Assembly (NCBI RefSeq): GCF_002261225.1
Contig: NZ_NEVM01000005.1
Coordinates: 1,984,001-2,048,000 of the forward strand
Origin: Bordetella genomosp. 10
GTDB taxonomy: Bacteria; Pseudomonadota; Gammaproteobacteria; Burkholderiales; Burkholderiaceae_B
Length of the DNA: 64,000 nt
Direction of reading: 5' to 3'
Part shown: positions 1 to 64,000 of the stretch, piece after piece
Layout: each line of letters opens with the position of its first letter
How positions within the stretch are numbered: the first letter of the stretch is position 1
The notes under the pieces: generated by a model
What the model was told of the DNA's origin: nothing
The model's input: only the letters and a program-made list of their open reading frames with translations
The model's database searches: none
Made by a program: the position numbers and the translations under genes

Positions 1-113
1 AACTGGGATCGGAGAAGGTCGACCAGACGCCGGCGCAGTTCAAGCAATGGCTGGAGGAGCAGACGTCCACCTGGGGCAAGATCGTGCGCGACGGGCAGGT
101 GAAGCTGCTTTGA
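1..113 (+). CDS. Bug-family (TctC) solute-binding protein, C-terminal fragment
   Basis: The first 111 coding bases, in frame from base 3, encode 36 residues before a TGA stop. They end in a W-G-K-I-V-R-D-G sequence followed by a short V-K tail, the usual C-terminus of periplasmic Bug/TctC receptors (compare the W-G-K-V-I-R ending of the copy at 22571..23551). The family binds small carboxylates in the periplasm. The start and more than 85 percent of the gene lie before the window, so substrate and operon cannot be judged. A GC-rich hairpin follows directly. The family call is inference from a short tail. Confidence 0.7.
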   Translation, partial: LGSEKVDQTPAQFKQWLEEQTSTWGKIVRDGQVKLL

Positions 114-128
114 CACGCGCGCGTCCGG

Positions 129-167
129 GGCCGCGCGGCGGGACCGCGATGCGCGCGGCCGGGTTTC
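129..167 (+). terminator. Putative terminator after the Bug receptor gene
   Basis: GGCCGCGCG (129-137) pairs perfectly with CGCGCGGCC (152-160) across a 14-base loop and is followed by GGGTTTC. It lies 16 bases after the stop of the partial Bug gene. The T run is short, so termination may be imperfect. Confidence 0.45.
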
Positions 168-200
168 TTGTCCGTGTTTCTTGTCATCCTGCCGGCCGCC

Positions 201-674
201 CTAGATCGCGGGCTTGAGCACCATCAGGAAATACACCGCGATCATGGCGATGAAGGCGGGGTAGCCCAGGCGTTCCCACCAGAGCGCATAGCGCCAGTAC
301 CGCGCCGGCAGGGCTGACTCGCCGCCCGCGCGCGCCGCGGCCGCCATTTTCGCCATCTCCGCCTGTAGCCAGACCACGGGCAGCCAGCAGGCCCCCGCCA
401 AGGCGTAGAGCCCGATGGACGCCAGGATCCAGGGCGTGGTCCAGGACCAGCCCACCGTATGCGCCAGCCAGAGGCCGGACAAGGGCTGGAAGATGACGGC
501 CGGCGTGGTGAACCAGAGGTCGGCCCTGACGACCAGTCTCGACACCGTCGCGATGGACGCCACGTCGCGCGTCCGGTTCGCGAAGAAAAGATAGAAGGCC
601 GTGCCGAAACCGGTCCCCACCATGAGGACGGAAGACAGGATGTGCAAGGCCTTGACCACAAGATAGGAATTCAT
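201..674 (-). CDS. DUF2269 family integral membrane protein
   Basis: This 157-residue protein has an N-terminal hydrophobic segment (about 5-27), further hydrophobic stretches near 50-72 and 80-105, and a C-terminal one (about 130-153), consistent with four membrane helices. The pattern K-A-L-H-I-L-S-S-V-L-M-V-G-T-G-F-G near residues 8-24 is typical of DUF2269. No catalytic role is known for the family. Its ATG overlaps the TGA of the upstream SDR/DoxX-like gene (ATGA), so the two are translationally coupled and probably act together in the membrane. The operon would be controlled by the palindromic operator at 2009..2034. Confidence 0.8.
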   Translation of the reverse strand: MNSYLVVKALHILSSVLMVGTGFGTAFYLFFANRTRDVASIATVSRLVVRADLWFTTPAVIFQPLSGLWLAHTVGWSWTTPWILASIGLYALAGACWLPVVWLQAEMAKMAAAARAGGESALPARYWRYALWWERLGYPAFIAMIAVYFLMVLKPAI

Positions 675-1990
675 GCGTTTTCCTCCTCGCTCAACAAAAC
701 GAACAACAGCGCCAGGATGGGCAGGTTCTTCAGGATCGGGCCGAAGGGATGCCACAGGTACTCCGGCAGCGCCACGGCGATAAGAAGGGAATAGGCCAGG
801 ATCAGCGCCGCCTGCGCCGCCCAGAGCCGCCGCCCGGGGCGCAGCAGCGTGGCCACGCCCAGGACGAAGTCCAGCGCCGACGCCAGGTACAGCGCCAGCA
901 GCGCCGCGGCGCCATGCAGGTGGACGCGGGCGAGCAGGTCCAGGCTGGCGGCCCGGGGATGGACGAAGGCGCTGCAGATCGCCGTCCCTATCCAGGTGAC
1001 GGCGAGCGCGCCGCGCAGCAGGGCCGGCCGCCACGCGGCCAGGGCCTCGCCGCGCAGCCGCGGCGCCTCTTCCGGACGGATGAAGCGTTCGACGCCGGCG
1101 GGCATGCGGCCCAGCGCCCGCGCGGTCGCGCCGGGGTCGGCGGTGTTGCCCGCGTTCAACATGCGCCAGGTGTCGCGCGTCAGCACCGAACCCGGGATCC
1201 GGTCCAGCAGCGCCGCGGCCAGGCCGACCAGCGGCGCGGGCGCCGCGATCCGCCACGCGGCGGGAAACGCCAGGGACTTCCGATAGGCGGCGAGCATGTC
1301 GCGGTACTCGACCTGGCTGCCGCCCACCAGGTCCAGCGGCCCGTCGCCGCCTGCTTCCGATTCCAGCAGCCTGACGACGATCTCGGCCAGCTCGTCGACG
1401 TGGATGGGCCGCAGCAATTGATGGCCGCCGGCGGGCAAGGGATGCACGGGCAGGCTCGCCAGCGCGCGGAAGAAACGCGACGAGGCGCCTGCCGTCCCGT
1501 AGACCAGGGCGGGACGGAGAATGTGGTGCGGGATGGGCAGCGACCGCAGATAATCGTCGGCCGCGCGCTTGCTCCGGAAATAAGGGGTGTCGCCGGCCTG
1601 CGCGCCCAGCGCCGAGACCTGGACGATGCGCCGCACGCCGGCCCGGCGGCACGCCTCGAACAGCGCGATCGGCGCGCGCCGGTGCAATAGATCGAAGGTC
1701 CGGCCCTTGCCTTCGACCAGGATGCCGACCGCGTTGACGACGACGTCGATATCGCGCAGGCGCGGCATCCAATCGGCGGGATCGATGTCGCGGGTGTAGT
1801 CGATGGCGATTTCGTCGTCGCGGCGGGCCGTCGTCACGCCCTTGAACACGCGGTGCCCCTGGCGCGCCAGGGCCTCGCACAGCGCGGCGCCGATGAAACC
1901 CCGCGCGCCGCAGATCAGGATGCTCAGGCATCGGCGGTCCATGTCGCGGGCCATCTTGCGGGCCATAACAGGGTCCATCACGCGGTCCAT
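671..1990 (-). CDS. SDR-type NAD(P)-binding protein with DoxX-like C-terminal membrane domain
   Basis: This is a 439-residue fusion. Residues 20 to about 300 form an atypical extended SDR domain with the nucleotide-binding G-A-R-G-F-I-G near 28-34; residues from about 320 form a hydrophobic, four-helix DoxX-like region. The usual SDR Y-x-x-x-K is represented by Y-F-R-S-K, so some dehydrogenase chemistry is possible, but the family is poorly characterised. The ATG at 1990 is chosen because GGAG sits 6 bases upstream; a longer in-frame extension to 2140 would run through the operator and an intergenic repeat and is rejected. It overlaps the downstream DUF2269 gene by 4 bases. An operator for the adjacent GbsR-type regulator lies 19 bases before the start. 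Confidence 0.8.
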   Translation of the reverse strand: MDRVMDPVMARKMARDMDRRCLSILICGARGFIGAALCEALARQGHRVFKGVTTARRDDEIAIDYTRDIDPADWMPRLRDIDVVVNAVGILVEGKGRTFDLLHRRAPIALFEACRRAGVRRIVQVSALGAQAGDTPYFRSKRAADDYLRSLPIPHHILRPALVYGTAGASSRFFRALASLPVHPLPAGGHQLLRPIHVDELAEIVVRLLESEAGGDGPLDLVGGSQVEYRDMLAAYRKSLAFPAAWRIAAPAPLVGLAAALLDRIPGSVLTRDTWRMLNAGNTADPGATARALGRMPAGVERFIRPEEAPRLRGEALAAWRPALLRGALAVTWIGTAICSAFVHPRAASLDLLARVHLHGAAALLALYLASALDFVLGVATLLRPGRRLWAAQAALILAYSLLIAVALPEYLWHPFGPILKNLPILALLFVLLSEEENA

Positions 1991-2008
1991 ATCGATCTCC
2001 AATTTACA

Positions 2009-2034
2009 GTTATTTCTGTATAAACAGAAATAAC
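2009..2034. promoter_or_regulatory. Palindromic operator O1 before the SDR/DUF2269 operon
   Basis: GTTATTTCTGT (2009-2019) and ACAGAAATAAC (2024-2034) form a perfect inverted repeat around a 4-base centre. The core TTTCTGT-N4-ACAGAAA, with the same spacing, recurs at 2711..2744 before the GbsR/MarR regulator gene. It is AT-rich in a GC-rich setting and lies 19 bases before the translation start. I infer that it is the binding site of the regulator encoded at 2162..2692. Confidence 0.75.
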
Positions 2035-2045
2035 ATCTTGAAAAA

Positions 2046-2126
2046 AGCCCCCACGCCGCGCGGCTTGCGCCGCTTGCTGCCCCCCGAGGGGGCGTTTTTG
2101 CCTTGGGACGGCCCGGCGGCAAAAAA
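2046..2126. repeat. GC-rich intergenic repeat of Alcaligenaceae type, with embedded terminator hairpin
   Basis: The segment between the regulator and the SDR gene carries the C-rich block, the GCCCCC-CGA-GGGGGC hairpin and the G-G-C-C-C-G-G-C-G-G-C-A-A tail that I recall as a dispersed intergenic element in Bordetella and Achromobacter genomes. That recognition comes from memory, and no second copy occurs in this window. The hairpin (2079-2093) has T5 on its plus-strand side and the element is flanked by A/T runs on both sides, so it can also terminate transcription. Confidence 0.55.
2079..2099. terminator. Bidirectional-looking hairpin terminator inside the intergenic repeat
   Basis: GCCCCC (2079-2084) and GGGGGC (2088-2093) are separated by a 3-base loop and followed by GTTTTTG on the plus strand. 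On the minus strand a wider fold ends in GGGGGCTTTTTTC at 2051-2039, suitable for stopping transcripts of the regulator gene before the SDR operon. Confidence 0.5.
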
Positions 2127-2161
2127 GCGGACGCATTCACCGTCCGCCGTCGCGCGTCCGC

Positions 2162-2692
2162 TTACTTGCCGGTGCGCCGCACCGCCCTGCTGATCTTCGC
2201 GCCCATGCCCAATGTCTTCATCAGGGTTTCGGGCTTCATGCGCAGCATCTCGTCGGCCCAGGTCGTCAGGGTTTCCAGGAAGGCCAGGGTGTCGCGGATG
2301 CGCTGCGCCGTGGCGGCATCCTCGGCCGCGATGTCCGGGCCAGCCAGGCTTTCCCGCAGCATCGTCAGCGTCGGATCGATCTCGCGCTGCCGCCGTCCTT
2401 CCACGATCAGCTTGAACAACTCCCAGACGTCCGTCGAGGTCTCGAAGTGGTCGCGCCGGTCGCCCATGACGTGGACCACCTTGGCCAGGCGCCACGCCTG
2501 CAATTCCTTGAGGCTGGTGCTCACGTTGGAGCGGGCGACGCCCAGGGTATCGGCGATTTCGTCCGCCGGCACCGGCCGCCCGAGCAGGTAGAGCAGCGCG
2601 TGGATCTGCGCGACGGTGCGGTTGACGCCCCAGCGGGAGCCCATTTCCCCCCAGTGGAGGATGAATCGTTCGGCGACAGGCGAGAGTTTCAT
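2162..2692 (-). CDS. GbsR/MarR-family transcriptional regulator
   Basis: This 176-residue protein has a winged helix-turn-helix near 35-85, including E-I-A-D-T-L-G-V-A-R-S-N-V-S-T-S-L-K-E-L as the recognition region. Start and length match the GbsR/OpcR branch of MarR-like repressors, typically 150-200 residues. The ATG at 2692 is taken because the conserved region begins with F-I-L-H-W-G-E-M-G soon after; no strong ribosome-binding site is visible, and a GTG three codons upstream is possible. A perfect 16-bp-arm palindrome (2711..2744) lies just upstream and shares its core with the operator before the SDR operon, so autoregulation and control of that operon are both likely. The ligand is unknown. 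Confidence 0.85.
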   Translation of the reverse strand: MKLSPVAERFILHWGEMGSRWGVNRTVAQIHALLYLLGRPVPADEIADTLGVARSNVSTSLKELQAWRLAKVVHVMGDRRDHFETSTDVWELFKLIVEGRRQREIDPTLTMLRESLAGPDIAAEDAATAQRIRDTLAFLETLTTWADEMLRMKPETLMKTLGMGAKISRAVRRTGK

Positions 2693-2710
2693 GGGAGCCA
2701 CTTTATGGTC

Positions 2711-2744
2711 TTCACAAATTTCTGTCAAGACAGAAATTTGTGAA
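2711..2744. promoter_or_regulatory. Palindromic operator O2 before the GbsR/MarR gene
   Basis: TTCACAAATTTCTGTC (2711-2726) and its exact reverse complement (2729-2744) are separated by two bases: 32 paired positions in all. Its centre contains TTTCTGT-N4-ACAGAAA, identical in sequence and spacing to the operator at 2009..2034. It sits 19 bases before the regulator start, matching the distance of O1 from its gene. Confidence 0.8.
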
Positions 2745-2813
2745 ACTTCGCCGGTCATCGAACTTGTCTTTCCGGCAAAAAAGGGCGCGGCGGCCCGCCC
2801 TCTCCCCTTGCGG

Positions 2814-3578
2814 TCACGCCTTGTTGAAACGCGCCAGGAAGGATTGCGTGGCCGCCTGCGCCGGGTTGTCGATGACCTGTTCGGCCGGCCCCGCCTCGAC
2901 CACCACGCCGTCGCGCATGAAGATCACCTGGTCGGCGACCTCGCGCGCGAAGGCGATTTCGTGGGTCACGAGCAGCATGGTCATGCCGTCCTCCGCCAGC
3001 GCCTTGATGACGGCCAGCACCTCGCCGACCAGCTCGGGATCCAACGCCGAGGTCGCCTCGTCGAACAGCATGACGGACGGGCGCAGGGCCAGGGCGCGCG
3101 CGATCGCCACGCGCTGCTTCTGCCCGCCGGACAGCATGTCCGGATAGACGTCCGCCTTCGCCTCCAGGCCCACGCGCGTCAGCAGCTCCATCGCCAGCGC
3201 GTGCGCCCGCGTCTTCGGGATCTTCTGCACCGTCACCGGGCCTTCCATGACGTTCTGGACGGTGGTCATGTGCGGGAACAGGTTGAAGTGCTGGAACACC
3301 ATGCCGGTGGTCGCGCGATAGCTGGCGAGCTCTTTCTCCGGCATGCGATGGCCGCGGGGGCTGTCGAAGTCCATGCTGCGCTCGCCCACCCGTATCCGGC
3401 CGCCGTCGGGCATCGTCAGCAGGTTGATGCAGCGGAGCAGCGTCGACTTGCCCGAGCCGGACGGGCCTATCATCGCCACCACCGAACCCCTGTCCACCTG
3501 CAACGAGATGTCCTTCAGCACCACGTGATCGCCGAACCGCTTGCTGAGGTTGTTGATCTCGATCATCGGGTCGCTCAT
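2814..3578 (-). CDS. Polar amino-acid ABC transporter, ATP-binding subunit
   Basis: A 254-residue ATPase of the HisP/GlnQ type. Walker [10 protein letters not shown] is at 38-46, the signature L-S-G-G-Q-K-Q-R-V is near 155, Walker B V-M-L-F-D-E-A-T-S-A-L-D follows, and the switch His lies in V-T-H-E. It would energise import through the permease encoded just upstream, whose stop codon overlaps its ATG by 4 bases. With the receptor at 4348..5181 it forms a complete importer downstream of the racemase and the FAD/[2Fe-2S] dehydrogenase, suggesting uptake of their substrate. Confidence 0.9.
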   Translation of the reverse strand: MSDPMIEINNLSKRFGDHVVLKDISLQVDRGSVVAMIGPSGSGKSTLLRCINLLTMPDGGRIRVGERSMDFDSPRGHRMPEKELASYRATTGMVFQHFNLFPHMTTVQNVMEGPVTVQKIPKTRAHALAMELLTRVGLEAKADVYPDMLSGGQKQRVAIARALALRPSVMLFDEATSALDPELVGEVLAVIKALAEDGMTMLLVTHEIAFAREVADQVIFMRDGVVVEAGPAEQVIDNPAQAATQSFLARFNKA

Positions 3579-4249
3579 GACGCGTTCCTGTCCTGTTTCG
3601 CCAGACGGTTTTCGATGCGCTTGGACCATAGCGTGGCCGGGAACAGCACGATGAAATAGCAGATGGCCGTGATGGTGTAGAGCTCCAGCGGGCGATAGGA
3701 ATCGTGCGCCGCGGATTGGGCCTGGTACAGCAGGTCCGGCACGGCGATGACCGACAGCAGCGACGTGTTCTTCAACTGCATGATGGATTGGCTCATCAGG
3801 GGCGGCACCATGCGCCGGAAAGCCTGCGGCAGGATGATGCGGCTCATGACCTGGTCGCGCCGCATGCCCATGGCCAGGCCGGCCTCCGTCTGCCCCCAAT
3901 CCACGCCCAGGATGCCCGCGCGCACGATCTCCGAATAGAAGGCGCCGCCGTACAGCGTCAACGACAATGCCGCGGCGGCGGTGGGCGACATCTCGATGTT
4001 CGTCAGGACGGGCAGCGCGTAGTAGAACCAGATCAGTTGCACGAGCACCGGCGTGCAGCGGAAGATTTCCACGTAAGCGCGCAGGATGCCCGCGATGTAG
4101 CGCGGCGCGCGCACGCGCCCGATGCCGACGGCCACGCCTACCGCCAGGCCCGCCGCCACCACGATGATCGTGTACACCACGGTATAGGCCAGGCCGCTCA
4201 GCAATAGCTTGTGATAGACCCAGATGGCGCCAAAGTCCCACTGATACAC
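3575..4249 (-). CDS. Polar amino-acid ABC transporter, permease subunit
   Basis: A 224-residue HisM/GlnP-type permease. Hydrophobic helices lie near 15-45, 60-85, 90-110 and 185-210, and the EAA-like loop (E-A-G-L-A-M-G-M-R-R near 125) is the contact for the ATPase. The early motif R-C-T-P-V-L-V-Q-L is typical of the amino-acid branch (R-G-T-P-x-L-x-Q). The system has one permease gene and probably works as a homodimer. It follows the receptor gene after about 98 bases and overlaps the ATPase gene by 4 bases. Confidence 0.88.
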   Translation of the reverse strand: MYQWDFGAIWVYHKLLLSGLAYTVVYTIIVVAAGLAVGVAVGIGRVRAPRYIAGILRAYVEIFRCTPVLVQLIWFYYALPVLTNIEMSPTAAAALSLTLYGGAFYSEIVRAGILGVDWGQTEAGLAMGMRRDQVMSRIILPQAFRRMVPPLMSQSIMQLKNTSLLSVIAVPDLLYQAQSAAHDSYRPLELYTITAICYFIVLFPATLWSKRIENRLAKQDRNAS

Positions 4250-4347
4250 AACCGCTCCTTGAAATTCATGCGATGCCCGCGCGCCCGCTGGGATGGCGGG
4301 CGGCGGGCGCCGGGTCGAATGCCCCGGCGGCTAACCGTGGCAGGATG

Positions 4348-5181
4348 CTAGAACGTGGCTTCCTTGGGGAACAGCTTGGGATCGACGCCCGCCAGCTTCT
4401 GCATGTTGTCGATGATGGTCTGCTTGATCACGCCCTTGGAACGCTCGGCGTTCAGCCATTGATTGACGTATTCGGTGAAGGCCGGGTCGGGCTCCTTCTG
4501 CACGCCGATGGCGGTCGGCGCGGTGGCGGCCGGCGTCGGAATCACCAGGTGGCCCAGCCGCGGCGCCTTGGACAGCACGGTCACGGCCAGCAGGATCACC
4601 AGCACCTGCGCGTCCACGCGGCCGGTCTGCAAGGCCAGCGTGGCGTCGCCCGAGGTCTCGAAGCGGTGCAGCGCGGCCTTGGTCAGGGTCTGCGTGGCGA
4701 AGGTGTCCTGGTTCGACCCCTGGTCGACCGACAGGCGCACTTCGGGCTTGTTGACGTCATCCCAGGTATTGGGATCGAAACCTTTCTTCGCCACCAGCGT
4801 GAACGTATTCTGGAACAGCGTATCGGTGAAGCCCACCGTTTTCTTGCGCTGCTCGGTGGGCGCCAGGCCGAACATGCAGTCGATCTTGTTCGATTGCAGG
4901 TCCAGCACGGCGTTGCCCCACGTGGTGTCGATGGCCTGCAGCTTGACGCCGAGCGACTCGGCCAACTGGTTGGCGAAGTCGACGCAGAACCCTTGCCATT
5001 GGCCGGTCGCCACCGACTTGACGTAGTACGGCGCCGCGCCCGCGATGAAGCCGGTGCGCAATACCTTGGTGCGCTTGACGCGCGCCATGGTCGATTCATT
5101 CTGGGCGAACGCCGGCATGGAAATCATCGAGCCGAGGCCGAACGCGCACGTGGCCGAAACAAAACTTCTGCGTGTAATCAC
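4348..5181 (-). CDS. Polar amino-acid ABC transporter, periplasmic substrate-binding protein
   Basis: A 277-residue SBP_bac_3 family receptor. The GTG start at 5181 is preferred because AGGAGA lies 6 bases upstream. It gives an N-terminus with a twin arginine (T-R-R-S-F-V) followed by a hydrophobic stretch and an A-F-A-Q cleavage site, so Tat or Sec export is possible. Core features include G-F-C-V-D-F-A-N-Q-L and D-C-M-F-G-L-A-P-T-E-Q-R-K. It should deliver an amino acid or derivative to the permease and ATPase downstream. The ligand cannot be named from sequence. Confidence 0.88.
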   Translation of the reverse strand: MITRRSFVSATCAFGLGSMISMPAFAQNESTMARVKRTKVLRTGFIAGAAPYYVKSVATGQWQGFCVDFANQLAESLGVKLQAIDTTWGNAVLDLQSNKIDCMFGLAPTEQRKKTVGFTDTLFQNTFTLVAKKGFDPNTWDDVNKPEVRLSVDQGSNQDTFATQTLTKAALHRFETSGDATLALQTGRVDAQVLVILLAVTVLSKAPRLGHLVIPTPAATAPTAIGVQKEPDPAFTEYVNQWLNAERSKGVIKQTIIDNMQKLAGVDPKLFPKEATF

Positions 5182-5457
5182 GGCAGTCTCCTGGATACAG
5201 AACATAGCGCTGGAAACGCGTCGGACAGCCCGCCCCGCGCGGCCGGGCCTGCCCATCGGGAGGAATTCTAATCGCGCCCACCCTGCTCCCAGGACCGGCG
5301 GTTCAGGAATTCGCCAGATTTCGGGTGCCGTGGGCAAAAAGCGGGGCCGAATATGGGACACGCTTATTTTTCGGCATGCATCAATGCGGGCAAACCCTGA
5401 AACCGGTGAACGCGGTTGCTCGGCCGATTGCGGATCCGACGACTACAGTCCGGGCTG

Positions 5458-6231
5458 CTATTCCGCTTGCAGTCCCGGTTGGAGTCCCGACTGCGGTGCC
5501 GGCTGCAATCCCGACTGCAACCGTATCGCGTCGATGAACCACCGCAGCATGCCCACCACGTCGAAGACGGGCAGCCCGGTCGCTTCGCGGACCGCCGCCG
5601 CGAAAGGCGGCATATTGGTGCATTCGAAGACGATGGCGCCAACCTCGGGATGGCTGGCGGCCAGCGCGCGCGCCGCCGCCACCATTTCCCGCTGGAGGAC
5701 GGCGAAATCGGCTTCCGAAGGAGATGCCCGGTCGGTGAACACGCGCCGGAAAAGACTGTCTTCCGGCATGCCCGCGATCGGCGTCGCGCCGTCCACGCCG
5801 ACGGCGGCAAGGTGGGCGCCGGTCAGGGCGGTCCGGTTGATGGTGAGTATGCCCACGCGCTTGCCCGCCGGCAGCATGCGCTCGACCATGGGAACCTGTA
5901 GCAGCGAGCTGGTCGCGACCGGAACGGACAGCCTGGCGCTCAACTCCCGTTGGAACAGGGCGAGGAAACCGCAACTGGTCGTGATGCCGCGCACCCCCAT
6001 GTCGATCAATTCCTGCGCCGCGTCGACGAAAGGATCGAGCAGGCCGCGGCCGCGGTCCTCGATGACCCGCGCCGGCGTCGCGCCGCGCACGATCTTGAAT
6101 TGCAGCGGCACGGACCAGGTGGCGGCGTTGCCGATTTCACCCGGGAAGCGCGTGAAGCGGGTGTCCAGCATGAGCACGCCCAGCGTGAGGCCGTGGACGA
6201 CGGGGCGGACGTGGTTCGGATCGTGGGTCAT
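5458..6231 (-). CDS. Aspartate/glutamate (hydantoin) racemase-family protein
   Basis: A 257-residue member of the Asp/Glu/hydantoin racemase superfamily. The two catalytic cysteines of cofactor-independent racemases are at Cys87 (T-T-S-C-G-F) and Cys204 (F-E-C-T-N-M-P-P-F). Racemase, isomerase or arylmalonate-decarboxylase-type chemistry is possible; two cysteines favour racemisation. The C-terminus ends in an imperfect Gln-Ser-Gly-Leu/Gln-Pro-Gly-Leu repeat encoded by a degenerate short DNA repeat (about 5450-5525). It lies between the FAD/[2Fe-2S] dehydrogenase genes and an amino-acid importer, so it may interconvert stereoisomers of the transported substrate. The ATG at 6231 is used; the frame stays open upstream through a 15-bp tandem repeat without another ATG. 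Confidence 0.82.
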   Translation of the reverse strand: MTHDPNHVRPVVHGLTLGVLMLDTRFTRFPGEIGNAATWSVPLQFKIVRGATPARVIEDRGRGLLDPFVDAAQELIDMGVRGITTSCGFLALFQRELSARLSVPVATSSLLQVPMVERMLPAGKRVGILTINRTALTGAHLAAVGVDGATPIAGMPEDSLFRRVFTDRASPSEADFAVLQREMVAAARALAASHPEVGAIVFECTNMPPFAAAVREATGLPVFDVVGMLRWFIDAIRLQSGLQPAPQSGLQPGLQAE

Positions 6232-6281
6232 GGTGGACGATGCTCGTGGGTGGTCTGACGGAGGGTGGTCTGGCGGGGCGT

Positions 6282-6348
6282 GGCCTGCTGGTGGATGATC
6301 TGCTGGTGAGTGATCTGCTGGTGAGTGATCTGCTAGTGGATGATCTGT
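6282..6348. repeat. 15-bp tandem repeat upstream of the racemase gene
   Basis: About four and a half units of a 15-base sequence, best copies GATCTGCTGGTGAGT at 6297-6311 and 6312-6326, with one- to three-base variants on both sides. It lies in the 164-base gap between the FAD subunit gene and the racemase gene. On the minus strand it could encode repeats of Ala-Asp-His-Ser-Pro in frame with the racemase, but no start codon context supports translation. Confidence 0.75.
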
Positions 6349-6395
6349 CTGCTGTTCGATGCGGGCATGGCCGCCGGGCGCGGGCGGGACTGGCC

Positions 6396-7910
6396 TCAAA
6401 GATCCTCCGCGCCCGCCAGCGCCGTGACGGAAACGGGCCGGATCGGCCATCGGGGTATCGCGCCGTCGATGTCCGCCAGCGTCAGGACGCCGTCCTCGTC
6501 CGGTGCGGCCATGCTCGCCGCGTGAGCGCAGAAACGGCCCTGGCACAAGCCCATGCCGACGCGGCCGACCAGCCGCAGCTCGCGCGCCGAATGCAGGTCC
6601 TGCTCCGCCAACGCGCGGCGGGTAACGCCTTCGCAGCGGCAGATGACGGTGTGGGCATCTATTGGAGGCATGGATGCCAGCGCCGGGGCGAACAGGCGCC
6701 GGAGCGACTTTTGGAACGTGGCTGCCGCGCCTTGGGGCGCATTCTCGTCCGCCGACGCGGGCTTGCCCGCCGTCGCCGACGATGACGGCGCACCGGCGTC
6801 CAGCGTCGCCGAGCCATGATGAGATGGCCGCCCGTTCAATCGGCTCATGACCATGGCGGCCACGCGCCGTCCTTCGGTCAACGCCGCGTCCGCCCCCAGC
6901 ACCTCATTGCAATCGCCCGCCCTGGCGATGACGATGCCGTGCACATCCCCGGCCGGAATGCCGCGATCGTTGGCGACCAGCCCGCCATGCAACACCAGCA
7001 GGTCAACCTCATAGTCCCGCTCGCGCCCCCGCCAATCACGAGTCCGCACACGCAACGCACCCGCGCCACCGGCTGCATTGGCTGCATTGGCTGCATTGGC
7101 CGCATTGGCTGCGTCCGATGCACCGGCGGCACCGGCCACGCCCATCTCACCGGCGATACCCGCCACACCGCCCAGGCTCACGGCAACCACCGCCGTCGCC
7201 GTGCGATACGGCACTTGTGCCGCGCGCAAGCGGCGGAAGTAGCCGGCCGCCTCCAGCAACTGCCGGGGCCCCGCCGCCAGCCCGAACACCGCCCCGGGCC
7301 GCGTCCACAGATTGCGAAATAACGCCGCCGCCTCCAGCACGGCCACCGGGGCATTCCCCATCGCCGCCAATTGCGCCCCCAGCGCCAACGGCAAGGGACC
7401 GTTGCCCGCGATCAGGATGCGGCCGCGCGGCGCCTGGCCGCTTTCCTTCAACTGCACCTGAAGCCCGCCCGCCGTCACGACGCCGGGCAATTCCCAGCCC
7501 GGCACATGCGGCGCCCGCTCCGTGGCGCCCGTGGCGAAGATGACGGCCCGCGGCCGCGCCAGCTTCACCGCCCCGGCCTCGCGGCTATCGATCATGCAAA
7601 CGCCGTCGCCATCGATGCCCAGGAAGACCGCCGACGTCAGCACGCGGATGCGATCCGCCAAACGCGCCAGTTCCCGCTGCAACGCGGCCCAGTTCTTCTT
7701 GTGCCGCGCCGGCATCGGCGCCGCGCAGGGACCGCCGTCGTGGGCGGCGCGATGAATGGCGCCGCCGGCATGGGGACGCTGCTCGACCAGCAGGACGCGC
7801 GCCCCGCGCGTCGCGGCCTCTATCGCCGCGCTGACGCCGGCCGGACCGGCGCCCACCACCAGAAGGTCACAGCAGGCGGACTGCGCCAGGGCCGCGGATG
7901 ACATCGGCAT
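6396..7910 (-). CDS. FAD/NAD(P)-binding dehydrogenase subunit with BFD-like [2Fe-2S] domain (opine oxidase A/HcnB type)
   Basis: A 504-residue protein. The FAD site G-A-G-P-A-G is at 20-25, a second dinucleotide fold appears near I-L-I-A-G-N-G-P-L, and a C-terminal BFD-like domain holds four cysteines: Cys424 and Cys426 (C-R-C-E-G) and Cys456 and Cys461 (C-Q-G-R-F-C). This matches the large subunit of HcnB, opine/nopaline oxidase and D-hydroxyproline dehydrogenase complexes. Partners are the small [2Fe-2S] protein 17 bases upstream and the DAO-type subunit before it. A 9-bp tandem repeat in the middle encodes Asn-Ala-Ala units, an unusual low-complexity insertion. The complex would oxidise an amino acid or secondary amine and feed electrons to the respiratory chain. 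Confidence 0.85.
   Translation of the reverse strand: MPMSSAALAQSACCDLLVVGAGPAGVSAAIEAATRGARVLLVEQRPHAGGAIHRAAHDGGPCAAPMPARHKKNWAALQRELARLADRIRVLTSAVFLGIDGDGVCMIDSREAGAVKLARPRAVIFATGATERAPHVPGWELPGVVTAGGLQVQLKESGQAPRGRILIAGNGPLPLALGAQLAAMGNAPVAVLEAAALFRNLWTRPGAVFGLAAGPRQLLEAAGYFRRLRAAQVPYRTATAVVAVSLGGVAGIAGEMGVAGAAGASDAANAANAANAANAAGGAGALRVRTRDWRGRERDYEVDLLVLHGGLVANDRGIPAGDVHGIVIARAGDCNEVLGADAALTEGRRVAAMVMSRLNGRPSHHGSATLDAGAPSSSATAGKPASADENAPQGAAATFQKSLRRLFAPALASMPPIDAHTVICRCEGVTRRALAEQDLHSARELRLVGRVGMGLCQGRFCAHAASMAAPDEDGVLTLADIDGAIPRWPIRPVSVTALAGAEDL
7071..7115. repeat. In-frame 9-bp tandem repeat inside the FAD subunit gene
   Basis: Five consecutive 9-base units: three exact copies of GGCTGCATT, then GGCCGCATT and GGCTGCGTC. 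They encode Ala-Asn/Asp-Ala repeats on the minus strand within an Ala/Gly-rich linker. Length changes by whole units would keep the reading frame. Confidence 0.9.
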
Positions 7911-7927
7911 GGTCTTCCCCCGCCCGC

Positions 7928-8170
7928 TCAAAACGCGCCCGGCGCGACCACCGCGCCCGCCCGCGCCAAGGTCAGGCAGGACTCCACGGCCGCCCCGCCG
8001 TCCACCGACACCAGGCAGCCCTGGCATTGCCCGATGCCGCAGAAATACCGCGCCCGCTGCCCGCCCGCCGCCGGCCCGAAATCCTCGACCTCGGCGCGGC
8101 GCAAGGCCAACGCCAGCGTTTCGCCGTCGCGGAAGGAAATGGCGCGGCCATTCCAATAAAAATGCATCAT
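7928..8170 (-). CDS. Small [2Fe-2S] ferredoxin-type subunit (HcnA/opine oxidase small-subunit type)
   Basis: An 80-residue protein with the plant-ferredoxin cysteine pattern: Cys44, Cys49 and Cys52 (C-G-I-G-Q-C-Q-G-C) plus Cys65. It matches the N-terminal [2Fe-2S] domain of sarcosine-oxidase alpha and stand-alone HcnA-like subunits. Its first ATG overlaps the stop of the upstream DAO subunit (ATGA), so it is co-translated. It should carry electrons between the two flavoprotein subunits encoded on either side. Confidence 0.88.
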   Translation of the reverse strand: MMHFYWNGRAISFRDGETLALALRRAEVEDFGPAAGGQRARYFCGIGQCQGCLVSVDGGAAVESCLTLARAGAVVAPGAF

Positions 8171-9366
8171 GACGACGCTCCCGCCAAGGCCTCGCCCGCC
8201 GCCGCCCTGGCGAAGCGCGCGGGCGACAAGGCCTCGATATCCAGGCTGCCCGGCCGCCCCAGCACGATCTCGGCCGCCAGCTTGCCCATCAAGGGTCCGA
8301 GACAGATGCCATCGCCCTCGAAACCGGTGGCGATGGCCAGCCCGCCGATACCCGGATGCCGCCCGACGATGGGCAGTCCATCCACGCTCGCCGTCCGCAC
8401 GCCGGAGAACGTGCGGATCACCCGCCGGCGCGCCAGCGGAGGATAGGCGTCCAGGGCCTCGCGCAAGATGGTGGCGACATGCCGCACGGTGGTCTCCCGG
8501 TCGGCCAGGCCTTCCTCGCGCGTCCCGCCGATCAGCAATTGCCCCGTATTCAAGGGATCGATGACCAAGCTCACGGGATTGCGCCGGGATGCGTCGGCGC
8601 TGCGCTTGGCGGCCAGGTAGGCCGCCGACATCAGCGGTCCGGCAAAGGCCGGCACATTGTCAGTGGCCCGGTCCGTGATCACGATCTGCCCCTTGCGCGG
8701 CACCAGGATCTCGCCCAACCCGGCCAGCGCCGTCGAGCCCAGCCCGGCGGCGATCAAGACGGCATCGCCGCCGAAGGTCCCGGCATCGGTCTCCACGCCG
8801 ACGGCGCGTCCCCCCTCGACCTTGATCGCGCGCGCCGCCGCATGGCGGACGATATGCGCGGCGGACCGCTTGAGCATGCGGTCGACGATCTGGTAGCCCA
8901 GCGCATGGCCGTCGTCCGGCACGGCAAGCGCTCCGACGATGGCGGGCGACACGCCGGGAACGCAAGCCCCGAACGCCGCTCCGCTCAAGCGCTCCACCCG
9001 CACGCCGGCGCTTTCCAGATCGCGGCCGTGCAGGGCCATGAGTTCGGCCTCGGCCTCGTTGCGCGCGAAAAGAAAGGTGGGACGCTGCTGGAACAGGCCG
9101 CGCAGCAAGCCGTCGCGGGTCAGTTCGACATACAGGTCCCGCGCGTTGCGGGCGATATTCATCAGGAAACCGGGCTTCTTGCTGCCCACCGACACCAGCC
9201 CGTCGGAAGCGCCCGAGGCCCCGGCCGAGGGCGTGCCGGCATCCAGCACGGTCACCGCGCAGCCGGCCTGCCGCAGGAAATACGCGGCGGACGCGCCGAC
9301 GATGCCCGCGCCCACCACAAGGACGCGGAAGTCGCCGCCCGTGGGTGCTGCTGCCCCTGTATCCAT
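8167..9366 (-). CDS. FAD-dependent DAO-family oxidoreductase subunit (opine oxidase B/HcnC type)
   Basis: A 399-residue D-amino-acid-oxidase-fold flavoprotein with G-A-G-I-V-G at 19-24 and a C-terminal G-F-E-G-D-G-I-C-L-G-P-L-M-G signature of the glycine/sarcosine oxidase group. It is the substrate-oxidising subunit and the first gene of the minus-strand operon: this gene, [2Fe-2S] subunit, FAD subunit, racemase, ABC importer. That order equals HcnC-HcnA-HcnB. The ATG at 9366 is taken because the Rossmann motif follows at the usual distance; the ribosome-binding site is weak. Candidate substrates are opines, D-amino acids or hydroxyproline, which the sequence alone does not separate. Confidence 0.87.
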   Translation of the reverse strand: MDTGAAAPTGGDFRVLVVGAGIVGASAAYFLRQAGCAVTVLDAGTPSAGASGASDGLVSVGSKKPGFLMNIARNARDLYVELTRDGLLRGLFQQRPTFLFARNEAEAELMALHGRDLESAGVRVERLSGAAFGACVPGVSPAIVGALAVPDDGHALGYQIVDRMLKRSAAHIVRHAAARAIKVEGGRAVGVETDAGTFGGDAVLIAAGLGSTALAGLGEILVPRKGQIVITDRATDNVPAFAGPLMSAAYLAAKRSADASRRNPVSLVIDPLNTGQLLIGGTREEGLADRETTVRHVATILREALDAYPPLARRRVIRTFSGVRTASVDGLPIVGRHPGIGGLAIATGFEGDGICLGPLMGKLAAEIVLGRPGSLDIEALSPARFARAAAGEALAGASS

Positions 9367-9676
9367 GACCGAAAACCCGCCCCCGATGACCCAGGAAAGC
9401 CTGCCCGACCGCGGGCCGTCCTCCCTCTTGCTCCAAGGCGCACAACTTACACGATTTCGGCAGCCGCTTCGCGGCGGCGGGCGTGGCGGCACTGTGGCGG
9501 CGGCGTGGCGAAGTTCAGACGGCCCGATCGCGTCCGGCGGGGATTTCCCTAGCTTGCTCGCCCCTCCGCGCGACGACTAATCTAAATAACAACATGATCA
9601 TATCGCTATGCGATACGACAATAGCTCTTATTCCAGATCGCCTGCCGCCCGCAGGCCCCCCCTCCCGGAGTCCCAA
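9367..9676. other. Divergent promoter region between the dehydrogenase operon and the ureohydrolase gene
   Basis: About 310 bases separate the DAO subunit start from the preferred ureohydrolase start. The left part (to about 9570) is GC-rich with no recognisable gene. The right part is AT-rich (about 9575-9640) and holds the palindrome at 9601..9615, so both divergent promoters probably lie here. I see no conserved RNA. Confidence 0.6.
9601..9615. promoter_or_regulatory. Palindrome TATCGCTATGCGATA, candidate IclR operator
   Basis: A perfect 6-3-6 inverted repeat (TATCGC-TAT-GCGATA) before the ureohydrolase. Its centre CGCTATGCG resembles two direct copies before the IclR gene (CGTTATGCG at 13006-13014, CGCTATGCT at 13018-13026). 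I infer that the local IclR protein binds all three. An in-frame ATG lies inside the palindrome, one reason to prefer the downstream start. Confidence 0.5.
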
Positions 9677-10630
9677 TTGCAGCCGTCCGACCACCCTGTC
9701 TTCTCCCCCGTCGCGGGATTCATGGGCCTGCCCGCCAGCCGCTCCCCCGACGCCGGCGTGCCCCGGGCCTGCGTGGTGGGCATCCCCTTCGATTGCGGCA
9801 CGCATCCCTTCCGCGTCGGCTCGCGCCAGGGCCCGGACGCCATCCGCGAACAATCGCGCCTGCTGCGTCCCTTCGACCTGTTCCGCCGCGCGGGCGTCGA
9901 CAATCCCTCGGCCTTCCTGCGCGCGGTGGACCTGGGCAACGTCGTCTGCCAGCCGGGCGATACCGATTACTCCTACCCCCGCATCGAAGCCGCCATCGCG
10001 CAGGTGCTGGACAGCGGCGCCATCCCCATCTCCATGGGCGGCGACGGGGCCGTGACGCTGCCGCAGTTGCGCGCCGTCTCCCGCCGCCATCCCGGCTTCG
10101 TGGTGCTGCACATCGACTCGCACACCGACACCTATCCCATTCCCGGCTACAACACCGCCACCACCTTCACCCGCGCCGCGGAGGAGTCCCTGCTGGACGT
10201 GGGCGCGAGCTACCACGTCGGAACGCGGGGCCAGTCCTTCATGGGCGGCGTCATCGAGTACGGCCGCGAGGTGGGCTACACCGTGGTGCCCTTCGACGAG
10301 TTCATGGCGGACCGGGGCGCCGTCGTCGAGCGCATCCGCGCCGGCATCGGCGACCGTCCCGTCTACCTGTGCTTCGACATGGACATCTTCGATCCCTCCT
10401 GCGCGCCCGGCGTCTGCACTCCCGAATGGGGCGGCCTGTCGCCGCGCGAAGGCCTGGACCTGCTGCGCAGCCTCTCGGGACTGAACTACGTGGCGTTCGA
10501 CGTCAACACCGTTTCGCCGCCGCAGGACGTGCAGGGCGCCACCGCGTTCCTGGCGGCGACCGTGCTCCAGGAATGCTGCGTCCTGGCCGCCGCCGCGGTC
10601 CAGGCGTATCCACAGGGCCGGCCCGCCTGA
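9677..10630 (+). CDS. Ureohydrolase (agmatinase/arginase) family protein with altered active site
   Basis: From a TTG with GGAG 6 bases upstream the protein has 317 residues; an in-frame ATG at 9608 would add 23. The arginase fold is clear: H-I-D-S-H-T-D-T-Y at 145-153 and C-F-D-M-D-I-F-D-P at 232-240 supply most ligands of the binuclear manganese centre. Two key positions differ. The canonical G-G-D-H is G-G-D-G (Gly124), removing one metal ligand, and the guanidinium-binding Glu of the D-V-x-E-V-x-P region is Thr278 (D-V-N-T-V-S-P). It is therefore either a ureohydrolase with an unusual metal site or one acting on another C-N bond. It lies between an opine-oxidase-like operon and a second amino-acid importer. 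Confidence 0.8.
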   Translation: MQPSDHPVFSPVAGFMGLPASRSPDAGVPRACVVGIPFDCGTHPFRVGSRQGPDAIREQSRLLRPFDLFRRAGVDNPSAFLRAVDLGNVVCQPGDTDYSYPRIEAAIAQVLDSGAIPISMGGDGAVTLPQLRAVSRRHPGFVVLHIDSHTDTYPIPGYNTATTFTRAAEESLLDVGASYHVGTRGQSFMGGVIEYGREVGYTVVPFDEFMADRGAVVERIRAGIGDRPVYLCFDMDIFDPSCAPGVCTPEWGGLSPREGLDLLRSLSGLNYVAFDVNTVSPPQDVQGATAFLAATVLQECCVLAAAAVQAYPQGRPA

Positions 10631-10667
10631 AGCGCCGGCGCCATCCACACACACAAGGGGAATGCTC

Positions 10668-11453
10668 ATGATGTTCAAGACGATCGCCGCCGGCCTGATG
10701 CTCGCCGGTCTGCTGTTGCAGCCCGCCGCCGCGCGCACGCTGGACGAGGTGCGCGCCGACGGCACGCTCAAGGTGGTGACCACCGCGTCCTCGCCGCCGC
10801 ACGGTTTCAAGAACCCGGCCTCCAACCAGTTGGAGGGCATCATGGTCGACGTGGCCGCCGGCGTGGCCAAGCGCCTCAAGCTCAAGGCCGCCTATACCGA
10901 GGTCCCCTTCTCCGGCCTGATTCCCACCCTGACTTCCGGCCGCGCCGACCTGATGTCCGGCCCCCTGTTCATCACCCCGGAACGCGCCAAGGTGGTCGAC
11001 TTCTCCGTTCCCGTCTACGAATGGGGCGAAGGCGTGGTCGTCTCCGACAAGGCCGCCAAGCCGTACACGAAGTTCGAGGACATGCAGGGCAAGCGGGTGG
11101 GCGTGCTGGTGGACTCGGTGCAGTTCAACATGATCAAGGACATGCCCGGCACCAAGGTGTCGACCTATCCCGACTACGTCACGCTCATCGCCGACGTGCG
11201 CGCCGGCCGCATCGACCTGGGCGTGGTGGATCCCCCGAGCATCATCTACCAGATCAAGAGCAAGGGCATCTCCGGCGTGAAGCTGGACACCGCCTACCAG
11301 CCCCAGAAGAAATGGCAGGTCGGCATGGCGGTCGACAAGGGCAATACGGCGCTGCTGCAAGCCGTCAACCAGGCCCTGGGCGAGATGAAAAGCAGCGGCG
11401 AGATGGCCGAGATCGGACGCAAGTGGGGCGTGTCCGACCTGCTGGCCAAGTAA
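10668..11453 (+). CDS. Polar amino-acid ABC transporter, periplasmic substrate-binding protein (second system)
   Basis: A 261-residue SBP_bac_3 receptor with a Sec signal peptide (about 1-22, ending A-A-A-R). Family patterns include [22 protein letters not shown] near 85-100, and the R-A-K-V-V-D-F-S ligand-site region. ATG at 10668 is favoured because AAGGGG lies 7 bases upstream, while the ATG at 10662 abuts it. It begins a three-gene importer (receptor, permease, ATPase) after the ureohydrolase. It is not closely similar to the receptor at 4348..5181, so the locus has two distinct importers, perhaps for different ligands of one pathway. Confidence 0.87.
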
Positions 11454-11480
11454 GGCCGCGATCGCAGGCAGGAGCCCGTC

Positions 11481-12173
11481 ATGACCCTCGACATCTTGCG
11501 CATGTACCTCTCGCCGCTGGCCGAAGGCGCGACCTGGACGCTGGCGCTGTTCTTCTGTTCGGCCTTCCTGGCGGTGGCGCTGGGGCTGCTGGTGTGCCTC
11601 TGTCGCATGTCGCGCTCGCCGGTGGCCAGCCGGCTGGCGCGCGGCTACATCGAAATCATCCGGGGCACGCCGCTGTTGCTGCAGTTGTTCTACATCTACT
11701 ACGGTCTGCCCCAGATGGGCGTCGTCATCGACGGCTTCGTGGCCGGCGTGCTGGGGCTGACGCTGAACTTCGGCGCCTACCTGGCCGAACTGTTCCGCAG
11801 CGGCATCCAGTCCGTCGACGCCGGCCAGTACGAAGCGGCGCGCGCGCTGGGCCTGAACCGGCGGCAGCGCCTGCATCGCGTCGTGCTGCCGCAGGCCTTG
11901 CGCACGGTATTTCCCGCGCTGGGCAACTATGCGCTGGTACTGGTCAAGGAAACCTCGCTGGTGGCGGTGATCAGCGTCTACGAATTGATGCGCGCGGGCG
12001 AAATGCTGGCCGGCGCCACCTTCCAGGCATTGACCGTCTACACGCTGGTGGGACTGATCTACTTCGCCATGTGCAGCGCCCTGTCCTATCTGTTCCGCCG
12101 CTCCGAGAAACGGCTGACGGTGCCCGGCTACTGGAGCGGCGCGGGCGAGAACCACGACATCAGCAAGGCATGA
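11481..12173 (+). CDS. Polar amino-acid ABC transporter, permease subunit (second system)
   Basis: A 230-residue HisM/GlnP-type permease with the R-G-T-P-L-L-L-Q-L motif near 60 and an EAA loop ([11 protein letters not shown]) near 120. About five hydrophobic helices are visible. An AGGAG site lies 8 bases before the ATG. The C-terminal TGA overlaps the start of the ATPase gene (ATGA), giving a compact operon with the receptor upstream. Confidence 0.88.
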
Positions 12174-12934
12174 ACATGGATGCAAGGCATGCGGGCGCAA
12201 GCGTCCCGATGATCACGCTGAGCGAAGTCAGCAAATGGTACGGCGCGCAGCAGGTGCTGCACGACGTATCGCTGGAGGTGCGCGCGGGCGATCGGCTCAT
12301 CCTGTGCGGGCCCTCGGGCTCCGGCAAGTCGACGACGATACGGCTGATCAACCGGCTGGAGGAACACCAGCGCGGCCGCATCGTGGTCGACGGCATCGAG
12401 CTCGGCGACGACGTGTCCAGCGTCGAGCGCATTCGCGCCGAAGTGGGCATGGTGTTCCAGCACTTCAACCTTTTCCCGCACCTGACGGTCCTGGACAACT
12501 GCACGCTCGCGCCCCTGCTGGTCAAGCGCGTGCCGCCCGCCCAGGCGCGCGAGCGGGCCATGCAGTACCTGGAGCGCGTGCGCATCCCGCAGCTTGCCGA
12601 AAAATTCCCCGGCGAGATCTCCGGCGGCCAGAAGCAGCGCGTGGCGATCGCCCGCGCCCTGTGCATGCAGCCCAAGGTCATGCTGTTCGACGAACCGACG
12701 TCGGCGCTGGACCCGGAGATGGTCAAGGAGGTGCTGGACACCATGGTCGAACTGGCGCGCGACGGCATGACCATGATCTGCGTCACGCACGAAATGGGAT
12801 TCGCCCGGGAAGTCGGCGACCGCGTCGTTTTCATGGACCAGGGAAGAGTGGTGGAGATGGACAGCCCCGAACGGTTCTTCCAGTCGCCATCGACCGAGCG
12901 GGCGCGCGCCTTCCTCGGACAGATATTGGGATAG
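12170..12934 (+). CDS. Polar amino-acid ABC transporter, ATP-binding subunit (second system)
   Basis: A 254-residue GlnQ-type ATPase with Walker [10 protein letters not shown] near 46-54, signature S-G-G-Q-K-Q-R-V near 160, Walker [13 protein letters not shown] and C-V-T-H-E. The start overlaps the permease stop by 4 bases; an internal ATG two codons later is also possible. It completes the second importer of the locus. A strong GC hairpin follows the stop. Confidence 0.9.
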
Positions 12935-12949
12935 ACCGGCGCGACGGCG

Positions 12950-12978
12950 CCGGCCGGCAGGGCGCTGCCGGCCGGGCT
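12950..12978 (+). terminator. Strong hairpin after the second importer operon
   Basis: CCGGCCGGCAG (12950-12960) pairs exactly with CTGCCGGCCGG (12965-12975) around a 4-base loop, 16 bases after the ATPase stop. Only a short pyrimidine-rich tail follows, so it may attenuate rather than fully terminate. Confidence 0.5.
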
Positions 12979-13005
12979 TCGAATCGCATGCCGATGCAAT
13001 CGCTT

Positions 13006-13027
13006 CGTTATGCGCTACGCTATGCTC
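13006..13027. promoter_or_regulatory. Direct repeats CGYTATGCK before the IclR gene
   Basis: CGTTATGCG (13006-13014) and CGCTATGCT (13018-13026) start 12 bases apart, about one helical turn. They match the core of the palindrome at 9601..9615 before the ureohydrolase. The position just before the IclR start suggests autoregulation. Confidence 0.45.
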
Positions 13028-13050
13028 TTTTCGCCCACCGTCCCCGCCCC

Positions 13051-13878
13051 ATGTCCGTCGCGTCGCTCGAAGATTCCCCCCTGTTCGTCTCCGCCCTGGC
13101 GCGCGGCATTTCCCTGCTGCGCGCGTTCAGCGAAAGCAGCCCCGCCATGACGCTGCCGGAACTGGCCCAGGCGACGGGACTGACCAAGAGCGCGGTGCAG
13201 CGCTTCGCCCACACCTTGTGGACCCTGGGCTACCTGCGCAAGGATCCGGCCAGCAAGAAATTCTCGCTGGCGCCCTTGTCGCTCGAACTCGGCATGCGCT
13301 ACACCCAGACCAGCGCGCTGGTGCTGGGCGGCAATCCCTTCCTGCATTCGCTGAACCGCACCAGCCAGGAAACCTGCAGCCTGGCCGAGCCCGACGGCAC
13401 CGACATGGTCTACGTGGCGCGCTTCGCCACGCACAAGCAGATGTTCGTCCATATGCCGGTGGGCATGCGCCTGCCGATGTTCTGCACCGCCGCCGGCCGC
13501 GCCGTGCTGTCGCGCCTGGAGCCGGCGCGCGCGCGCGGCCTGCTGGAACGCAGCCGGCGCGTGGCGTATACGCCCTCCACCATCACCGGCATCGACCGCC
13601 TGATGGAGGAGCTGGAATTCACCCGGCACCACGGCTATGCGCGGTCCGACGGCGAGTTCTATCCCGGCGACATCACCATCAGCGCCCCGGTGATGGACGC
13701 CGGCGATACGCCGGTGGGCGCCGTCAATGTGTCGGTGCCGTCCAGCCGCTGGTCCTTCGCGGAAGCGCAGGCCGTGTTCGGTCCCCAGGTATTGGAAACC
13801 GCGCACGCCATCCGGGCATCGCGGACGCTGGGACGCATGCATCCCTACTACGACATGGCCGCGCCGCTTCCCGCCTGA
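13051..13878 (+). CDS. IclR-family transcriptional regulator
   Basis: A 275-residue IclR protein. The N-terminal winged helix (about 15-75) includes L-P-E-L-A-Q-A-T-G-L-T-K-S-A-V-Q-R-F, and the C-terminal GAF-like effector domain contains the conserved C-T-A-A-G-R-A-V-L-S and S-A-P-V-M-D-A regions. The ATG at 13051 is preferred because the candidate operator repeats lie just upstream; an earlier ATG at 12988 would place them inside the gene. No good ribosome-binding site is visible. It is the only regulator in the 2.8-13.9 kb amino-acid locus and probably controls both divergent operons in response to a pathway intermediate. Confidence 0.85.
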   Translation: MSVASLEDSPLFVSALARGISLLRAFSESSPAMTLPELAQATGLTKSAVQRFAHTLWTLGYLRKDPASKKFSLAPLSLELGMRYTQTSALVLGGNPFLHSLNRTSQETCSLAEPDGTDMVYVARFATHKQMFVHMPVGMRLPMFCTAAGRAVLSRLEPARARGLLERSRRVAYTPSTITGIDRLMEELEFTRHHGYARSDGEFYPGDITISAPVMDAGDTPVGAVNVSVPSSRWSFAEAQAVFGPQVLETAHAIRASRTLGRMHPYYDMAAPLPA

Positions 13879-13942
13879 CAGCCTTTTGCGGCCGCCGGGC
13901 GCGATGCGGCCAGGCCGTGGCCGCGCGCAAGACGGCCGTGGC

Positions 13943-15130
13943 TCAGCGCCCCAACAACCCGCGCGCCCCCAGGTTCCGCATCAACTGGCCCAGCCCGAAC
14001 TCCCAGGGCGGCGCGCTGTCGCTGTGCGTCACGACGTTGCGCAAGGCGCCCAGCTTCGGCGTGGCGATGCTGACCCGGTCGCCGAGCTTGTGCGTGAAGC
14101 CGCCGCCCGGATGATCCCGGTCCTCGGTCGGCGCGAACAAGGTGCCCAGGAACAGCAGGAAGCCGTCGGGATACTGGTGGTTGCGGTTCAGCGTCTGCGC
14201 CACCAGGTCCGTGGGATCGCGGCTGATCTGCGCCATCGAGCTCGACCCGCTCAGCACGTAGCCGTCCTCGCCTTCCACGCGCAGCGTCAACTCGCAGCGG
14301 CGCACGTCGTCCAGGCCGAAGGTCTCGTCGAACAGGCGGATGAAGGGCCCGATCGCGCAGGAGGCGTTGTTGTCCTTGGCCTTGCTCAGCAGCAGCGCGC
14401 TGCGGCCTTCGAAGTCGCGCAGGTTGACGTCGTTGCCCAAGGTCGCGCCGACGATCTCGCCCCGGCGCGTCACCGCCAGGACCACCTCGGGCTCGGGATT
14501 GTTCCATTCGGATTTGGGATGGATGCCGATCTGCCTGCCCGTGCCGACCGCCGCAAGGACCGGCGCCTTGGTGAAGACCTCGGCATCGGGACCGATGCCC
14601 ACTTCCAGATATTGGGACCACAGGCCCTGCGCCATGAGCACCGACTTGAGATGGGCCGCTTCCGGCGAGCCGGGCTTTACCGCGCGCAGGTCCGTGCCTA
14701 TCGCGTCGACCACGGTGCGCCGCACGCCTTCGGCCCGCGCCGGATCGCCCTTGGCCTGTTCCTCGATGACCCGCTCGATCATGCTGGCCGCGAACGTCAC
14801 GCCCGCCGCCTTGATCACCTGCAGATCGGCCGGCGCCAGGAAATGGGGCTGGCCGGGATCGGGGTCCGCGCGCGTGTTCGCCAGCACCTCGGCGACGGCG
14901 CCGATACGGCGGCCTTCGGCGGCGCGCACGGCCTGCGCCGGGTCCGCCGCGTCCAGCAGCTCGCTCAGCGTCGGGAAGGCGGCGGAAAGGTCGTACACGC
15001 CGTCGCCGCGCAGGACGACCGGCGAAGGCCCGCCGGGTCCGCCCGCATGGCCTGGCGTCCACGCCCTGCCCACCAGCGTGGCGCCGGCGCCGTCCGCCGG
15101 CAGCGTATTTTCAGGAGTCAGCATGTGCAT
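13943..15130 (-). CDS. Fumarylacetoacetate hydrolase-family protein
   Basis: A 395-residue FAH-superfamily enzyme. The metal-binding acidic cluster is visible in N-P-E-P-E-V-V (the E-x-E pair) and N-D-V-N-L-R-D-F-E. Family members hydrolyse or hydrate acyl-pyruvates and 2-oxo sugar acids, for example 2-keto-3-deoxy-L-fuconate hydrolase. At 395 residues it resembles the long sugar-acid branch with an N-terminal extension. It is divergent from a LysR gene (15276), and a 7-bp tandem repeat lies between them, so the two are probably a regulator-target pair. The substrate is not determinable from sequence. Confidence 0.82.
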   Translation of the reverse strand: MHMLTPENTLPADGAGATLVGRAWTPGHAGGPGGPSPVVLRGDGVYDLSAAFPTLSELLDAADPAQAVRAAEGRRIGAVAEVLANTRADPDPGQPHFLAPADLQVIKAAGVTFAASMIERVIEEQAKGDPARAEGVRRTVVDAIGTDLRAVKPGSPEAAHLKSVLMAQGLWSQYLEVGIGPDAEVFTKAPVLAAVGTGRQIGIHPKSEWNNPEPEVVLAVTRRGEIVGATLGNDVNLRDFEGRSALLLSKAKDNNASCAIGPFIRLFDETFGLDDVRRCELTLRVEGEDGYVLSGSSSMAQISRDPTDLVAQTLNRNHQYPDGFLLFLGTLFAPTEDRDHPGGGFTHKLGDRVSIATPKLGALRNVVTHSDSAPPWEFGLGQLMRNLGARGLLGR

Positions 15131-15153
15131 GGCCGTCCGCTTGTTGAATGGAG

Positions 15154-15181
15154 AACAGGAAACAGGAAACAGGAAACAGGA
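15154..15181. repeat. Heptanucleotide tandem repeat (AACAGGA x4)
   Basis: Four perfect consecutive copies of AACAGGA in the divergent gap between the FAH-family gene and the LysR gene, 23 bases from the FAH start codon and about 95 bases before the chosen LysR start. Seven is not a multiple of three, so copy-number change would alter spacing in a promoter or frame in an N-terminal extension. Confidence 0.92.
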
Positions 15182-15275
15182 AAACCGAGTAGACCAGATC
15201 GCCGCGATGAATCCCAATGAGGATTTCTCAAGCATTGATATCATTTCGTCATCGCGAGCTGACGGGAACGCAGGC

Positions 15276-16235
15276 ATGGCGAACGGCGACATCACCTCCA
15301 GCCAACTCTGCGGCTGGCTCAAGGCACGGCACCTGGTATTGATAGACACGCTGGCGCGCACGCGGAACATGCGTGCGGCGGCGCAGCAAATGAACCTGAC
15401 CCAGCCCGCGCTCAGCAAGATGCTGCGGGACATCGAAACGATGCTGGGCTTCGGGCTGTTCGAGCGCCTGCCGCGCAGCATGCCGCCGACCGAACTGGGC
15501 GAGCACGTCGCCGCCTACGCGCGCGGGGTGCTCAACGACACCGACAAGTTCGTCGCGCAGATAAACAAGCTGCGCCGCGGCGGACACGGGCATCTGAAGA
15601 TCGGGGCGATATTCGCGGCCACCTTCCATCTGCTGCCGGCCGCCATCGCCCGCGTCAAGGACCAGCGTCCGCTGCTCTCCGTCGAAATCCTCGAGCAGAC
15701 CAGCGACAAGCTGCTGGACATGCTGGAGCGCAAGGAAATCGACATCGTCATCGGCCGCTTCCGCGAAGCCAGGCACAGGCAGTTGTTCGACTTCACGGCC
15801 CTGGGACCGGAACCCTTTGCCCTGGTGGGAAAAGCCAGGCATCCTTTGGCCCGCAAGCGCGCGCGCCCGATTCCGATCGCGGAACTGCGCGACTGGCCCT
15901 GGGTGCTGTATCCGGCCGGCACGCCGATACGCGAGCGCATGGACGAGGCGTTCCATGACGCGGGCGTCGAGCCGCCGGCGAACACGGTGGAAACCATATC
16001 CATGCCGACCTTCCTGCAGCTTCTGCAATCCGGCTCCAGCATCGCCATGCTGCCGGTGCCCATGATCCAGGCCCATCTCGACACGGGCCGCCTGCGCATC
16101 CTGGACAGCGACCTCAAGGTGCAGCCGCTGGAGTATGGCGTGATCCACCGCAAGGACGCGCCCCTGTCCGCCACCGCCCGCCTTTTCGTCGACGCGCTCA
16201 TCGCCCAAGGCGCCGAACGCCACGCCCACGCATAG
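15276..16235 (+). CDS. LysR-family transcriptional regulator
   Basis: A 319-residue LysR protein. Helix-turn-helix near 15-60 (M-R-A-A-A-Q-Q-M-N-L-T-Q-P-A-L-S-K-M-L) and a substrate-binding domain with K-I-G-A-I-F-A-A near 108 resemble the GbpR/CbgR branch. ATG 15276 has GGGAA upstream; an ATG at 15207 would give 342 residues. The divergent FAH-family gene is its likely target. The next LysR gene starts only 20 bases after its stop, an unusual tandem arrangement. Confidence 0.85.
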   Translation: MANGDITSSQLCGWLKARHLVLIDTLARTRNMRAAAQQMNLTQPALSKMLRDIETMLGFGLFERLPRSMPPTELGEHVAAYARGVLNDTDKFVAQINKLRRGGHGHLKIGAIFAATFHLLPAAIARVKDQRPLLSVEILEQTSDKLLDMLERKEIDIVIGRFREARHRQLFDFTALGPEPFALVGKARHPLARKRARPIPIAELRDWPWVLYPAGTPIRERMDEAFHDAGVEPPANTVETISMPTFLQLLQSGSSIAMLPVPMIQAHLDTGRLRILDSDLKVQPLEYGVIHRKDAPLSATARLFVDALIAQGAERHAHA

Positions 16236-16254
16236 AAGACCGCCGAAGACCATC

Positions 16255-17211
16255 ATGCCCCGTCCCATTCCGCCCTTGAACCCCCTGCGCGCCTTCGAGG
16301 TCGCGGCGCGCCATCTCAGTTTCACGCGCGCGGCCGAAGAGCTCTGCGTGACGCCCTCGGCCGTCAGCCACCAGATCAAGGTGCTGGAAGACAATCTCGG
16401 CGTCCCGCTGTTCGTCCGCGACAGCAAGTCCCTCATCCTGACTAGCGCGGGCAAGGCCTACCTGCCGGGCGTGCAGGAGGCATTCCGCCAATTGGTGCAG
16501 GCGACCTACCGCGTGCAGCGCGAACGGCAGATGCAGGCGCTCAAGCTCAACCTGCCGCCGACCTTCGCGGTCAAATGGCTGATTCCGCGCATGAAGCGGT
16601 TCAAGGCCCGGCATCCGGAAATCGACCTGCGCGTGTCGACCACCAAGAACATGTCGGACTTCGAACGGGACGACGTCGACGTCGAAGTGCGGTACGGCCG
16701 CGGCGACTATCCCGGCCTGCACGCCGAACGCTGCCTGGCGGTAGAGGTGACGCCCGTCTGCAGCCCCGCCCTGCTGGACGGTGCGGCGCCCTTGGCGCGG
16801 GCCGACGACCTGCGCCACCACACGCTGCTGCACGACGACAGCACCTACGACGACGTCAGCAACCCGGACTGGGCCACGTGGATGGCGCATGCCGGCGTGA
16901 GCGGCGTCGACACCTCGCGCGGGCCGTCCTTCTGGCCCAGCCACCTGGTGATCGACGCCGCCATCGACGGCCTGGGCGTGGCGCTGGCCAAGCGCAACTG
17001 GGTCCGCCGCGACATCGCCGCCGGGCGGCTGGTCGAGCCCTTCCCGGACCTCGCGCTGCGCATCGAGTTTTCCTACTTCCTGGTCTATCCGGAGGAACGC
17101 GAGTCCGACCCGCGCATCCAGGCCTTCGCGGCCTGGGTGCGGGAAGAACTCGCGCGCGACGGCGACGGCGAGGATGCGTGGCAGGACTCGCCGGGAAAAC
17201 AGAAGCCTTGA
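16255..17211 (+). CDS. LysR-family regulator, GcvA-like
   Basis: A 318-residue LysR protein opening with P-P-L-N-P-L-R-A-F-E-V-A-A-R-H-L-S-F-T, the hallmark of the GcvA/AmpR branch, with the recognition helix V-T-P-S-A-V-S-H-Q-I-K. The effector domain starts near residue 95. It is convergent with a CoA-transferase gene (10 bases between stops), which together with the crotonase gene next to it may be its target. Confidence 0.85.
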   Translation: MPRPIPPLNPLRAFEVAARHLSFTRAAEELCVTPSAVSHQIKVLEDNLGVPLFVRDSKSLILTSAGKAYLPGVQEAFRQLVQATYRVQRERQMQALKLNLPPTFAVKWLIPRMKRFKARHPEIDLRVSTTKNMSDFERDDVDVEVRYGRGDYPGLHAERCLAVEVTPVCSPALLDGAAPLARADDLRHHTLLHDDSTYDDVSNPDWATWMAHAGVSGVDTSRGPSFWPSHLVIDAAIDGLGVALAKRNWVRRDIAAGRLVEPFPDLALRIEFSYFLVYPEERESDPRIQAFAAWVREELARDGDGEDAWQDSPGKQKP

Positions 17212-17221
17212 GACAGAAGGC

Positions 17222-18418
17222 TCAGGAACCGAAGGCGCCCGCCTCGCGCCAGCCGGCCAGGCGCTCGTCGGGGATGCCGAGCTCGCGGAAGACCTCCTCG
17301 GTATGCTGGCCCAGCAAGGGCGCCGGACGGCGCACCTGCTGCGGCGTGCCGCTGAGCTTGACCGGGAATCCCAGGACCTTCACGCGCCCTTCCACGGGAT
17401 GGTCGATCTCCATCACCATGTCGCGGGCGCGCGCCTGCTCGGTATCCAGGGCCTCCCCGTAATCCAGGATGGGCGCCGCCGGCACGCCGGCGGCCAGCAG
17501 GCGCTCGACCCAGGCGTCGGCCGGCGCTACGGCCAGCGCTTCCTCGATCAGCGGGATCAGCGCTTCCCGGTTTTTCAGCCGCGCCACATTGTCAACGAAG
17601 CGCGCGTCGCGCGGCAATTCGGGCCGGCCGATGACCTCGCACAGCGCGCGCCACAGCTTGTCGTTGGCCGCGCCGATCACCATGTAGCGGTCGGCCGCGC
17701 GCACGGCCTGGTAGGGCGCGCTCATGCGGTTGGCGCTGCCCAGCGGCGCCGGCACGCGGCCCGTGCCCCAGAATTCCGCGCTCTCCCAGACCGACAGGCC
17801 CAGCGCCGTTTCGTACAGCGAAGCATCGATGTACTGCCCCAGGCCGGTGCTCGCGCGCCCGATGACCGCGCTGAGAATCGCATACGCGGCGAACAGCGCC
17901 GCGCCCAGGTCGGCGAAGGGCACGCTGGACTTCATGGGCGCGCCGCCCGGCTCGCCCATCACGCTCATGGCGCCGCAACTGGCTTGCGCGATCAGGTCCA
18001 GGCCGGGACGGCGCGACCACGGACCGGTCTGCCCGAAACCCGAAATGCTGGCGTACACCAGGCGCGGATTGATGGCGTGCAGCGTCTCGAAGTCTATCTT
18101 CAGCCGCGCCGCGACGCCGGGACGGTTGTTCTCGACCAGGATGTCCGCCTGCCGCACGAGTTCATAGAAGGCCTCGCGCCCCGCCGGATGCTTGAGATCG
18201 ATCTCGACGCTGCGCTTGTTGCGGTTCAGCGCGAGGAAGCCGCCGCTGTCCTCGCCCTTGAGGCGAAACCCCATGGCGCGGCGGGTCTGGTCGCCGGCGC
18301 CCGGGGTCTCGACCTTGACGACGTCGGCCCCCATGTCGCCCAGCAGCATGCAGCAATAGGGCCCGGCCATGATCTGGCTGACATCCAGGACGCGCAGATT
18401 GGCAAGCGGAAGCGTCAT
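17222..18418 (-). CDS. CaiB/BaiF-family CoA-transferase
   Basis: A 398-residue class III CoA-transferase. The N-terminal R-V-L-D-V-S-Q-I-M-A-G-P and catalytic Asp170 (V-P-F-A-D-L-G) are both present. It moves CoA between a donor such as succinyl-CoA and a carboxylic acid. AGGA lies 7 bases before the start. A crotonase gene lies 47 bases upstream on the same strand, so acid activation followed by hydration, isomerisation or hydrolysis of the enoyl-CoA is the likely sequence. The substrate is unknown. Confidence 0.87.
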   Translation of the reverse strand: MTLPLANLRVLDVSQIMAGPYCCMLLGDMGADVVKVETPGAGDQTRRAMGFRLKGEDSGGFLALNRNKRSVEIDLKHPAGREAFYELVRQADILVENNRPGVAARLKIDFETLHAINPRLVYASISGFGQTGPWSRRPGLDLIAQASCGAMSVMGEPGGAPMKSSVPFADLGAALFAAYAILSAVIGRASTGLGQYIDASLYETALGLSVWESAEFWGTGRVPAPLGSANRMSAPYQAVRAADRYMVIGAANDKLWRALCEVIGRPELPRDARFVDNVARLKNREALIPLIEEALAVAPADAWVERLLAAGVPAAPILDYGEALDTEQARARDMVMEIDHPVEGRVKVLGFPVKLSGTPQQVRRPAPLLGQHTEEVFRELGIPDERLAGWREAGAFGS

Positions 18419-18465
18419 AGTCTCATCCTTTGTTTATGGTTCTCGATGTGAACGGCCGGCGCGCG

Positions 18466-19245
18466 TCAGCGGCCGACGAAGGCGGGACGCGCCTTGGCGA
18501 GAAAGGCGCGATAGCCGATGCCGAAGTCCTCGGTGTCGAAGCAGTCGTAGGCTTCGTCCAGCTCCGCCTCGCTCAAGGGGCGCGCGTCCGCCAGGCGCCG
18601 CACGAAGCGCTTGTGCCAGCGCGCCACCAGCGGCGCCCCCGCGGCGATGCGGCGCGCGGCCGCATCGCCCTCCTCGTCGAGCCGGGCATCCTCGACCACG
18701 CGATTCACCAGTCCCTTGCCCAAGGCTTCCTCCGCGCCGAAGATCCGGCCCTCCAGCACGATCTCCAGCGCCACCGCGGGGCCGGCCAGCGCCACCAGGC
18801 CGCCCAGCTCGCCATAGGACATGACCAGCCCGAGCCGGTTGATCGGCGCGCCGAAGCGGCTGGAGGCGCCGCACAGCCGCATATCGCAGACGGCGGCCAG
18901 TTCCAGCCCGCCGCCCACGCAGGCGCCGTGGATGACGGCCAGCGTCGGATGGCGGCATCCGGCCACCGCCTGCATGGCGCGGTGGGTCACCCGGCCATAG
19001 GCGCGCGCCGCCGCCTTGTCCTTGCGCGTGCGGGGAAACTCCTCGATGTCCGCGCCGGCGGAGAACGCCTTTCCGCCCGCGCCGCGCAGGACGACGCAGC
19101 GCACCTCGTCGTCGGCCGAAAGCCGTTCCATGGCGTCCGCCAGGCCTTGCCACATGGCCTGGTTCATGGCGTTCATCTTTTCAGGGCTGTTGAGGACGAC
19201 GGTGGCGACGGCGCCATCGCGTTCGACGATGATGGGTTCGGACAT
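18466..19245 (-). CDS. Enoyl-CoA hydratase/isomerase (crotonase) family protein
   Basis: A 259-residue crotonase. The oxyanion-hole segments are F-S-A-G-A-D-I-E-E-F near 63-72 and G-A-C-V-G-G-G-L-E-L near 108-117. The Glu pair of classical hydratases is only partly retained (L-G-L-V-M-S-Y-G-E-L-G region), so hydratase, isomerase and hydrolase activities all remain possible. It leads the minus-strand pair with the CoA-transferase and is divergent from the Bug receptor operon at 19497. Confidence 0.85.
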   Translation of the reverse strand: MSEPIIVERDGAVATVVLNSPEKMNAMNQAMWQGLADAMERLSADDEVRCVVLRGAGGKAFSAGADIEEFPRTRKDKAAARAYGRVTHRAMQAVAGCRHPTLAVIHGACVGGGLELAAVCDMRLCGASSRFGAPINRLGLVMSYGELGGLVALAGPAVALEIVLEGRIFGAEEALGKGLVNRVVEDARLDEEGDAAARRIAAGAPLVARWHKRFVRRLADARPLSEAELDEAYDCFDTEDFGIGYRAFLAKARPAFVGR

Positions 19246-19496
19246 GGGCTTCCCGTTCTGGAGCCGGCGCGGGTCGCGCGGCGGAGATCCAAAGTGTAGG
19301 AATGCCGCCGGGGACGGGCCAAGCGAGAAATATTGCGGCGCCTTTCAAGAAAAACTCGTCCATCGCTGTGAGAAAAACTCAGCGCCGGTTCAAAAATTTC
19401 AACGTTGCGGTCCGCCGAGCGCTCTCCCTACACTTCCCGGCATCACTACCGCCGCGTCCGCCAGATGGCGCGGCCGATAACGACAAGGAGACGCAG

Positions 19497-20477
19497 ATGA
19501 ACCGACGCCAGGTCCTGACGGCAGCCGCCGCCGCGACGCTGCTGCCCGCGGCGCTCGCACCGTTCGCCAGCCGCGCCCAGGGCGGCATCCCCAACCCCAT
19601 GCGCCTGGTGGTCGGCTTTCCGCCGGGCGGCGGCACCGACATGGTCAGCCGGCTGCTGGCGCAGAAGCTGGGCGCGATGTGGAATATCTCCGTGGTGGTG
19701 GAAAACCGCGCGGGGGCGGCCGGCGTCATCGCGGCGGACTACGTCGTCAAGCAGCCGGCCGACGGCAGTTGCCTGTTGATGACGAACTTCAGCAACCATG
19801 CGGTCGCGCCCAGCCTCTATCCCAAGCTGGGCTACGACGTCGATCGCGACTTCACGCCCATCATGCTCGCCGGCATCTCTCCCAGCCTGCTGGTCTGCCG
19901 CGCCGACCAACCGGCGCGCACACTGCCCGCGGTGGTGGAGCGTTGCCGCAAGTCGCCCGGCACCGTCACCTTCGGCTCGGCCGGGCCGGGCTCCGTGCAG
20001 CATCTCGCGCTGGAGATGTTCAAGCTGCGCGCCGGCATCGACGCGCTGCACGTCCCCTATCGAGGCTCCGGCGCCATGATGGCTGACCTGCTGGGCGGAC
20101 AGATCGACTACAGCTTCGAGACCATGCCCTCGGCCACGCCGCAGGTCGCCAGCGGCAAGCTGGTCGCCATCGCGCAGACCCGCCTGCGCCGGTCGCCCGC
20201 GCAGCCCAACGTGCCCACGGTGGCCGAGCTGGGTTATCCCGGCTTCGACGCCAGCACCTGGTATGGCCTGGTGGGGCCGGCGGGCCTGGATCCGGCCTTG
20301 GTGAAGCGCCTGAACACCGACCTCAACGCCATCCTGCGGCAACCCGACGTCGTCGAGAAAATGAAGACCTACGGCGCGGAGGACGGCGGCGGCAGCCCCG
20401 AACATTTCGCGGCCTTCATCGACGAGGAAAAGACCAAGTGGGCCAAGGTCATCCATGATGCGCACGTCACCGTATGA
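19497..20477 (+). CDS. Bug-family (TctC) periplasmic solute receptor
   Basis: A 326-residue receptor with a twin-arginine-like start (N-R-R-Q-V-L), hydrophobic core and A-S-R-A-Q-G cleavage region. Family hallmarks include V-V-G-F-P-P-G-G-G-T-D near 38-48 and S-L-Y-P-K-L-G-Y-D. AAGGAG lies 6 bases before the ATG. No TctA/TctB genes are nearby, so it works with a distant membrane partner or as a sensor. Its gene is followed after 52 bases by an FMN-dependent 2-hydroxyacid oxidase, pointing to a hydroxycarboxylate ligand. Confidence 0.88.
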   Translation: MNRRQVLTAAAAATLLPAALAPFASRAQGGIPNPMRLVVGFPPGGGTDMVSRLLAQKLGAMWNISVVVENRAGAAGVIAADYVVKQPADGSCLLMTNFSNHAVAPSLYPKLGYDVDRDFTPIMLAGISPSLLVCRADQPARTLPAVVERCRKSPGTVTFGSAGPGSVQHLALEMFKLRAGIDALHVPYRGSGAMMADLLGGQIDYSFETMPSATPQVASGKLVAIAQTRLRRSPAQPNVPTVAELGYPGFDASTWYGLVGPAGLDPALVKRLNTDLNAILRQPDVVEKMKTYGAEDGGGSPEHFAAFIDEEKTKWAKVIHDAHVTV

Positions 20478-20529
20478 AGAAGCGAGGCAGAAGAATCGGA
20501 ATGCCCGCCCGCGCGGATAGGACCGGGCC

Positions 20530-21702
20530 ATGACCAGCATCACCTGCATCGAGGACCTGCGGGTCCTGGCGCGCCGCCGCGTGCCGAAAATGTTCTACGA
20601 CTATGTCGACGTCGGCTCCTGGACCGAATCCACGTACCGCGCCAACGAAGCGGATTTCCAGCGCATGCTGCTGCGCCAGCGCGTGGCGGTGGACCTGACC
20701 GCGCGCAGTACGCAGGCGACGATGCTGGGCCGCGCGGTCAGCATGCCGGTCGCCATCGCGCCCACCGGCCTGACGGGCATGGTGCGCGCGGACGGCGAAA
20801 TCCTGGCCGCGCGGGCCGCGCAACGCTTCGGCATTCCCTTCACCCTGTCGACGGTCAGCATCTGTTCCATCGAGGACATCGCCGAGGCCACCGGCGGCCA
20901 TCCGTTCTGGTTCCAGCTATACATGATGCGCGACCGGCGCTTCGTGGAAAGGCTGGTGCAACGCGCGCACGCCGCGCACTGCGACGCGCTGGTGCTGACG
21001 CTGGACCTGCCCATCAGCGGACAGCGCCACAAGGACTTGAAGAACGGCCTGAGCGCGCCGCCCCGGCTCACCTTGCTCAACATGCTCAACATGGCCGGCA
21101 AGCCCGGCTGGTGCCTGCGCATGCTGCGAACCAAGCGCCGGACCTTCGGCAACATCGTCGGGCATGCCGACGGCGTCGGCGACATGGCCTCGATGGCCGA
21201 CTGGAGCTCCCGCAACTACGATCCGTCGATGACGTGGGACGACATCGCCTGGATACGCCGGATCTGGGACCGCAAGCTCATCCTCAAGGGCATACTGGAC
21301 CCGGAAGACGCCCGCCAGGCGCGGCGTATCGGCGCCGACGCCATCGTCGTCTCCAACCACGGCGGCCGCCAACTGGACGGCGCGCCATCCAGCATCCGCG
21401 CCCTGCCGGCGGTCGTCGACGCCGTGGGCGCGCAGACCGAAGTCCATCTGGACAGCGGCGTGCGCAGCGGCCAGGACGTGCTCAAGGCCCTGGCCCTGGG
21501 CGCGCGCGGCGTCTTCATCGGCCGCGCCATGCTCTACGGCCTGGGCGCGATGGGCGAAGCCGGCGTCACCCGGGCCCTGGAAATCATCCATAAGGAACTG
21601 GATCTCACCATGGCGTTCTGCGGACGGACCGCGGTCAGCCAGGTGGATGGCGGCGTGCTGTTGCGGGATGCGCCGGCGGTATCGGTGGGGCCGGCGTCCT
21701 GA
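20530..21702 (+). CDS. FMN-dependent alpha-hydroxy-acid oxidase/dehydrogenase
   Basis: A 390-residue enzyme of the L-lactate dehydrogenase (LldD), glycolate oxidase and mandelate dehydrogenase family. FMN-binding P-V-A-I-A-P-T-G-L-T-G is near 73-83, and the catalytic His277 lies in V-S-N-H-G-G-R-Q-L-D-G with the substrate-binding Arg280. It oxidises an L-2-hydroxyacid to the 2-oxoacid, passing electrons to quinone or oxygen. No membrane segment is evident. Co-expression with the upstream Bug receptor suggests uptake and oxidation of one hydroxyacid. Confidence 0.9.
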   Translation: MTSITCIEDLRVLARRRVPKMFYDYVDVGSWTESTYRANEADFQRMLLRQRVAVDLTARSTQATMLGRAVSMPVAIAPTGLTGMVRADGEILAARAAQRFGIPFTLSTVSICSIEDIAEATGGHPFWFQLYMMRDRRFVERLVQRAHAAHCDALVLTLDLPISGQRHKDLKNGLSAPPRLTLLNMLNMAGKPGWCLRMLRTKRRTFGNIVGHADGVGDMASMADWSSRNYDPSMTWDDIAWIRRIWDRKLILKGILDPEDARQARRIGADAIVVSNHGGRQLDGAPSSIRALPAVVDAVGAQTEVHLDSGVRSGQDVLKALALGARGVFIGRAMLYGLGAMGEAGVTRALEIIHKELDLTMAFCGRTAVSQVDGGVLLRDAPAVSVGPAS

Positions 21703-21741
21703 CGCGCCGCGACGACGCCGTTACCGGACGGCAGCCGCGCC

Positions 21742-22449
21742 TCAGCCCAGCCGGTCCTTGACGGCCCGGTAGGAGGCGCCGAGCAGCAGCTTGGCGCCCT
21801 CTTCCGCCCGGGCCGGATCGCCGGCCTCCACGGCGGTCAGCAGCCGTTGCCAATCGGAAGCGGATTCGCTGCGCCGCTGCGCTGTCTGGAAGCTGAGCGA
21901 CTTTCCCCGGACCGAGACCTTCCAGAGAATCTGGTTGCTCAATCCCTCGTACATCAAGGGCAACTGCTTCCAGCCCACCGCATTGATCAGCAACTGCTGG
22001 GTCTCGATCGAGACCTTCCCGTAGGCCGCCGGCGAGGTCGAGGGCTTGCCGGCAAGCTGGCGCAGGCGCTCGACCTGGGCGCGCAATTGCTGCAGCACCG
22101 CCGCATCCTTCGACAGCGCGACCCGCGCCGCCGCCAAGCCCAGCAATTGCGCGCGAATACAGAAGATTTCCTCGATGCCTTCGGCATCGATCTCCCGCAC
22201 GCGCGCGCCGAATCGGGGAACCCGCTCGATCAAGCCCCGGCGTTCCAGCGCGCCGATCGCCTCCCTCACCGTGGTCCGGCTGACGGCGAAGCGGTCCGCC
22301 AAGGTTTCTTCCTTCAGCCGGTCGCCCGGCCCGAAATCGCCGTTCTGTATGGACTGCTGGAGCTGGTCCGCCATCTGCTCAGGTAGGGATTTCGACCTGC
22401 GACCCAGTGGAAGCACGTCGTCCGCGGCTGGCTTGGATGTTGGCGTCAT
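21742..22449 (-). CDS. GntR-family (FadR/FCD type) transcriptional regulator
   Basis: A 235-residue GntR protein. The winged helix (about 20-90) includes G-D-R-L-K-E-E-T-L-A-D-R-F-A-V-S-R-T-T-V-R-E-A-I, and the all-helical FCD-like effector domain follows. It is the last gene of a minus-strand group (dioxygenase, Bug receptor, this regulator). The perfect TTGAACATTGTCGA palindrome before the dioxygenase gene (24628..24657) is the obvious candidate operator. No clear ribosome-binding site is seen at this ATG. Confidence 0.87.
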   Translation of the reverse strand: MTPTSKPAADDVLPLGRRSKSLPEQMADQLQQSIQNGDFGPGDRLKEETLADRFAVSRTTVREAIGALERRGLIERVPRFGARVREIDAEGIEEIFCIRAQLLGLAAARVALSKDAAVLQQLRAQVERLRQLAGKPSTSPAAYGKVSIETQQLLINAVGWKQLPLMYEGLSNQILWKVSVRGKSLSFQTAQRRSESASDWQRLLTAVEAGDPARAEEGAKLLLGASYRAVKDRLG

Positions 22450-22570
22450 AGAGGCAGACTGATGGCGGCGGTGTTGGACCCGCGATGAGTTGGCGTAGTG
22501 CCGTGTAGTATATCCGCAGAGATTCCATTCTTCGCCCGGGCCGCCGCCACCGCCACGAGCCAGCCGCCGC

Positions 22571-23551
22571 TCAATTGATCTGGATGTTGGCCGAGCGGAT
22601 GACCTTCCCCCACTTTTCGACTTCCGCGGCGATGAAGGCGTCGGTTTCCGCAGGACTGCGGACGACGACCTCGCCGCCCAGCTTTCCCACCTGCGCAATG
22701 AAGTCGGGATTCGCGGCGACTTTCTTCAGGGACGCGTGGTACGCGCTGATGATGGCCTCCGGCGTATTCGCGGGCGCCAGCAGCGCGAACCATCCCAGCA
22801 CCTCGAAGTTGGGATAGCCGCTTTCGGCCATCGTCGGCGTCTGGGGCAGGAAGCGGGACCGCGTGCGGGACGTGATCGCCAGCGGCCGCAACGAGCCGTC
22901 CTGGATGTGCGGCAGCATCACCGCGATGTTGTCGAACATCATGGGCACGCGGCCGCCGATCAGGTCAGGCAAGGCGGCGGCGCTCCCTTTGTAGGGCACG
23001 TGGACGATGTCGACCCCGGCTTCCGTCTTGAACAATTCGGCCGCCAGATGCTGGCCGGTGCCGGGGCTCGCGGACGCGAACTCCACCTTCCCCGGATGGG
23101 CCTTCAGGTAGGCCACGAAGTCCTTCACGTTGTGCGCCGCGACTTTCGGATTCACGACCAGCACATAGGGCGTCACCGCCACCAGCCCGATCGCCCTGAA
23201 GCTCTTGACGGTGTCGAACGGCTGGTTCGTATACAAGGAAGCATTGGTGGCGTGGCTGCTGGGCACGAAGAGCAAGGTCTTGCCGTCCGGATCGGACTTG
23301 GCCACCAGCGAGGCCGCCAGGTTGCCGCTGGCGCCCCCGCGATTCTCCACCACGATGGAGGTCTTCAGGTCTTCCGCCATGCGCTGCGCGACCAGGCGCG
23401 CGATGACGTCCGTCGTCCCGCCCGGCGGGAAGCCCACCATCAAGCGGATCGGTTGATCCGCGTTGGCGAGCCCGAGCCAGAACGGCGCCAGCGCACAGAA
23501 GAACGCCGCCAATGCCTTGCGGGCCCATGCCTTTCCTGATGTTCCGAACAT
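22571..23551 (-). CDS. Bug-family (TctC) periplasmic solute receptor
   Basis: A 326-residue receptor with a Sec signal peptide (about 1-31, ending A-N-A-D) and the family motif M-V-G-F-P-P-G-G-T-T-D, plus V-P-Y-K-G-S in the pocket region. GAGGAG lies 7 bases before the ATG. It sits between a TauD-type dioxygenase and a GntR regulator on the same strand, so its ligand is probably the dioxygenase substrate or a related acid. Confidence 0.88.
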   Translation of the reverse strand: MFGTSGKAWARKALAAFFCALAPFWLGLANADQPIRLMVGFPPGGTTDVIARLVAQRMAEDLKTSIVVENRGGASGNLAASLVAKSDPDGKTLLFVPSSHATNASLYTNQPFDTVKSFRAIGLVAVTPYVLVVNPKVAAHNVKDFVAYLKAHPGKVEFASASPGTGQHLAAELFKTEAGVDIVHVPYKGSAAALPDLIGGRVPMMFDNIAVMLPHIQDGSLRPLAITSRTRSRFLPQTPTMAESGYPNFEVLGWFALLAPANTPEAIISAYHASLKKVAANPDFIAQVGKLGGEVVVRSPAETDAFIAAEVEKWGKVIRSANIQIN

Positions 23552-23635
23552 TTTTTGTCTCCTCGGCCTTTCATTTTCATGGGACGAAGGCCGCCGCGCG
23601 GACGATCGCCCATTCTCATTTTTTATAGATGGCGA

Positions 23636-24547
23636 TCAGGACACTGCCGCGATCGCGCTGCGCGCCGCCTGCTCGTCCATCGGCGATTCATCCTGGATCA
23701 CGTAACCCGACGGTTCGCCCAGCAAAGAGCATCGCATCATGTGGCGCGGCTTGGTCTGGTCGAAATCCGGCAAGGCGATATGCAGCGTGCAACGGTTGTC
23801 CCACATGACGATGTCGTTCACCGACCAGCGATGCCGGTAGACGAACTCCGGCGAGGTCGCGTGGCGATTGAGGAAGTCGAGGATGGGACGGCTCTCCTCT
23901 TCCGGCATGCCCACGAAAGCGCGCACGCGATCGCTGATGAACAGCAGCTTCCTGCCGGTCTCGGGGTGCGTGCGCACGACGGGATGCGCGATGGGAGGGT
24001 TGCGTTTTTTCAACTCGGCAATCTGCGCGGGATCGCGGCGTTCGAAGCCCTTGATCAGGCTGATGTCGTGCACGGCGTGCATATCGTCGAGAAAATGCTT
24101 GAGCCGGTCGCTCAGCGCATCGTAGGCCATGTACATGTTGGCGAACATCGTGTCGCCGCCCACCGGCGGCTTCTCCTTGCACATCAACACCGATCCCATC
24201 GCCGGACGGTTGGTGTAGCTCAGGTCCGAATGCCAGTTGCGGCCGGTATTGCGCGTCTGCGAGGGCTTGCCGTCGCGGGGCTTGTTGGTCACCAGCAGCA
24301 CTTCGGGATGATTCGGGTCGCGGTAATAGGGCACGCTGTCGTTACGCTCGACTTCGCCGAAATTCCGGGTAAACGCAATCAACTGCTCCGCGTCCAGGTC
24401 CTGGTCCGGAAATACCAGGACCAGGTGTTCGCGCCAGGCGGCCTTCACTCGCGCCAATTGATCCGCTTGCAATCCCTTGCGCAAATCCAGGCCCGTCACG
24501 GACGCGCCGGCGGCATATCCCAGCGGCCTCACTACAAGTTCACTCAT
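23636..24547 (-). CDS. TauD/TfdA-family 2-oxoglutarate- and Fe(II)-dependent dioxygenase
   Basis: A 303-residue enzyme. The iron-binding facial triad is His106 and Asp108 (N-W-H-S-D-L-S-Y) with distal His256 (T-L-H-I-A), and the 2-oxoglutarate-binding Arg lies in the K-P-R-H-M-M-R segment near 268-272. Family members hydroxylate taurine, 2,4-D, alkyl sulfates or similar acids, with decarboxylation of 2-oxoglutarate. GAGGAGAGAG precedes the ATG at 24547. It is the first gene of the operon behind the 24628..24657 palindrome. The substrate is not identifiable. Confidence 0.9.
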   Translation of the reverse strand: MSELVVRPLGYAAGASVTGLDLRKGLQADQLARVKAAWREHLVLVFPDQDLDAEQLIAFTRNFGEVERNDSVPYYRDPNHPEVLLVTNKPRDGKPSQTRNTGRNWHSDLSYTNRPAMGSVLMCKEKPPVGGDTMFANMYMAYDALSDRLKHFLDDMHAVHDISLIKGFERRDPAQIAELKKRNPPIAHPVVRTHPETGRKLLFISDRVRAFVGMPEEESRPILDFLNRHATSPEFVYRHRWSVNDIVMWDNRCTLHIALPDFDQTKPRHMMRCSLLGEPSGYVIQDESPMDEQAARSAIAAVS

Positions 24548-24874
24548 GTCTCTCTCCTCGTGATGGTCGACACGCATTCCCGCGGCGAGGGGCGTATCGC
24601 GTTCGGGAAAAATCATACCCTCGATTCTTGAACATTGTCGACATCGACAATGTTCAAATCTATAAGCCGTTAATTTATATGGATTTTTATAGACACAGGC
24701 GTGCCAATCGGCTCACGGATGGCCGATAGCCGCTATGGTTTTCGAATGAATGGGGAGCTTGCCGGAGCGCTTCATGGCGCGGCCGATTTCCGGCCTTTCC
24801 GGCCCGAGACGGCCGCGGTCACACCCGGGGCAGGCGCGCGCCGGCCGTGGCGCCGGCGCCGCCCATGGCAACGA
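24548..24874. other. Gap holding an operator palindrome and a short duplicated segment
   Basis: About 327 bases without a convincing gene. Bases 24600-24720 are AT-rich and hold the GntR-type palindrome (24628..24657) and the likely dioxygenase promoter. Bases 24721 to about 24805 resemble 25776 to about 25855 before the DUF1345 gene. The remainder, to 24874, is GC-rich and featureless. Confidence 0.6.
24628..24657. promoter_or_regulatory. Perfect 30-bp palindrome, probable GntR operator
   Basis: TTGAACATTGTCGA (24628-24641) and its exact reverse complement (24644-24657) flank CA. It lies 81 bases before the dioxygenase start. The TTGTCGA-CA-TCGACAA core has the dyad form typical of GntR/FCD operators, and the only GntR gene in the window is the third gene of this operon. 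Confidence 0.75.
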
Positions 24875-25339
24875 TCAGTGCACTTTCACGCGCACCGCCG
24901 CGCCCGGGCGCGGTTCGAAAGCGGGCACGGTGCGGTTCTTCAATTCCTCGCCCTTGGGGCCCCACACCAGGGTGTCGGTGGGGAAGCTTTCGTCGCGCGT
25001 CATCTTGTCGATCTGCGCGGCGACCACCTTGCCGGCGTCCGCCACCTCGGGGTTCCAGGCATACACGCCCCATTGGCCATACCAGACCGCGGGGGCATCG
25101 GCATCCAGGCGGCGGTCGGGGCACATCACCAGACCCTTGTCCAGCAGGACGCGCAAACCGCCCACGGGCACCAGCTTGACCGTCGGCGTGGTGCGGTCCT
25201 TGCTGTGACCGGGGCACACGTTGGCGCTGCGCGCCACGGTGCTCTCGACGACTTCGCGGTCGGATTGGGCGAATGCGGTTGATGCGGCGCACAGCGCAAG
25301 TGCGGCGGTTGTCCAGGCGAGCGTGCTACGGCGAATCAT
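24875..25339 (-). CDS. Small secreted protein of unknown function
   Basis: A 154-residue protein with a clear Sec signal peptide (R-R start, hydrophobic 8-22, A-F-A-Q cleavage near 24). GGAGG lies 7 bases before the ATG at 25339, supporting this start over a longer frame to 25429. The mature part holds two cysteines (N-V-C-P-G-H and V-M-C-P-D-R-R) that could form a disulfide, and W-Y-G-Q-W-G-V-Y-A-W-N-P. I do not recognise the family. It has no co-directional neighbour and is probably monocistronic. A periplasmic location is inferred from the signal peptide only. Confidence 0.75.
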   Translation of the reverse strand: MIRRSTLAWTTAALALCAASTAFAQSDREVVESTVARSANVCPGHSKDRTTPTVKLVPVGGLRVLLDKGLVMCPDRRLDADAPAVWYGQWGVYAWNPEVADAGKVVAAQIDKMTRDESFPTDTLVWGPKGEELKNRTVPAFEPRPGAAVRVKVH

Positions 25340-25655
25340 GCGTGGGCCTCCACGTCCGGAAACGGACTGTTCGATTGACGAAAAATTCCTGTATGCCGGC
25401 CACGCGCATGCACGAGTCGACGACAGCACGCCGGGACCGACTTTTTGCGAGCGCCGATCATATCAGCCACAAAGTTTCGGCGGCCGTTACAGGTGCGACA
25501 GAAGGAATACACCGAAAATCGCGCGCCATCGAGGCAAACAGCATCCGGGACACCCCACTTCGGTGACCCTTGAACACTTCCGTCACACTGTCGTCTTATT
25601 TGAGAACGACGTCCTGCATGGCGTCCAATGGAGTTTGCGGGATCGGCCATCCCGG
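25340..25655. other. Non-coding stretch upstream of the acyl-CoA ligase relic
   Basis: Moderate-GC sequence between the secreted-protein start and the decayed ligase-like segment. Reading frames here have poor composition and no start context. I see no RNA structure or repeat beyond the flanking features. Confidence 0.5.
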
Positions 25656-25829
25656 ATGATCCAAGCGTTTGCCGACACTCCCTCAATCGCCCTGGTAGCG
25701 GATTTGCATCGGCAACGCCGGTCCGTCGCGCGAGACGGAATCCGTTGGCTGGCCCGCTCGCTGGCCGGTTCGCCGGCGATCGGGTAGCGTTATGGCTCCC
25801 GAATGAATTGGACCATGCCGGAGCATGCC
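25656..25829 (+). pseudogene. Relic of an AMP-dependent acyl-CoA synthetase N-terminus
   Basis: One frame reads M-I-Q-A-F-A-D-T-P-S-I-A-L-V-A-D followed by R-W-L-A-R-S-L-A-G; after a frame change near 25775 another reads [12 protein letters not shown]. In sequence and spacing this matches the N-terminal region of acyl-CoA/AMP ligases (the A-L-x-x-G-D-R-V-A-x-W-L-P-N block). No downstream ligase motifs follow; the sequence runs directly into the DUF1345 gene. I infer a truncated, frameshifted gene remnant. Confidence 0.5.
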
Positions 25830-26522
25830 ATGACGAAGCCGATTTCCGACAAGCCGCGGACCGAGGATGCTGGCGCGTCTTCCGACAACCTGCCTTTTCT
25901 TCACGCGCACCTCCGGCTGCTCCTGTGCGGCGTGCTGCTGCTGGCCGCGGGAGGAAGCGCCTACGCATTGGGGTGTCCGCCCAGCCTCTCGCTGCTGCTC
26001 GGATTCGACGTCGGCGCGCTGGTGTTCCTGCTGGCGACCGCCCGCGTTTTCGCCCAGGCCAGTCCGGCGTCCATGCGCCTGCGCGCCAGGCAGCAGGATG
26101 TGGGACGCTTCGGCGTGTTGTGGAGCAGCGTGGCGCTGTCCTGCATGATCATGGTGGCGTTGTGGGTGGAGCTGCGCGGCCAGGGCGGATCGGGCGGCGC
26201 GGTGAGCGTGCTCGCGGCCGCCATCACCATCGTCATGTCCTGGCTCTACATGAACATGATCTTCGCGCTGCATTATGCGCACACCTACTATGGCGATCAT
26301 GCCAACGCGCACAAGGGCCTGGATTTTCCCGGCACGGAAGAACCCGATTATTGGGACTTCGCGTATTTCGCGCTGGTGCTGGGAATGACCTTCCAGGTAT
26401 CGGACGTGCAGATCGTGAATCGGCGCGTCCGGCGCATGGCCCTGATGCACAGCGTCATCGCCTTCTTCTTCAACGTCTTCATCATCGCCATCAGCGTGAA
26501 CGTGGCGGCGGGCAAGGCGTAA
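25830..26522 (+). CDS. DUF1345 family integral membrane protein
   Basis: A 230-residue protein with five or six hydrophobic segments (about 28-50, 55-75, 100-120, 130-155, 175-195, 205-228). The motif A-L-H-Y-A-H-T-Y-Y near 148 and [11 protein letters not shown] are characteristic of DUF1345. Function is unknown. ATG 25830 is chosen because GGAG lies 6 bases upstream; an ATG at 25803 is in frame. The start region overlaps the end of the ligase-like relic and is partly duplicated at 24721-24805. It is convergent with the CoA-transferase at 26537. Confidence 0.82.
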
Positions 26523-26536
26523 TAAAGCAGGCCAGC

Positions 26537-27736
26537 CTATGCCGCCCCGGACGCCTTGAGCGACGAGATCGCGTCCCCGGAATACCCCAGTTCGGCCAGG
26601 ATGGCGTCCGTGTGCTGCCCGAGCGCCGGCACCGGATCCATTCTCGCCCCCTCGGGGTCGGCGATGCCCGGCGGCAGGAGCGCCGGCACCGGGCCGGCCG
26701 ACGTGCCGATATCCACCCAGCGTGAACGCGCGCTCAATTGGGGATGATTCCAGACGTCGGCCATTTCATTCATCTGCGCGTTGGCGATGCCGGCTTCGTC
26801 CAGCCGGCTCAGCGCCTCGGCCGCCGACAGCCCGGAAAACGCGGACACGATGCGGTCGCGCAGCGCCGACCGGTTCTCGACCCGCCTGCTGTTCGAGGAA
26901 AAGCGCGCGTCCTCGGCAAGCTCGGGCTGCCGCAGCACCTTTGCGCAGAAAACCGCCCACTCGCGCTCGTTCTGCAGGCCCAGCATCACGTTACGGCCAT
27001 CGCCCGTGGGGAAAGGACCGTAGGGATAGATCGTGGCGTGCGCCGCGCCGCTGCGCCGCGGCGGCGGCGCGCCGTCGAAGGCGTAATAGAGCGGGTAGCT
27101 CATCCACTCCGTCATGCTTTCCAGCATCGAGATATCGATGCGCTTGCCGCGCCCCGTCTGCTGGCGTTCCATCAGCGCGGTGAGGATATTCGAATAGCCA
27201 TACATCCCCGCCGCGATGTCGGCGATCGAGCAGCCCGCCTTGGACGGCTCGTCCTGCGTGCCGGTCACGGAGAGGAATCCCGATTCGCTCTGGATCAACA
27301 GGTCATAGGCTTTCTTGTCGCGGTAAGGCCCCGGCGCGGCCGCATTGTCTCCGTAGCCCGAGATGTCGCAGACGATGAGCCTGGGATGCCGCGGCGCCAG
27401 GGCTTCGTAGGAAAGCCCCAGCCGGGCCGCCGCGCCGGGCGCCAGGTTCTGCACCAGCACGTCGGCCTGCTCCAGCAACTTGAACAATACGTCGCGCGCG
27501 CCCTGCTGCTTGACGTCCAGGGTCAGGCTTTCCTTCGACCGGTTGGTCCACACGAAGTGCGAAGCCAATCCATGCACGCGTTCGTCGTAGGCGCGGGCGA
27601 AGTCGCCCTGCCCCGGACGCTCCACCTTGATGACGCGCGCCCCCATGTCGGCGAGCTGGCGCGTGCAGAACGGCGCCGCGATGGCGTGTTCGAGCGAAAT
27701 GACGGTGATGCCGCTGAGCGGCAATTTCTTTTCCAT
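26537..27736 (-). CDS. CaiB/BaiF-family CoA-transferase
   Basis: A 399-residue class III CoA-transferase with catalytic Asp173 (C-S-I-A-D-I-A-A-G) and N-terminal V-I-S-L-E-H-A-I-A-A-P. It lies 85 bases downstream of an acyl-CoA dehydrogenase and, further up, a MaoC-type hydratase on the same strand. The three would activate a carboxylic acid, introduce a double bond and hydrate it. The set resembles C5-dicarboxylate (methylsuccinate, mesaconate, itaconate) pathways, but a dedicated lyase is absent here. Confidence 0.87.
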   Translation of the reverse strand: MEKKLPLSGITVISLEHAIAAPFCTRQLADMGARVIKVERPGQGDFARAYDERVHGLASHFVWTNRSKESLTLDVKQQGARDVLFKLLEQADVLVQNLAPGAAARLGLSYEALAPRHPRLIVCDISGYGDNAAAPGPYRDKKAYDLLIQSESGFLSVTGTQDEPSKAGCSIADIAAGMYGYSNILTALMERQQTGRGKRIDISMLESMTEWMSYPLYYAFDGAPPPRRSGAAHATIYPYGPFPTGDGRNVMLGLQNEREWAVFCAKVLRQPELAEDARFSSNSRRVENRSALRDRIVSAFSGLSAAEALSRLDEAGIANAQMNEMADVWNHPQLSARSRWVDIGTSAGPVPALLPPGIADPEGARMDPVPALGQHTDAILAELGYSGDAISSLKASGAA

Positions 27737-27821
27737 GATCTACCCTTCTCCAATCTTCTCCAATGGCGCGGCCGATACGCGGGCTTGCGCCGGCGCGATC
27801 CCGCGCGCTCTCCCGATGGCC

Positions 27822-28982
27822 TCAAAAGGAGCGCGGCAGCCCCAGGATGTGCTCCGCGACGTAGGAATAGATCAGGTTCGTGGAAATCGGCGCGACCTGG
27901 TAAAGCCGGGTCTCGCGGAACTTGCGCTCGATGTCGTATTCGTTGGCGAAGCCGAAACCGCCATGCGTCTGCAGGCAGACGTTCGCCGCTTCCCAACTGG
28001 CCTTGGCCGCCAGGTATTTCGCCATATTGGCCTGCGCCCCGCAATCCTGGTGCGCGTCGAAACGACGGGCCGCCTCGAAGCGCATCAGGTTCGCCGCCTC
28101 TACCTCGATGAAGGCGTCGGCGATGGGAAACTGCACGCCCTGGTTCTTGCCGATGGGCCGGTCGAACACGATGCGTTCGTTCGCGTAGCGGCGCGCCCGT
28201 TCGATGAACCAGTAGCCGTCGCCGATGCACTCGGCCGCGATCAGCGTCCGTTCCGCGTTCAGTCCGTCGAGGATGTACTTGAATCCCCGGCCTTCCTCGC
28301 CGATCAGGTTTTCCTCGGGAATTTCCAGGTTCTCGAAGAACAGCTCGTTCGTTTCATGGTTGACCAGGTTGGGGATCGGACGCACCGTCAGCCCCTTGCC
28401 GATGGCCTCGTGCAGGTCGACGATGAAGATCGACATGCCCTCGGATTTGCGCTTGACCTCGGCCAGCGGCGTGGTCCGCGCCAGCAGGATCATCAGGTCG
28501 GAATGCTGCACGCGCGAGATCCAGACCTTTTGGCCGTTGACGACGTATCGGCCGTCCTTCTTCACCGCGGTGGTCTTGATCTTCGTCGTGTCCGTGCCGG
28601 TGGTCGGCTCGGTGACGGCCATGGACTGGATGCGCAGTTCGCCCGCGGCGATACGGGGAAGATATTTTTCTTTCTGGGCCTTGCTGCCGTTCCGCAGCAG
28701 GGTGCCCATGTTGTACATCTGGCCATGGACCGCGCCCGCGTTGCCGCCGGACCGGTTGATCTCTTCCATGATGACCGTGGCGGCGGTCAGCCCCAACCCG
28801 GTGCCGCCATATTCCTCGGGAATCATCGCGGCCAGCCAGCCCGCCTCGATGAGCGCATCGACGAACTTTTCCGGATAGGCCTTTTCCTCGTCGATCTTGC
28901 GGAAATACTCGTCCGGGAACTGTTTACACAATTGCCGCACGGCGTCGCGGATGTCCTGATACTCGTCAATGTCATTGAACAT
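27822..28982 (-). CDS. Acyl-CoA dehydrogenase
   Basis: A 386-residue flavoenzyme with A-V-T-E-P-T-T-G-T-D (FAD/substrate loop) near 122-131 and C-L-Q-T-H-G-G-F-G-F near the C-terminus. The usual medium-chain catalytic Glu (Y-E-G-T) is absent: the equivalent stretch is Y-Q-V-A-P-I-S-T. A Glu occurs instead at 244 (L-N-A-E-R-T), the position used by isovaleryl-CoA dehydrogenase, so a branched acyl-CoA substrate is plausible. The ATG at 28982 gives a standard N-terminus. It is the middle gene of the operon, 22 bases after the hydratase. Confidence 0.88.
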   Translation of the reverse strand: MFNDIDEYQDIRDAVRQLCKQFPDEYFRKIDEEKAYPEKFVDALIEAGWLAAMIPEEYGGTGLGLTAATVIMEEINRSGGNAGAVHGQMYNMGTLLRNGSKAQKEKYLPRIAAGELRIQSMAVTEPTTGTDTTKIKTTAVKKDGRYVVNGQKVWISRVQHSDLMILLARTTPLAEVKRKSEGMSIFIVDLHEAIGKGLTVRPIPNLVNHETNELFFENLEIPEENLIGEEGRGFKYILDGLNAERTLIAAECIGDGYWFIERARRYANERIVFDRPIGKNQGVQFPIADAFIEVEAANLMRFEAARRFDAHQDCGAQANMAKYLAAKASWEAANVCLQTHGGFGFANEYDIERKFRETRLYQVAPISTNLIYSYVAEHILGLPRSF

Positions 28983-29004
28983 GGAATGTCTCTCGAATAG
29001 GGGG

Positions 29005-29859
29005 TTAGCGTGCAACCATGGCGACGGCATCCATCGTCAAGTCGCCGTTTTCATTTTTCGCCCACAACTTCACCGTCTCCGCGTCCTCCATGCGGCCGCA
29101 GACATGGAAGGATTGCGTATCGATCAGCGGCTTGACCGCGCGGAACTTGAAATGGGTGACCGTGGCATCGGGCAATTCGCGGCGCAGCAGATCGAGCAGC
29201 AAGGTCGCGATCAACGGACCGTGCACGACCAGGCCGGGATAATGCTCGACCGAGGTCGCGTAGGACCGGTCGTAGTGGATACGATGCCCGTTGAACGTCA
29301 ACGCCGAATAACGAAACAGCATCACGGGATCGGGAACGATGCGGCGCGTCCACTGCGCATCGGCGGGCGCGGCAACACTGGCGGGCGCGGGCTCGTCCGC
29401 CTGCGGCATTTCGCGATAGACGATGTCCTGGCGCTCGGATATGGCCAGCGCCCCGTCCACCGACAGTTCGTGATTCACCGTGACGAAGACCAGCGGTCCG
29501 GTGCGGCCCGCCTTCTCGCGCACGTCCGCGATGCGCGAGGTGCGCGCCAGCGAGTCGCCGACCCGGATGGGGCGGTGGAATTGCAACTCGCTGCCGGCCC
29601 ACATCCTGCGGGGCAAGGCCACGGGCGGCAGGAAGCCGCCCCGCCGGGGATGGCCGTCGGCGCCGATTTCGGACTGCCTGGCGATGGGCGCGAAGAACAT
29701 CCAGTGCCAGGCCGGCGGCAGCAGCGCGAGGTCGGCGATGGCCTTGTCGTCGATATCCAGCAGGGCCCGCAGGCCTCGCACCGGCGTTTCGGTGACGAGG
29801 TCGTTGAGGGTTTCCGTCCGTCCAATCCAGCTTCCGAGGTCTTGAGGCTGTTCCGCCAT
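29005..29859 (-). CDS. MaoC/FAS1-like acyl-CoA hydratase (mesaconyl/itaconyl-CoA hydratase type)
   Basis: A 284-residue double-hotdog protein of the HTD2/mesaconyl-CoA hydratase group. The hydratase active-site motif N-G-H-R-I-H-Y-D lies near 193-200 with the following G-L-V-V-H-G-P loop. ATG 29859 has GGAG 6 bases upstream, better than the ATG at 29871. It should hydrate an enoyl-CoA produced by the dehydrogenase encoded next. It is the first gene of the operon and divergent from a LysR gene, the probable regulator. Confidence 0.83.
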   Translation of the reverse strand: MAEQPQDLGSWIGRTETLNDLVTETPVRGLRALLDIDDKAIADLALLPPAWHWMFFAPIARQSEIGADGHPRRGGFLPPVALPRRMWAGSELQFHRPIRVGDSLARTSRIADVREKAGRTGPLVFVTVNHELSVDGALAISERQDIVYREMPQADEPAPASVAAPADAQWTRRIVPDPVMLFRYSALTFNGHRIHYDRSYATSVEHYPGLVVHGPLIATLLLDLLRRELPDATVTHFKFRAVKPLIDTQSFHVCGRMEDAETVKLWAKNENGDLTMDAVAMVAR

Positions 29860-29913
29860 CGGTATCTCCATAGTGGGTTTTCCGCTTGCGGCAGAACATG
29901 GGCGTCGCTGCGA

Positions 29914-29930
29914 TCGGAATGTCATTCCGA
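29914..29930. promoter_or_regulatory. Inverted repeat in the hydratase/LysR divergent promoter
   Basis: TCGGAAT-GTC-ATTCCGA is a 7-3-7 perfect inverted repeat in the 161-base gap between the divergent hydratase and LysR genes. LysR sites are usually interrupted dyads in exactly this position. Assignment to this LysR protein is inference. Confidence 0.45.
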
Positions 29931-30020
29931 ATTCTGCGCCCTGGCGAGCTATCTGAGAAATACTTATTACGCCTATCCGCTATACTTTTTACAGCTACCC
30001 AGACGACAGGCGGAAGATCC

Positions 30021-30959
30021 ATGGAACTCAGGCATTTACGGTATTTCGTGGGCGTCTGCGACGCCGGCAGCCTGTTGAAGGCCGCCAATCGGCTGCACAT
30101 CGCCCAACCGGCGCTGGGACAGCAGATATCCGCCCTCGAGGAAGAAGTGGGCACGAAACTCTTCGAGCGATCGAGCCGCGGCATGGCGCCGACGGAAGCA
30201 GGCAAGGTCCTGCTCGAACATGCCCGGGCCATACTCATCGACACCGACCGCGCCTGCGCGGCCGCGCGCAACGTGGGCACCGTGCCCCGCGGCGAAGTCG
30301 CCCTGGGCCTTCCCACCACCGTGGCGCTGGTGGCCACGCTGCCTATCCTCGTGGCATGCAGGACGCGGCTGCCGGAGGTCAAGTTGAAACTGGTCGAAGG
30401 GTATAGCGGCCATTTACGCGAGTGGCTGCTGTCGGGCCGCCTGGATCTGACCCTCATGTTCGGCGAGTCTCCCGAGGAAAGCATCCAGAAAACGCTGTTG
30501 CTCGACGACAGGCTGGTCTTCGTTTCCACGGCGCAGGGAAAGAAACTCCCCAAGACATTGCCGATCACCGCGCTGTCGGAAGAACCCCTCGTGCTGCCGA
30601 GCAAGGAGCACGGCCTGCGCCGCGGCATCGACGAAGCCTGCGAACCGCGCGGCGTCGAACTGAACGTGATCGCCGAAATCGACTCATTGGGGAGCGCCAA
30701 GCTTGCCGCCGAGGCGGGAATAGGCAGCACGATACTTCCCCACGCGGCGGTCGCGGCCGAAGTCATGGCGGGCCGTCTGCAGACGGCCATCATCGACAGC
30801 CCGGGTTTTTTGCGCCGCGTCGTTTGCGCGACCAATACGGGCCGCACCGCCTCGACGGGCGCCATCGCGGTGAAGCGGTTGATCTGGGAAGTGCTGAAGG
30901 ACATGGTGGACTCGGGGGCCTGGCCCGCCACCTGGGCGGGCGGCGACACGCGCCCCTAG
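30021..30959 (+). CDS. LysR-family transcriptional regulator (Cbl/CynR/Nac-like)
   Basis: A 312-residue LysR protein starting M-E-L-R-H-L-R-Y-F-V with the helix-turn-helix I-A-Q-P-A-L-G-Q-Q-I near 31-40. The effector domain begins near 92. It is divergent from the hydratase/dehydrogenase/CoA-transferase operon and convergent with an aldehyde dehydrogenase gene, so the divergent operon is its likely target. It resembles the LysR at 33764 in type. Confidence 0.87.
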   Translation: MELRHLRYFVGVCDAGSLLKAANRLHIAQPALGQQISALEEEVGTKLFERSSRGMAPTEAGKVLLEHARAILIDTDRACAAARNVGTVPRGEVALGLPTTVALVATLPILVACRTRLPEVKLKLVEGYSGHLREWLLSGRLDLTLMFGESPEESIQKTLLLDDRLVFVSTAQGKKLPKTLPITALSEEPLVLPSKEHGLRRGIDEACEPRGVELNVIAEIDSLGSAKLAAEAGIGSTILPHAAVAAEVMAGRLQTAIIDSPGFLRRVVCATNTGRTASTGAIAVKRLIWEVLKDMVDSGAWPATWAGGDTRP

Positions 30960-31006
30960 CGCGCGGCCGAAAAAACGGGGCCCCGCCAGGTCCCACGCAG
31001 CGGCCG

Positions 31007-32482
31007 CTACCGCATGACGAAGGGGTTGCCCGTGACGGCGCCGCTATTGATCCAGACGGATTTCGTCTGCAGGTACTCGCGTATCGCGTCTATCCCGTTT
31101 TCCCGTCCCAGCCCCGAATCCTTGTAGCCGCCGAACGGCGCCATGAAGCTGACCGCCCGGTAGGTGTTGACCCAGACCGTCCCGGCCTGGAGCTTTTCGG
31201 ACATCCGGATCGCCCGGCCGATGTCGCTCGTCCAGACCGCGGCGGCCAGCCCGAAACGAACGTCGTTGGCGATTTCCAGGGCATGCGTCTCGTCCCGGAA
31301 TTTGATGATCGACAGCACGGGGCCGAACACTTCCTCCTGGGCGACGCGCATATCGTTGCGCACGCCGGTGAAAATCGTGGGCTCGACGAACCATCCCTTG
31401 CCGCATGCCTCGCCGGTCCCCTTCTTGCCGCCCAGGACCGCCGTGGCGCCCTCCTTGTTCGCGATGTCGATGTATTGCAAGACTTTTTCGTACTGCGGCG
31501 GCGTGGTGACCGGGCCGACCTGGGTATCGGGATCCATGGGATCCCCCATGCGCGCCGTCCGGGCCACCGCCAACAGCCGCTCGACGAAATCGTCATGGAT
31601 GCTTTCCTGCACCAGCAAGCGGGAGCCGGCGATGCAGGTCTGCCCCGTCGCGGCGAATATCCCGGAAATGGCGCCGAAAACCGCCTGTTCCAGGTCCGCG
31701 TCGTCGAACACGATGTTGGGGGATTTCCCGCCCAGCTCCATGGAGGTGTGCTTGAGCAGCTTGCCCGCCTTCTCATTGATCAGCCGCCCCGTGGCGTCGG
31801 ATCCCGTGAAGCTGACTTTCGCCACGAGCGGATGCTCCACCAGCGCGGAGCCGACTTCTCCGCCGAAACCCGTGACCACGTTGAAGACGCCCGCCGGGAA
31901 GCCGGCTTCCTCGAAGAGTTCCGCGAACTCCAGGGTGGACGCCGAGGTGAATTCCGAAGGCTTCACGACCACCGTGCAGCCGGCCGCGAGCGCCGGCGCG
32001 AGTTTCCACGCCAGCAATAGCAGCGGCGAATTCCACGGCGTAATCGCCGCGACCACGCCGAGCGGTTCGTGGCGCGTGTAGGCAAAGTAGCCTTTCTTGT
32101 CCAGCGGCAGCGTGCTGCCCTGGATCTTGTCGGCGAGGCCGCCGTAATAGTGGAACCACTGGGGGATGTAGTTCAACTGGCCCTGCATTTCGGCGATCAG
32201 CTTGCCGTTGTCGCGCACTTCGGTCGCCGCGAGCTTCTGGGCGTCTCGCGCGATCAGGTCGGCCAGCTTGCGCATCAGCGCGCCCCGTTGCGTCGCCGTC
32301 AACGCGCCCCACTCGCCCTGAAAACTCGCATGCGCGGCGCGGACGGCGGCATCGACGTCCTGGGCGTTGCCACGGGGGATCTCCGCCCAGGCCTGCCCGG
32401 TATAGGGGTTCTGGGACTCGAACCAGGCGCCGCCCCGGGGGTCCACCGACTGGCCGTTGATACGCAACGAATAGCGCTTCAT
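31007..32482 (-). CDS. NAD(P)-dependent aldehyde dehydrogenase
   Basis: A 491-residue ALDH with catalytic Cys283 (G-Q-T-C-I-A-G), general-base Glu249 (M-E-L-G-G-K-S), oxyanion Asn151 (T-P-W-N) and cofactor-binding S-F-T-G-S near 224-228. It oxidises an aldehyde to the acid. GAGGAGG lies 5 bases upstream. It follows a split TPP-dependent decarboxylase on the same strand, which would make the aldehyde from a 2-oxoacid, so the pair converts a 2-oxoacid to a one-carbon-shorter acid. Its specific aldehyde is unknown. Confidence 0.92.
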   Translation of the reverse strand: MKRYSLRINGQSVDPRGGAWFESQNPYTGQAWAEIPRGNAQDVDAAVRAAHASFQGEWGALTATQRGALMRKLADLIARDAQKLAATEVRDNGKLIAEMQGQLNYIPQWFHYYGGLADKIQGSTLPLDKKGYFAYTRHEPLGVVAAITPWNSPLLLLAWKLAPALAAGCTVVVKPSEFTSASTLEFAELFEEAGFPAGVFNVVTGFGGEVGSALVEHPLVAKVSFTGSDATGRLINEKAGKLLKHTSMELGGKSPNIVFDDADLEQAVFGAISGIFAATGQTCIAGSRLLVQESIHDDFVERLLAVARTARMGDPMDPDTQVGPVTTPPQYEKVLQYIDIANKEGATAVLGGKKGTGEACGKGWFVEPTIFTGVRNDMRVAQEEVFGPVLSIIKFRDETHALEIANDVRFGLAAAVWTSDIGRAIRMSEKLQAGTVWVNTYRAVSFMAPFGGYKDSGLGRENGIDAIREYLQTKSVWINSGAVTGNPFVMR

Positions 32483-32524
32483 ATATCCTCCTCGTGGCTG
32501 GCCGCAAGCCGTGTTCGTTTCGAT

Positions 32525-33121
32525 CTAGAACGGCGCCAGGCCCAGCGCGGCGCGGAACCGGTTCTTGACGAAAGGACCGTCGCGGGGCGGCAGCGCCCGC
32601 GGCGGCTCATCCGCTTCGATGAACACCTGCGCAAAGGCTACGCCCTTGCGCTGCCGGATACGCTCGGCCACCGTTTCATGCCCTTCCAGCGTATCGACCG
32701 TAAAGGCATCCTCGATGCCGAATCCCCGGGCGATCGCCACCAGGCTGGAACCCAGGCCCGAATGGCTGCGCTGCATGCCGGTTTCACCGAAATGGCCATT
32801 GTCGAGCACCACGACGGTCAGGTTTTTCGGCTGCTTGACCGCCACGGTACCAAGGCTGCCGATACCCATCAACATTTCGCCGTCGCCCGTGACCACCACC
32901 ACCTGTTTTTCGGGCTGGGCCAGGGCCAGGCCCAGGCCCAGCGGCACGGAACCGCCCATGGCGCCCCACAGATAGTAATTCTCGTCGCGGTCGCCCGCCG
33001 CGAAAACGTCGTAGGACGCCGAGCCGAGACCCGTCACCACCAATGCCTCGGGCGTTTTCGCCAGCAAGGCGGAAACGAAGGCGCGCCGGCCGACGCCTGC
33101 ACCGGAAGATTTCTGGTTCAT
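32525..33121 (-). CDS. TPP-dependent 2-oxoacid decarboxylase, C-terminal (beta) subunit, sulfo/phosphonopyruvate decarboxylase type
   Basis: A 198-residue protein holding the TPP-binding module: T-G-D-G-E-M-L-M near 78-85 and V-V-L-D-N-G-H-F-G about 25 residues later, the G-D-G...D-N-G form found in sulfopyruvate (ComE) and phosphonopyruvate decarboxylases. It lacks the pyrimidine-binding half, which is encoded by the gene upstream (1-base TAATG overlap). The two together equal one decarboxylase. The aldehyde dehydrogenase downstream would take its product. Confidence 0.85.
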   Translation of the reverse strand: MNQKSSGAGVGRRAFVSALLAKTPEALVVTGLGSASYDVFAAGDRDENYYLWGAMGGSVPLGLGLALAQPEKQVVVVTGDGEMLMGIGSLGTVAVKQPKNLTVVVLDNGHFGETGMQRSHSGLGSSLVAIARGFGIEDAFTVDTLEGHETVAERIRQRKGVAFAQVFIEADEPPRALPPRDGPFVKNRFRAALGLAPF

Positions 33122-33654
33122 TATTTGCGCTCCCACTTCTTTCTGCCGATCAGGCTCTGTCCCAGCAGAACCGCCACTTTCCCGCCCGCCTCGAAGGCCT
33201 CGTCGAAGCCGGCCGAGACGATTTCCTCGACCTCGTCCGGGTGATTGACGCGCAGCACGTGGATGCCCATCAATTCCAGGGCGCCCTGGGTGGCCTGTCC
33301 CATCGGCGCCTGCCAGGGATTGAATTCCGCATATTCGCCGCGCATCGTGACCAGCGTGAAGAAGGGGAAATCCGCCGCTTTCAGCAACGAGAACATGTTC
33401 ACGCAGTTGCCGACGCCGCTGCTCTGCATCAGCAGCACGGCGCGCTGCCCGCCCAGCCATGCGCCGCTGGCGAGGGCCACGCCCTCCTCCTCGGTGGTCA
33501 GCACGATGTCCTGGATGTCGGGATCCGCGATCGCGCTGCGTATGACGTGGGAATGGCCGGCGTCGGGAACATAGGCGATCTGGCGTGTGCCGCCCGCCTT
33601 CAGGATCTTGAAAATCGTCTCCTGCCAGGCGGGAGCCGCCGCGGGTGCGTTCAT
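33121..33654 (-). CDS. TPP-dependent 2-oxoacid decarboxylase, N-terminal (alpha) subunit
   Basis: A 177-residue PYR-domain subunit. The catalytic Glu region T-T-E-E-E-G-V-A-L-A-S-G and M-Q-S-S-G-V-G-N-C-V-N match the ComD/phosphonopyruvate decarboxylase group. It is the first gene of the decarboxylase/aldehyde dehydrogenase operon and divergent from a LysR gene 110 bases away. A substrate such as sulfopyruvate, phosphonopyruvate or another 3-substituted pyruvate is possible; none is proven. Confidence 0.84.
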   Translation of the reverse strand: MNAPAAAPAWQETIFKILKAGGTRQIAYVPDAGHSHVIRSAIADPDIQDIVLTTEEEGVALASGAWLGGQRAVLLMQSSGVGNCVNMFSLLKAADFPFFTLVTMRGEYAEFNPWQAPMGQATQGALELMGIHVLRVNHPDEVEEIVSAGFDEAFEAGGKVAVLLGQSLIGRKKWERK

Positions 33655-33763
33655 CTTGTTGTCACCGTAGGATTAATGATCGAGAAATCATAAGATCTGA
33701 TCCCGGGTGAATTGAAATAGAATTTCGGCATCCTGCAATCACAGTTTGAGATCGGACACCGCG

Positions 33764-34699
33764 ATGGAATTCAAACAGCTACGCGCCTTCTTGACCGTCG
33801 CCGAGACCGGAAACGTGACGCGGGCGGCGGACATGCTGCACCTGGTCCAACCCGCGGTGTCGCGGCAATTGAGACTGCTGGAAGAAGATATAGGAACCCC
33901 GCTGTTCAAGCGTTCCCGCCACGGCATGGTGCTCACGGCGGCGGGCCAGGCCCTCGTCGGCTACGCCAGGCGCGCCCTCCTGGAGCTGGACAGGGCGCGG
34001 GCCGAGGTCGGCGGCGACGCGCAATCGGAAGTGAACGGCCTGGTCACGCTGGGTTTGTTGCCCAGCACCATAGAAATGCTGTCCAGCGCGCTGGTGGGCG
34101 CCATTACCGCCAAATACCCAGGCATACGCCTCCGTCTCACCATGGGTTACGCGGGCACGCTGTTGAACTGGCTGGAATCGGGCGAGATAGACGGGGCCCT
34201 GCTCTATGGCGCGGAGAGTTCGCCGAACATCCAGACCTCCCCGCTGATCGACGAGCCGCTTTGGGTCATCGCGCCGGCCAGCGTGCAATTGCGGCGCAAA
34301 TCCCCCCTTCCCCTGGCAAGCCTGGTGGATCAGAAACTGGTGCTTCCCAGCGCGCCCCACGGCCTACGCACGCTGGTGGAGCACGCCTGCGCGGTCAGTC
34401 ACGTCACCCTGCAGATCGCCGCGGAGACCAACGCGCTGAGCGTGCAGCGCAACCTGGTGCTGAGCGGCCATGGCTGGACCATACTGCCGCCCATCGCCGT
34501 CGCCGACGACCTGCGCGCCCGCCGACTGTCGGGCGCGCCGCTTACGGACCCCGACATCACGCGAACCATCGTCCTCGCGCTACCGACCAACCGCCCCAGC
34601 GGCCATCACGTCCGGTGCGCGGTGGAATTGCTGGGACAGGTGGCGAAGGAAGCGATCCGGTCCGGAACGTGGCTGGAGGGGAAGTGGCTGGGGGACTAA
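33764..34699 (+). CDS. LysR-family transcriptional regulator
   Basis: A 311-residue LysR protein starting M-E-F-K-Q-L-R-A-F with recognition helix L-V-Q-P-A-V-S-R-Q-L. The effector domain starts near 92 and resembles the Nac/Cbl branch, like the LysR at 30021. It is divergent from the split decarboxylase operon and is its likely regulator. The last codons lie inside a 15-16-bp imperfect tandem repeat that continues past the stop. Confidence 0.87.
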   Translation: MEFKQLRAFLTVAETGNVTRAADMLHLVQPAVSRQLRLLEEDIGTPLFKRSRHGMVLTAAGQALVGYARRALLELDRARAEVGGDAQSEVNGLVTLGLLPSTIEMLSSALVGAITAKYPGIRLRLTMGYAGTLLNWLESGEIDGALLYGAESSPNIQTSPLIDEPLWVIAPASVQLRRKSPLPLASLVDQKLVLPSAPHGLRTLVEHACAVSHVTLQIAAETNALSVQRNLVLSGHGWTILPPIAVADDLRARRLSGAPLTDPDITRTIVLALPTNRPSGHHVRCAVELLGQVAKEAIRSGTWLEGKWLGD

Positions 34700-34735
34700 G
34701 GGCCCGGGGGACCAAGGGCCGGGGAAGCAAGGGCT
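34690..34735. repeat. 15-16-bp imperfect tandem repeat across the LysR stop codon
   Basis: Three units related to GGGGGACCAAGGGCC (34690-34705, 34706-34720, 34721-34735). The first contains the TAA stop of the LysR gene. It resembles slipped-strand duplication after the gene end. Confidence 0.75.
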
Positions 34736-34800
34736 GAAAAGGAAAAGCCCCATGCAGGGATGCCGGCGCCGGGAAAAACCGGCCAGACCCGCGATCCGGT

Positions 34801-34814
34801 TTGATTCAGGTCAA
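34801..34814 (+). promoter_or_regulatory. FNR/ANR-type box before the CBS gene
   Basis: TTGATTCAGGTCAA fits TTGAT-N4-ATCAA with one change in the right half. Its centre is 107 bases before the CBS gene start. A start site about 41 bases downstream (near 34849) would place it in the class II activator position, leaving a leader of some 65 bases. Two FNR-family genes occur in the window. Confidence 0.65.
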
Positions 34815-34914
34815 ACGTCGCCTGTCCTCGAACGCTTACTTTGGTGGATGGAATCACAGGAATCCATCCATGCGGCGCGGTGGCCGCGGTTGCGTCCGAT
34901 CGAGGAGAAGCACC

Positions 34915-35370
34915 ATGTTGGCCCGCGACATCATGACCAGACAGCCGATTACGGTTTCCGTGCACGCATCCGTCGCCAGCGTCATACGCCTCATGGTGGA
35001 CCGGCAGATAAGCGCGGTTATCGTCACGGGCGCCGGCGATGCCGTCCTGGGGATCGTGAGCGAAGGCGATATCGTGCACCGGCAGGGCAGCATGCACCAG
35101 GCAAGGCTGGATCATTGGTTGGCCCTGCTCGCGGAGGGCGAACCGCTAAACGAGGCCTTCCTGCACAGCCTGCAACTGAGCGAGCGCAGCGTCGGCACCA
35201 TCATGTCGGCCCCCGTCATCACGCTCGACGAGTCCGCCTCCCTGGCCGAGATCGCCGATATTCTCGACAAGCACAGGATCAAGCGCGTCCCGATAACCAG
35301 CCACGGAAAACTCGTCGGCATCGTCAGCCGGCGCGACATGCTGCGCGCGCTCATCAACACGGGAGCGTGA
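34915..35370 (+). CDS. CBS-domain-pair protein
   Basis: A 151-residue protein made of two CBS domains (about 8-60 and 95-148), each with the usual D-I-M-T/T-I-M-S start and G-I-V-S-E-G-D or G-I-V-S-R-R-D end. Such stand-alone pairs bind adenine nucleotides and act as energy sensors. GAGGAG lies 7 bases before the ATG. The FNR-type box upstream and the neighbouring UspA and BON genes suggest a role in low-oxygen or stress survival. Confidence 0.88.
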   Translation: MLARDIMTRQPITVSVHASVASVIRLMVDRQISAVIVTGAGDAVLGIVSEGDIVHRQGSMHQARLDHWLALLAEGEPLNEAFLHSLQLSERSVGTIMSAPVITLDESASLAEIADILDKHRIKRVPITSHGKLVGIVSRRDMLRALINTGA

Positions 35371-35610
35371 TCGCGCCGACAGACGGCCGCGTGGCGTCCA
35401 GGTAGTACGTCGGTAGCAATCCAAATGTCATGCTTTTGACTGTCGGCTTCATCGATCGGCAATATCATCCATACAAAAGACGCTACAGAATCGCCCCTAT
35501 CCATTCCGACGCGGACCGTCCGGGTTGGCGATCGTGGCGCCTGCCTCATCCTGGGACAGCCGCTTCGCTCGTCACGTCGACCCGACGCCGCACGAACAAG
35601 GTGGAAGACC

Positions 35611-36387
35611 ATGCGTACCGTCGAAAACAGCGTTTCTCGCACGCGGGCGAGAAACATCACCTGGCTGCGAGCCGCGGGCTCCGCCAGCCATCCTTCATCG
35701 TCGCCATGCTCGCAATGCGATGCGGGCAGCATGTGCCAGATCGCCGCCCTGGGCGGCGGGGGCCTTGTATCCGCCCTGGATACGCAGATCGGCGTCCGCG
35801 CCGTCCAGGCGGGAGAATCGATCTATCGCGCCGGCGACGCGTTGCGCAACCTGTTCACGCCCCGCTGCGGCATGTGCAAGAGCGTTCGGATCGATCGCGA
35901 AGGGCGGCAGCAGATCACCGGCTTCAAGATCAGGGGCGAATGCTTCGGCACCGACGGCATCGCCACGGGGCGGCACGAATCGGAGGCCGTCGCGCTGCTG
36001 GACATGCAGGTATGCACCCTGCCGTTTCTGCGGGCCGAGGCGGTGGCCGACGCCCTGCCCGAAGTGCATCGGGGCATGAAGCGCCTGCTCAGCAAGGAAA
36101 CCTCGGACAGGGAAAACCTGCTCATGCTGGTGGCGAACCGGAACGCCGAGCAGCGCGTCGCCGCGTTTCTGCTGGACCTGGGCGCCCGCTTCGGGGAACG
36201 CACGGCCAATTCGTCCTTGTTTCCCTTGTGCATCAGCCGGGAAGACATCGGGGCTCACCTCGGACTGACCCTGGAAACCGTCAGCCGGGTATTTTCCCGC
36301 TTCCGCCGCCGTGGCCTGGTGCAATGGGAAGGGCGCGTCATACGCATACTGGACATGCCGGGGCTGGAGCATGCCGGCGACGGGTGA
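35611..36387 (+). CDS. Crp/Fnr-family regulator with complete [4Fe-4S] cysteine set (FNR-like paralogue)
   Basis: A 258-residue FNR-type protein. Cys33, Cys36 and Cys42 (C-x2-C-x5-C) plus Cys135 (V-C-T-L-P-F) correspond to the four oxygen-sensing cluster ligands of E. coli FNR. The recognition helix L-E-T-V-S-R-V-F keeps the E-x-x-S-R that reads TTGAT sites. Three further cysteines (86, 89, 111) are unusual. A second FNR is at 49732. It lies in the stress island with two FNR boxes, so it is the natural local regulator. GGAAG precedes the ATG. Its stop codon is the start of a 9-bp tandem repeat. Confidence 0.85.
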   Translation: MRTVENSVSRTRARNITWLRAAGSASHPSSSPCSQCDAGSMCQIAALGGGGLVSALDTQIGVRAVQAGESIYRAGDALRNLFTPRCGMCKSVRIDREGRQQITGFKIRGECFGTDGIATGRHESEAVALLDMQVCTLPFLRAEAVADALPEVHRGMKRLLSKETSDRENLLMLVANRNAEQRVAAFLLDLGARFGERTANSSLFPLCISREDIGAHLGLTLETVSRVFSRFRRRGLVQWEGRVIRILDMPGLEHAGDG

Positions 36388-36410
36388 ACATGATGAACAT
36401 GATGAACATG
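36385..36410. repeat. 9-bp tandem repeat (TGAACATGA) starting at the FNR-like stop codon
   Basis: TGAACATGA occurs at 36385-36393 and 36394-36402, and TGAACATG at 36403-36410. The first TGA is the stop of the FNR-like gene. The repeat sits in the 63-base convergent gap before the BON gene end. Confidence 0.85.
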
Positions 36411-36450
36411 CCGTCGCCGGGCGATACATCCGCCACCGCGCTGCCGTCCG

Positions 36451-37098
36451 TCACGAAACGTCCAGTTGATTGACGACCGCGGTCACGCCCGGCACGGCCC
36501 ACACCGCCTTCTGCACGGCATTGCGTTCGTGCCAACTGTGAACCTGTCCCGACAGCGTCACCGAACCGCCCAGCACCTGCAGGCGTATTCCCTTGGCCTC
36601 GATTTCGGCGCTCCGTTGCAGGGCCTTGTCCACGCAGGCCCTGACGTCGCCGGCGTGCACGCGTTCCGCCACCTTGATGTCGTTCAGGATCCCGCGGATG
36701 CCGGCCAGCCGCCGCACCGTGCTTTCGCAACTGCGGCGCTGGTAATCCCAGTCGACCAGGCCGCTCAGCGTGACCCAGCCGTTCTGGACCTTGACGTGCA
36801 CCTTCTCCGCCGGCACCGAGGAGTCCCATGCCAGCATGTCGGCGACCCGCTTGGCCAACTTGTCGTCCTCGGCGTGCACCGCCGGCGACAGGCGCACCTC
36901 CAATTCCTGCGCCAGGCCCCGCACGCCCTTGACGCGCTGCACCGCGCGCTCGGCGTTGTATTTCTCCGCGAACGACGTGACGTGTCCCGTGAGGGTCACG
37001 ATGCCCTCCTGCACCGCCACGCCTATGTTTCTCGCGTCGATGCTGGGATCGAACTCCAGCTCGTCCAAGACCAATCTACGCAAATCCCTATCGCCCAT
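36451..37098 (-). CDS. BON-domain protein (three BON modules)
   Basis: A 215-residue protein with three BON repeats (about 2-70, 75-145, 150-215), each with a V-x-L-x-G-x-V core: I-V-T-L-T-G-H-V, W-V-T-L-S-G-L-V, S-V-T-L-S-G-Q-V. BON modules bind phospholipid or periplasmic partners, but no signal peptide is visible, so a cytosolic stress role is possible. GGAG lies 6 bases before the ATG. It is the last gene of the BON-UspA-BON operon. Confidence 0.86.
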   Translation of the reverse strand: MGDRDLRRLVLDELEFDPSIDARNIGVAVQEGIVTLTGHVTSFAEKYNAERAVQRVKGVRGLAQELEVRLSPAVHAEDDKLAKRVADMLAWDSSVPAEKVHVKVQNGWVTLSGLVDWDYQRRSCESTVRRLAGIRGILNDIKVAERVHAGDVRACVDKALQRSAEIEAKGIRLQVLGGSVTLSGQVHSWHERNAVQKAVWAVPGVTAVVNQLDVS

Positions 37099-37132
37099 GA
37101 TTTTCTCCCGGAAAAGCGGCATGGATGCCGGT

Positions 37133-37570
37133 CTAGCGATACACGAGGACGGGAATCAGGCAATGCGTCAGCACTTTCTGCGTAACGCTGCCGAGCACCA
37201 CCGCCCGGACGCCCCCCAAGCCGTGCGAGCCCATGGCGATGATGTCGGCCTCGCATTTCCGGGCCGCCTCGATGATCGCCTCGTAGGGCCGCGCGTGTTC
37301 GACCTGCAAGGCGGCGCAAGCGACCCCCGCTTTCGCGGCGATGGCCGTGGCGCGCTCCAGGACGCCGCGAGCCCTGTCGGTCTCATATTGGGTGAACTCG
37401 CTTTTGACCCGCTCGATCTGCGCGGATTCGGCGGAAAGCATACGGAAAGGCTCCCTCACCATCAGGAAGGTCACCTTCGCCTTCAGGTCGGCCGCCAGGG
37501 AAACCCCGCGCTCGAGCGCCGCGGTCGCGCATTCGGAACCATCAGTCGGAATCAGGACATTGTTTATCAC
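37133..37570 (-). CDS. Universal stress protein (UspA family)
   Basis: A 145-residue UspA-fold protein with the ATP-binding motif G-S-H-G-L-G-G-V-R-A-V-V-L-G-S-V near the C-terminus. The GTG at 37570 is chosen because AAGGAG lies 6 bases upstream and the family start N-N-V-L-I-P-T-D-G-S follows at once. It stands between two BON genes on the same strand. Such proteins are often FNR-controlled; the nearest box is at 38397..38410, before the first BON gene. Confidence 0.87.
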   Translation of the reverse strand: MINNVLIPTDGSECATAALERGVSLAADLKAKVTFLMVREPFRMLSAESAQIERVKSEFTQYETDRARGVLERATAIAAKAGVACAALQVEHARPYEAIIEAARKCEADIIAMGSHGLGGVRAVVLGSVTQKVLTHCLIPVLVYR

Positions 37571-37656
37571 GGTCGTCTCCTTGTTGATTTCTCCGACCTT
37601 GCGCGGATGCGCGTTCGATCGAAGCCGGCGCGAGCCTGCCGGTGCGGCCCTACGAT

Positions 37657-38322
37657 TCATCGTTCGTCGCGCGGAGGCATCGTCACCATGCGGTCCAGGA
37701 TCCTGGTCACGCCCGGCACGGACCAGATCGTGCGGCGCACCGCATTCCTTTCATGCCAGCTCCGCACCGATCCTGTCAGGGTCATGTTTCCCCCGACGAA
37801 CCTGGCTGTTATGTCCGCCGACCGAATCCCGGCATTCCGGCGCAGGGCGCGCTGCGCGCACGCCTCGACGTCGATGGCGGCCATCCGCGGCTTGACGGTC
37901 AGGAGATCGACAATGCCCGACACGCCGGCGAGCCGTCCCGCGACGTCCTCGCAAAGCCCGCGCTGATAGTCCCATTCGACGGCGCCCGACAGGACGACCC
38001 ATCCCCGCCGCACCCTGACTTTCACCCTGCCTGGCGGCAGCGTCGCGGTCCAGGACAAACCGTCGGCGATGCGGGCGCACAGCGCATCGTCGCCGGGCGT
38101 CTCGATGCCCTCATGCGTGACCTGCACCTCCGTCGTGATTTCAACGACGCCGCGTATCCACCGAACCACCCGCGCCAGGCGAATCTTCTCGGCATGGGCG
38201 TTCACGCGTCCGGACAACGCCACGACGCCGTCCTGCACCTGCACGCGCAGCCGTTCGCTCCGGATGCCGGGATCGACCGCAAGCGCCTCCACCACGAGAT
38301 CGAGAAGCGCGAGGTCGTCCAT
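37657..38322 (-). CDS. BON-domain protein (three BON modules)
   Basis: A 221-residue paralogue of the protein at 36451, with modules near 5-72, 78-148 and 152-212 and cores V-V-A-L-S-G-R-V, W-V-V-L-S-G-A-V and N-M-T-L-T-G-S-V. The shared S-W-H-E-R-N-A-V near the C-terminus shows the two arose by duplication. It leads the operon, and an FNR-type box lies about 75 bases before its start, consistent with low-oxygen induction. No signal peptide is visible. Confidence 0.85.
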   Translation of the reverse strand: MDDLALLDLVVEALAVDPGIRSERLRVQVQDGVVALSGRVNAHAEKIRLARVVRWIRGVVEITTEVQVTHEGIETPGDDALCARIADGLSWTATLPPGRVKVRVRRGWVVLSGAVEWDYQRGLCEDVAGRLAGVSGIVDLLTVKPRMAAIDVEACAQRALRRNAGIRSADITARFVGGNMTLTGSVRSWHERNAVRRTIWSVPGVTRILDRMVTMPPRDER

Positions 38323-38396
38323 GGCCGTCCAGTCCTGTTTCCCGTCCGCCCGTGGCGGCGTTTCATTCAGTCTCCGCCTGCCCCATCCGGCCCGTA

Positions 38397-38410
38397 TTGA
38401 CCGGGATCAA
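38397..38410. promoter_or_regulatory. FNR/ANR-type box between the BON operon and the alcohol dehydrogenase gene
   Basis: TTGACCGGGATCAA matches the FNR consensus TTGAY-N4-RTCAA. It lies 75 bases before the minus-strand BON gene start and about 126 bases before the plus-strand alcohol dehydrogenase start, so it could serve both. Confidence 0.7.
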
Positions 38411-38535
38411 AGCGCGGACTGCCGGATGCGGGCCAAATAGCCTGGAGAGACCCTGCTTTCCCCACCGCAAGCGCTCGGTTGCGGCTTCCGTGCCGGGGCA
38501 GGCCTTGCCCAAGCGCCGCATTCCTGGAGAAGAAC

Positions 38536-39636
38536 ATGAGCAAGACGATGAAAGCCGCCGTATTCGTGGAACCCGGCCGGATCGAAATCCGCGAGAAAAC
38601 CATTCCGGACGTCGGCCCGAACGATGCGCTGATGAAGATAACGACGACGACGATCTGCGGCACCGACGTGCACATATTGAAGGGCGAATATCCGGTGGCA
38701 TCGGGCCTGACCGTCGGCCACGAGCCCGTCGGCATCATCGAGAAACTGGGCAGCGCCGTCACCGGCTATCGCGAAGGCCAGCGCGTCATCGCGGGCGCGA
38801 TATGCCCGAACTTCAATTCCTACGCCGCGCAGGACGGATATCCCTCGCAGGACGGCAGCTATCTGATGCACAGCGGGCAATGCGGATGCCATGGTTACGC
38901 GGCGACCGCGGGCTGGCGCTTCGGCAACAAGATCGACGGCGCGCAGGCGGAATACCTGCTGGTGCCGGATGCGCAGGCGAACCTGGCCCCGATTCCCGAC
39001 GGCCTCGACGACGACCAGGTCCTCATGTGCCCGGACATCATGTCCACCGGCTTCAAGGGGGCGGAAAACGCGAACATCCGCATCGGCGACACGGTCGCGA
39101 TATTCGCGCAGGGGCCCATCGGCCTGTGCGCGACCGCCGGCGCGCGGCTGCTGGGCGCCACCACCGTCATCGGCGTGGACGGCAACGCGCATCGCCTGGA
39201 AATGGCCAGGACGTGGGGCGCCGATGTCGTCCTGAACATCAACGAGTGCGACGTCGTCGACGAAATAATGAAGCTGACCCAAGGCAAGGGCGTCGATTCG
39301 GCCATCGAGGCGCTGGGCTCGCAAGCGACCTTCGAATCCGCGCTGCGGGTGCTGAAACCCGGCGGCACCCTGTCCAGCCTGGGCGTCTACTCCAGCGACC
39401 TGAAAATCCCGCTCGGCGCGTTCGCCGCGGGCCTGGGCGACCACCGGATCAATACCGCCTTGTGCCCCGGCGGAAAAGAACGCATGCGCCGGCTCATGAA
39501 CGTCATCCAGTCCAACCGGCTGGATCTCTCCGCGATGGTGACCCACCGGTTCGACCTGGAGAATATCGTCGAAGCGTACGACCTGTTTTCCCACCAGCGC
39601 GACAACGTGCTGAAGGTGTCCGTGAAGCCGGGTTGA
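38536..39636 (+). CDS. Zinc-dependent alcohol dehydrogenase, secondary-alcohol type
   Basis: A 366-residue MDR-family enzyme. The catalytic zinc ligands are Cys41 (I-C-G-T-D), His62 with Glu63 (G-H-E-P-V-G) and Asp167 (C-P-D-I-M-S-T-G-F), the Cys-His-Asp set of bacterial secondary alcohol dehydrogenases. The structural-zinc lobe is not the canonical four-cysteine loop. The dinucleotide fold contains F-A-Q-G-P-I-G near 190. TGGAG lies 7 bases upstream. The FNR-type box before it suggests a fermentative or redox-balancing role. Confidence 0.88.
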   Translation: MSKTMKAAVFVEPGRIEIREKTIPDVGPNDALMKITTTTICGTDVHILKGEYPVASGLTVGHEPVGIIEKLGSAVTGYREGQRVIAGAICPNFNSYAAQDGYPSQDGSYLMHSGQCGCHGYAATAGWRFGNKIDGAQAEYLLVPDAQANLAPIPDGLDDDQVLMCPDIMSTGFKGAENANIRIGDTVAIFAQGPIGLCATAGARLLGATTVIGVDGNAHRLEMARTWGADVVLNINECDVVDEIMKLTQGKGVDSAIEALGSQATFESALRVLKPGGTLSSLGVYSSDLKIPLGAFAAGLGDHRINTALCPGGKERMRRLMNVIQSNRLDLSAMVTHRFDLENIVEAYDLFSHQRDNVLKVSVKPG

Positions 39637-39662
39637 TCCGCCGCGGTGCCGCTGCCGGCCGG

Positions 39663-39685
39663 AATAGCCGCCATGGCGGCTATTT
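39663..39685. terminator. Bidirectional hairpin between alcohol dehydrogenase and LysR genes
   Basis: AATAGCCGCC (39663-39672) and GGCGGCTATT (39675-39684) form a 10-bp stem between convergent genes, flanked by A/T. It overlaps the LysR stop codon. The tiny loop means the top of the stem would open. Confidence 0.55.
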
Positions 39686-40579
39686 GAGCCGCTTGGCGGC
39701 GCCCGCGAAGAAGTCCTCGATTTCCTGGATCAGTTTCTGCGCCAGCAGGGACGGGGGGCGGCTCGATGGAAGCAACAGCAGCATCTCGATCGGCTGCTCC
39801 GGCACCAGGCGCCGCACCTGCAGGCCCAGCGGCGCGAATTCCGCGGCGATGAGGGGATTGACCAAGCCGACACCGACGCCCTGAAGCGCCAGGAAGCAGA
39901 TGTTCACCGCATAGGTGGTTTCCACCACCACGTTCGGCACGATGCCGCTGGCCACGAAGGGCGCGTCCGAGAGCGCGCGCGACGCGGAGTCGCGCGAGGG
40001 CGCGAGATAAGGGATCCGCGCCAGGTCGTCTATCGAGATCTCCTCCCGCTCGGCCAGCGGGTGCTCCGCCGACATGACGCAGACCAGGTTCGTCTTCAGC
40101 AGCGTGCGCGACTCCACGCCGGCGACGTCGATATCCTTCAGCGCGACGCCCATGTCGAGCGTCCCCGACACGACGCCGTCCTTCACCAGCGACGAATTGA
40201 TGGTCTGCAGGCTCAGCTTCACATTGGGATTGTTCACCGTATAGGCCCGCACGATGCGCGGCAGCGCCCCCATCGCGAACGAGGGCGCGGCGCCGATGGC
40301 GATGCGCCCGGTCCCTCCCGTCCGCAACTCATCCAGCGTCTGCCGCACCAGATCCAGTCCGACATAGCTGCGCACCACCGAGCGATACAGCACCGTCGCC
40401 TCGGGCGTCGGCACCAGCCGGCTGCGCCTGAGCTCGAACAGCTTGACCCGGGATCGCCGTTGCATCTGCGCGATCACCTTGCTGATCGCGGATTGCGAGG
40501 TGTGCAGCAACCCCGCCGCCGCCGTCGCGCTTCCCGTCTGCATGACGGCGCGAAACACCTCGACTTCCCTGTGATTCAT
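39680..40579 (-). CDS. LysR-family transcriptional regulator
   Basis: A 299-residue LysR protein (M-N-H-R-E-V-E-V-F-R-A-V-M-Q-T-G-S) with recognition helix T-S-Q-S-A-I-S-K-V-I. The effector domain starts near 92. It is divergent from the HyuB/HyuA operon at 40751, and the gap carries two dyads of LysR type, so that operon is its likely target. GGGGTAAG precedes the ATG. Confidence 0.87.
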   Translation of the reverse strand: MNHREVEVFRAVMQTGSATAAAGLLHTSQSAISKVIAQMQRRSRVKLFELRRSRLVPTPEATVLYRSVVRSYVGLDLVRQTLDELRTGGTGRIAIGAAPSFAMGALPRIVRAYTVNNPNVKLSLQTINSSLVKDGVVSGTLDMGVALKDIDVAGVESRTLLKTNLVCVMSAEHPLAEREEISIDDLARIPYLAPSRDSASRALSDAPFVASGIVPNVVVETTYAVNICFLALQGVGVGLVNPLIAAEFAPLGLQVRRLVPEQPIEMLLLLPSSRPPSLLAQKLIQEIEDFFAGAAKRLK

Positions 40580-40637
40580 TCTTGCTTACCCCTTGCCGTA
40601 GACCGATCTGCGCGGTTCTGTATGTTCGGACGATGGA

Positions 40638-40662
40638 AGGGTATATCGAATTGGACTACCCT
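40638..40662. promoter_or_regulatory. Interrupted dyad AGGGTA-N13-TACCCT
   Basis: Perfect 6-bp arms separated by 13 bases in the LysR/HyuB divergent gap, closer to the LysR gene. The geometry suits a LysR recognition site. Confidence 0.4.
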
Positions 40663-40703
40663 GCACGCCAAAAATCATTGGGCAGCCTCGCGGCATGGTT
40701 CTA

Positions 40704-40722
40704 GAGTCTCATCTCAAGACTC
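40704..40722. promoter_or_regulatory. Dyad GAGTCT-N7-AGACTC before the HyuB gene
   Basis: A 6-7-6 perfect inverted repeat 28 bases before the HyuB start. It could be an activation site for the divergent LysR protein or an RNA hairpin in the leader. Confidence 0.4.
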
Positions 40723-40750
40723 AAACAAAACCTGGCAAGGGGCAGCAATA

Positions 40751-42373
40751 ATGAAGGACAAGAAATCGGGCCGGTACGACGCGGTCACGCTGGAGCTGAT
40801 GTGGACGCGCCTGATCTCCATGACGGACGAAGCCGCCGTGGCGCTGGTAAGGACGTCGTTCTCGACGAACGTCCGCGAGTCCAACGACTTCGCGTGCGTG
40901 ATAACGGACGCCGACGGCAACTCCCTGGCCCAGGCGACGCACAGCATTCCCTCCTTCCTGAACACGGTGCCGCGGACCATCCGGCATTTCCTCCAGGAAT
41001 ACCCGCCCGAGACCCTGCGCCCCAATGACGTCCTGATCACCAACGACATCTGGCTGGGCACGGGCCATCTGCCGGACATCACGGTCGCCAAGCCCGTTTT
41101 CCTGGACGGCAAGCTGGTGGCCTGGGCCGGCTCGGTCGCCCACGCGCCCGATATCGGCGGGCGCATCCGATCGGCCGATGCGCGGGTCGTCTATGAAGAA
41201 GGCCTGCAAATACCGATCATGAAGGCGCTGGAGGCGGGCGTCATGGACCGGACGTTCGAGCGGATACTGCGCCAGAACGTCCGCGTGCCCGAACAGGTGC
41301 TGGGCGACCTGTACGCCCAGTTCACCGCCCTCGACCTGATCGAAGCCCGGCTGCTGGGCATGATGGCCGAACAGGGCCTGCAAGACCTGGTCCACCTGGC
41401 CGCCGACATCCACACCCGGTCCGAGGCCGCCATGCGCGAGGCGATCTCGGCCCTCCCCGATGGCGTCTACCGCGAGACCGCGATCACCGACGGACTCGCC
41501 AAGCCGATCCGCCTGGAGATGGCGCTGACGGTGAAGGGCAGCGACATCAGCGTGGACTTTGCCGGCAGCGATGAACAGGTGGCGGCTTCCATCAACGTCT
41601 GCCTGGCCTATACGACGGCCTACACCAGCTACGGCATCCGCACCGTGCTGCTGCCCAACGTCCCCGGCAACGAAGGCGTGCTGGCGCCGATCAGCGTGAC
41701 GGCGCCGCCTGGGAGCATCCTGAACTCGGTGCCGCCGGCAGCGGGCGGCGCGCGCGCGCTGGTGGGCCACCTGTTGCCGATGATGGCGGTGCGCGCCCTG
41801 GCGCAGGCCTTGCCGGAGCGCGGGATCGCGACCGTCGGGTCTCCCCTCTGGTGCGTGAACCTCTCCGGCGAGCGCTCCGACCGCACCACCTTCGCCAACA
41901 TGTTCTTCATGAACGGCGGCTACGGCGGTTCCCGGCACCGCGACGGCATCAACGTGCTTTCATGGCCGAGCAATATTTCTTCCACCCCCATCGAGGTGAT
42001 CGAGCAGTTGTCTCCCATCCGGGTGAACTACCGGCGCCTGCGCACGGGAACCGGCGGCGACGGCGAGCATCGTGGCGGCACCGGACAGGAGATGCGCTTC
42101 GAAAGCCGCTCCCAAAAACCCTTCGTCGTGAGTTTCATGGCGGAGCGCACCCGCGACGAAGCCGCGGCGGCGGGCCTGCTCGGCGGTAGCGCGGGCGCGC
42201 CAGGGGCCGTACTGGTGAACGGCGCGCCGGTGAATCCGAAAGTGCAACACGTGATCGAGCCGGACGGGACGGTCGAACTGCGCACGCCCGGCGGCGGGGG
42301 CTATGGCGACCCCGCGCGCCGCGCGCAGCAAGCCCGGGACGCGGATCGGGCAAACGGCTATACGCGCGCCTGA
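40751..42373 (+). CDS. Hydantoinase B/oxoprolinase-family subunit (HyuB)
   Basis: A 540-residue HyuB-family protein with the early T-L-E-L-M-W-T-R-L-I-S segment, N-D-I-W-L-G-T-G-H-L-P-D near 97-108, a histidine-rich A-H-A-P-D-I-G-G, and the C-terminal G-G-G-G-Y-G-D-P. With HyuA it forms ATP-dependent hydantoinases, 5-oxoprolinases and, in relatives, acetone or acetophenone carboxylases. It precedes HyuA (68 bases), two Bug receptors, a CoA-transferase, an aldolase-family protein and a crotonase. The CoA-transferase and aldolase fit a carboxylation or ring-opening route better than simple oxoproline recycling, but that is inference. Confidence 0.88.
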   Translation: MKDKKSGRYDAVTLELMWTRLISMTDEAAVALVRTSFSTNVRESNDFACVITDADGNSLAQATHSIPSFLNTVPRTIRHFLQEYPPETLRPNDVLITNDIWLGTGHLPDITVAKPVFLDGKLVAWAGSVAHAPDIGGRIRSADARVVYEEGLQIPIMKALEAGVMDRTFERILRQNVRVPEQVLGDLYAQFTALDLIEARLLGMMAEQGLQDLVHLAADIHTRSEAAMREAISALPDGVYRETAITDGLAKPIRLEMALTVKGSDISVDFAGSDEQVAASINVCLAYTTAYTSYGIRTVLLPNVPGNEGVLAPISVTAPPGSILNSVPPAAGGARALVGHLLPMMAVRALAQALPERGIATVGSPLWCVNLSGERSDRTTFANMFFMNGGYGGSRHRDGINVLSWPSNISSTPIEVIEQLSPIRVNYRRLRTGTGGDGEHRGGTGQEMRFESRSQKPFVVSFMAERTRDEAAAAGLLGGSAGAPGAVLVNGAPVNPKVQHVIEPDGTVELRTPGGGGYGDPARRAQQARDADRANGYTRA

Positions 42374-42441
42374 CGCCTGCCCCTGCATCCCGCAACCCGA
42401 CCCGACCGTTTCCGAAAGCACATCTCCCCGGCTATCTCCCC

Positions 42442-44574
42442 ATGACTACTCGCACCTATTCCCTGGGCATCGACATTGGCGGCACGTTCACCGACGTCGT
42501 GCTCTATTGCAACGAATCCGGCCGCTGCCACGCGCACAAGGAGTTGACCACGCCGCACGCCCCGCACCGCGGCGTCATCGCCGGCGTGCAGCATCTCTTC
42601 TCGCGGGAGTCCATCGCCTATGCCGACGTCAATCGCGTCGTCCATGCGACCACCCTGTTCACCAATGCGCTGATCGAGCGCAAGGGGGCGCCCACGGGCT
42701 TGATCACGACGGCGGGATTCGCCGATACGCTGGAAATCGCGCGCGAAAACAAATACGAACTGTACGATCTGCATATCGAACTGCCCAAGCCGCTGCTGGA
42801 ACGGCGCACCCGCCTGGAAGTCGCCGAGCGTCTCTCGCCCGCCGGCGAGGTGGAGATTCCGATGAACGAGGAGGACGTCCTCGCCTGCGCCAGGCAGTTC
42901 TCGGAGGCCGGTATCAAGTCCATCGCCATCGTTTTTCTGCACGCCTACGCCAATCCAGTCCATGAAATCCGCGCCCGCGCGTTGATCGCGGAGCGGTATC
43001 CGGACCTTTTCGTATCGATCTCTTCCGAGGTGTCCCCGCAGATCCGGGAATATGAGCGGACCGTCACCACGGTGGCGAACGCCTATGTGAAGCCCCTGGC
43101 CGACGGCTACCTGGCCTTGATGACCGAGGAGCTGAAGAACCTGGGCGTCGCCGCGCCGCTTTTCATGATGTTGTCCAACGGCGGCCTGACGCACGTGGAC
43201 GAGGCGAAGCGGGTGCCGATACAACTGCTGGAATCCGGCCCCGCTGCGGGCGCCCTGGCGGGCGCGTTCTTCGGCGAGCAGGCGGGCATCGCGGATATCC
43301 TGGCGTTCGACATGGGCGGCACGACCGCCAAGCTCGCCCTCGTGCAATCGGGAAAACCGGTCATCGCCCATCGCTTCGAGGCCAGCCGCGAGAAGCGCCT
43401 GACGGAGGGCAGCGGCCTGCCCATTTCGATCAGCACCGTGGAACTCATCGAGATCGGCGCGGGCGGCGGCAGCCTGGCCCGCATGGACGAACTCGGATTG
43501 CTCAAGGTCGGCCCGGAGAGCGCCAGCTCGGACCCCGGTCCCGCCTGCTACGGCCGCGGCGGCAAGCAGGCAACCGTCACCGACGCCAACCTGATCCTCG
43601 GCTACCTGGACCCCGCCGCCTTTGCGGGCGGAACCATGTCCATCGACGCCGGCTTGGCCGAGGCGGCCTTGCAGCCGATTGCCGACAAGGCCGGCATGCC
43701 GGTGAGCGAGTTGGCGTGGGGCGTGCATTCCATCGTCAATGAGAACATGGCCGCCGCCGCCCGCGTCCACGTCGCCGAACGGGGGCATCACGCGCCCGAT
43801 TTCTCATTGCTGCTCACCGGCGGCGGCGGCCCGCTGCACGGCTGCGAGATCGCTCGCCGTCTCGGCATCGACCGCGTCATCTGTCCGCCCGCGGCGGGCG
43901 TTGCCTCCGCGCTGGGCCTGCTGATGGCGCCCGCGCGCGTCGATCGCATGGTGACGGTGGCCAGGCGGATGAGCCGCGTGGACTGGGCCGAACTCGAAGC
44001 CGCGTACGCGGCGCTGGAAGCGGACGCGCGCCGCGTCGTGCTGGAGACGCTGGGCCAGGGCGGCGCCGAGCCGGAACTCAGGCGCGCGGCGGATCTACGG
44101 TTTGTCGGCCAAGGTTTCGAAGTCATCACGGACCTGCCCGCCGGCCCCTACGACGCGGCCATCGAAACGGCCATCCGCGAGGCCTTCGTCGCGGCCTACC
44201 TGCAAAGTTTCGGCCGTCTGCCGCCGGTGGGCGATATCGAGATCATCAATATCCGGGTAGCCGCCACGGCCGCCGCCGGCAGCGGCGCCTTGCAGGCCGA
44301 TGCGCCCACGGTCGGCGCCGCCCATGCACAGGCAGGAACCCGCAAGGTCTGGGTGGACGCCATGCGCAGCCATCAGGAAGTCCCCGTCTATCGACGCCAG
44401 GCGTTGCGCATCGGCCAACGGCTGGCCGGCCCGGCCGTCGTGCAGGAAGCGTCATCGACCTTGGTGCTGCCCGCCGGATCGAAGGCATTCGTTCATGAAA
44501 CCGGAAGTTTGCTGATCAGCTTGTCGGGCCGTCTGGAGACGCAGCCCACGCCGACCGACGCGGCCATGGCCTGA
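42442..44574 (+). CDS. Hydantoinase A/oxoprolinase-family subunit (HyuA)
   Basis: A 710-residue HyuA-family ATPase with phosphate-binding G-I-D-I-G-G-T-F-T-D near 8-17 and a second A-F-D-M-G-G-T-T-A-K near 288-297 (ASKHA fold), plus G-G-G-G-P-L-H-G in the C-terminal half. It uses ATP to activate the substrate for the HyuB subunit encoded upstream. No good ribosome-binding site is visible at this ATG, but the conserved motif fixes the start within a few residues. Confidence 0.89.
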   Translation: MTTRTYSLGIDIGGTFTDVVLYCNESGRCHAHKELTTPHAPHRGVIAGVQHLFSRESIAYADVNRVVHATTLFTNALIERKGAPTGLITTAGFADTLEIARENKYELYDLHIELPKPLLERRTRLEVAERLSPAGEVEIPMNEEDVLACARQFSEAGIKSIAIVFLHAYANPVHEIRARALIAERYPDLFVSISSEVSPQIREYERTVTTVANAYVKPLADGYLALMTEELKNLGVAAPLFMMLSNGGLTHVDEAKRVPIQLLESGPAAGALAGAFFGEQAGIADILAFDMGGTTAKLALVQSGKPVIAHRFEASREKRLTEGSGLPISISTVELIEIGAGGGSLARMDELGLLKVGPESASSDPGPACYGRGGKQATVTDANLILGYLDPAAFAGGTMSIDAGLAEAALQPIADKAGMPVSELAWGVHSIVNENMAAAARVHVAERGHHAPDFSLLLTGGGGPLHGCEIARRLGIDRVICPPAAGVASALGLLMAPARVDRMVTVARRMSRVDWAELEAAYAALEADARRVVLETLGQGGAEPELRRAADLRFVGQGFEVITDLPAGPYDAAIETAIREAFVAAYLQSFGRLPPVGDIEIINIRVAATAAAGSGALQADAPTVGAAHAQAGTRKVWVDAMRSHQEVPVYRRQALRIGQRLAGPAVVQEASSTLVLPAGSKAFVHETGSLLISLSGRLETQPTPTDAAMA

Positions 44575-44652
44575 ACGCCGGGCCGCCAGGCGGACTTATC
44601 CAAGTCATAAAAAAATTCAGGCGCCGACCGGCGCCAAGGGGAAGTGTTTGCC

Positions 44653-45615
44653 ATGAAAATGCACGCTATTGTCTTCGGCATGCTGGCCGTCGCGCTCGCA
44701 TCGTCCACCGCGGCCGGGGCCGAATCCTATCCATCGCATCAGGTCCGGGTGGTCGTCCCGTACACGGCCGGTGGATCCGCCGATCTGCTGGGCCGCATCG
44801 TCGCCCAGAAACTGAGCGAGAAGTACAAGCAGGCCTTCGTGGTGGAAAACCGCCCGGGCGCCGGCGGCCACATCGGCGCGGACTTCGTCGCCAAGGCAGC
44901 GCCGGACGGCTACACCTTGGTGGTGGGCACCATACCCATCCATTCCGCCTACAAACTCTATCCGAAGCTGGGTTACGACCCCGCCAAGGATCTCGTGGCG
45001 GTCAGCATCATCGGGGAGTTTCCCAGCCTCCTCATCGTGAATCGCGACCTGCCGGTCAAAACGGTGCAGGATCTGGTCGCGCTGTCGAAGAAGCATCCGC
45101 TTTTCTATGGGTCGGCGGGCGTCGGGTCGGCGACCCACCTCGGCGCCGCGTTATTCAATCAGGTCGCGGGCACGACCATGCAGCACGTTCCCTACCGGGG
45201 CAGTTCCGCTGCCGCGACGGACCTGATGGCCGGCCAGATCCAGGTCATGTTCGAGAACCTCCCCACGGCGGTTCCCCTGGCGCAGACCGGCCGGGCCAGG
45301 GCCATCGCCGTCACGTCGAAGGAGCGCAGCCCCAGCCTGCCCGACGTGCCCACGGTCGCCGAGTCCGGCGAGCCGGACTATTCCTTCACCGCCTGGTACA
45401 CGATAGCCGCGCCCGCGGGCACGCCGCCGGCCATTACGCAGCAGTTGAGCCGTGACATCGACCAGATTGTCCACTCGGACGCCCTGAAGGCGAAGTGGGC
45501 CGAGATGGGCGTGACGCCCGTCGGCGGAACCGTGGCGGACAACACCGCCTATATCGCCAGGCAGACCGAACTGTGGACCCGCATCATCCAGAAGCTACAC
45601 ATCACCGCGGAGTAA
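44653..45615 (+). CDS. Bug-family (TctC) periplasmic solute receptor
   Basis: A 320-residue receptor with a Sec signal peptide (cleavage near A-A-G-A-E), V-V-V-P-Y-T-A-G-G-S-A-D and K-L-G-Y-D-P-A-K-D-L. Start at ATG 44653; a GTG at 44644 is possible. It follows HyuA on the same strand, so it probably brings in the substrate of the hydantoinase-like enzyme. It is related to, but clearly distinct from, the receptor at 46962 in the same operon. Confidence 0.87.
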   Translation: MKMHAIVFGMLAVALASSTAAGAESYPSHQVRVVVPYTAGGSADLLGRIVAQKLSEKYKQAFVVENRPGAGGHIGADFVAKAAPDGYTLVVGTIPIHSAYKLYPKLGYDPAKDLVAVSIIGEFPSLLIVNRDLPVKTVQDLVALSKKHPLFYGSAGVGSATHLGAALFNQVAGTTMQHVPYRGSSAAATDLMAGQIQVMFENLPTAVPLAQTGRARAIAVTSKERSPSLPDVPTVAESGEPDYSFTAWYTIAAPAGTPPAITQQLSRDIDQIVHSDALKAKWAEMGVTPVGGTVADNTAYIARQTELWTRIIQKLHITAE

Positions 45616-45674
45616 AGCCGTGGCGGCAAGTCATCCAGTCCACGACATTCGCCGCATCCAATGGAGATAAGGAA

Positions 45675-46895
45675 GTGACCCAAAACCAAACCGCTACCGT
45701 CGATACGCCCGCTGCCAAGCCCGGTGCGTTGTCGGGAATACGGGTACTGGACCTGACCCGCGTCCGGGCCGGCCCCAGTTGCGTCCGGCAATTCGCCGAC
45801 TGGGGCGCCGACGTGATCAAGATTGAAAGCCCCGAATACATGGAGGTCAGCGACGCCTGGGGAGGCTGGCGCGATGGCGCCGATTTCCAGAACCTGCATC
45901 GCAACAAGCGATCCCTCAGCCTGAACATGAAGGATCCCCGTGGCCTGAGGATCTTCCACGAACTGGTGAAGACGGCCGACGTCGTGGCGGAGAACTTCCG
46001 GCCCGACGTCAAGTTCCGGCTCGGCATCGACTATGAGACGTTGAAGGAAATCAATCCGGGCATCGTCTACGTCAGCATTTCCGGTTTTGGCCAGGACGGG
46101 CCGTATGCCAGGCGTCCCGGCTTCGACCACATCGTGCAGGGCATGGGCGGGATGATGAGCATCAACGGCTATCCCGAAAACGGGCCGACCCGCGTGGGGA
46201 TAGCCGTCGCCGATACGGGCGCGGGCCTCTACAGCGCCCTGGGCGTCATGACCGCGTTGCTGGAACGGCAGAAGTCGGGCCTGGGGCAATGGGTGCAAGT
46301 GTCCTTGCTCGAGGCGATGATCGCCATGCTGGACTTCCAGGGAGCGCGCTGGCTCATGGAAAAGGAGATTCCCGCCCAGGCGGGCAACAACCATCCCACA
46401 TCGATTCCGACCGGCGTCTATCCGACGGCGGACGGCCACGTGACCATCGCGGCCGGCGAGCAGGCGATGTTCAAGCGCCTCGCCAAGGCGCTGGACCGGG
46501 AAGACTGGCTGGCGCAGCCCGCCTTCGCGACGGAAGACGCCCGGTCCGAGCATCGCCACGAGGTCAATGACGCCATCGCCGCGATCACCCGGCGGAAAAG
46601 CAGCGCGGAATGGCTGGAGATATTCGAGGCGGGCGGCGTGGCCGCCGGCCCCATCTACAGGATGAACGAGGTGTTCGCGGACGAACAGGTCCGGCACCTC
46701 GGCATCGCGAAACCGCTCATGCATCGCACGCGCGGCCCCATCGAGGTGATAGGCCAGCCCTTTTCCCTGAGCCGCACGCCCAGCCGGGTGGAGACGGCCG
46801 CGCCCACCCGCGGGGAACACAACGACGAAGTATTGCGGGAGATCGGATACACCAGCGACGCCATTCAGTCCTTGCGGCAGGACGGAGTGATATAG
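45675..46895 (+). CDS. CaiB/BaiF-family CoA-transferase
   Basis: A 406-residue class III CoA-transferase with R-V-L-D-L-T-R-V-R-A-G-P near 23-34 and catalytic Asp180 (A-V-A-D-T-G-A-G). A GTG at 45675 with GGAG 8 bases upstream is the best start. It would activate an acid arising from the Hyu reaction for later handling by the crotonase at 48745. It lies between two Bug receptor genes. Confidence 0.85.
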   Translation: MTQNQTATVDTPAAKPGALSGIRVLDLTRVRAGPSCVRQFADWGADVIKIESPEYMEVSDAWGGWRDGADFQNLHRNKRSLSLNMKDPRGLRIFHELVKTADVVAENFRPDVKFRLGIDYETLKEINPGIVYVSISGFGQDGPYARRPGFDHIVQGMGGMMSINGYPENGPTRVGIAVADTGAGLYSALGVMTALLERQKSGLGQWVQVSLLEAMIAMLDFQGARWLMEKEIPAQAGNNHPTSIPTGVYPTADGHVTIAAGEQAMFKRLAKALDREDWLAQPAFATEDARSEHRHEVNDAIAAITRRKSSAEWLEIFEAGGVAAGPIYRMNEVFADEQVRHLGIAKPLMHRTRGPIEVIGQPFSLSRTPSRVETAAPTRGEHNDEVLREIGYTSDAIQSLRQDGVI

Positions 46896-46961
46896 CCATA
46901 CCGCCGCCAACGCAGCAACGACGCGGAGCACGGCCCACCGTGCCCGAACCAAGGGGAAGTC

Positions 46962-47927
46962 ATGCGCAAACTGTTTTATTTCCTGGGCCTAATCACCCTA
47001 TGTGCAACCACGCGGGCCCATGCCGCATGGCCGGAACATCCGGTCAAGCTGATCGTGCCTTATGCACCGGGCGGCACCACCGACATCATCGCGCGCGTCA
47101 TCGCGCAGCATTTCCCGGACGTCCTCGGCCAGACCCTGATCGTGGAGAACAAGCCCGGCGCCGGCGGCACGATAGGCGCGACGTTCGTCGCCAACAGCGC
47201 GCCGGATGGCTACACGCTCGTGTTCGGCACGCCGGTCACCCACGCCACCGCCAAGTCGTTCTACCCGAAGCTGGGCTACGACCCCGAGAAGAGCTTTACC
47301 CCCGTGTTCCTGATCGGCTCGGTGCCCAATGTGGTGCTGGTCAACCGGAAGCTGGGCGTGAACTCGGTCGCCGAGTTGACGGCGCTGGCCAAGTCCAGGC
47401 CCGACACCATCAACTATGGATCGGCGGGATATGGGTCGACGACGCATCTCAGCGGCGAACTGTTTCAGCATCTGAGCGGCGCCCACATCCGGCACGTGCC
47501 CTACCGCGGCAGCGGCCCCGCCCTGACCGACCTCCAAGGCGGCCAGATCCAGTTGATGTTCGAAAACGCCCCCACGGCGCTGCCGCTGGCGAATAGCGAG
47601 TTCGTCAAGGCGATCGCCGTGACGGCGCCCCAGCGCATCAAGGCCGCGCCGGAGCTGCCCACGGTGGCCGAGGCGGGCGTGCCGGGCTATGAAGTCGTCG
47701 CCTGGTACGGCTTGTTCGGCCCGGCAAGCATGGACCCCGCGGTCGCCGCCAGGCTGAACACGGCTTTCAACAAGATCATGGCCATGCCGGACGTCGCCAG
47801 GCGCATGGATGAACTCGGGCTTATTACCGCCGGCGGAGCGGCCTCCGATCTGGGCACGCTGGTCCATAAGGAAGTCATCCGCTGGAACGACGTCATCAAG
47901 GCGGCCGGCTTGAAGCCGCTGGACTGA
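46962..47927 (+). CDS. Bug-family (TctC) periplasmic solute receptor
   Basis: A 321-residue receptor with a Sec signal peptide (about 1-22, A-H-A-A), L-I-V-P-Y-A-P-G-G-T-T-D and V-P-Y-R-G-S-G-P. AAGGGGA lies 6 bases upstream. It is the second Bug receptor of the operon; two receptors suggest two related ligands or a sensor/transport division. No membrane subunits are encoded nearby. Confidence 0.88.
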   Translation: MRKLFYFLGLITLCATTRAHAAWPEHPVKLIVPYAPGGTTDIIARVIAQHFPDVLGQTLIVENKPGAGGTIGATFVANSAPDGYTLVFGTPVTHATAKSFYPKLGYDPEKSFTPVFLIGSVPNVVLVNRKLGVNSVAELTALAKSRPDTINYGSAGYGSTTHLSGELFQHLSGAHIRHVPYRGSGPALTDLQGGQIQLMFENAPTALPLANSEFVKAIAVTAPQRIKAAPELPTVAEAGVPGYEVVAWYGLFGPASMDPAVAARLNTAFNKIMAMPDVARRMDELGLITAGGAASDLGTLVHKEVIRWNDVIKAAGLKPLD

Positions 47928-47956
47928 TGGCACGCATCGAAGACAAGGAGCATCCC

Positions 47957-48730
47957 ATGGACGAACGACATGCAGGCAACAAATCGCTCTATACGGAACG
48001 GGAGTGGGCAGCGCGTTGCGAGCTGGCGGCGCTGTATCGCCTGGTTGCCCACTTCCGCATGACCGATCTCATCTATACGCACATCAGCCTGAAGGTCCCG
48101 GGCAGCGACGACCTGTTCCTGGTAAACCGCTATGGCGTGCTTTTTCACGAGATGACCGCCAGCGACCTCGTGAAGGTCGATATCGAAGGCAACGTCCACG
48201 ACGAGAATCCGGAAAGCCGGCGCCTGAACGCGGCGGGCTTCACCATTCATTCGGCGGTGCACATGGCGCGCGAGGATATCCATTGCGTCATCCACACCCA
48301 CACGCAGGCGGGCATCGCGGTATCGGCCCAGAAGCAGGGGTTGCTGCCCATCAGCCAGCATTCCCTGCGCTTCTACAAGGCGCTGGGCTATCACGACTAC
48401 GAAGGCTTCGCCGTGGACCTGGACGAGCGCAAGCGGCTGGCCACGGACCTCGGCGCCTTCAAGGCCATGATCCTGCGCAACCACGGCCTGCTGACCGTCG
48501 GCGAAACGGCGGCCGAGGCATTCAGCTACATGTTCTTCCTGGAGCGGGCCTGCCAGGTCCAGATCGCCGCGCAGTCCGGCGGCGCGGAACTGGTCTACCC
48601 GGCCCAGGACGTGATGGACCATACGGCGAGCCAATGGCAGAACCGCGGCGCCGAGGACTGGTACTACAAGCTATTCTGGGACGCCTGCCTGCAGACGATA
48701 CATGACCAGCGAAACGACTACTGCCGCTAG
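47957..48730 (+). CDS. Class II aldolase/adducin-family protein
   Basis: A 257-residue protein with the zinc-binding I-H-T-H-T-Q-A-G near 107-114 and a third His in R-N-H-G-L-L-T near 168. These ligands fit fuculose-phosphate aldolase-like lyases, epimerases or decarboxylases. Residues M-T-D-L-I-Y-T-H-I-S match the family N-terminus. AAGGAG lies 6 bases before the ATG at 47957. Within the operon it may cleave or decarboxylate an intermediate; the reaction is unknown. Confidence 0.86.
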   Translation: MDERHAGNKSLYTEREWAARCELAALYRLVAHFRMTDLIYTHISLKVPGSDDLFLVNRYGVLFHEMTASDLVKVDIEGNVHDENPESRRLNAAGFTIHSAVHMAREDIHCVIHTHTQAGIAVSAQKQGLLPISQHSLRFYKALGYHDYEGFAVDLDERKRLATDLGAFKAMILRNHGLLTVGETAAEAFSYMFFLERACQVQIAAQSGGAELVYPAQDVMDHTASQWQNRGAEDWYYKLFWDACLQTIHDQRNDYCR

Positions 48731-48744
48731 ATACGGAGGACGAC

Positions 48745-49539
48745 ATGTCACAGGATAACGCGCCGATCCTGGCGCTGAAGGACGGGCCGATCGGCTGGCT
48801 GGTGTTCAACCACCCGGCGAAACATAATGCCGTGTCCCTCGAAATGGCGGCGATGGTCCCGCCCATCGTCGCGGATTTCGAGGCAGATCCGGACATACGC
48901 GTGGTGATCGTGAAAGGGGCGGGAGACCGGGCATTCATCGCGGGATCGAATATCTCCAATTTCGACGCCATCCGCGCTGACGCGGAGGCGAACAGGAAAT
49001 ACCAGGAGATCAGCCAGGGCTCGTACGACTCGATCTACCATTGCGAGAAGCCGACGATCGCGATGATCCGGGGTTATTGCATGGGCGGCGGCATGGACTA
49101 CGCCGCCAGTTGCGACATCCGTATCTGCTCCAGCGATTCGGTCTTCGCGATTCCCGCCGTCAAGCTGGGGCTGGGGTATGGCTATCAGGGCCAGATCCGC
49201 CTGAATCGCCTGATCGGCGGCAGCCGGGCGCGGGACTTGTACTTCACGGGCAGGCGCTATAGCGCGGAAGAAGCCCTGCGCTGCGGCATGGTGCACGATA
49301 TGGTGCCGCCGGAGGAGCTGGACGCGCACGTCCGGCGGTACGCGATGGGCATCGCGGAGAACGCCCCCCTTACCATCAAGGCGCTGAAGCAAGTCTTTCT
49401 CGAACTGGAGTGCGACCCCGCCGAACGGGACATGCAGCGCGCCCATGCCCTCATTGCGGCGTGCTACGAGAGCGAGGACTACAAGGAAGGGAAGAAAGCC
49501 TTTGCCGAGAAAAGGGCGCCCAGGTTCCGGGGCAAGTAG
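48745..49539 (+). CDS. Enoyl-CoA hydratase/isomerase (crotonase) family protein
   Basis: A 264-residue crotonase with F-I-A-G-S-N-I-S-N-F near 63-72 and M-G-G-G-M-D-Y-A near 108-115. The usual D in the first oxyanion segment is replaced by N (S-N-I-S), and the classical hydratase Glu residues are not obvious, so isomerase or acyl-CoA hydrolase activity may be more likely. GGAGG lies 6 bases before the ATG. It is the last gene of the Hyu operon. Confidence 0.86.
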   Translation: MSQDNAPILALKDGPIGWLVFNHPAKHNAVSLEMAAMVPPIVADFEADPDIRVVIVKGAGDRAFIAGSNISNFDAIRADAEANRKYQEISQGSYDSIYHCEKPTIAMIRGYCMGGGMDYAASCDIRICSSDSVFAIPAVKLGLGYGYQGQIRLNRLIGGSRARDLYFTGRRYSAEEALRCGMVHDMVPPEELDAHVRRYAMGIAENAPLTIKALKQVFLELECDPAERDMQRAHALIAACYESEDYKEGKKAFAEKRAPRFRGK

Positions 49540-49609
49540 CGGCGACGGGGCAGCGGCGTGGATATCCGGTTCGCGCCGAGGTATCCCGCCGCCGTGGCCA
49601 TTAAGCCCG

Positions 49610-49629
49610 CTGTAGGAATTTTCCTACAG
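49610..49629. promoter_or_regulatory. Palindrome TGTAGG-N6-CCTACA before the fnr gene
   Basis: A perfect 9-bp-arm dyad with a 2-base centre, 102 bases before the FNR start. The TGTARG-N6-CYTACA form is that of NarL/FixJ-family sites (compare the GacA/UvrY box TGTAAG-N6-CTTACA). It also lies 71 bases after the preceding operon, so a terminator role is possible, but no T run follows. Confidence 0.5.
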
Positions 49630-49731
49630 ATGTAGTCCAGACCTGTCATCCTTTCGCGACCGCTCCCGATAGCGCGCCTGGCCCCGGGGACCGACAATGC
49701 CCATGTCAACGTCGCTTACCTGGAGTCATCC

Positions 49732-50514
49732 ATGCAGCCCCATCCCGCGCCCAGCGCTCCGATCGTCTTCGCCCAGTCGTCCGTCCTGCCCCGCCGCCCG
49801 GACGACATGCTGCGCGGCCGGAGCAGCGCGCGCTGCACGAGCTGCGCCCTCCAGCCCGCCTGCCTCGAAGCGGAAACCTGCGAACAAATGGAGTCGGCCG
49901 GCGCCTCGCTGAACTCCGGCTGGCGCATGGTCCGGCGCGGCCAGCCCCTGTATCGCGCCGGCGACGAATTCAGCCATTTGTACGCGGTGGTGTCCGGCTC
50001 CCTGAAGACCGTGCTGTTCCATAGCGAAGGCCGCGAGCAGATCTGCGGCTTTCCCAGCGTCGGCGACCTGCTCGGCATGGACGGCATCGACGCCGGCCGC
50101 CATGCCTGCGACGCCATCGCGCTGGAAGACACCCAGGTCTGCGTGATTCCCTTCAGCATGCTCGAACAGCGCTGCCGCCAGGCCGCCGCCACCCAGCACC
50201 ACCTGCTGCGCCTGATGAGCGCGGAGATCGTCCGCGAGCAGCGTTTCTTCATGCTGCTGGGCCGCATGTCGGCCGACGAGCGCCTGGCGTCCTTCCTGGT
50301 GGGCACGTCGAACAAGTTGTCGGCGCGCGGCTACTCGCCGTCCGAATTCCACCTGCGCATGACCCGCGAGGACATCGGCAATCACCTGGGCATGAAGCTG
50401 GAGACCGTCAGCCGCACGTTCTCCAAGTTCCAGGCGCAGGGCTGGATCAGCGTCCGCCAGAAGCACGTCACGCTGCACGACGTGGACGCCCTGCGCGCCC
50501 TGTCCTGCCAGTAG
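49732..50514 (+). CDS. fnr: FNR-type oxygen-sensing transcriptional regulator
   Basis: A 260-residue FNR. Cys35, Cys38, Cys44 (C-x2-C-x5-C) and Cys137 (V-C-V-I-P-F) are the [4Fe-4S] ligands. The cyclic-nucleotide-fold core is near 65-165, and the recognition helix L-E-T-V-S-R-T-F carries the E-x-x-S-R that reads TTGAT half-sites. GGAG lies 6 bases upstream. It is closer to canonical FNR than the paralogue at 35611 and probably corresponds to the regulator named Btr in Bordetella. A NarL-type palindrome lies upstream. Confidence 0.9.
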   Translation: MQPHPAPSAPIVFAQSSVLPRRPDDMLRGRSSARCTSCALQPACLEAETCEQMESAGASLNSGWRMVRRGQPLYRAGDEFSHLYAVVSGSLKTVLFHSEGREQICGFPSVGDLLGMDGIDAGRHACDAIALEDTQVCVIPFSMLEQRCRQAAATQHHLLRLMSAEIVREQRFFMLLGRMSADERLASFLVGTSNKLSARGYSPSEFHLRMTREDIGNHLGMKLETVSRTFSKFQAQGWISVRQKHVTLHDVDALRALSCQ

Positions 50515-50593
50515 GCGCCCCGCCGGCGGGCCATGCCGCTCGAATCCGGAGGTCTGGATCTGCGTTGCGAAGATAGTGTAGAATAGCGGGCTT

Positions 50594-50697
50594 GCTCCAA
50601 TTCCATCCTGGCTGACAGGGTTACCGACCCGGTTTTGCCGCTTCTGGGCTTCGGGCTTCTTTGAAGCCGTGCCCCACCGGATGGAAACGATCGGAGC
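50594..50697 (+). ncRNA. Candidate structured RNA upstream of tRNA-Cys
   Basis: The outer ends pair over long range: GCTCC (50594-50598) with GGAGC (50693-50697), then TTCCATCC (50601-50608) with GGATGGAA (50679-50686). Inside are GGGT-N5-ACCC and GGCTTC-TTT-GAAGCC. A TAGAAT that could be a -10 element lies 10 bases before the first stem, though no good -35 is evident. I do not recognise it as a known riboswitch, 6S, SRP RNA or tmRNA. It may be an independent small RNA or a leader processed from the tRNA transcript. Confidence 0.45.
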
Positions 50698-50737
50698 ATA
50701 ACGGGACTCCCCACGGGGGACGCACTCCCGGCCTGCT

Positions 50738-50811
50738 GGCGCAATGGCAGAGTGGTTATGCAGCGGATTGCAAATCCGTGTACGTCGGTTCGATTCCGGC
50801 TTGCGCCTCCA
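50738..50811 (+). tRNA. tRNA-Cys (anticodon GCA)
   Basis: A 74-base cloverleaf. Acceptor GGCGCAA pairs with TTGCGCC, the anticodon arm reads GGATT-GCA-AATCC, the T-loop contains GGTTCGATTCC, and CCA is encoded in the chromosome. A rho-independent terminator follows 27 bases later. Confidence 0.97.
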
Positions 50812-50838
50812 AAATTCCCCTATAAGAATCAATGAATT

Positions 50839-50863
50839 GGCTCACCGCTTCGGTGAGCCTTTT
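50839..50863 (+). terminator. Rho-independent terminator after tRNA-Cys
   Basis: GGCTCACC and GGTGAGCC form an 8-bp stem with a 5-base loop, followed by TTTT. It is well placed to end the tRNA-Cys transcript and is convergent with the PrpD-family gene end. Confidence 0.88.
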
Positions 50864-50909
50864 GCCATCTCGGCAGCCTTCGCCGCCGCTTCGGTACATG
50901 CCGTCCCCG

Positions 50910-52313
50910 CTACCCCCTGCACGCCAGAAAACGCTCAACCACTTCCCCCGCATCGGGTAGCGTCTCCAACGCCATCACGCTCCCCTGCAAGCGGGCAAGC
51001 GCCGCTTCCCCCGGCTGCACTCCCCACTGCATCGCGGCCCGGAACTTCGCCAGGATTTCGTCTTCGGACATCGGATCATCGGGAGCGCCCTTCATTTTCC
51101 AGCGCTCTACCTGGACGGTACGGCCCGAGGCCAATGTCAACGTCACGCGGGCCGGCGGCACCGCCGTGGGCGGGATATCCCCGGCGTCCACGGTGCGCAG
51201 GCGCGACGCCCACGCCGTCGCCTCGCGGCGCACCTGTTCCGCGGTAAAGCTCCGGATGCCGACGCTGCCGTCGACGAGCGCGGTCGCGAAGGCATAGGCG
51301 GCATTGAACTGTGCATGGACGACAGGGTTGGGATGGTCGCGATCGAAGCGGGCACCGACGATCTGGCGGTTCACTTTGCCCAGTTCGATCACGCCTTCGA
51401 CGATATCCCCGGCGGCGATCCCCTGCTCGCGGCATTGCAGCGCAAGCTGGATGACGGTATGCACGCACCGGCAGCACGGATACGGCTTCATGCTCAGTTC
51501 CAGGAGCCGCCAATGGCTGCCCCAGCCCTCGAGCAGCAGCGCCGGCTCAACCTCGCCGCGCTCATAAAGCTCGAACAGCCCCGCCTGGCCTTCCAGGAAA
51601 CGCCATGGCCCCGTGATGCCGCGCCTGGCCAGGTGCGCGGCCAGCACACCCGAGCGGGCGGCGAAACCCGGTCCCAGCCGCTTGGCCAGGGCGCCGTCGG
51701 CAATGAATTGCGTGGTCCCGCTCATCTGCGTGAAAGCCAACCCCAGCGCATGCAGCGTGGCCCGCGCATCGAGCCCCATGACCTTGGCCGCGGCGACGGC
51801 GGCCGCCAGCGTGCCGAGCGCGGTGGTGGGATGCCATCCCTTGCCCAGCGAGTTATGGCAAACCAGGCCCAACCGGCAAAAGACCTCCACCCCCACGGCC
51901 AGGGCAGCCAACAGGCCACGGCCGTCCACCTTCCCCCCGGCCGACGGCAGCGTCGCCAATACCGCCGGCAACACGACACAAAAGGCATGCACCCGGGCGG
52001 GATCGTGCTGGTCGTCGAAATCGAGCGCGTGGGCCGCCGCGCCGTTGGCCAGCGCGGCCGCGGCCGGGCTGGCCGGGCTGCCATTGAGCAGCAGCCGGGC
52101 ACGGCCGCCGCTTTCCAGGTCGGCCATGGCGGCCAGCAGCTCGGCCATGCCCGGCGCGCGGGCGGCGCCGCCGATGACGCCCAGCGTATCGAGCGTAAAG
52201 TACTTGAGGGTCCGCACGACCTCCGGGCCGAGATCCTCATAGGCCAGCGCCGCCACGGCCTGCGCCAGCTTGCTGCCCAGCGAATCGGGCAAATCGTTTC
52301 CATCCGCCTTCAT
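50910..52313 (-). CDS. MmgE/PrpD-family protein
   Basis: A 467-residue MmgE/PrpD protein. The family includes 2-methylcitrate dehydratase, cis-aconitate decarboxylase and iminodisuccinate epimerase. Conserved H-A-L-D-F-D-D near 107-113 and K-G-W-H-P-T near 167-172 contain the active-site Asp and His residues. The ATG at 52313 has GGTGGA nearby. It is the last gene of a long minus-strand operon (HyuA, HyuB, racemase, Bug receptor, ABC importer, PrpD) and probably dehydrates, decarboxylates or isomerises the acid made upstream. Confidence 0.87.
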   Translation of the reverse strand: MKADGNDLPDSLGSKLAQAVAALAYEDLGPEVVRTLKYFTLDTLGVIGGAARAPGMAELLAAMADLESGGRARLLLNGSPASPAAAALANGAAAHALDFDDQHDPARVHAFCVVLPAVLATLPSAGGKVDGRGLLAALAVGVEVFCRLGLVCHNSLGKGWHPTTALGTLAAAVAAAKVMGLDARATLHALGLAFTQMSGTTQFIADGALAKRLGPGFAARSGVLAAHLARRGITGPWRFLEGQAGLFELYERGEVEPALLLEGWGSHWRLLELSMKPYPCCRCVHTVIQLALQCREQGIAAGDIVEGVIELGKVNRQIVGARFDRDHPNPVVHAQFNAAYAFATALVDGSVGIRSFTAEQVRREATAWASRLRTVDAGDIPPTAVPPARVTLTLASGRTVQVERWKMKGAPDDPMSEDEILAKFRAAMQWGVQPGEAALARLQGSVMALETLPDAGEVVERFLACRG

Positions 52314-52338
52314 GGTATCCACCTTCCTGTTCACCGGT

Positions 52339-53103
52339 TCAAGCCGCATGCGCCGAGGCGTCGTGGCGCAGGAGTTCGGAAATCTCCTTGCGCAGCGCCA
52401 GAAAGCGCGGGTCGAGCTTCATGGATTCGCGCCGCGGCCGCTCGAACGGCACGCGGATCTCCCTCAACACACGCGCCGGCCGCTTGCTGTAGACCAGGAT
52501 GCGATCGGCCAGGTACAGCGCCTCTTCGATGCCATGCGTCACGAAGACGACCATCTTGGGCTCGGCCTCCCAGATGGCCAGCAATTCGTCCTGCAAGGTG
52601 TCCCGCGTCTGCACATCGAGCGCGCCGAAAGGCTCGTCCATGAGCAGCAACGCAGGTTGGATGCAGAAGGCCCGCGCGATACCCACGCGCTGCTGCATGC
52701 CGCCGGACAACTGGTGCGGCCACGCGTCCTCGAACCCCGCCAGGCCGACGCGGTGCAGATAGTCGCGGGCGCGAGCGCGGCGCTCGGCCTTGGGCACGCC
52801 GACCACCTCCAGGCCGAAAGCCACGTTGTCCAGCGCGGAGCGCCAGGGCAGCAGGTCGGATCCCTGGAACACCATGCCGCGTCCATGGCCCGTGCGGCCG
52901 GTGATGTCCTCGCCGTCGAGCCGGACATCCCCCGCATCGGGCAGCAGCAAGCCATTGATGATCTGCAGCAGCGTCGACTTGCCGCAGCCGGACGGCCCGA
53001 GCAGCGCCACGAACTCGCCTTCCTCGACATCCAGCGATTGCTCGCGCAATACCGGCATCGAGCCGAAATGCTTGGAAACGCCCGATACGCTCAGCCTCGC
53101 CAT
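52339..53103 (-). CDS. ABC transporter ATP-binding subunit, nitrate/sulfonate/taurine type
   Basis: A 254-residue SsuB/TauB-type ATPase with Walker A G-P-S-G-C-G-K-S-T near 35-43, signature L-S-G-G-M-Q-Q-R-V, Walker B L-L-L-M-D-E-P-F-G-A-L-D and V-T-H-G-I-E-E-A. The P-F-G-A-L-D form is diagnostic of the taurine/nitrate class. It joins the receptor at 53106 and the two permeases at 54195 and 54956. Confidence 0.9.
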   Translation of the reverse strand: MARLSVSGVSKHFGSMPVLREQSLDVEEGEFVALLGPSGCGKSTLLQIINGLLLPDAGDVRLDGEDITGRTGHGRGMVFQGSDLLPWRSALDNVAFGLEVVGVPKAERRARARDYLHRVGLAGFEDAWPHQLSGGMQQRVGIARAFCIQPALLLMDEPFGALDVQTRDTLQDELLAIWEAEPKMVVFVTHGIEEALYLADRILVYSKRPARVLREIRVPFERPRRESMKLDPRFLALRKEISELLRHDASAHAA

Positions 53104-53105
53104 GA

Positions 53106-54158
53106 TCAGCCCAGCTCCTTGATGGCCTGTTCCAGGTAGCTGCGATCGATGACCTTGGCCAGGTCTATCGTCCCCTGCAACGCGCCGGTCTTCTTGTAGA
53201 CCGGGATCACCTTGGCGAAGGCATCCGGCGTCATCTGCTCCATGGAGCCCGGGAAGGCATGGATACGCTGGCACAGCGTTTCCCAGACCGGCTTGAGCAG
53301 GTCGTCGTCCGCCCCGCGCAGATCCTTCGACGAGGCATACTCCGCCACCTGCGACTTGTACCAGGCGTAGTCGGCAGTGGTGTGACGGAACGCGGTCAAT
53401 GCCGATTTCAGCACGGCGACGGCGGCCTGCCTGTTCTCGTCCTTTTGCAGCCAGTCGGCGCGCGCCACGATGACGGCGCTGAACCAGTCTTCGTATTCCT
53501 CCCAAGGCCGCACGATGGTATCGAAATGGCCGCGGCTCTTGAGCTGCTCGAACTGCTCGACGTGCATGGGCACCGCGTCCACGCGGCCGGACATGAGCGC
53601 GCGGGCCCTATCCCCCGAGCTGCCCATTTCGACGAAATTGATCTTGTCCTTGGGCAGGCCATGCTTGTCCAGCACGCCCTGCAGCATGACGTGCATGAAG
53701 TCGCCGATGCCGCTGACGGCCACCGTCCCGCCCTTGGAGGCCAGCGACGCCAGGCTGTCCAGCTTGTCGGCGTTGGCCACCACCACCTGCGACGTATTGT
53801 TGTACGAAAGCCCGATGATGCGCAGGTCCGCCCCCGCCTCGCAGGCGGCCAGCGAGGACGCGACGTCGCCGTCGCCCAGGTCCGACGCGCCCGCGATGAC
53901 CTGCTGCACGATCTGGGGAATCTTCGCGGTCGGCTGGACCTCGGGCGCCGCATAGCCGGCCAGGGTCGGCAGCACCGAGCGCAATCCCGCCTGCAAGGGC
54001 ACGTTGACCGCCGCGGAGGCGGCCAGGGTATTGATCTTCAGGACCCTGCCCTGGACGTCGGCGGCCCGGGCCAGGGACGGCAAGCCGCCCAGCGTCGCCA
54101 CGGCGGCGCCGCCCATGCCCAGGCCCAGGAATTTCCGGCGATTCATGTAGTGGAGCAT
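53106..54158 (-). CDS. ABC transporter substrate-binding protein, NMT1/TauA type
   Basis: A 350-residue receptor with a twin-arginine signal (N-R-R-K-F-L-G-L-G, cleavage near A-R-A-A-D), so Tat export is likely. The fold matches the SsuA/NMT1 class. GAGGAA lies 6 bases before the ATG at 54158. Its stop is 2 bases from the ATPase start. The ligand is unknown; the company of hydantoinase and racemase genes argues against a simple sulfonate. Confidence 0.86.
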   Translation of the reverse strand: MLHYMNRRKFLGLGMGGAAVATLGGLPSLARAADVQGRVLKINTLAASAAVNVPLQAGLRSVLPTLAGYAAPEVQPTAKIPQIVQQVIAGASDLGDGDVASSLAACEAGADLRIIGLSYNNTSQVVVANADKLDSLASLASKGGTVAVSGIGDFMHVMLQGVLDKHGLPKDKINFVEMGSSGDRARALMSGRVDAVPMHVEQFEQLKSRGHFDTIVRPWEEYEDWFSAVIVARADWLQKDENRQAAVAVLKSALTAFRHTTADYAWYKSQVAEYASSKDLRGADDDLLKPVWETLCQRIHAFPGSMEQMTPDAFAKVIPVYKKTGALQGTIDLAKVIDRSYLEQAIKELG

Positions 54159-54194
54159 TGTGATTCCTCGTGGTTGATTGTCGGGAGACCGGGC

Positions 54195-54959
54195 TCAGGA
54201 TTGCCCTGTCTTGCTGGCGTACCAGGGCGCCGCGATATGCGCGATACGGCGCAACATGCCGGTGGCCAGCACGCTGACCAGCATGAGCATGACGATCAGG
54301 CCGAAAAAGCCCGCCGTGGAAAGATCGAGCCCCGCATCGTTGATGAGGCCCCCGTAGCCTGTCCCCACGAACATCTGCGCCGTGATCATGGCGCGCAGCG
54401 CGTGGGTGAAGCCGATCCGGGCCGCCACCAGGACATAGGGATGCAGCGCGGGCAGCAGCACCCAGCGAAAGCACTGGCCGCGGCTGGCGCCAAAGGACCG
54501 CGCGGCGTCCAGCAGCCGGGGGGACACGGCCCGTGCCGCCTCCATCATGGTCAGCACCACGTACCAGACGGTCGCCGCGAAGACGATGCACACGCCCAGC
54601 ATCAGGCCGCGCCCCATCAGGATGATGAACAGCGGCACCAGGGCGGCCGAGGACACCACGACGAACATGCTGGCCCAGGGCTTGACCAGGATGCGCACCG
54701 CGGCCGAGCGCCCCATGGCGATGCCCAGGGGGATGCCCGTCGCAAGCGCCAGCGCATAGCCGAGCAGCATCTGCCACAACGTGCTCCACAGCGCTTTCCA
54801 GAAGACGGCGTCGGACAACAGCCCCGGCAAGGTCCGCGCGATCTGCAGCGGCGTCGCCAGCAAGGCGTCGCCCAGGCGCATGCCGGCGAACTGCCACAAC
54901 AGCAGCATGAGGACGATTCCGGTGGCGTTGAACGCGAAGGAACGGGATTTCATCGTCAT
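54195..54959 (-). CDS. ABC transporter permease, SsuC/TauC type
   Basis: A 254-residue permease with about six hydrophobic segments and the EAA-type loop (D-A-A-R-S-F-G-A-S) near 150. ATG 54959 overlaps the TCA-encoded stop of the second permease (ATGA), supporting MTMK as the start. The operon has two different permease genes, implying a heterodimeric channel, which is less common than the single SsuC homodimer. Confidence 0.87.
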   Translation of the reverse strand: MTMKSRSFAFNATGIVLMLLLWQFAGMRLGDALLATPLQIARTLPGLLSDAVFWKALWSTLWQMLLGYALALATGIPLGIAMGRSAAVRILVKPWASMFVVVSSAALVPLFIILMGRGLMLGVCIVFAATVWYVVLTMMEAARAVSPRLLDAARSFGASRGQCFRWVLLPALHPYVLVAARIGFTHALRAMITAQMFVGTGYGGLINDAGLDLSTAGFFGLIVMLMLVSVLATGMLRRIAHIAAPWYASKTGQS

Positions 54960-55753
54960 ACCCTCTGCATCCAGCGGCACATGCGCTGCTCGGCCAGCAA
55001 CAGCAGTTCCTGCAGCAGCAGGCCCAGCAGGCTCATCAGGAACAGGATCCCCAGCACGGCGGCGCTGTCGAAGCGCACCGAGGCCTGCTTCATGATCGCG
55101 CCCAGGTTGACCGTGGCCAGGAACAATTCCGCGGTGATCATGGCATTGACCGCGCGCACCACACCGATGCGCAAGGCGGCGAAGAGAAAGGGCGTGCTGG
55201 CCGGCAGCAGCACCAGCCGGGCATTGCGCCACGACCCGGCGCCGAAGGAGCGGCCGACGGCCAGCAGCCGGAAGTCGATGCTGCGCGCGCCCTCCGATAC
55301 CACGATCAGCATGTCCAGCGTGCACATCAGCACGACCAGCGCGACCCGCGCCGGGAAATACAGGCCGAACCAGATCATGATCAGCGGCGCCCAGGCCACC
55401 GCGGGCACGGCGTAGATGAGGTTCACGACCGGATCCAGCATGTCGTGCAGCGCCCGGATGCGTCCCATGGCAAGGCCCAGCGGGAACGCCACCGCGATCG
55501 AAATGGCGAACCCCAGCGCCATGTGCTGAACCGCGCCGCCGAACGCGCGCGGCAGCTCGCCCGACTGGACCAGGCCGGCCAGGCGCGCCAGCACCGCCAG
55601 CGGCGTGGCTAGCACGAAGCCGGGGTAATGGCGGGCGATCTCCTGCCAGACGGCCAGGCCCAGCACGATGGAAACCACGTACAGGTAGAAGAGCGGCCGG
55701 CCATTGCGCCGGCGCACGGCGGCGGTTCGGCCTGGCTTCAGGGAGGTGATCAT
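54956..55753 (-). CDS. ABC transporter permease, SsuC/TauC type (second permease)
   Basis: A 265-residue permease related to the one at 54195, with helices near 22-42, 75-100, 105-130, 180-200 and 225-250. ATG 55753 has GGAAG 5 bases upstream; an ATG at 55765 is also in frame. It overlaps the next permease gene by 4 bases. The cytoplasmic loop R-S-F-G-A-G-S-W-R is in the expected ATPase-contact position. Confidence 0.86.
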   Translation of the reverse strand: MITSLKPGRTAAVRRRNGRPLFYLYVVSIVLGLAVWQEIARHYPGFVLATPLAVLARLAGLVQSGELPRAFGGAVQHMALGFAISIAVAFPLGLAMGRIRALHDMLDPVVNLIYAVPAVAWAPLIMIWFGLYFPARVALVVLMCTLDMLIVVSEGARSIDFRLLAVGRSFGAGSWRNARLVLLPASTPFLFAALRIGVVRAVNAMITAELFLATVNLGAIMKQASVRFDSAAVLGILFLMSLLGLLLQELLLLAEQRMCRWMQRV

Positions 55754-55811
55754 GGAATCTTCCATGGCGAGAGCGGCTCCAGTCGATTCTTCGTGTTCCG
55801 CGTTGCCCGGT

Positions 55812-56798
55812 CTACTCGACCTTCACGCCGGCTTGCCGCACGATGGCGGGCCATTTCTGCAGTTGACGGGCGATCTCCCGCTGGAATTCCTCGGGCGTGC
55901 CGCCGCCCACGATGAAGCCCAGGTCGACCAACTGCCTGGCCGTTTCGGGCTGGGCCAATACCGCGTCGGTCGCCTTGGAGAGCTGCTGCACGATGGCCGG
56001 CGGCGTGCCCGCCGGCGCCAGCAGGCCTTGCAAGTGGTCCGATTCGACGGCGGCGTATCCGGCCTCGGCGAAGGTCGGGATGTCGGGCGCGGCGGGCGAG
56101 CGCATGCGCGTCGTGATGGCCAGCGCGCGCACGGCGCCCGACTGCACCAGGGGCAAGGCCGCCGGCAGCGACGCCAAGCCCATCTGCACGTCCCCCGCGG
56201 CGACGGCCGCGACCGACGGCCCCGCGCCGTTGTAGGGGATGTGGGCCAGCGCCACGCCGGTGGTCAGGCGGAACAGCTCGCCCGCCAGGTGCTGCGCCGT
56301 GCCGATGCCCGGCGACGAGTAGTTGTAGGCGCCGGGCCGGGCTTTCATCTCGGCTACCAGCTCCCCGACGCTGCCGGCATGCTCCCTGGCATTCACGATC
56401 AGCAGGCTGGGCGCCGCGGCGAGGTAGGTAATCGGGGCGAAGCTTTTGATCGGGTCGTAGGGGATCGCGGCATACAGCCCCGGGTTGATCACCAGGCTGC
56501 TGCTGACGATGAGCAGGGTATAGCCGTCCGGCTGCGCGCGCGCCGCCGCGCCCATGGCGATGTTGCCGCCGGCGCCCGGCCGGTTCTCGACCACGACCGA
56601 CTCGCCCAGTCGCGCCGACAGCCCCTTGGCCAGAATGCGCGCCAGCGCGTCCGTGGAGCCGCCCGGCGCGAACGGCACCAGCAGGCGTATGGGCTTGGCC
56701 GGATAGGCGGGCGCCGCGACGGCGCGCGCCGCGTTCAGCAGGCTACACGCGGCGACAGCGAGCAGGCCTTTCAGGCAGGCGCGTTTCGATCGGAGCAT
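55812..56798 (-). CDS. Bug-family (TctC) periplasmic solute receptor
   Basis: A 328-residue receptor with signal peptide (about 1-27) and L-L-V-P-F-A-P-G-G-S-T-D near 38-49, plus I-P-Y-N-G-A-G-P in the pocket. GGGGAA lies 8 bases before the ATG. It sits between the racemase and the ABC permeases, so one operon encodes two unrelated periplasmic receptors, Bug type and NMT1 type. Confidence 0.87.
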   Translation of the reverse strand: MLRSKRACLKGLLAVAACSLLNAARAVAAPAYPAKPIRLLVPFAPGGSTDALARILAKGLSARLGESVVVENRPGAGGNIAMGAAARAQPDGYTLLIVSSSLVINPGLYAAIPYDPIKSFAPITYLAAAPSLLIVNAREHAGSVGELVAEMKARPGAYNYSSPGIGTAQHLAGELFRLTTGVALAHIPYNGAGPSVAAVAAGDVQMGLASLPAALPLVQSGAVRALAITTRMRSPAAPDIPTFAEAGYAAVESDHLQGLLAPAGTPPAIVQQLSKATDAVLAQPETARQLVDLGFIVGGGTPEEFQREIARQLQKWPAIVRQAGVKVE

Positions 56799-56845
56799 TG
56801 TGGCGATTCCCCATGATTTTCGACATGTCGTTTTATGCGCCGGTC

Positions 56846-57958
56846 TTACGCCGGCAAATAGATTCTCTTCACGCCACGGCCGATCTGCAAGGCCATGTCG
56901 ATCACCCGCGCCGCGCCCTGATGCCGCATGGCCTCCTGCGGCGCGATGGCCATGCCGCCCTGGGCCCCGATCAGCACCGCCTCGTCCCCGGGCTGCGCGT
57001 CGGGGACCTCGCTCAGGTCCAGGCGCAGATATTCCAGCGCGGCATTGCCCACGATGGGAACCCGGCGCCCGCGCACCAATGCACAGCCGGCATGGGCGCG
57101 ATGCACGCCGTCGCTATACCCGATGGGCAGCACGCCCACCCGCATGCCCGGCCGCATGGCGAACGGCGCCTCGTCCAGGAACGCATCGCGCTCGACCGTG
57201 CGCACGGCGATCAGCCGGCTCTTCAAGGCATGGAATGCCTGCGCCGCGTTGCCGCCCGCGGCGTCCACCTCGGAGAACAGCGCCGCGCCGGGGTCGACGG
57301 CGTCGAAGGCCATGCGCGAGCCCGCCATCCTCAGCACCTTGGAACTCGCCATGACCGTGCGGTGCCCGCGGATGCCCGCCTCGCGCAAACGCCTGGCCAG
57401 CTCGACCATACGCTCGTATTGCCAGTCCAGGCAGGCGGCGGCGCGCTCGCCGCCGCGCACATTGGGATGGGCGTTGACCACGGCCAGCCGCAGCATCGGG
57501 TGGGCGGCCACGCGCGCGACGAATCCGGCCGCCTCGGAATAGGGCACGCCGATGCGTTCGGGCCCGACGTCCACCTTGACCGCCACATCCAGCCGCCGGC
57601 TCGCGTGGCGGCACAGCGCCTGGAACGATGCTTCGTCATGGATCGTGGGCATGAACCCATGCGTCTCGTAGGCTCGCACGGCGTCCGCGTCATGGAGCAC
57701 GCCCGCATACAGCAGGATGGGCGCGTCGATGCCCGCCGCACGCATGGCGATCGCGTCGCTCACACAGGCGAGCGACAAGGCGTCGGCGCCATGCGCCAGG
57801 ACGGTGCGCGCCGCCGGCAGGACGCCATAGCCGTAGGCGTCGGATTTCAGCGTGGCGAAGAACATCACGCCCGGGCCGATCTGCGCGCGCACCCGCGCGG
57901 TGGCGCGGGCCACGGCGGACAAGTCGATCTCGAAGGTATTGGGGCGGTCCAGGCTCAT
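56846..57958 (-). CDS. Alanine racemase-like PLP enzyme
   Basis: A 370-residue fold-type III racemase. The PLP lysine is Lys38 in L-K-S-D-A-Y-G-Y-G (canonical K-A-N-A-Y-G-H-G), and the opposite catalytic Tyr281 lies in G-Y-S-D-G (canonical G-Y-G-D-G). Both catalytic residues are present but both motifs deviate, suggesting a substrate other than alanine. Its ATG overlaps the HyuB stop (ATGA). Together with HyuA/HyuB it could racemise the amino acid or precursor released by an ATP-dependent hydrolase. Confidence 0.85.
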   Translation of the reverse strand: MSLDRPNTFEIDLSAVARATARVRAQIGPGVMFFATLKSDAYGYGVLPAARTVLAHGADALSLACVSDAIAMRAAGIDAPILLYAGVLHDADAVRAYETHGFMPTIHDEASFQALCRHASRRLDVAVKVDVGPERIGVPYSEAAGFVARVAAHPMLRLAVVNAHPNVRGGERAAACLDWQYERMVELARRLREAGIRGHRTVMASSKVLRMAGSRMAFDAVDPGAALFSEVDAAGGNAAQAFHALKSRLIAVRTVERDAFLDEAPFAMRPGMRVGVLPIGYSDGVHRAHAGCALVRGRRVPIVGNAALEYLRLDLSEVPDAQPGDEAVLIGAQGGMAIAPQEAMRHQGAARVIDMALQIGRGVKRIYLPA

Positions 57959-59697
57959 GCCGCCTGCCCCTCGGGCAGGCGGGCCCGGTCCTGGCGCAGC
58001 GCCCGGGTTCCCGAAAGATCCAGGCTGCCGTCCGCGTTGATGACCACGCCATAGGCTTCCCGCGCATGCGCGGGGGTGATCTTGCCCTGCATCACATCCT
58101 CCATGACCGCGACCGGATCGCGCTCGGCCGGGTCGCCGTAGCCGCCGGAACCCGCCATTTCGGCGCGGAAGACATCGTTCTCCTGCATGACCCGGATGAA
58201 TTTCGAAGGCAGGGCCGCCTCGCCGCGCGTGCCGGGGTTGAGCCACGCGCGCGCCGCCGCCCCTTCCCCGCCGCCGTTCATGCCCCACGGCCGGGACTTG
58301 AAGCGGTCGGAACGCACCTGCACCACCACGTCGGAGCTCAGGAAACGGTACTGGCGCGCGATGCCCAGCGCCCCGCGGTACTTGCCGGCGCCGCCCGTGT
58401 CCGCCAGGAAAGCGTATTCCTCCACGCGTATGGGGTTCTCCGCCTCGATCAGTTCGACCGGGACGTTGGCCAGGTTGCTGATGCAGTTCGGCCCCGCGTC
58501 CTGGCCGTCGCGCAACGGGCCGCCGCCGTTGCCGGTCGTATTGTGGAACTCCAGGTGCAGGAAACGGCGGCCGTCGGCGCCATAACCCGACGCCGCGATG
58601 GCGAACTCCGAGCCGCCCGGGCACGCCGGCATCCGGCCGCCGGTCAGCTTGCCCAGCGCGCCGAGCACGATGGAACGGATGCGGAAGCCGATCTGCCCGC
58701 GCGAGCCCACCGCGGCGGGAAAGCGCGCGCTGACGATGCTGCCTTCCGGCGCGATCACCCGGATGGGCCGATAGAGGCCGGCGTTGTTCGGCACGGTCTC
58801 CCCGATCAGGGTACGGATGGCGGCATAGGCGCAGGACGCCGTGAAGACATAGTTGCTGTGCACGGCGCCGCCCTGCTGCGGCGGCGACTGGCTGAAGTCG
58901 CAGACGATTTCCTCGCCGCGCTTGGTCAGCTTCAGGTGTATCTTGAACGGCCCTTCGTGCACGCCGTCGTCGTCGTTCCATTCCTCGAACTCCACCTCAC
59001 CGTCGGGCAGGGCGGCGATGCTGGACCGGGTCAGTTCCTCGGCATAATCGATCAGGTTGGACATATAGCCGTCGAAGGCGTCGATCTCCCAGGCCCCCAG
59101 CAGCTTCTGCAGCTCCTTCTCGGCCTGGTCCAGGGCGGCAAGCTGGGCCTTCAGGTCGCCCAGCACCCGTTCGGGCACGCGGCTGTTGAACTCGATCATG
59201 CGCAGCATCGGCCGGCTCGGGCGCCCCGCCTCCACCAGTTTGACGGGTGGAATGCGCAGGCCTTCCTCGAAGATCTCGTTGCTGTCGGCGGCATTGCCGC
59301 CGGGCACCCGGCCGCCGAGGTCGGTGTGATGCAGGATGAGGCCGACGAAGGCGATGCGGCGGCCGTTGGCATAGACGGGCTTGAACGTGAAGATGTCATT
59401 CAGGTGGCTGCAGCCCGAGTACGGATCGTTGCTGGCGAGCACGTCGCCCGGCTGGATGTCGTCGCCGAAATAGTCCAGGCAGCCCTTGAGCGCCGGCATG
59501 ATCGCGCCCAGGTGCACCGGCACGGCCATGCCTTGCGCGACCAGCCGGCCTTGGCCGTCGCAGATCGCGGCGGAGAAATCCATGCTGTTCTTCACGTTGG
59601 CCGAACGCGCCGTGCGCACGACCATGACCAGCGCGTTGTCCGCGATGGTGACCAGGGCATTCTTCAGCAATTCACGCTTGATGGGATCGATTTTCAT
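57955..59697 (-). CDS. Hydantoinase B/oxoprolinase-family subunit (HyuB)
   Basis: A 580-residue HyuB-family protein with N-D-P-Y-S-G-C-S-H-L-N-D near 88-99, the conserved H-H-T-D-L-G-G, and C-terminal G-S-G-G-Y-G-D-P. It forms an ATP-dependent hydrolase or carboxylase with HyuA encoded 32 bases upstream. It differs substantially from the 540-residue HyuB at 40751, so the window has two separate Hyu systems, here in A-B order rather than B-A. Confidence 0.88.
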   Translation of the reverse strand: MKIDPIKRELLKNALVTIADNALVMVVRTARSANVKNSMDFSAAICDGQGRLVAQGMAVPVHLGAIMPALKGCLDYFGDDIQPGDVLASNDPYSGCSHLNDIFTFKPVYANGRRIAFVGLILHHTDLGGRVPGGNAADSNEIFEEGLRIPPVKLVEAGRPSRPMLRMIEFNSRVPERVLGDLKAQLAALDQAEKELQKLLGAWEIDAFDGYMSNLIDYAEELTRSSIAALPDGEVEFEEWNDDDGVHEGPFKIHLKLTKRGEEIVCDFSQSPPQQGGAVHSNYVFTASCAYAAIRTLIGETVPNNAGLYRPIRVIAPEGSIVSARFPAAVGSRGQIGFRIRSIVLGALGKLTGGRMPACPGGSEFAIAASGYGADGRRFLHLEFHNTTGNGGGPLRDGQDAGPNCISNLANVPVELIEAENPIRVEEYAFLADTGGAGKYRGALGIARQYRFLSSDVVVQVRSDRFKSRPWGMNGGGEGAAARAWLNPGTRGEAALPSKFIRVMQENDVFRAEMAGSGGYGDPAERDPVAVMEDVMQGKITPAHAREAYGVVINADGSLDLSGTRALRQDRARLPEGQAA

Positions 59698-59729
59698 CGT
59701 GGTTCTCGGATCTCTTGCAGCCGGCGCGC

Positions 59730-61826
59730 TCAGCGCTCCAGCACGATATTGTTGACGGCGTCGAGCCGGGCCGACCAGCCGGGCCGCACGACCGAGGTCG
59801 TGTCGTATTCCTCGATGATGACGGGGCCCTGGAGGGTCTTTCCGGCGAGGTCGGCGCGCGTCGCCACCGGCGTGCGCATCCAGCCGTGCTCGGGACCGAA
59901 ATAAGCCTCCCGCGCCTGGGCCGGCGCGCGCCGCTCGCCCTCGCGCCGCAGGCTGGCGGGCATGCGCTGGGCCGCAGCGATGCCGCGGCACACGGCCTTG
60001 ATCGACACGAACTGCAAGGGCTCTCCCGGCGATACGTAGCCGAACGTGCGCTGGTGCTCGGCCTCGAACCGGCGCAGCACCTCGGGCAGCGTCCCGTCAT
60101 CGGCCCGCACGCCGGGCAGGGTTACCGAGAGCGGCGAGGTCTGGCCTGCATATTTCACATCCGCCCGGATCTCGATGCTGCGCTGCTCGGGGCGGCCATA
60201 GCCCTCCGAAGCCAGCAGGCTCTCCCCCTCGTTCGCCAGGGCGTCGATGGCCTCCTGCAGGGCCGGTGCGTCCACGTCGGCGAAGCGCCGGTAAAAGGCC
60301 CCGACCAATTGATGCTCCACATCGGCGAACAACATGCCCAGCGCGCTGAACAGGCCGGCCACCGGCGGGATCACGCAGCGGTTCATGCCCGCCGACTCCG
60401 CCAGCGTGGCCGCGTGCACCGGGCCGTTGCCGCCGATCGCGAACAGGGCGAACTGCGACGGATCCATGCCCTTCTCCGATGACACGCCACGCAAGGCGCG
60501 CAGCATCGTCGCATTGGCGATCAAGTGGATGCCGTAGGCAGCCTGCTCCAGGCTCACGTCCAGCCGCTGCGCCAGCTCGGCGATGGCCGCGCGGGCCTTG
60601 TCGTAGGCCAGGCTCAGTTCGCCGCCGACCAGGGCGCCGGGGTTCAGGTAGCCCAGGATCAGGTTGGCGTCGGTCACGGTAGGCTGCTTGCCGCCGCGGT
60701 CGTAGCAAATCGGCCCCGGCGCCGCGCCCGCGCTGCGCGGCCCCACCTGGATGCCGCCAGCGGCATCCAGCGCGGCGATGCTGCCGCCGCCCGCGCCGAC
60801 TTCGGCGATGTCGATGGTCGGCACCTGCACCGGGAAGCCGCCGCCCTTGACCATGCGCTGGCCTAGCGCCGCCCCGCCGCCCACCTCGGTTTCCGGGCAC
60901 AGCATGAACTGGTTGTCGACGATGATCGTGGCCTTGGCGGTCGTGCCGCCCATGTCGAACACGATGGTGTCGCCCAGGCCCGCGCGCTCGGCCATGCGCT
61001 GGCCGCCCAGCACGCCCGCCGCGGGCCCCGATTCGATGATGTAGATCGGCCGCTGCGCCACCACCGCGCCGGGCGCCATGCCGCCGCTCGATTGCATGAT
61101 GCCCAGCGGCGCGCGGATCTCCATGCGGTCCAGCCGCGACTGTAGCGCGTCGACATAGCGCTCCACGACCGGCCGCACATAGGCGTTGACCACCGTCGTG
61201 CTCGTGCGCTCGTATTCGCCGATCTGCGGCAGCAGGGCCGTCGAGGCGGAAACGGCGACGCCGGGCAGCCGCCTGGACAAGTACTCCAGCGCATGGCGCT
61301 CGTTTTGCGGATTGGCATAGGCGTTGATGAAGGCCACCGCGACCGCCTCCGCGCCTTCCTGCTCGATGGCCCGGGCCACGTCTTCCAGGTCCTGCTCCCG
61401 CACCGCGGCCAGCACCGCGCCGTCGGCCGCCGTGCGCTCCTCGACCTCGAAGCGCAGGCGGCGCTCGATCAGCGGCTCCGGCTTGCGAAATTCGATGTCG
61501 TAGAGCCGCGGCGTGCGAAACCGGCCGAGCTCCAGCACATCGCGAAAACCCTTGGTCGTCACCAGCGCGGCCCTGACGCCCTTGCGCTCGATGATGGTAT
61601 TGGTCGCCACGGTGGTGGCATGCGCGAATTCCCGTATCGACGCCGGCGACATCTTCAGCTCGTCGAGCAGCGCGCGGACGCCGTCCTCGATCGCCTCGCT
61701 GTAGTCGTGCGGCGTGGACAGCACCTTCTTGCTGTATATCGTTCCTGCGCCGTCGACCAGCACGATATCGGTGAACGTGCCGCCGATATCCACCCCCATT
61801 CTGCACTGCATATCCGTACCGTTCAT
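59730..61826 (-). CDS. Hydantoinase A/oxoprolinase-family subunit (HyuA)
   Basis: A 698-residue HyuA-family ATPase. The phosphate-binding M-G-V-D-I-G-G-T-F-T-D near 10-20 and V-F-D-M-G-G-T-T-A-K near 290 mark the ASKHA fold. ATG 61826 is the first suitable start after the divergent LysR; ATG 61811 is also possible, and neither has a strong ribosome-binding site. It is the first gene of the nine-gene operon down to the PrpD-family gene. Confidence 0.88.
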   Translation of the reverse strand: MNGTDMQCRMGVDIGGTFTDIVLVDGAGTIYSKKVLSTPHDYSEAIEDGVRALLDELKMSPASIREFAHATTVATNTIIERKGVRAALVTTKGFRDVLELGRFRTPRLYDIEFRKPEPLIERRLRFEVEERTAADGAVLAAVREQDLEDVARAIEQEGAEAVAVAFINAYANPQNERHALEYLSRRLPGVAVSASTALLPQIGEYERTSTTVVNAYVRPVVERYVDALQSRLDRMEIRAPLGIMQSSGGMAPGAVVAQRPIYIIESGPAAGVLGGQRMAERAGLGDTIVFDMGGTTAKATIIVDNQFMLCPETEVGGGAALGQRMVKGGGFPVQVPTIDIAEVGAGGGSIAALDAAGGIQVGPRSAGAAPGPICYDRGGKQPTVTDANLILGYLNPGALVGGELSLAYDKARAAIAELAQRLDVSLEQAAYGIHLIANATMLRALRGVSSEKGMDPSQFALFAIGGNGPVHAATLAESAGMNRCVIPPVAGLFSALGMLFADVEHQLVGAFYRRFADVDAPALQEAIDALANEGESLLASEGYGRPEQRSIEIRADVKYAGQTSPLSVTLPGVRADDGTLPEVLRRFEAEHQRTFGYVSPGEPLQFVSIKAVCRGIAAAQRMPASLRREGERRAPAQAREAYFGPEHGWMRTPVATRADLAGKTLQGPVIIEEYDTTSVVRPGWSARLDAVNNIVLER

Positions 61827-61923
61827 GTCCAAGCGCTGCTCCAGGGTCGCCTCAGGCTGATGATCATGAAGGCACTCTAAGTATCGGGACGGGGGCCGAC
61901 AAACGAATTGTTTGCGCCTTATG

Positions 61924-61944
61924 CATGCATTAGACTCATGCATG
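61924..61944. promoter_or_regulatory. Dyad CATGCAT-N7-ATGCATG at the LysR start
   Basis: Perfect 7-bp arms (61924-61930, 61938-61944) lie in the HyuA/LysR divergent gap and overlap the candidate start codons of the LysR gene. The position suits autorepression by the LysR protein with activation of the divergent operon. Confidence 0.55.
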
Positions 61945-62913
61945 ATGAAACGCGCCCTCCCTCCCCTCCTCGCCGTCCGCGCCTTCGAGGCCGCGGCCCG
62001 GCACATGAGTTTTTCTCGCGCCGCCGACGAGCTGAACGTGACGCAGAGCGCCGTCAGTCGCCAGATCAAGGTCCTGGAAGATTTCCTCGGGCAGGCGCTA
62101 TTCGTGCGGATGACGCGGCGCGTCGAGCTCACGCCGTATGGACACACCTTCCATGCCGCCGCCACGGCGGGGCTGGATATCATCGCCAAGGCCACGGCCC
62201 AGGCCCGCCCGCAGGCCCGCTCGCTCTTGAAGATCAGCCTGCCCCAGTCGCTGGCCAGCCTGTGGCTGATGCCGCGCCTGTCGTCGTTCACCGAGACGTA
62301 CCCGCACATCGACGTCCGTGTCTTCACGTCCATGCATCCCGCCGATTTCGCCCACGAAGACATCGATGTCGCCATCCGGCTGGGCCGGCTGCCGGGCAAG
62401 CGCTACACGCGCCTCCAGCCGCGCGTCCCGCATGAGCTCGTGCGGGACTGGCAAGGCGTCAGCGCCTTCTATCTGTGGGACGAGGTGCTGACGCCGGTAT
62501 TGAGCCGCAAGCTGTTGAGCCAGAGCGCACCGCTGCGCACGCCGGCGGACCTGCAACACTACAAACTGCTGCACGTCGCCCTGCGCCCGGATGCCTGGAC
62601 GGACTGGTTCCGCACCCAGGGCGTGGCCTACCGGGGCGGCGACTCCATGGAGTTCGGCCATTTCTTCATGACGCTGGAAGCGACCCGGCGCTGCAGCGGC
62701 GTGGCCCTGGCGCCCAAGCTCTTCATCGACCACATGGAAAGCCACGACGAGCTGGTCTGCCCATTTCCCTCGGAAATCAAGAGCGCGGGGGAATACTATT
62801 TCCTCTGCCGGGAAAGCCAGGCGAACGAGAAGAATATCCGCCTGTTCCGCAAATGGCTGCTGGCCCAGGGCGACCAGCACCGCAGCGAAACCGCCTCGCG
62901 GTCCGGCGGCTGA
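61942..62913 (+). CDS. LysR-family regulator, GcvA-like
   Basis: A 323-residue LysR protein with P-P-L-L-A-V-R-A-F-E-A-A-A-R-H-M-S-F-S at the N-terminus and recognition helix V-T-Q-S-A-V-S-R-Q-I-K, the GcvA pattern. Starts at 61942 or 61945 are equally likely; ATG 61921 would place the dyad inside the gene. It is divergent from the HyuA operon, its likely target. Confidence 0.87.
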   Translation: MMKRALPPLLAVRAFEAAARHMSFSRAADELNVTQSAVSRQIKVLEDFLGQALFVRMTRRVELTPYGHTFHAAATAGLDIIAKATAQARPQARSLLKISLPQSLASLWLMPRLSSFTETYPHIDVRVFTSMHPADFAHEDIDVAIRLGRLPGKRYTRLQPRVPHELVRDWQGVSAFYLWDEVLTPVLSRKLLSQSAPLRTPADLQHYKLLHVALRPDAWTDWFRTQGVAYRGGDSMEFGHFFMTLEATRRCSGVALAPKLFIDHMESHDELVCPFPSEIKSAGEYYFLCRESQANEKNIRLFRKWLLAQGDQHRSETASRSGG

Positions 62914-63001
62914 ACGCCACATGCCGGCAACCCTGCTCCCGATCCTGTATTCCTTCAGGCGCTGCCGCCCGGCGCCGCCCAAGGGCTATGGGCCTTGAAC
63001 T

Positions 63002-63235
63002 TCATGCCTGGCCGGCCGCCTGGACGACGATGCGCACGTTGCCGCAGGTCACCGCCTGGCCGGCCCGGATCTTCGCCGTCTTGCGCGTCTCCACCGCGCC
63101 GTCCACGCGCACCATGCCATCCGCCACCATGGCCTTGCCCGCCCCACCGCTGTCGCTGATGCCGGTGACCTTGAGCAACTGGTTCACTTCGATGTAGGAC
63201 GCGCCGGGCGCGAGTTCGAATTCTATGGTTTGCAT
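63002..63235 (-). CDS. S4-domain RNA-binding protein (YbcJ-like)
   Basis: A 77-residue protein consisting of a single S4 domain: I-E-V-N-Q-L-L-K-V-T-G near 15-25, then G-M-V-R-V-D-G-A-V-E-T-R-K-T-A-K-I. Similar small S4 proteins bind structured RNA, and YbcJ-type members are thought to act on ribosomes or tRNA. It has no operon partner here. Confidence 0.84.
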   Translation of the reverse strand: MQTIEFELAPGASYIEVNQLLKVTGISDSGGAGKAMVADGMVRVDGAVETRKTAKIRAGQAVTCGNVRIVVQAAGQA

Positions 63236-63392
63236 GAAGAGGTGCGAGGGAAAAAGCCGGAATGCGGAAGGGCGTAGGAAAGGACGTAGTTTACGCGCGC
63301 GGGCGCACCGGGGCGGCAAGCCTCGGCACCCGCGCTGAAGCCGCTCCTGCCCGGCCGCGAGCGAAAAGGCCGGGCCCCGCGCGTTCCGGCGC

Positions 63393-63620
63393 TCACGCGA
63401 GATCGACCGGGCCCGCGGGCGTCCCCTTGCGCTCATCGATATCCGCCTTCGCCGGCGCGGCGTCGTCTTTTTCGGAAGGACCCTCCTCGGCGGGAGGAGC
63501 ATCCTCCCCCGCGGGATAGACGTCGGGATCTTCCGGCAGCGGGTCGGGCTTCATGCCGGGGACGATAGGATCAGTACCCAGTACATCGGGATTGTCGGTT
63601 TTGCCAGGTTGCGTAGCCAT
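63393..63620 (-). CDS. Small acidic, proline-rich hypothetical protein
   Basis: A 75-residue protein rich in Asp, Glu, Pro and Ala, with no hydrophobic segment, expected to be disordered. GGGAG lies 6 bases before the ATG, supporting expression. I do not recognise a family. It is followed by the S4 gene on the same strand after 157 bases. Confidence 0.6.
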   Translation of the reverse strand: MATQPGKTDNPDVLGTDPIVPGMKPDPLPEDPDVYPAGEDAPPAEEGPSEKDDAAPAKADIDERKGTPAGPVDLA

Positions 63621-63736
63621 GGTGCTCTCCCTTGCGCCGCGAAAGGCGGCGTTTCAGGCAGATAAGCGCAAAGGCGATGCCCGGCGGAAATCCCGCGTTG
63701 AAATCCCGCATGGAAATCCTGCGCGGGATGCCCTGC

Positions 63737-64000
63737 TTACTCGCTTCGCGGCGCCATCGGGTAGTCGTTTTCCGGCGCCATCGCGGCGTCCGGCCGCAAC
63801 CAGAAACGCTCCCGCTTGTGCTCTTCATCGAAATGGCTGGCCGAAGGCTTGAGCAGGTCGCTGCGCGTGACGATGCCCAGCAGGCGCCGGCCGGCCAGGT
63901 CCTGGACCACGGCCACGCGCTCCAGGCCGCGCGAGGCCAGCCGCGTGGCGACCTGGCGGCAGGTTTCCTGCGGCAAGGCCAGCGCGAGATCGCGCGGCTC
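63737..64000 (-). CDS. CBS-domain C-terminus, probably of a ClC-family chloride channel (partial)
   Basis: The frame is open to the window edge and ends at 63737, giving 87 residues. It holds the second half of a CBS domain (E-R-V-A-V-V-Q-D...L-G-I-V-T-R-S-D-L-L-K-P) followed by H-F-D-E-E-H-K-R-E-R-F-W. That tail after the last CBS domain is, from memory, usual in ClC channels of Burkholderiales. The membrane domain lies outside the window, so the channel assignment is inference. Confidence 0.6.
   Translation of the reverse strand, partial: EPRDLALALPQETCRQVATRLASRGLERVAVVQDLAGRRLLGIVTRSDLLKPSASHFDEEHKRERFWLRPDAAMAPENDYPMAPRSE

Follow-up and report, generated by a model that had tools for sequence, protein, structure and literature searches.

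One gene in a 64,000-nucleotide stretch of DNA from Bordetella genomosp. 10 (the window) belongs to a distinct clade of the ureohydrolase superfamily, and it is fairly probable that the members of this clade are active, metal-dependent C-N hydrolases whose substrate is not a guanidine. On the best reading, that substrate resembles an amino acid and is imported into the cell. The fold has precedent, as does most of the metal site; the set of active-site residues is new, and so, probably, is the class of substrate. Literature searches, which covered open-licence papers alone, found no published work on the clade. The gene itself is located as follows:

9677..10630, plus strand: ureohydrolase-fold protein of the GGDG/NTV clade; 317 aa, TTG start, with GGAG six bases before it

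Translation of 9677-10630 on the plus strand gives an uninterrupted frame. The TTG at 9677 is the preferred start because of the spacing of the GGAG and because close homologues have the same length; a longer start at ATG 9608 is unlikely, since it would lie inside a conserved intergenic palindrome (described below). The closest protein, from Achromobacter aloeverae, is 98% identical across 95% of the query. Both marks of the ureohydrolase superfamily, the arginase-family profile (Pfam PF00491 Arginase, 7.2e-71) and the alpha/beta fold, are found in the window protein. The fold named in the initial annotation is borne out by AlphaFold2, which predicts a ureohydrolase with confidence (mean pLDDT 94.6); among known structures, guanidinopropionase and proclavaminate amidinohydrolase match it best. 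Assignment to a known function is another matter, as the protein reaches no cut-off among the NCBI curated families. The two top models are both for agmatinase, and the window protein scores 192.1 bits against a cut-off of 302, which a canonical control (L062) also misses at 284.7, and 152.6 bits against the 174.3 of TIGR01230, the agmatinase equivalog. Six further clade proteins score 151.3-162.9 with TIGR01230, and two canonical controls exceed its cut-off at 200.6 and 193.7. In falling under the agmatinase cut-offs the window protein differs from the class of E. coli agmatinase, SpeB.

Residues were mapped through HMMER alignments to guanidinopropionase, guanidinobutyrase, proclavaminate amidinohydrolase and E. 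coli agmatinase. Four motifs carry most of the positions of interest: S-M-G-G-D-G-A (with Gly124), H-I-D-S-H-T-D (residues 145-151), F-D-M-D-I-F-D (233-239) and D-V-N-T-V (275-279, with Thr278). The codons of these and other active-site residues are:

9803..9805, plus strand: His43, in a C-G-T-H-P-F-R loop that is one residue longer (from aligned rows)
10046..10048, plus strand: Gly124, in place of the Mn-A His (E. coli agmatinase His126; HMMER alignments)
10115..10129, plus strand: Asp147, His149 and Asp151, kept metal ligands (E. coli agmatinase Asp149, His151 and Asp153)
10154..10156, plus strand: Thr160, where the H-G-T-P-F motif of canonical enzymes has its catalytic His (His163 in E. coli agmatinase; HMMER alignment)
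10214..10216, plus strand: His180, a mark of the clade; the compared relatives have Gln here (from aligned rows)
10376..10384, plus strand: Asp234 and Asp236, kept metal ligands
10508..10510, plus strand: Thr278, in place of the guanidinium-binding Glu (E. coli agmatinase Glu274; HMMER alignments)

The initial annotation had read Gly at the His of the GGDH motif and Thr at the Glu of D-V-x-E, and translation together with the HMMER alignments confirms both. It had also considered that the His and Glu might stand at shifted but equivalent positions. The alignments to the four comparison enzymes speak against this: both motifs are free of gaps, inside and beside, and neither a His nor a Glu is found one or two positions from 124 or 278. 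The six ligands that characterize the superfamily (two His and four Asp) are thus reduced to five, with Mn-B retaining four of four and Mn-A three of four, the His of GGDH being Gly. Among the features expected of an agmatinase or guanidino-acid hydrolase, the guanidinium-binding Glu and the catalytic His are missing and the TIGR01230 cut-off is not reached. For the case as a whole, the missing catalytic His counts for more than the changed metal ligand. This loss, the Cys40/His43 loop and His180 were overlooked in the initial annotation, as were the M20, regulator and palindrome associations described below.

The same residues can be followed through enzymes of known structure. The guanidinopropionase and guanidinobutyrase of P. 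aeruginosa (PDB 3nip and 3nio) contain His124, His160, Glu278 and Gln180, where the window protein has Gly, Thr, Thr and His. Relative to E. coli SpeB (PDB 7lol and 7lox), all three of His126, His163 and Glu274 are replaced, and the same three replacements distinguish the window protein from proclavaminate amidinohydrolase (PDB 1gq6); no clavam genes were recognized among the annotated genes of the window. In excerpts of PMC8125230, the Mn-A ligands of E. coli agmatinase are given as His126, Asp149, Asp153 and Asp230 and those of Mn-B as Asp149, His151, Asp230 and Asp232, and His126 is said to hold the weakly bound metal. The excerpts also report that E274A retains 1-2% and H163F 3-5% of activity. 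With both variants near-inactive according to this source, and both residues lacking in the clade, the non-guanidino substrate proposed in the initial annotation stands as the most likely reading. Taken singly, these losses prove no new substrate, since, in the parts of the sources used, H126N of E. coli agmatinase loses only half of its activity (PMC7313459), and the agmatinase of D. radiodurans has Asn at the position of the catalytic His (PMC8125230). The H151N variant of the E. coli enzyme loses all activity (PMC7313459).

A similar caution applies to the metals. T. cruzi formiminoglutamase (PDB 4mxr and 4myn), a distant relative at 23% identity that acts on a formimino group, is represented by an entry entitled "Trypanosoma cruzi formiminoglutamase N114H variant with Mn2+2" (4myn). 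By their titles, and on our reading that Asn114 stands at the Mn-A position, the PDB entries suggest that this enzyme naturally lacks the Mn-A His, having Asn114, and nevertheless binds Mn2. Because of this title and the half-active H126N variant of the PMC7313459 excerpt, loss of the Mn-A His does not by itself imply a single metal. Consequently, of the altered centre and the single metal put forward in the initial annotation, the altered centre holds, with five of six ligands kept and three residues replaced; the single-metal centre does not follow, as Mn-B is intact and Mn-A has three of its four ligands.

The replacements define a clade, as the initial annotation had anticipated for Gly124 and Thr278. 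In a first alignment of 121 rows, including the window protein, Gly124 occurs in 121/121 and Thr278 in 117/121 (the others being two gaps, one Pro and one Gly). A larger alignment of 415 rows, which include duplicates, was assembled from three queries (the window protein P0001, the divergent L058 and the canonical L062), the best 120 hits of each, and 66 locus proteins. Divided on residue 124 itself, it contains 291 Gly124 rows and 124 His124 rows. At 124/278, the pair Gly/Thr is found 287 times, Gly with another residue or a gap 4 times and His/Glu 124 times, with no further combination. Four Gly124 rows lack Thr278; three of these look truncated or frame-disrupted (P0073, P0078 and P0080), and P0009 has Pro. 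Glu is present at 278 in none of the 291 Gly124 rows and in all 124 His rows, and the same counts apply to His at 160. The metal ligands are nearly invariant among the 291 (Asp147 in 289; His149, Asp151, Asp234 and Asp236 in 290 each). Chance substitution or sequencing error does not fit the pairing of Gly with Thr across these rows. Sequencing error, frameshift and pseudogene formation were also considered and rejected, given the open frame, the Gly in 121/121 and in 291 rows, and a dN/dS of 0.10-0.26. The clade gene is under purifying selection.

Other positions distinguish the clade as well. His180 is present in 289 of the 291 Gly124 rows, as opposed to Gln in 124 of 124 His rows and in the aligned PDB chains, and Met235, Phe238, Trp251 and Asn277 are further marks in the 415-row alignment. 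Cys40 is found in 278/291 Gly124 rows. The His43 column contains His in 278 of the 291 and a gap in 122 of the 124; the 13 exceptions among the Gly124 rows comprise 11 substitutions and 2 truncations. As a replacement metal ligand His43 is disfavoured, given its position in the beta1-alpha1 loop and the other residues found there in 11 rows. This same variation, together with the location of the loop near the amino end of the substrate, makes a substrate contact more likely; according to an excerpt of PMC8125230, Thr46 and Ser47 of the beta1-alpha1 loop of E. coli agmatinase lie ~6 Å from the amino end of agmatine. In total, 23 of 34 clade-specific columns fall in segments judged, in a post hoc choice, to line the active site (36-47, 119-128, 145-162, 178-186, 230-252 and 273-281). 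These columns are clade-specific relative to a narrow canonical set only, since the 124 His rows consist of the 120 listed hits of L062 plus L062-L065; sequences intermediate between the Gly and His sets possibly exist outside the sample.

In a maximum-likelihood tree of 68 rows (midpoint-rooted, with long branches for L093 and for HutG-like and arginase-like rows), a branch with 100/100 support separates the 40 GGDG rows from the remainder. The GGDG rows are nested in a larger group (95/96) with agmatinase- and guanidinopropionase-like rows. A collection of 66 genomic loci contributed 62 with the GGDG pattern and 4 canonical ones at 36-39% identity. By their titles, all 62 clade loci are from Proteobacteria, in a scan that reaches close relatives only. 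A search for PF00491 in 8 clade-bearing genomes gave 29 matches, in 27 of which the motif was read: each genome has one GGDG copy (8 in all), beside 16 GGDH, 2 GGGH (HutG type) and 1 GGDD. Thus, in the genomes searched, the clade copy coexists with canonical relatives. Some of the other proteins encountered depart from the canonical pattern in their own ways. L088 and L091 belong to another PF00491 subfamily, which keeps GGDH and the Glu and has G-L-S-S-P at the catalytic His motif. L093, the protein with the very long branch, has diverged strongly within PF00491 and carries G-G-D-D, D-S-H-H-D and V-E-V-D-K motifs.

The position of the GGDG clade in the tree, beside agmatinase- and guanidinopropionase-like proteins, speaks for the alternative that the clade still consists of amidinohydrolases that release urea and bind the guanidino group through His43, His180 or Asn277 in place of the lost residues. 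The best structural matches named above agree with this, as do the newly conserved His43 and His180 and the H126N variant of E. coli agmatinase, which loses only half of its activity (PMC7313459, in part). However, the clade lacks the guanidinium-binding Glu as well as the catalytic His, and in E. coli agmatinase either loss leaves 1-5% of activity (PMC8125230, in part); His43 is not universal, being absent in 13/291 rows; and separate canonical relatives are retained in all 8 genomes examined. A retained amidinohydrolase reaction is therefore considered unlikely.

A second alternative, less likely still, is that the clade has ceased to be catalytic and is a ureohydrolase pseudoenzyme of the MetCb type. 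MetCb, the inactive subunit of metformin hydrolase MetCaCb (PDB 8x3g), is likewise an arginase-family protein whose active site departs from the canonical one, and the three lost active-site residues of the clade would suit such a role. According to the portion of PMC11271267 drawn on here, arginase-family proteins without a binuclear centre exist, MetCb among them; in MetCb, altered coordinating residues have abolished metal binding, and the protein acts as a partner. In contrast to MetCb as described there, the clade retains five of six ligands, in 289-290 of 291 rows. In addition, no partner ureohydrolase was detected in the 66 loci by tblastn with P0001 (E 1e-10), a search that a distant type could escape; the canonical speB near the clade gene in Bosea, described below, is an exception from outside these loci.

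The neighbouring genes provide information about the possible substrate. The window gene is the first of an operon in which it is followed by a solute-binding protein, a permease, an ATPase and an IclR regulator, the first four genes lying 27-35 bases apart; a second operon diverges from it:

8167..9492, minus strand: DAO-type FAD oxidase, with which the divergent opine-oxidase-like operon begins (a neighbour specific to the window)
10662..11453, plus strand: solute-binding protein of a polar amino-acid ABC importer (SBP_bac_3; domain match)
11481..12173, plus strand: ABC importer permease, HEQRo type (domain match)
12209..12934, plus strand: ABC importer ATPase (67% by tblastn to the ATPase of locus L030)
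13051..13878, plus strand: IclR-family regulator (from domains and start candidates)

Neighbours were counted by tblastn within 5.2 kb in 63 clade loci (the 62 plus the window). All three parts of the importer are present on the same strand in 42/63. A full importer was not detected by tblastn in the other 21, several of which are on short contigs; L044 has all parts by Pfam, and L032 has two of the three. The solute-binding protein points to no single ligand, since its closest PDB matches range from proteins that bind glutamine, arginine or other amino acids to ancestral designs. Relatives of the IclR regulator are found in 34 of the 63 loci, one being a weak match (L043), and an M20 amidase gene in 11. 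In alphaproteobacterial loci such as L034, L035, L059 and L060, a LysR gene on the opposite strand comes first, and ATPase, solute-binding protein, permease, M20 and the clade gene follow. The closest matches of the M20 neighbour are succinyl-diaminopimelate desuccinylases, and those of a TPP neighbour benzoylformate decarboxylases; neither fixes the substrate. Among the loci without the full importer, TctC receptor genes lie directly upstream (L039, L048 and L054), a gamma-glutamyltranspeptidase gene overlaps the predicted start of the clade gene (L046), and gluconolactonase-type and papain-type genes are the neighbours (L036). The 21 loci without a full importer by tblastn and the diversity of the other neighbours count against the best reading.

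Catabolic surroundings are seen in three annotated plasmid records in which the clade motifs were checked. The neighbours in Methylobacterium (M. radiotolerans, clade protein WP_083461112.1) are M28, M20, an oxidase named solA and a dipeptidase, with M20 and the clade gene sharing a four-base overlap; in Caballeronia they are a gamma-glutamyltransferase-family protein, RidA, an aminotransferase and an aldehyde dehydrogenase; and in Bosea an LLM flavin oxidoreductase, a flavin reductase and a creatininase-family protein. In the Bosea plasmid (L096, 4852-8747) the clade gene overlaps the flavin reductase gene by one base. A canonical speB, outside the 66 loci mentioned above, lies ~6.6 kb from the clade gene in Bosea. 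The Bosea cluster, with its flavin genes, creatininase-family gene and speB, is possibly one for the oxidative degradation of nitrogen compounds.

In the window itself, the minus-strand genes at 5458-9492 encode DAO, 2Fe-2S, FAD oxidoreductase (with a weak Fer2_BFD match under the cut-off) and Asp/Glu-racemase-like proteins. We take this operon to resemble opine oxidase or hydroxyproline dehydrogenase operons; beyond it lies a second amino-acid importer (2814-5361). It is highly improbable that the clade protein is an opine-pathway enzyme cleaving the product of the divergent DAO/FAD oxidase, an idea favoured by the DAO, 2Fe-2S and FAD oxidoreductase genes, the palindrome between both operons, a DAO-family gene ~1.1 kb downstream in L055 and the solA annotation in Methylobacterium, but opposed by the finding that relatives of the window DAO, FAD-oxidoreductase and racemase-like genes occur within 5.2 kb in 0/62 other clade loci. 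An opine-oxidase-like operon as a general partner was rejected on the same count, 1/63 loci, and for this reason the operon is unfit to name the substrate. Of the two neighbours to which the initial annotation had appealed, the amino-acid importer thus recurs, and the opine-oxidase-like operon was found in the window alone among the 63 loci.

The regulator may act through a conserved sequence in the intergenic region:

9601..9615, no strand assigned: palindrome TATCG-N5-CGATA, intergenic, probable operator

This palindrome, with 9 or 10 of 10 positions, is present at the predicted start, or a short way before it, in 33/33 loci with at least 65% protein identity, a pattern derived from some of the same loci that were later counted. 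These loci (L001-L031, L061 and the window) are from Achromobacter, Bordetella, Schauerella, Caballeronia and Paraburkholderia. The remaining clade loci have it in 0/30 cases, among them the Alcaligenaceae L044 and L054. The rest of the 33 loci, 630,695 bases, contains it 4 times, and base-shuffled upstream regions contain it in 42/6600 cases (the shuffles preserved base composition only). In 22 of the 33 a second copy is located 1.0-1.25 kb upstream of the predicted start, ahead of iclR. The palindrome is probably an IclR-family operator, to which the IclR protein would bind. A sigma-70-type scan of 9400-9750 gave no promoter-like site.

For a C-N hydrolase acting on a non-guanidino substrate, the following mechanism can be proposed. 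A metal in the intact site B (Asp147, His149, Asp234 and Asp236) would activate a water molecule for attack on a C-N bond of the amide, ureido or amidine-like kind. Any second metal would occupy a site A composed of Asp147, Asp151 and Asp234, completed by water or some other ligand. Where other members bind guanidinium, a neutral or anionic group may be bound by Thr278, Asn277 and the C-G-T-H-P-F-R loop. The substrate would be an imported amino-acid-like compound, which in some hosts might be co-processed by the M20 amidase of the same operon. A more specific version, in which one metal is firmly bound in site B and the reaction is the hydrolysis of a non-amidine (amide or ureido) C-N bond in an imported amino-acid derivative, is put forward tentatively, as somewhat short of an even chance. 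Histone-deacetylase-like single-metal amidohydrolases use a tandem catalytic His and a single Zn site. The window protein contains no His within the G-G-D-G motif or the residues adjoining it. No deacetylase fold was present among the 50 structural entries listed for the window protein, an absence that excludes nothing.

In databases, many members of the clade are named agmatinase, some guanidinobutyrase or proclavaminate amidinohydrolase, and others "arginase family protein". The agmatinase-type names, set beside the missing guanidino-reaction residues of the clade rows, point to systematic misannotation in Proteobacteria. The clade presents an active site that has been rebuilt across a family and a substrate that can be found by assay. 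If that substrate is an amide or ureido compound, the clade would show how a two-metal guanidino hydrolase can be converted into another C-N hydrolase; and if the one-metal, non-amidine reading is true, the family would extend beyond guanidino and formimino substrates.
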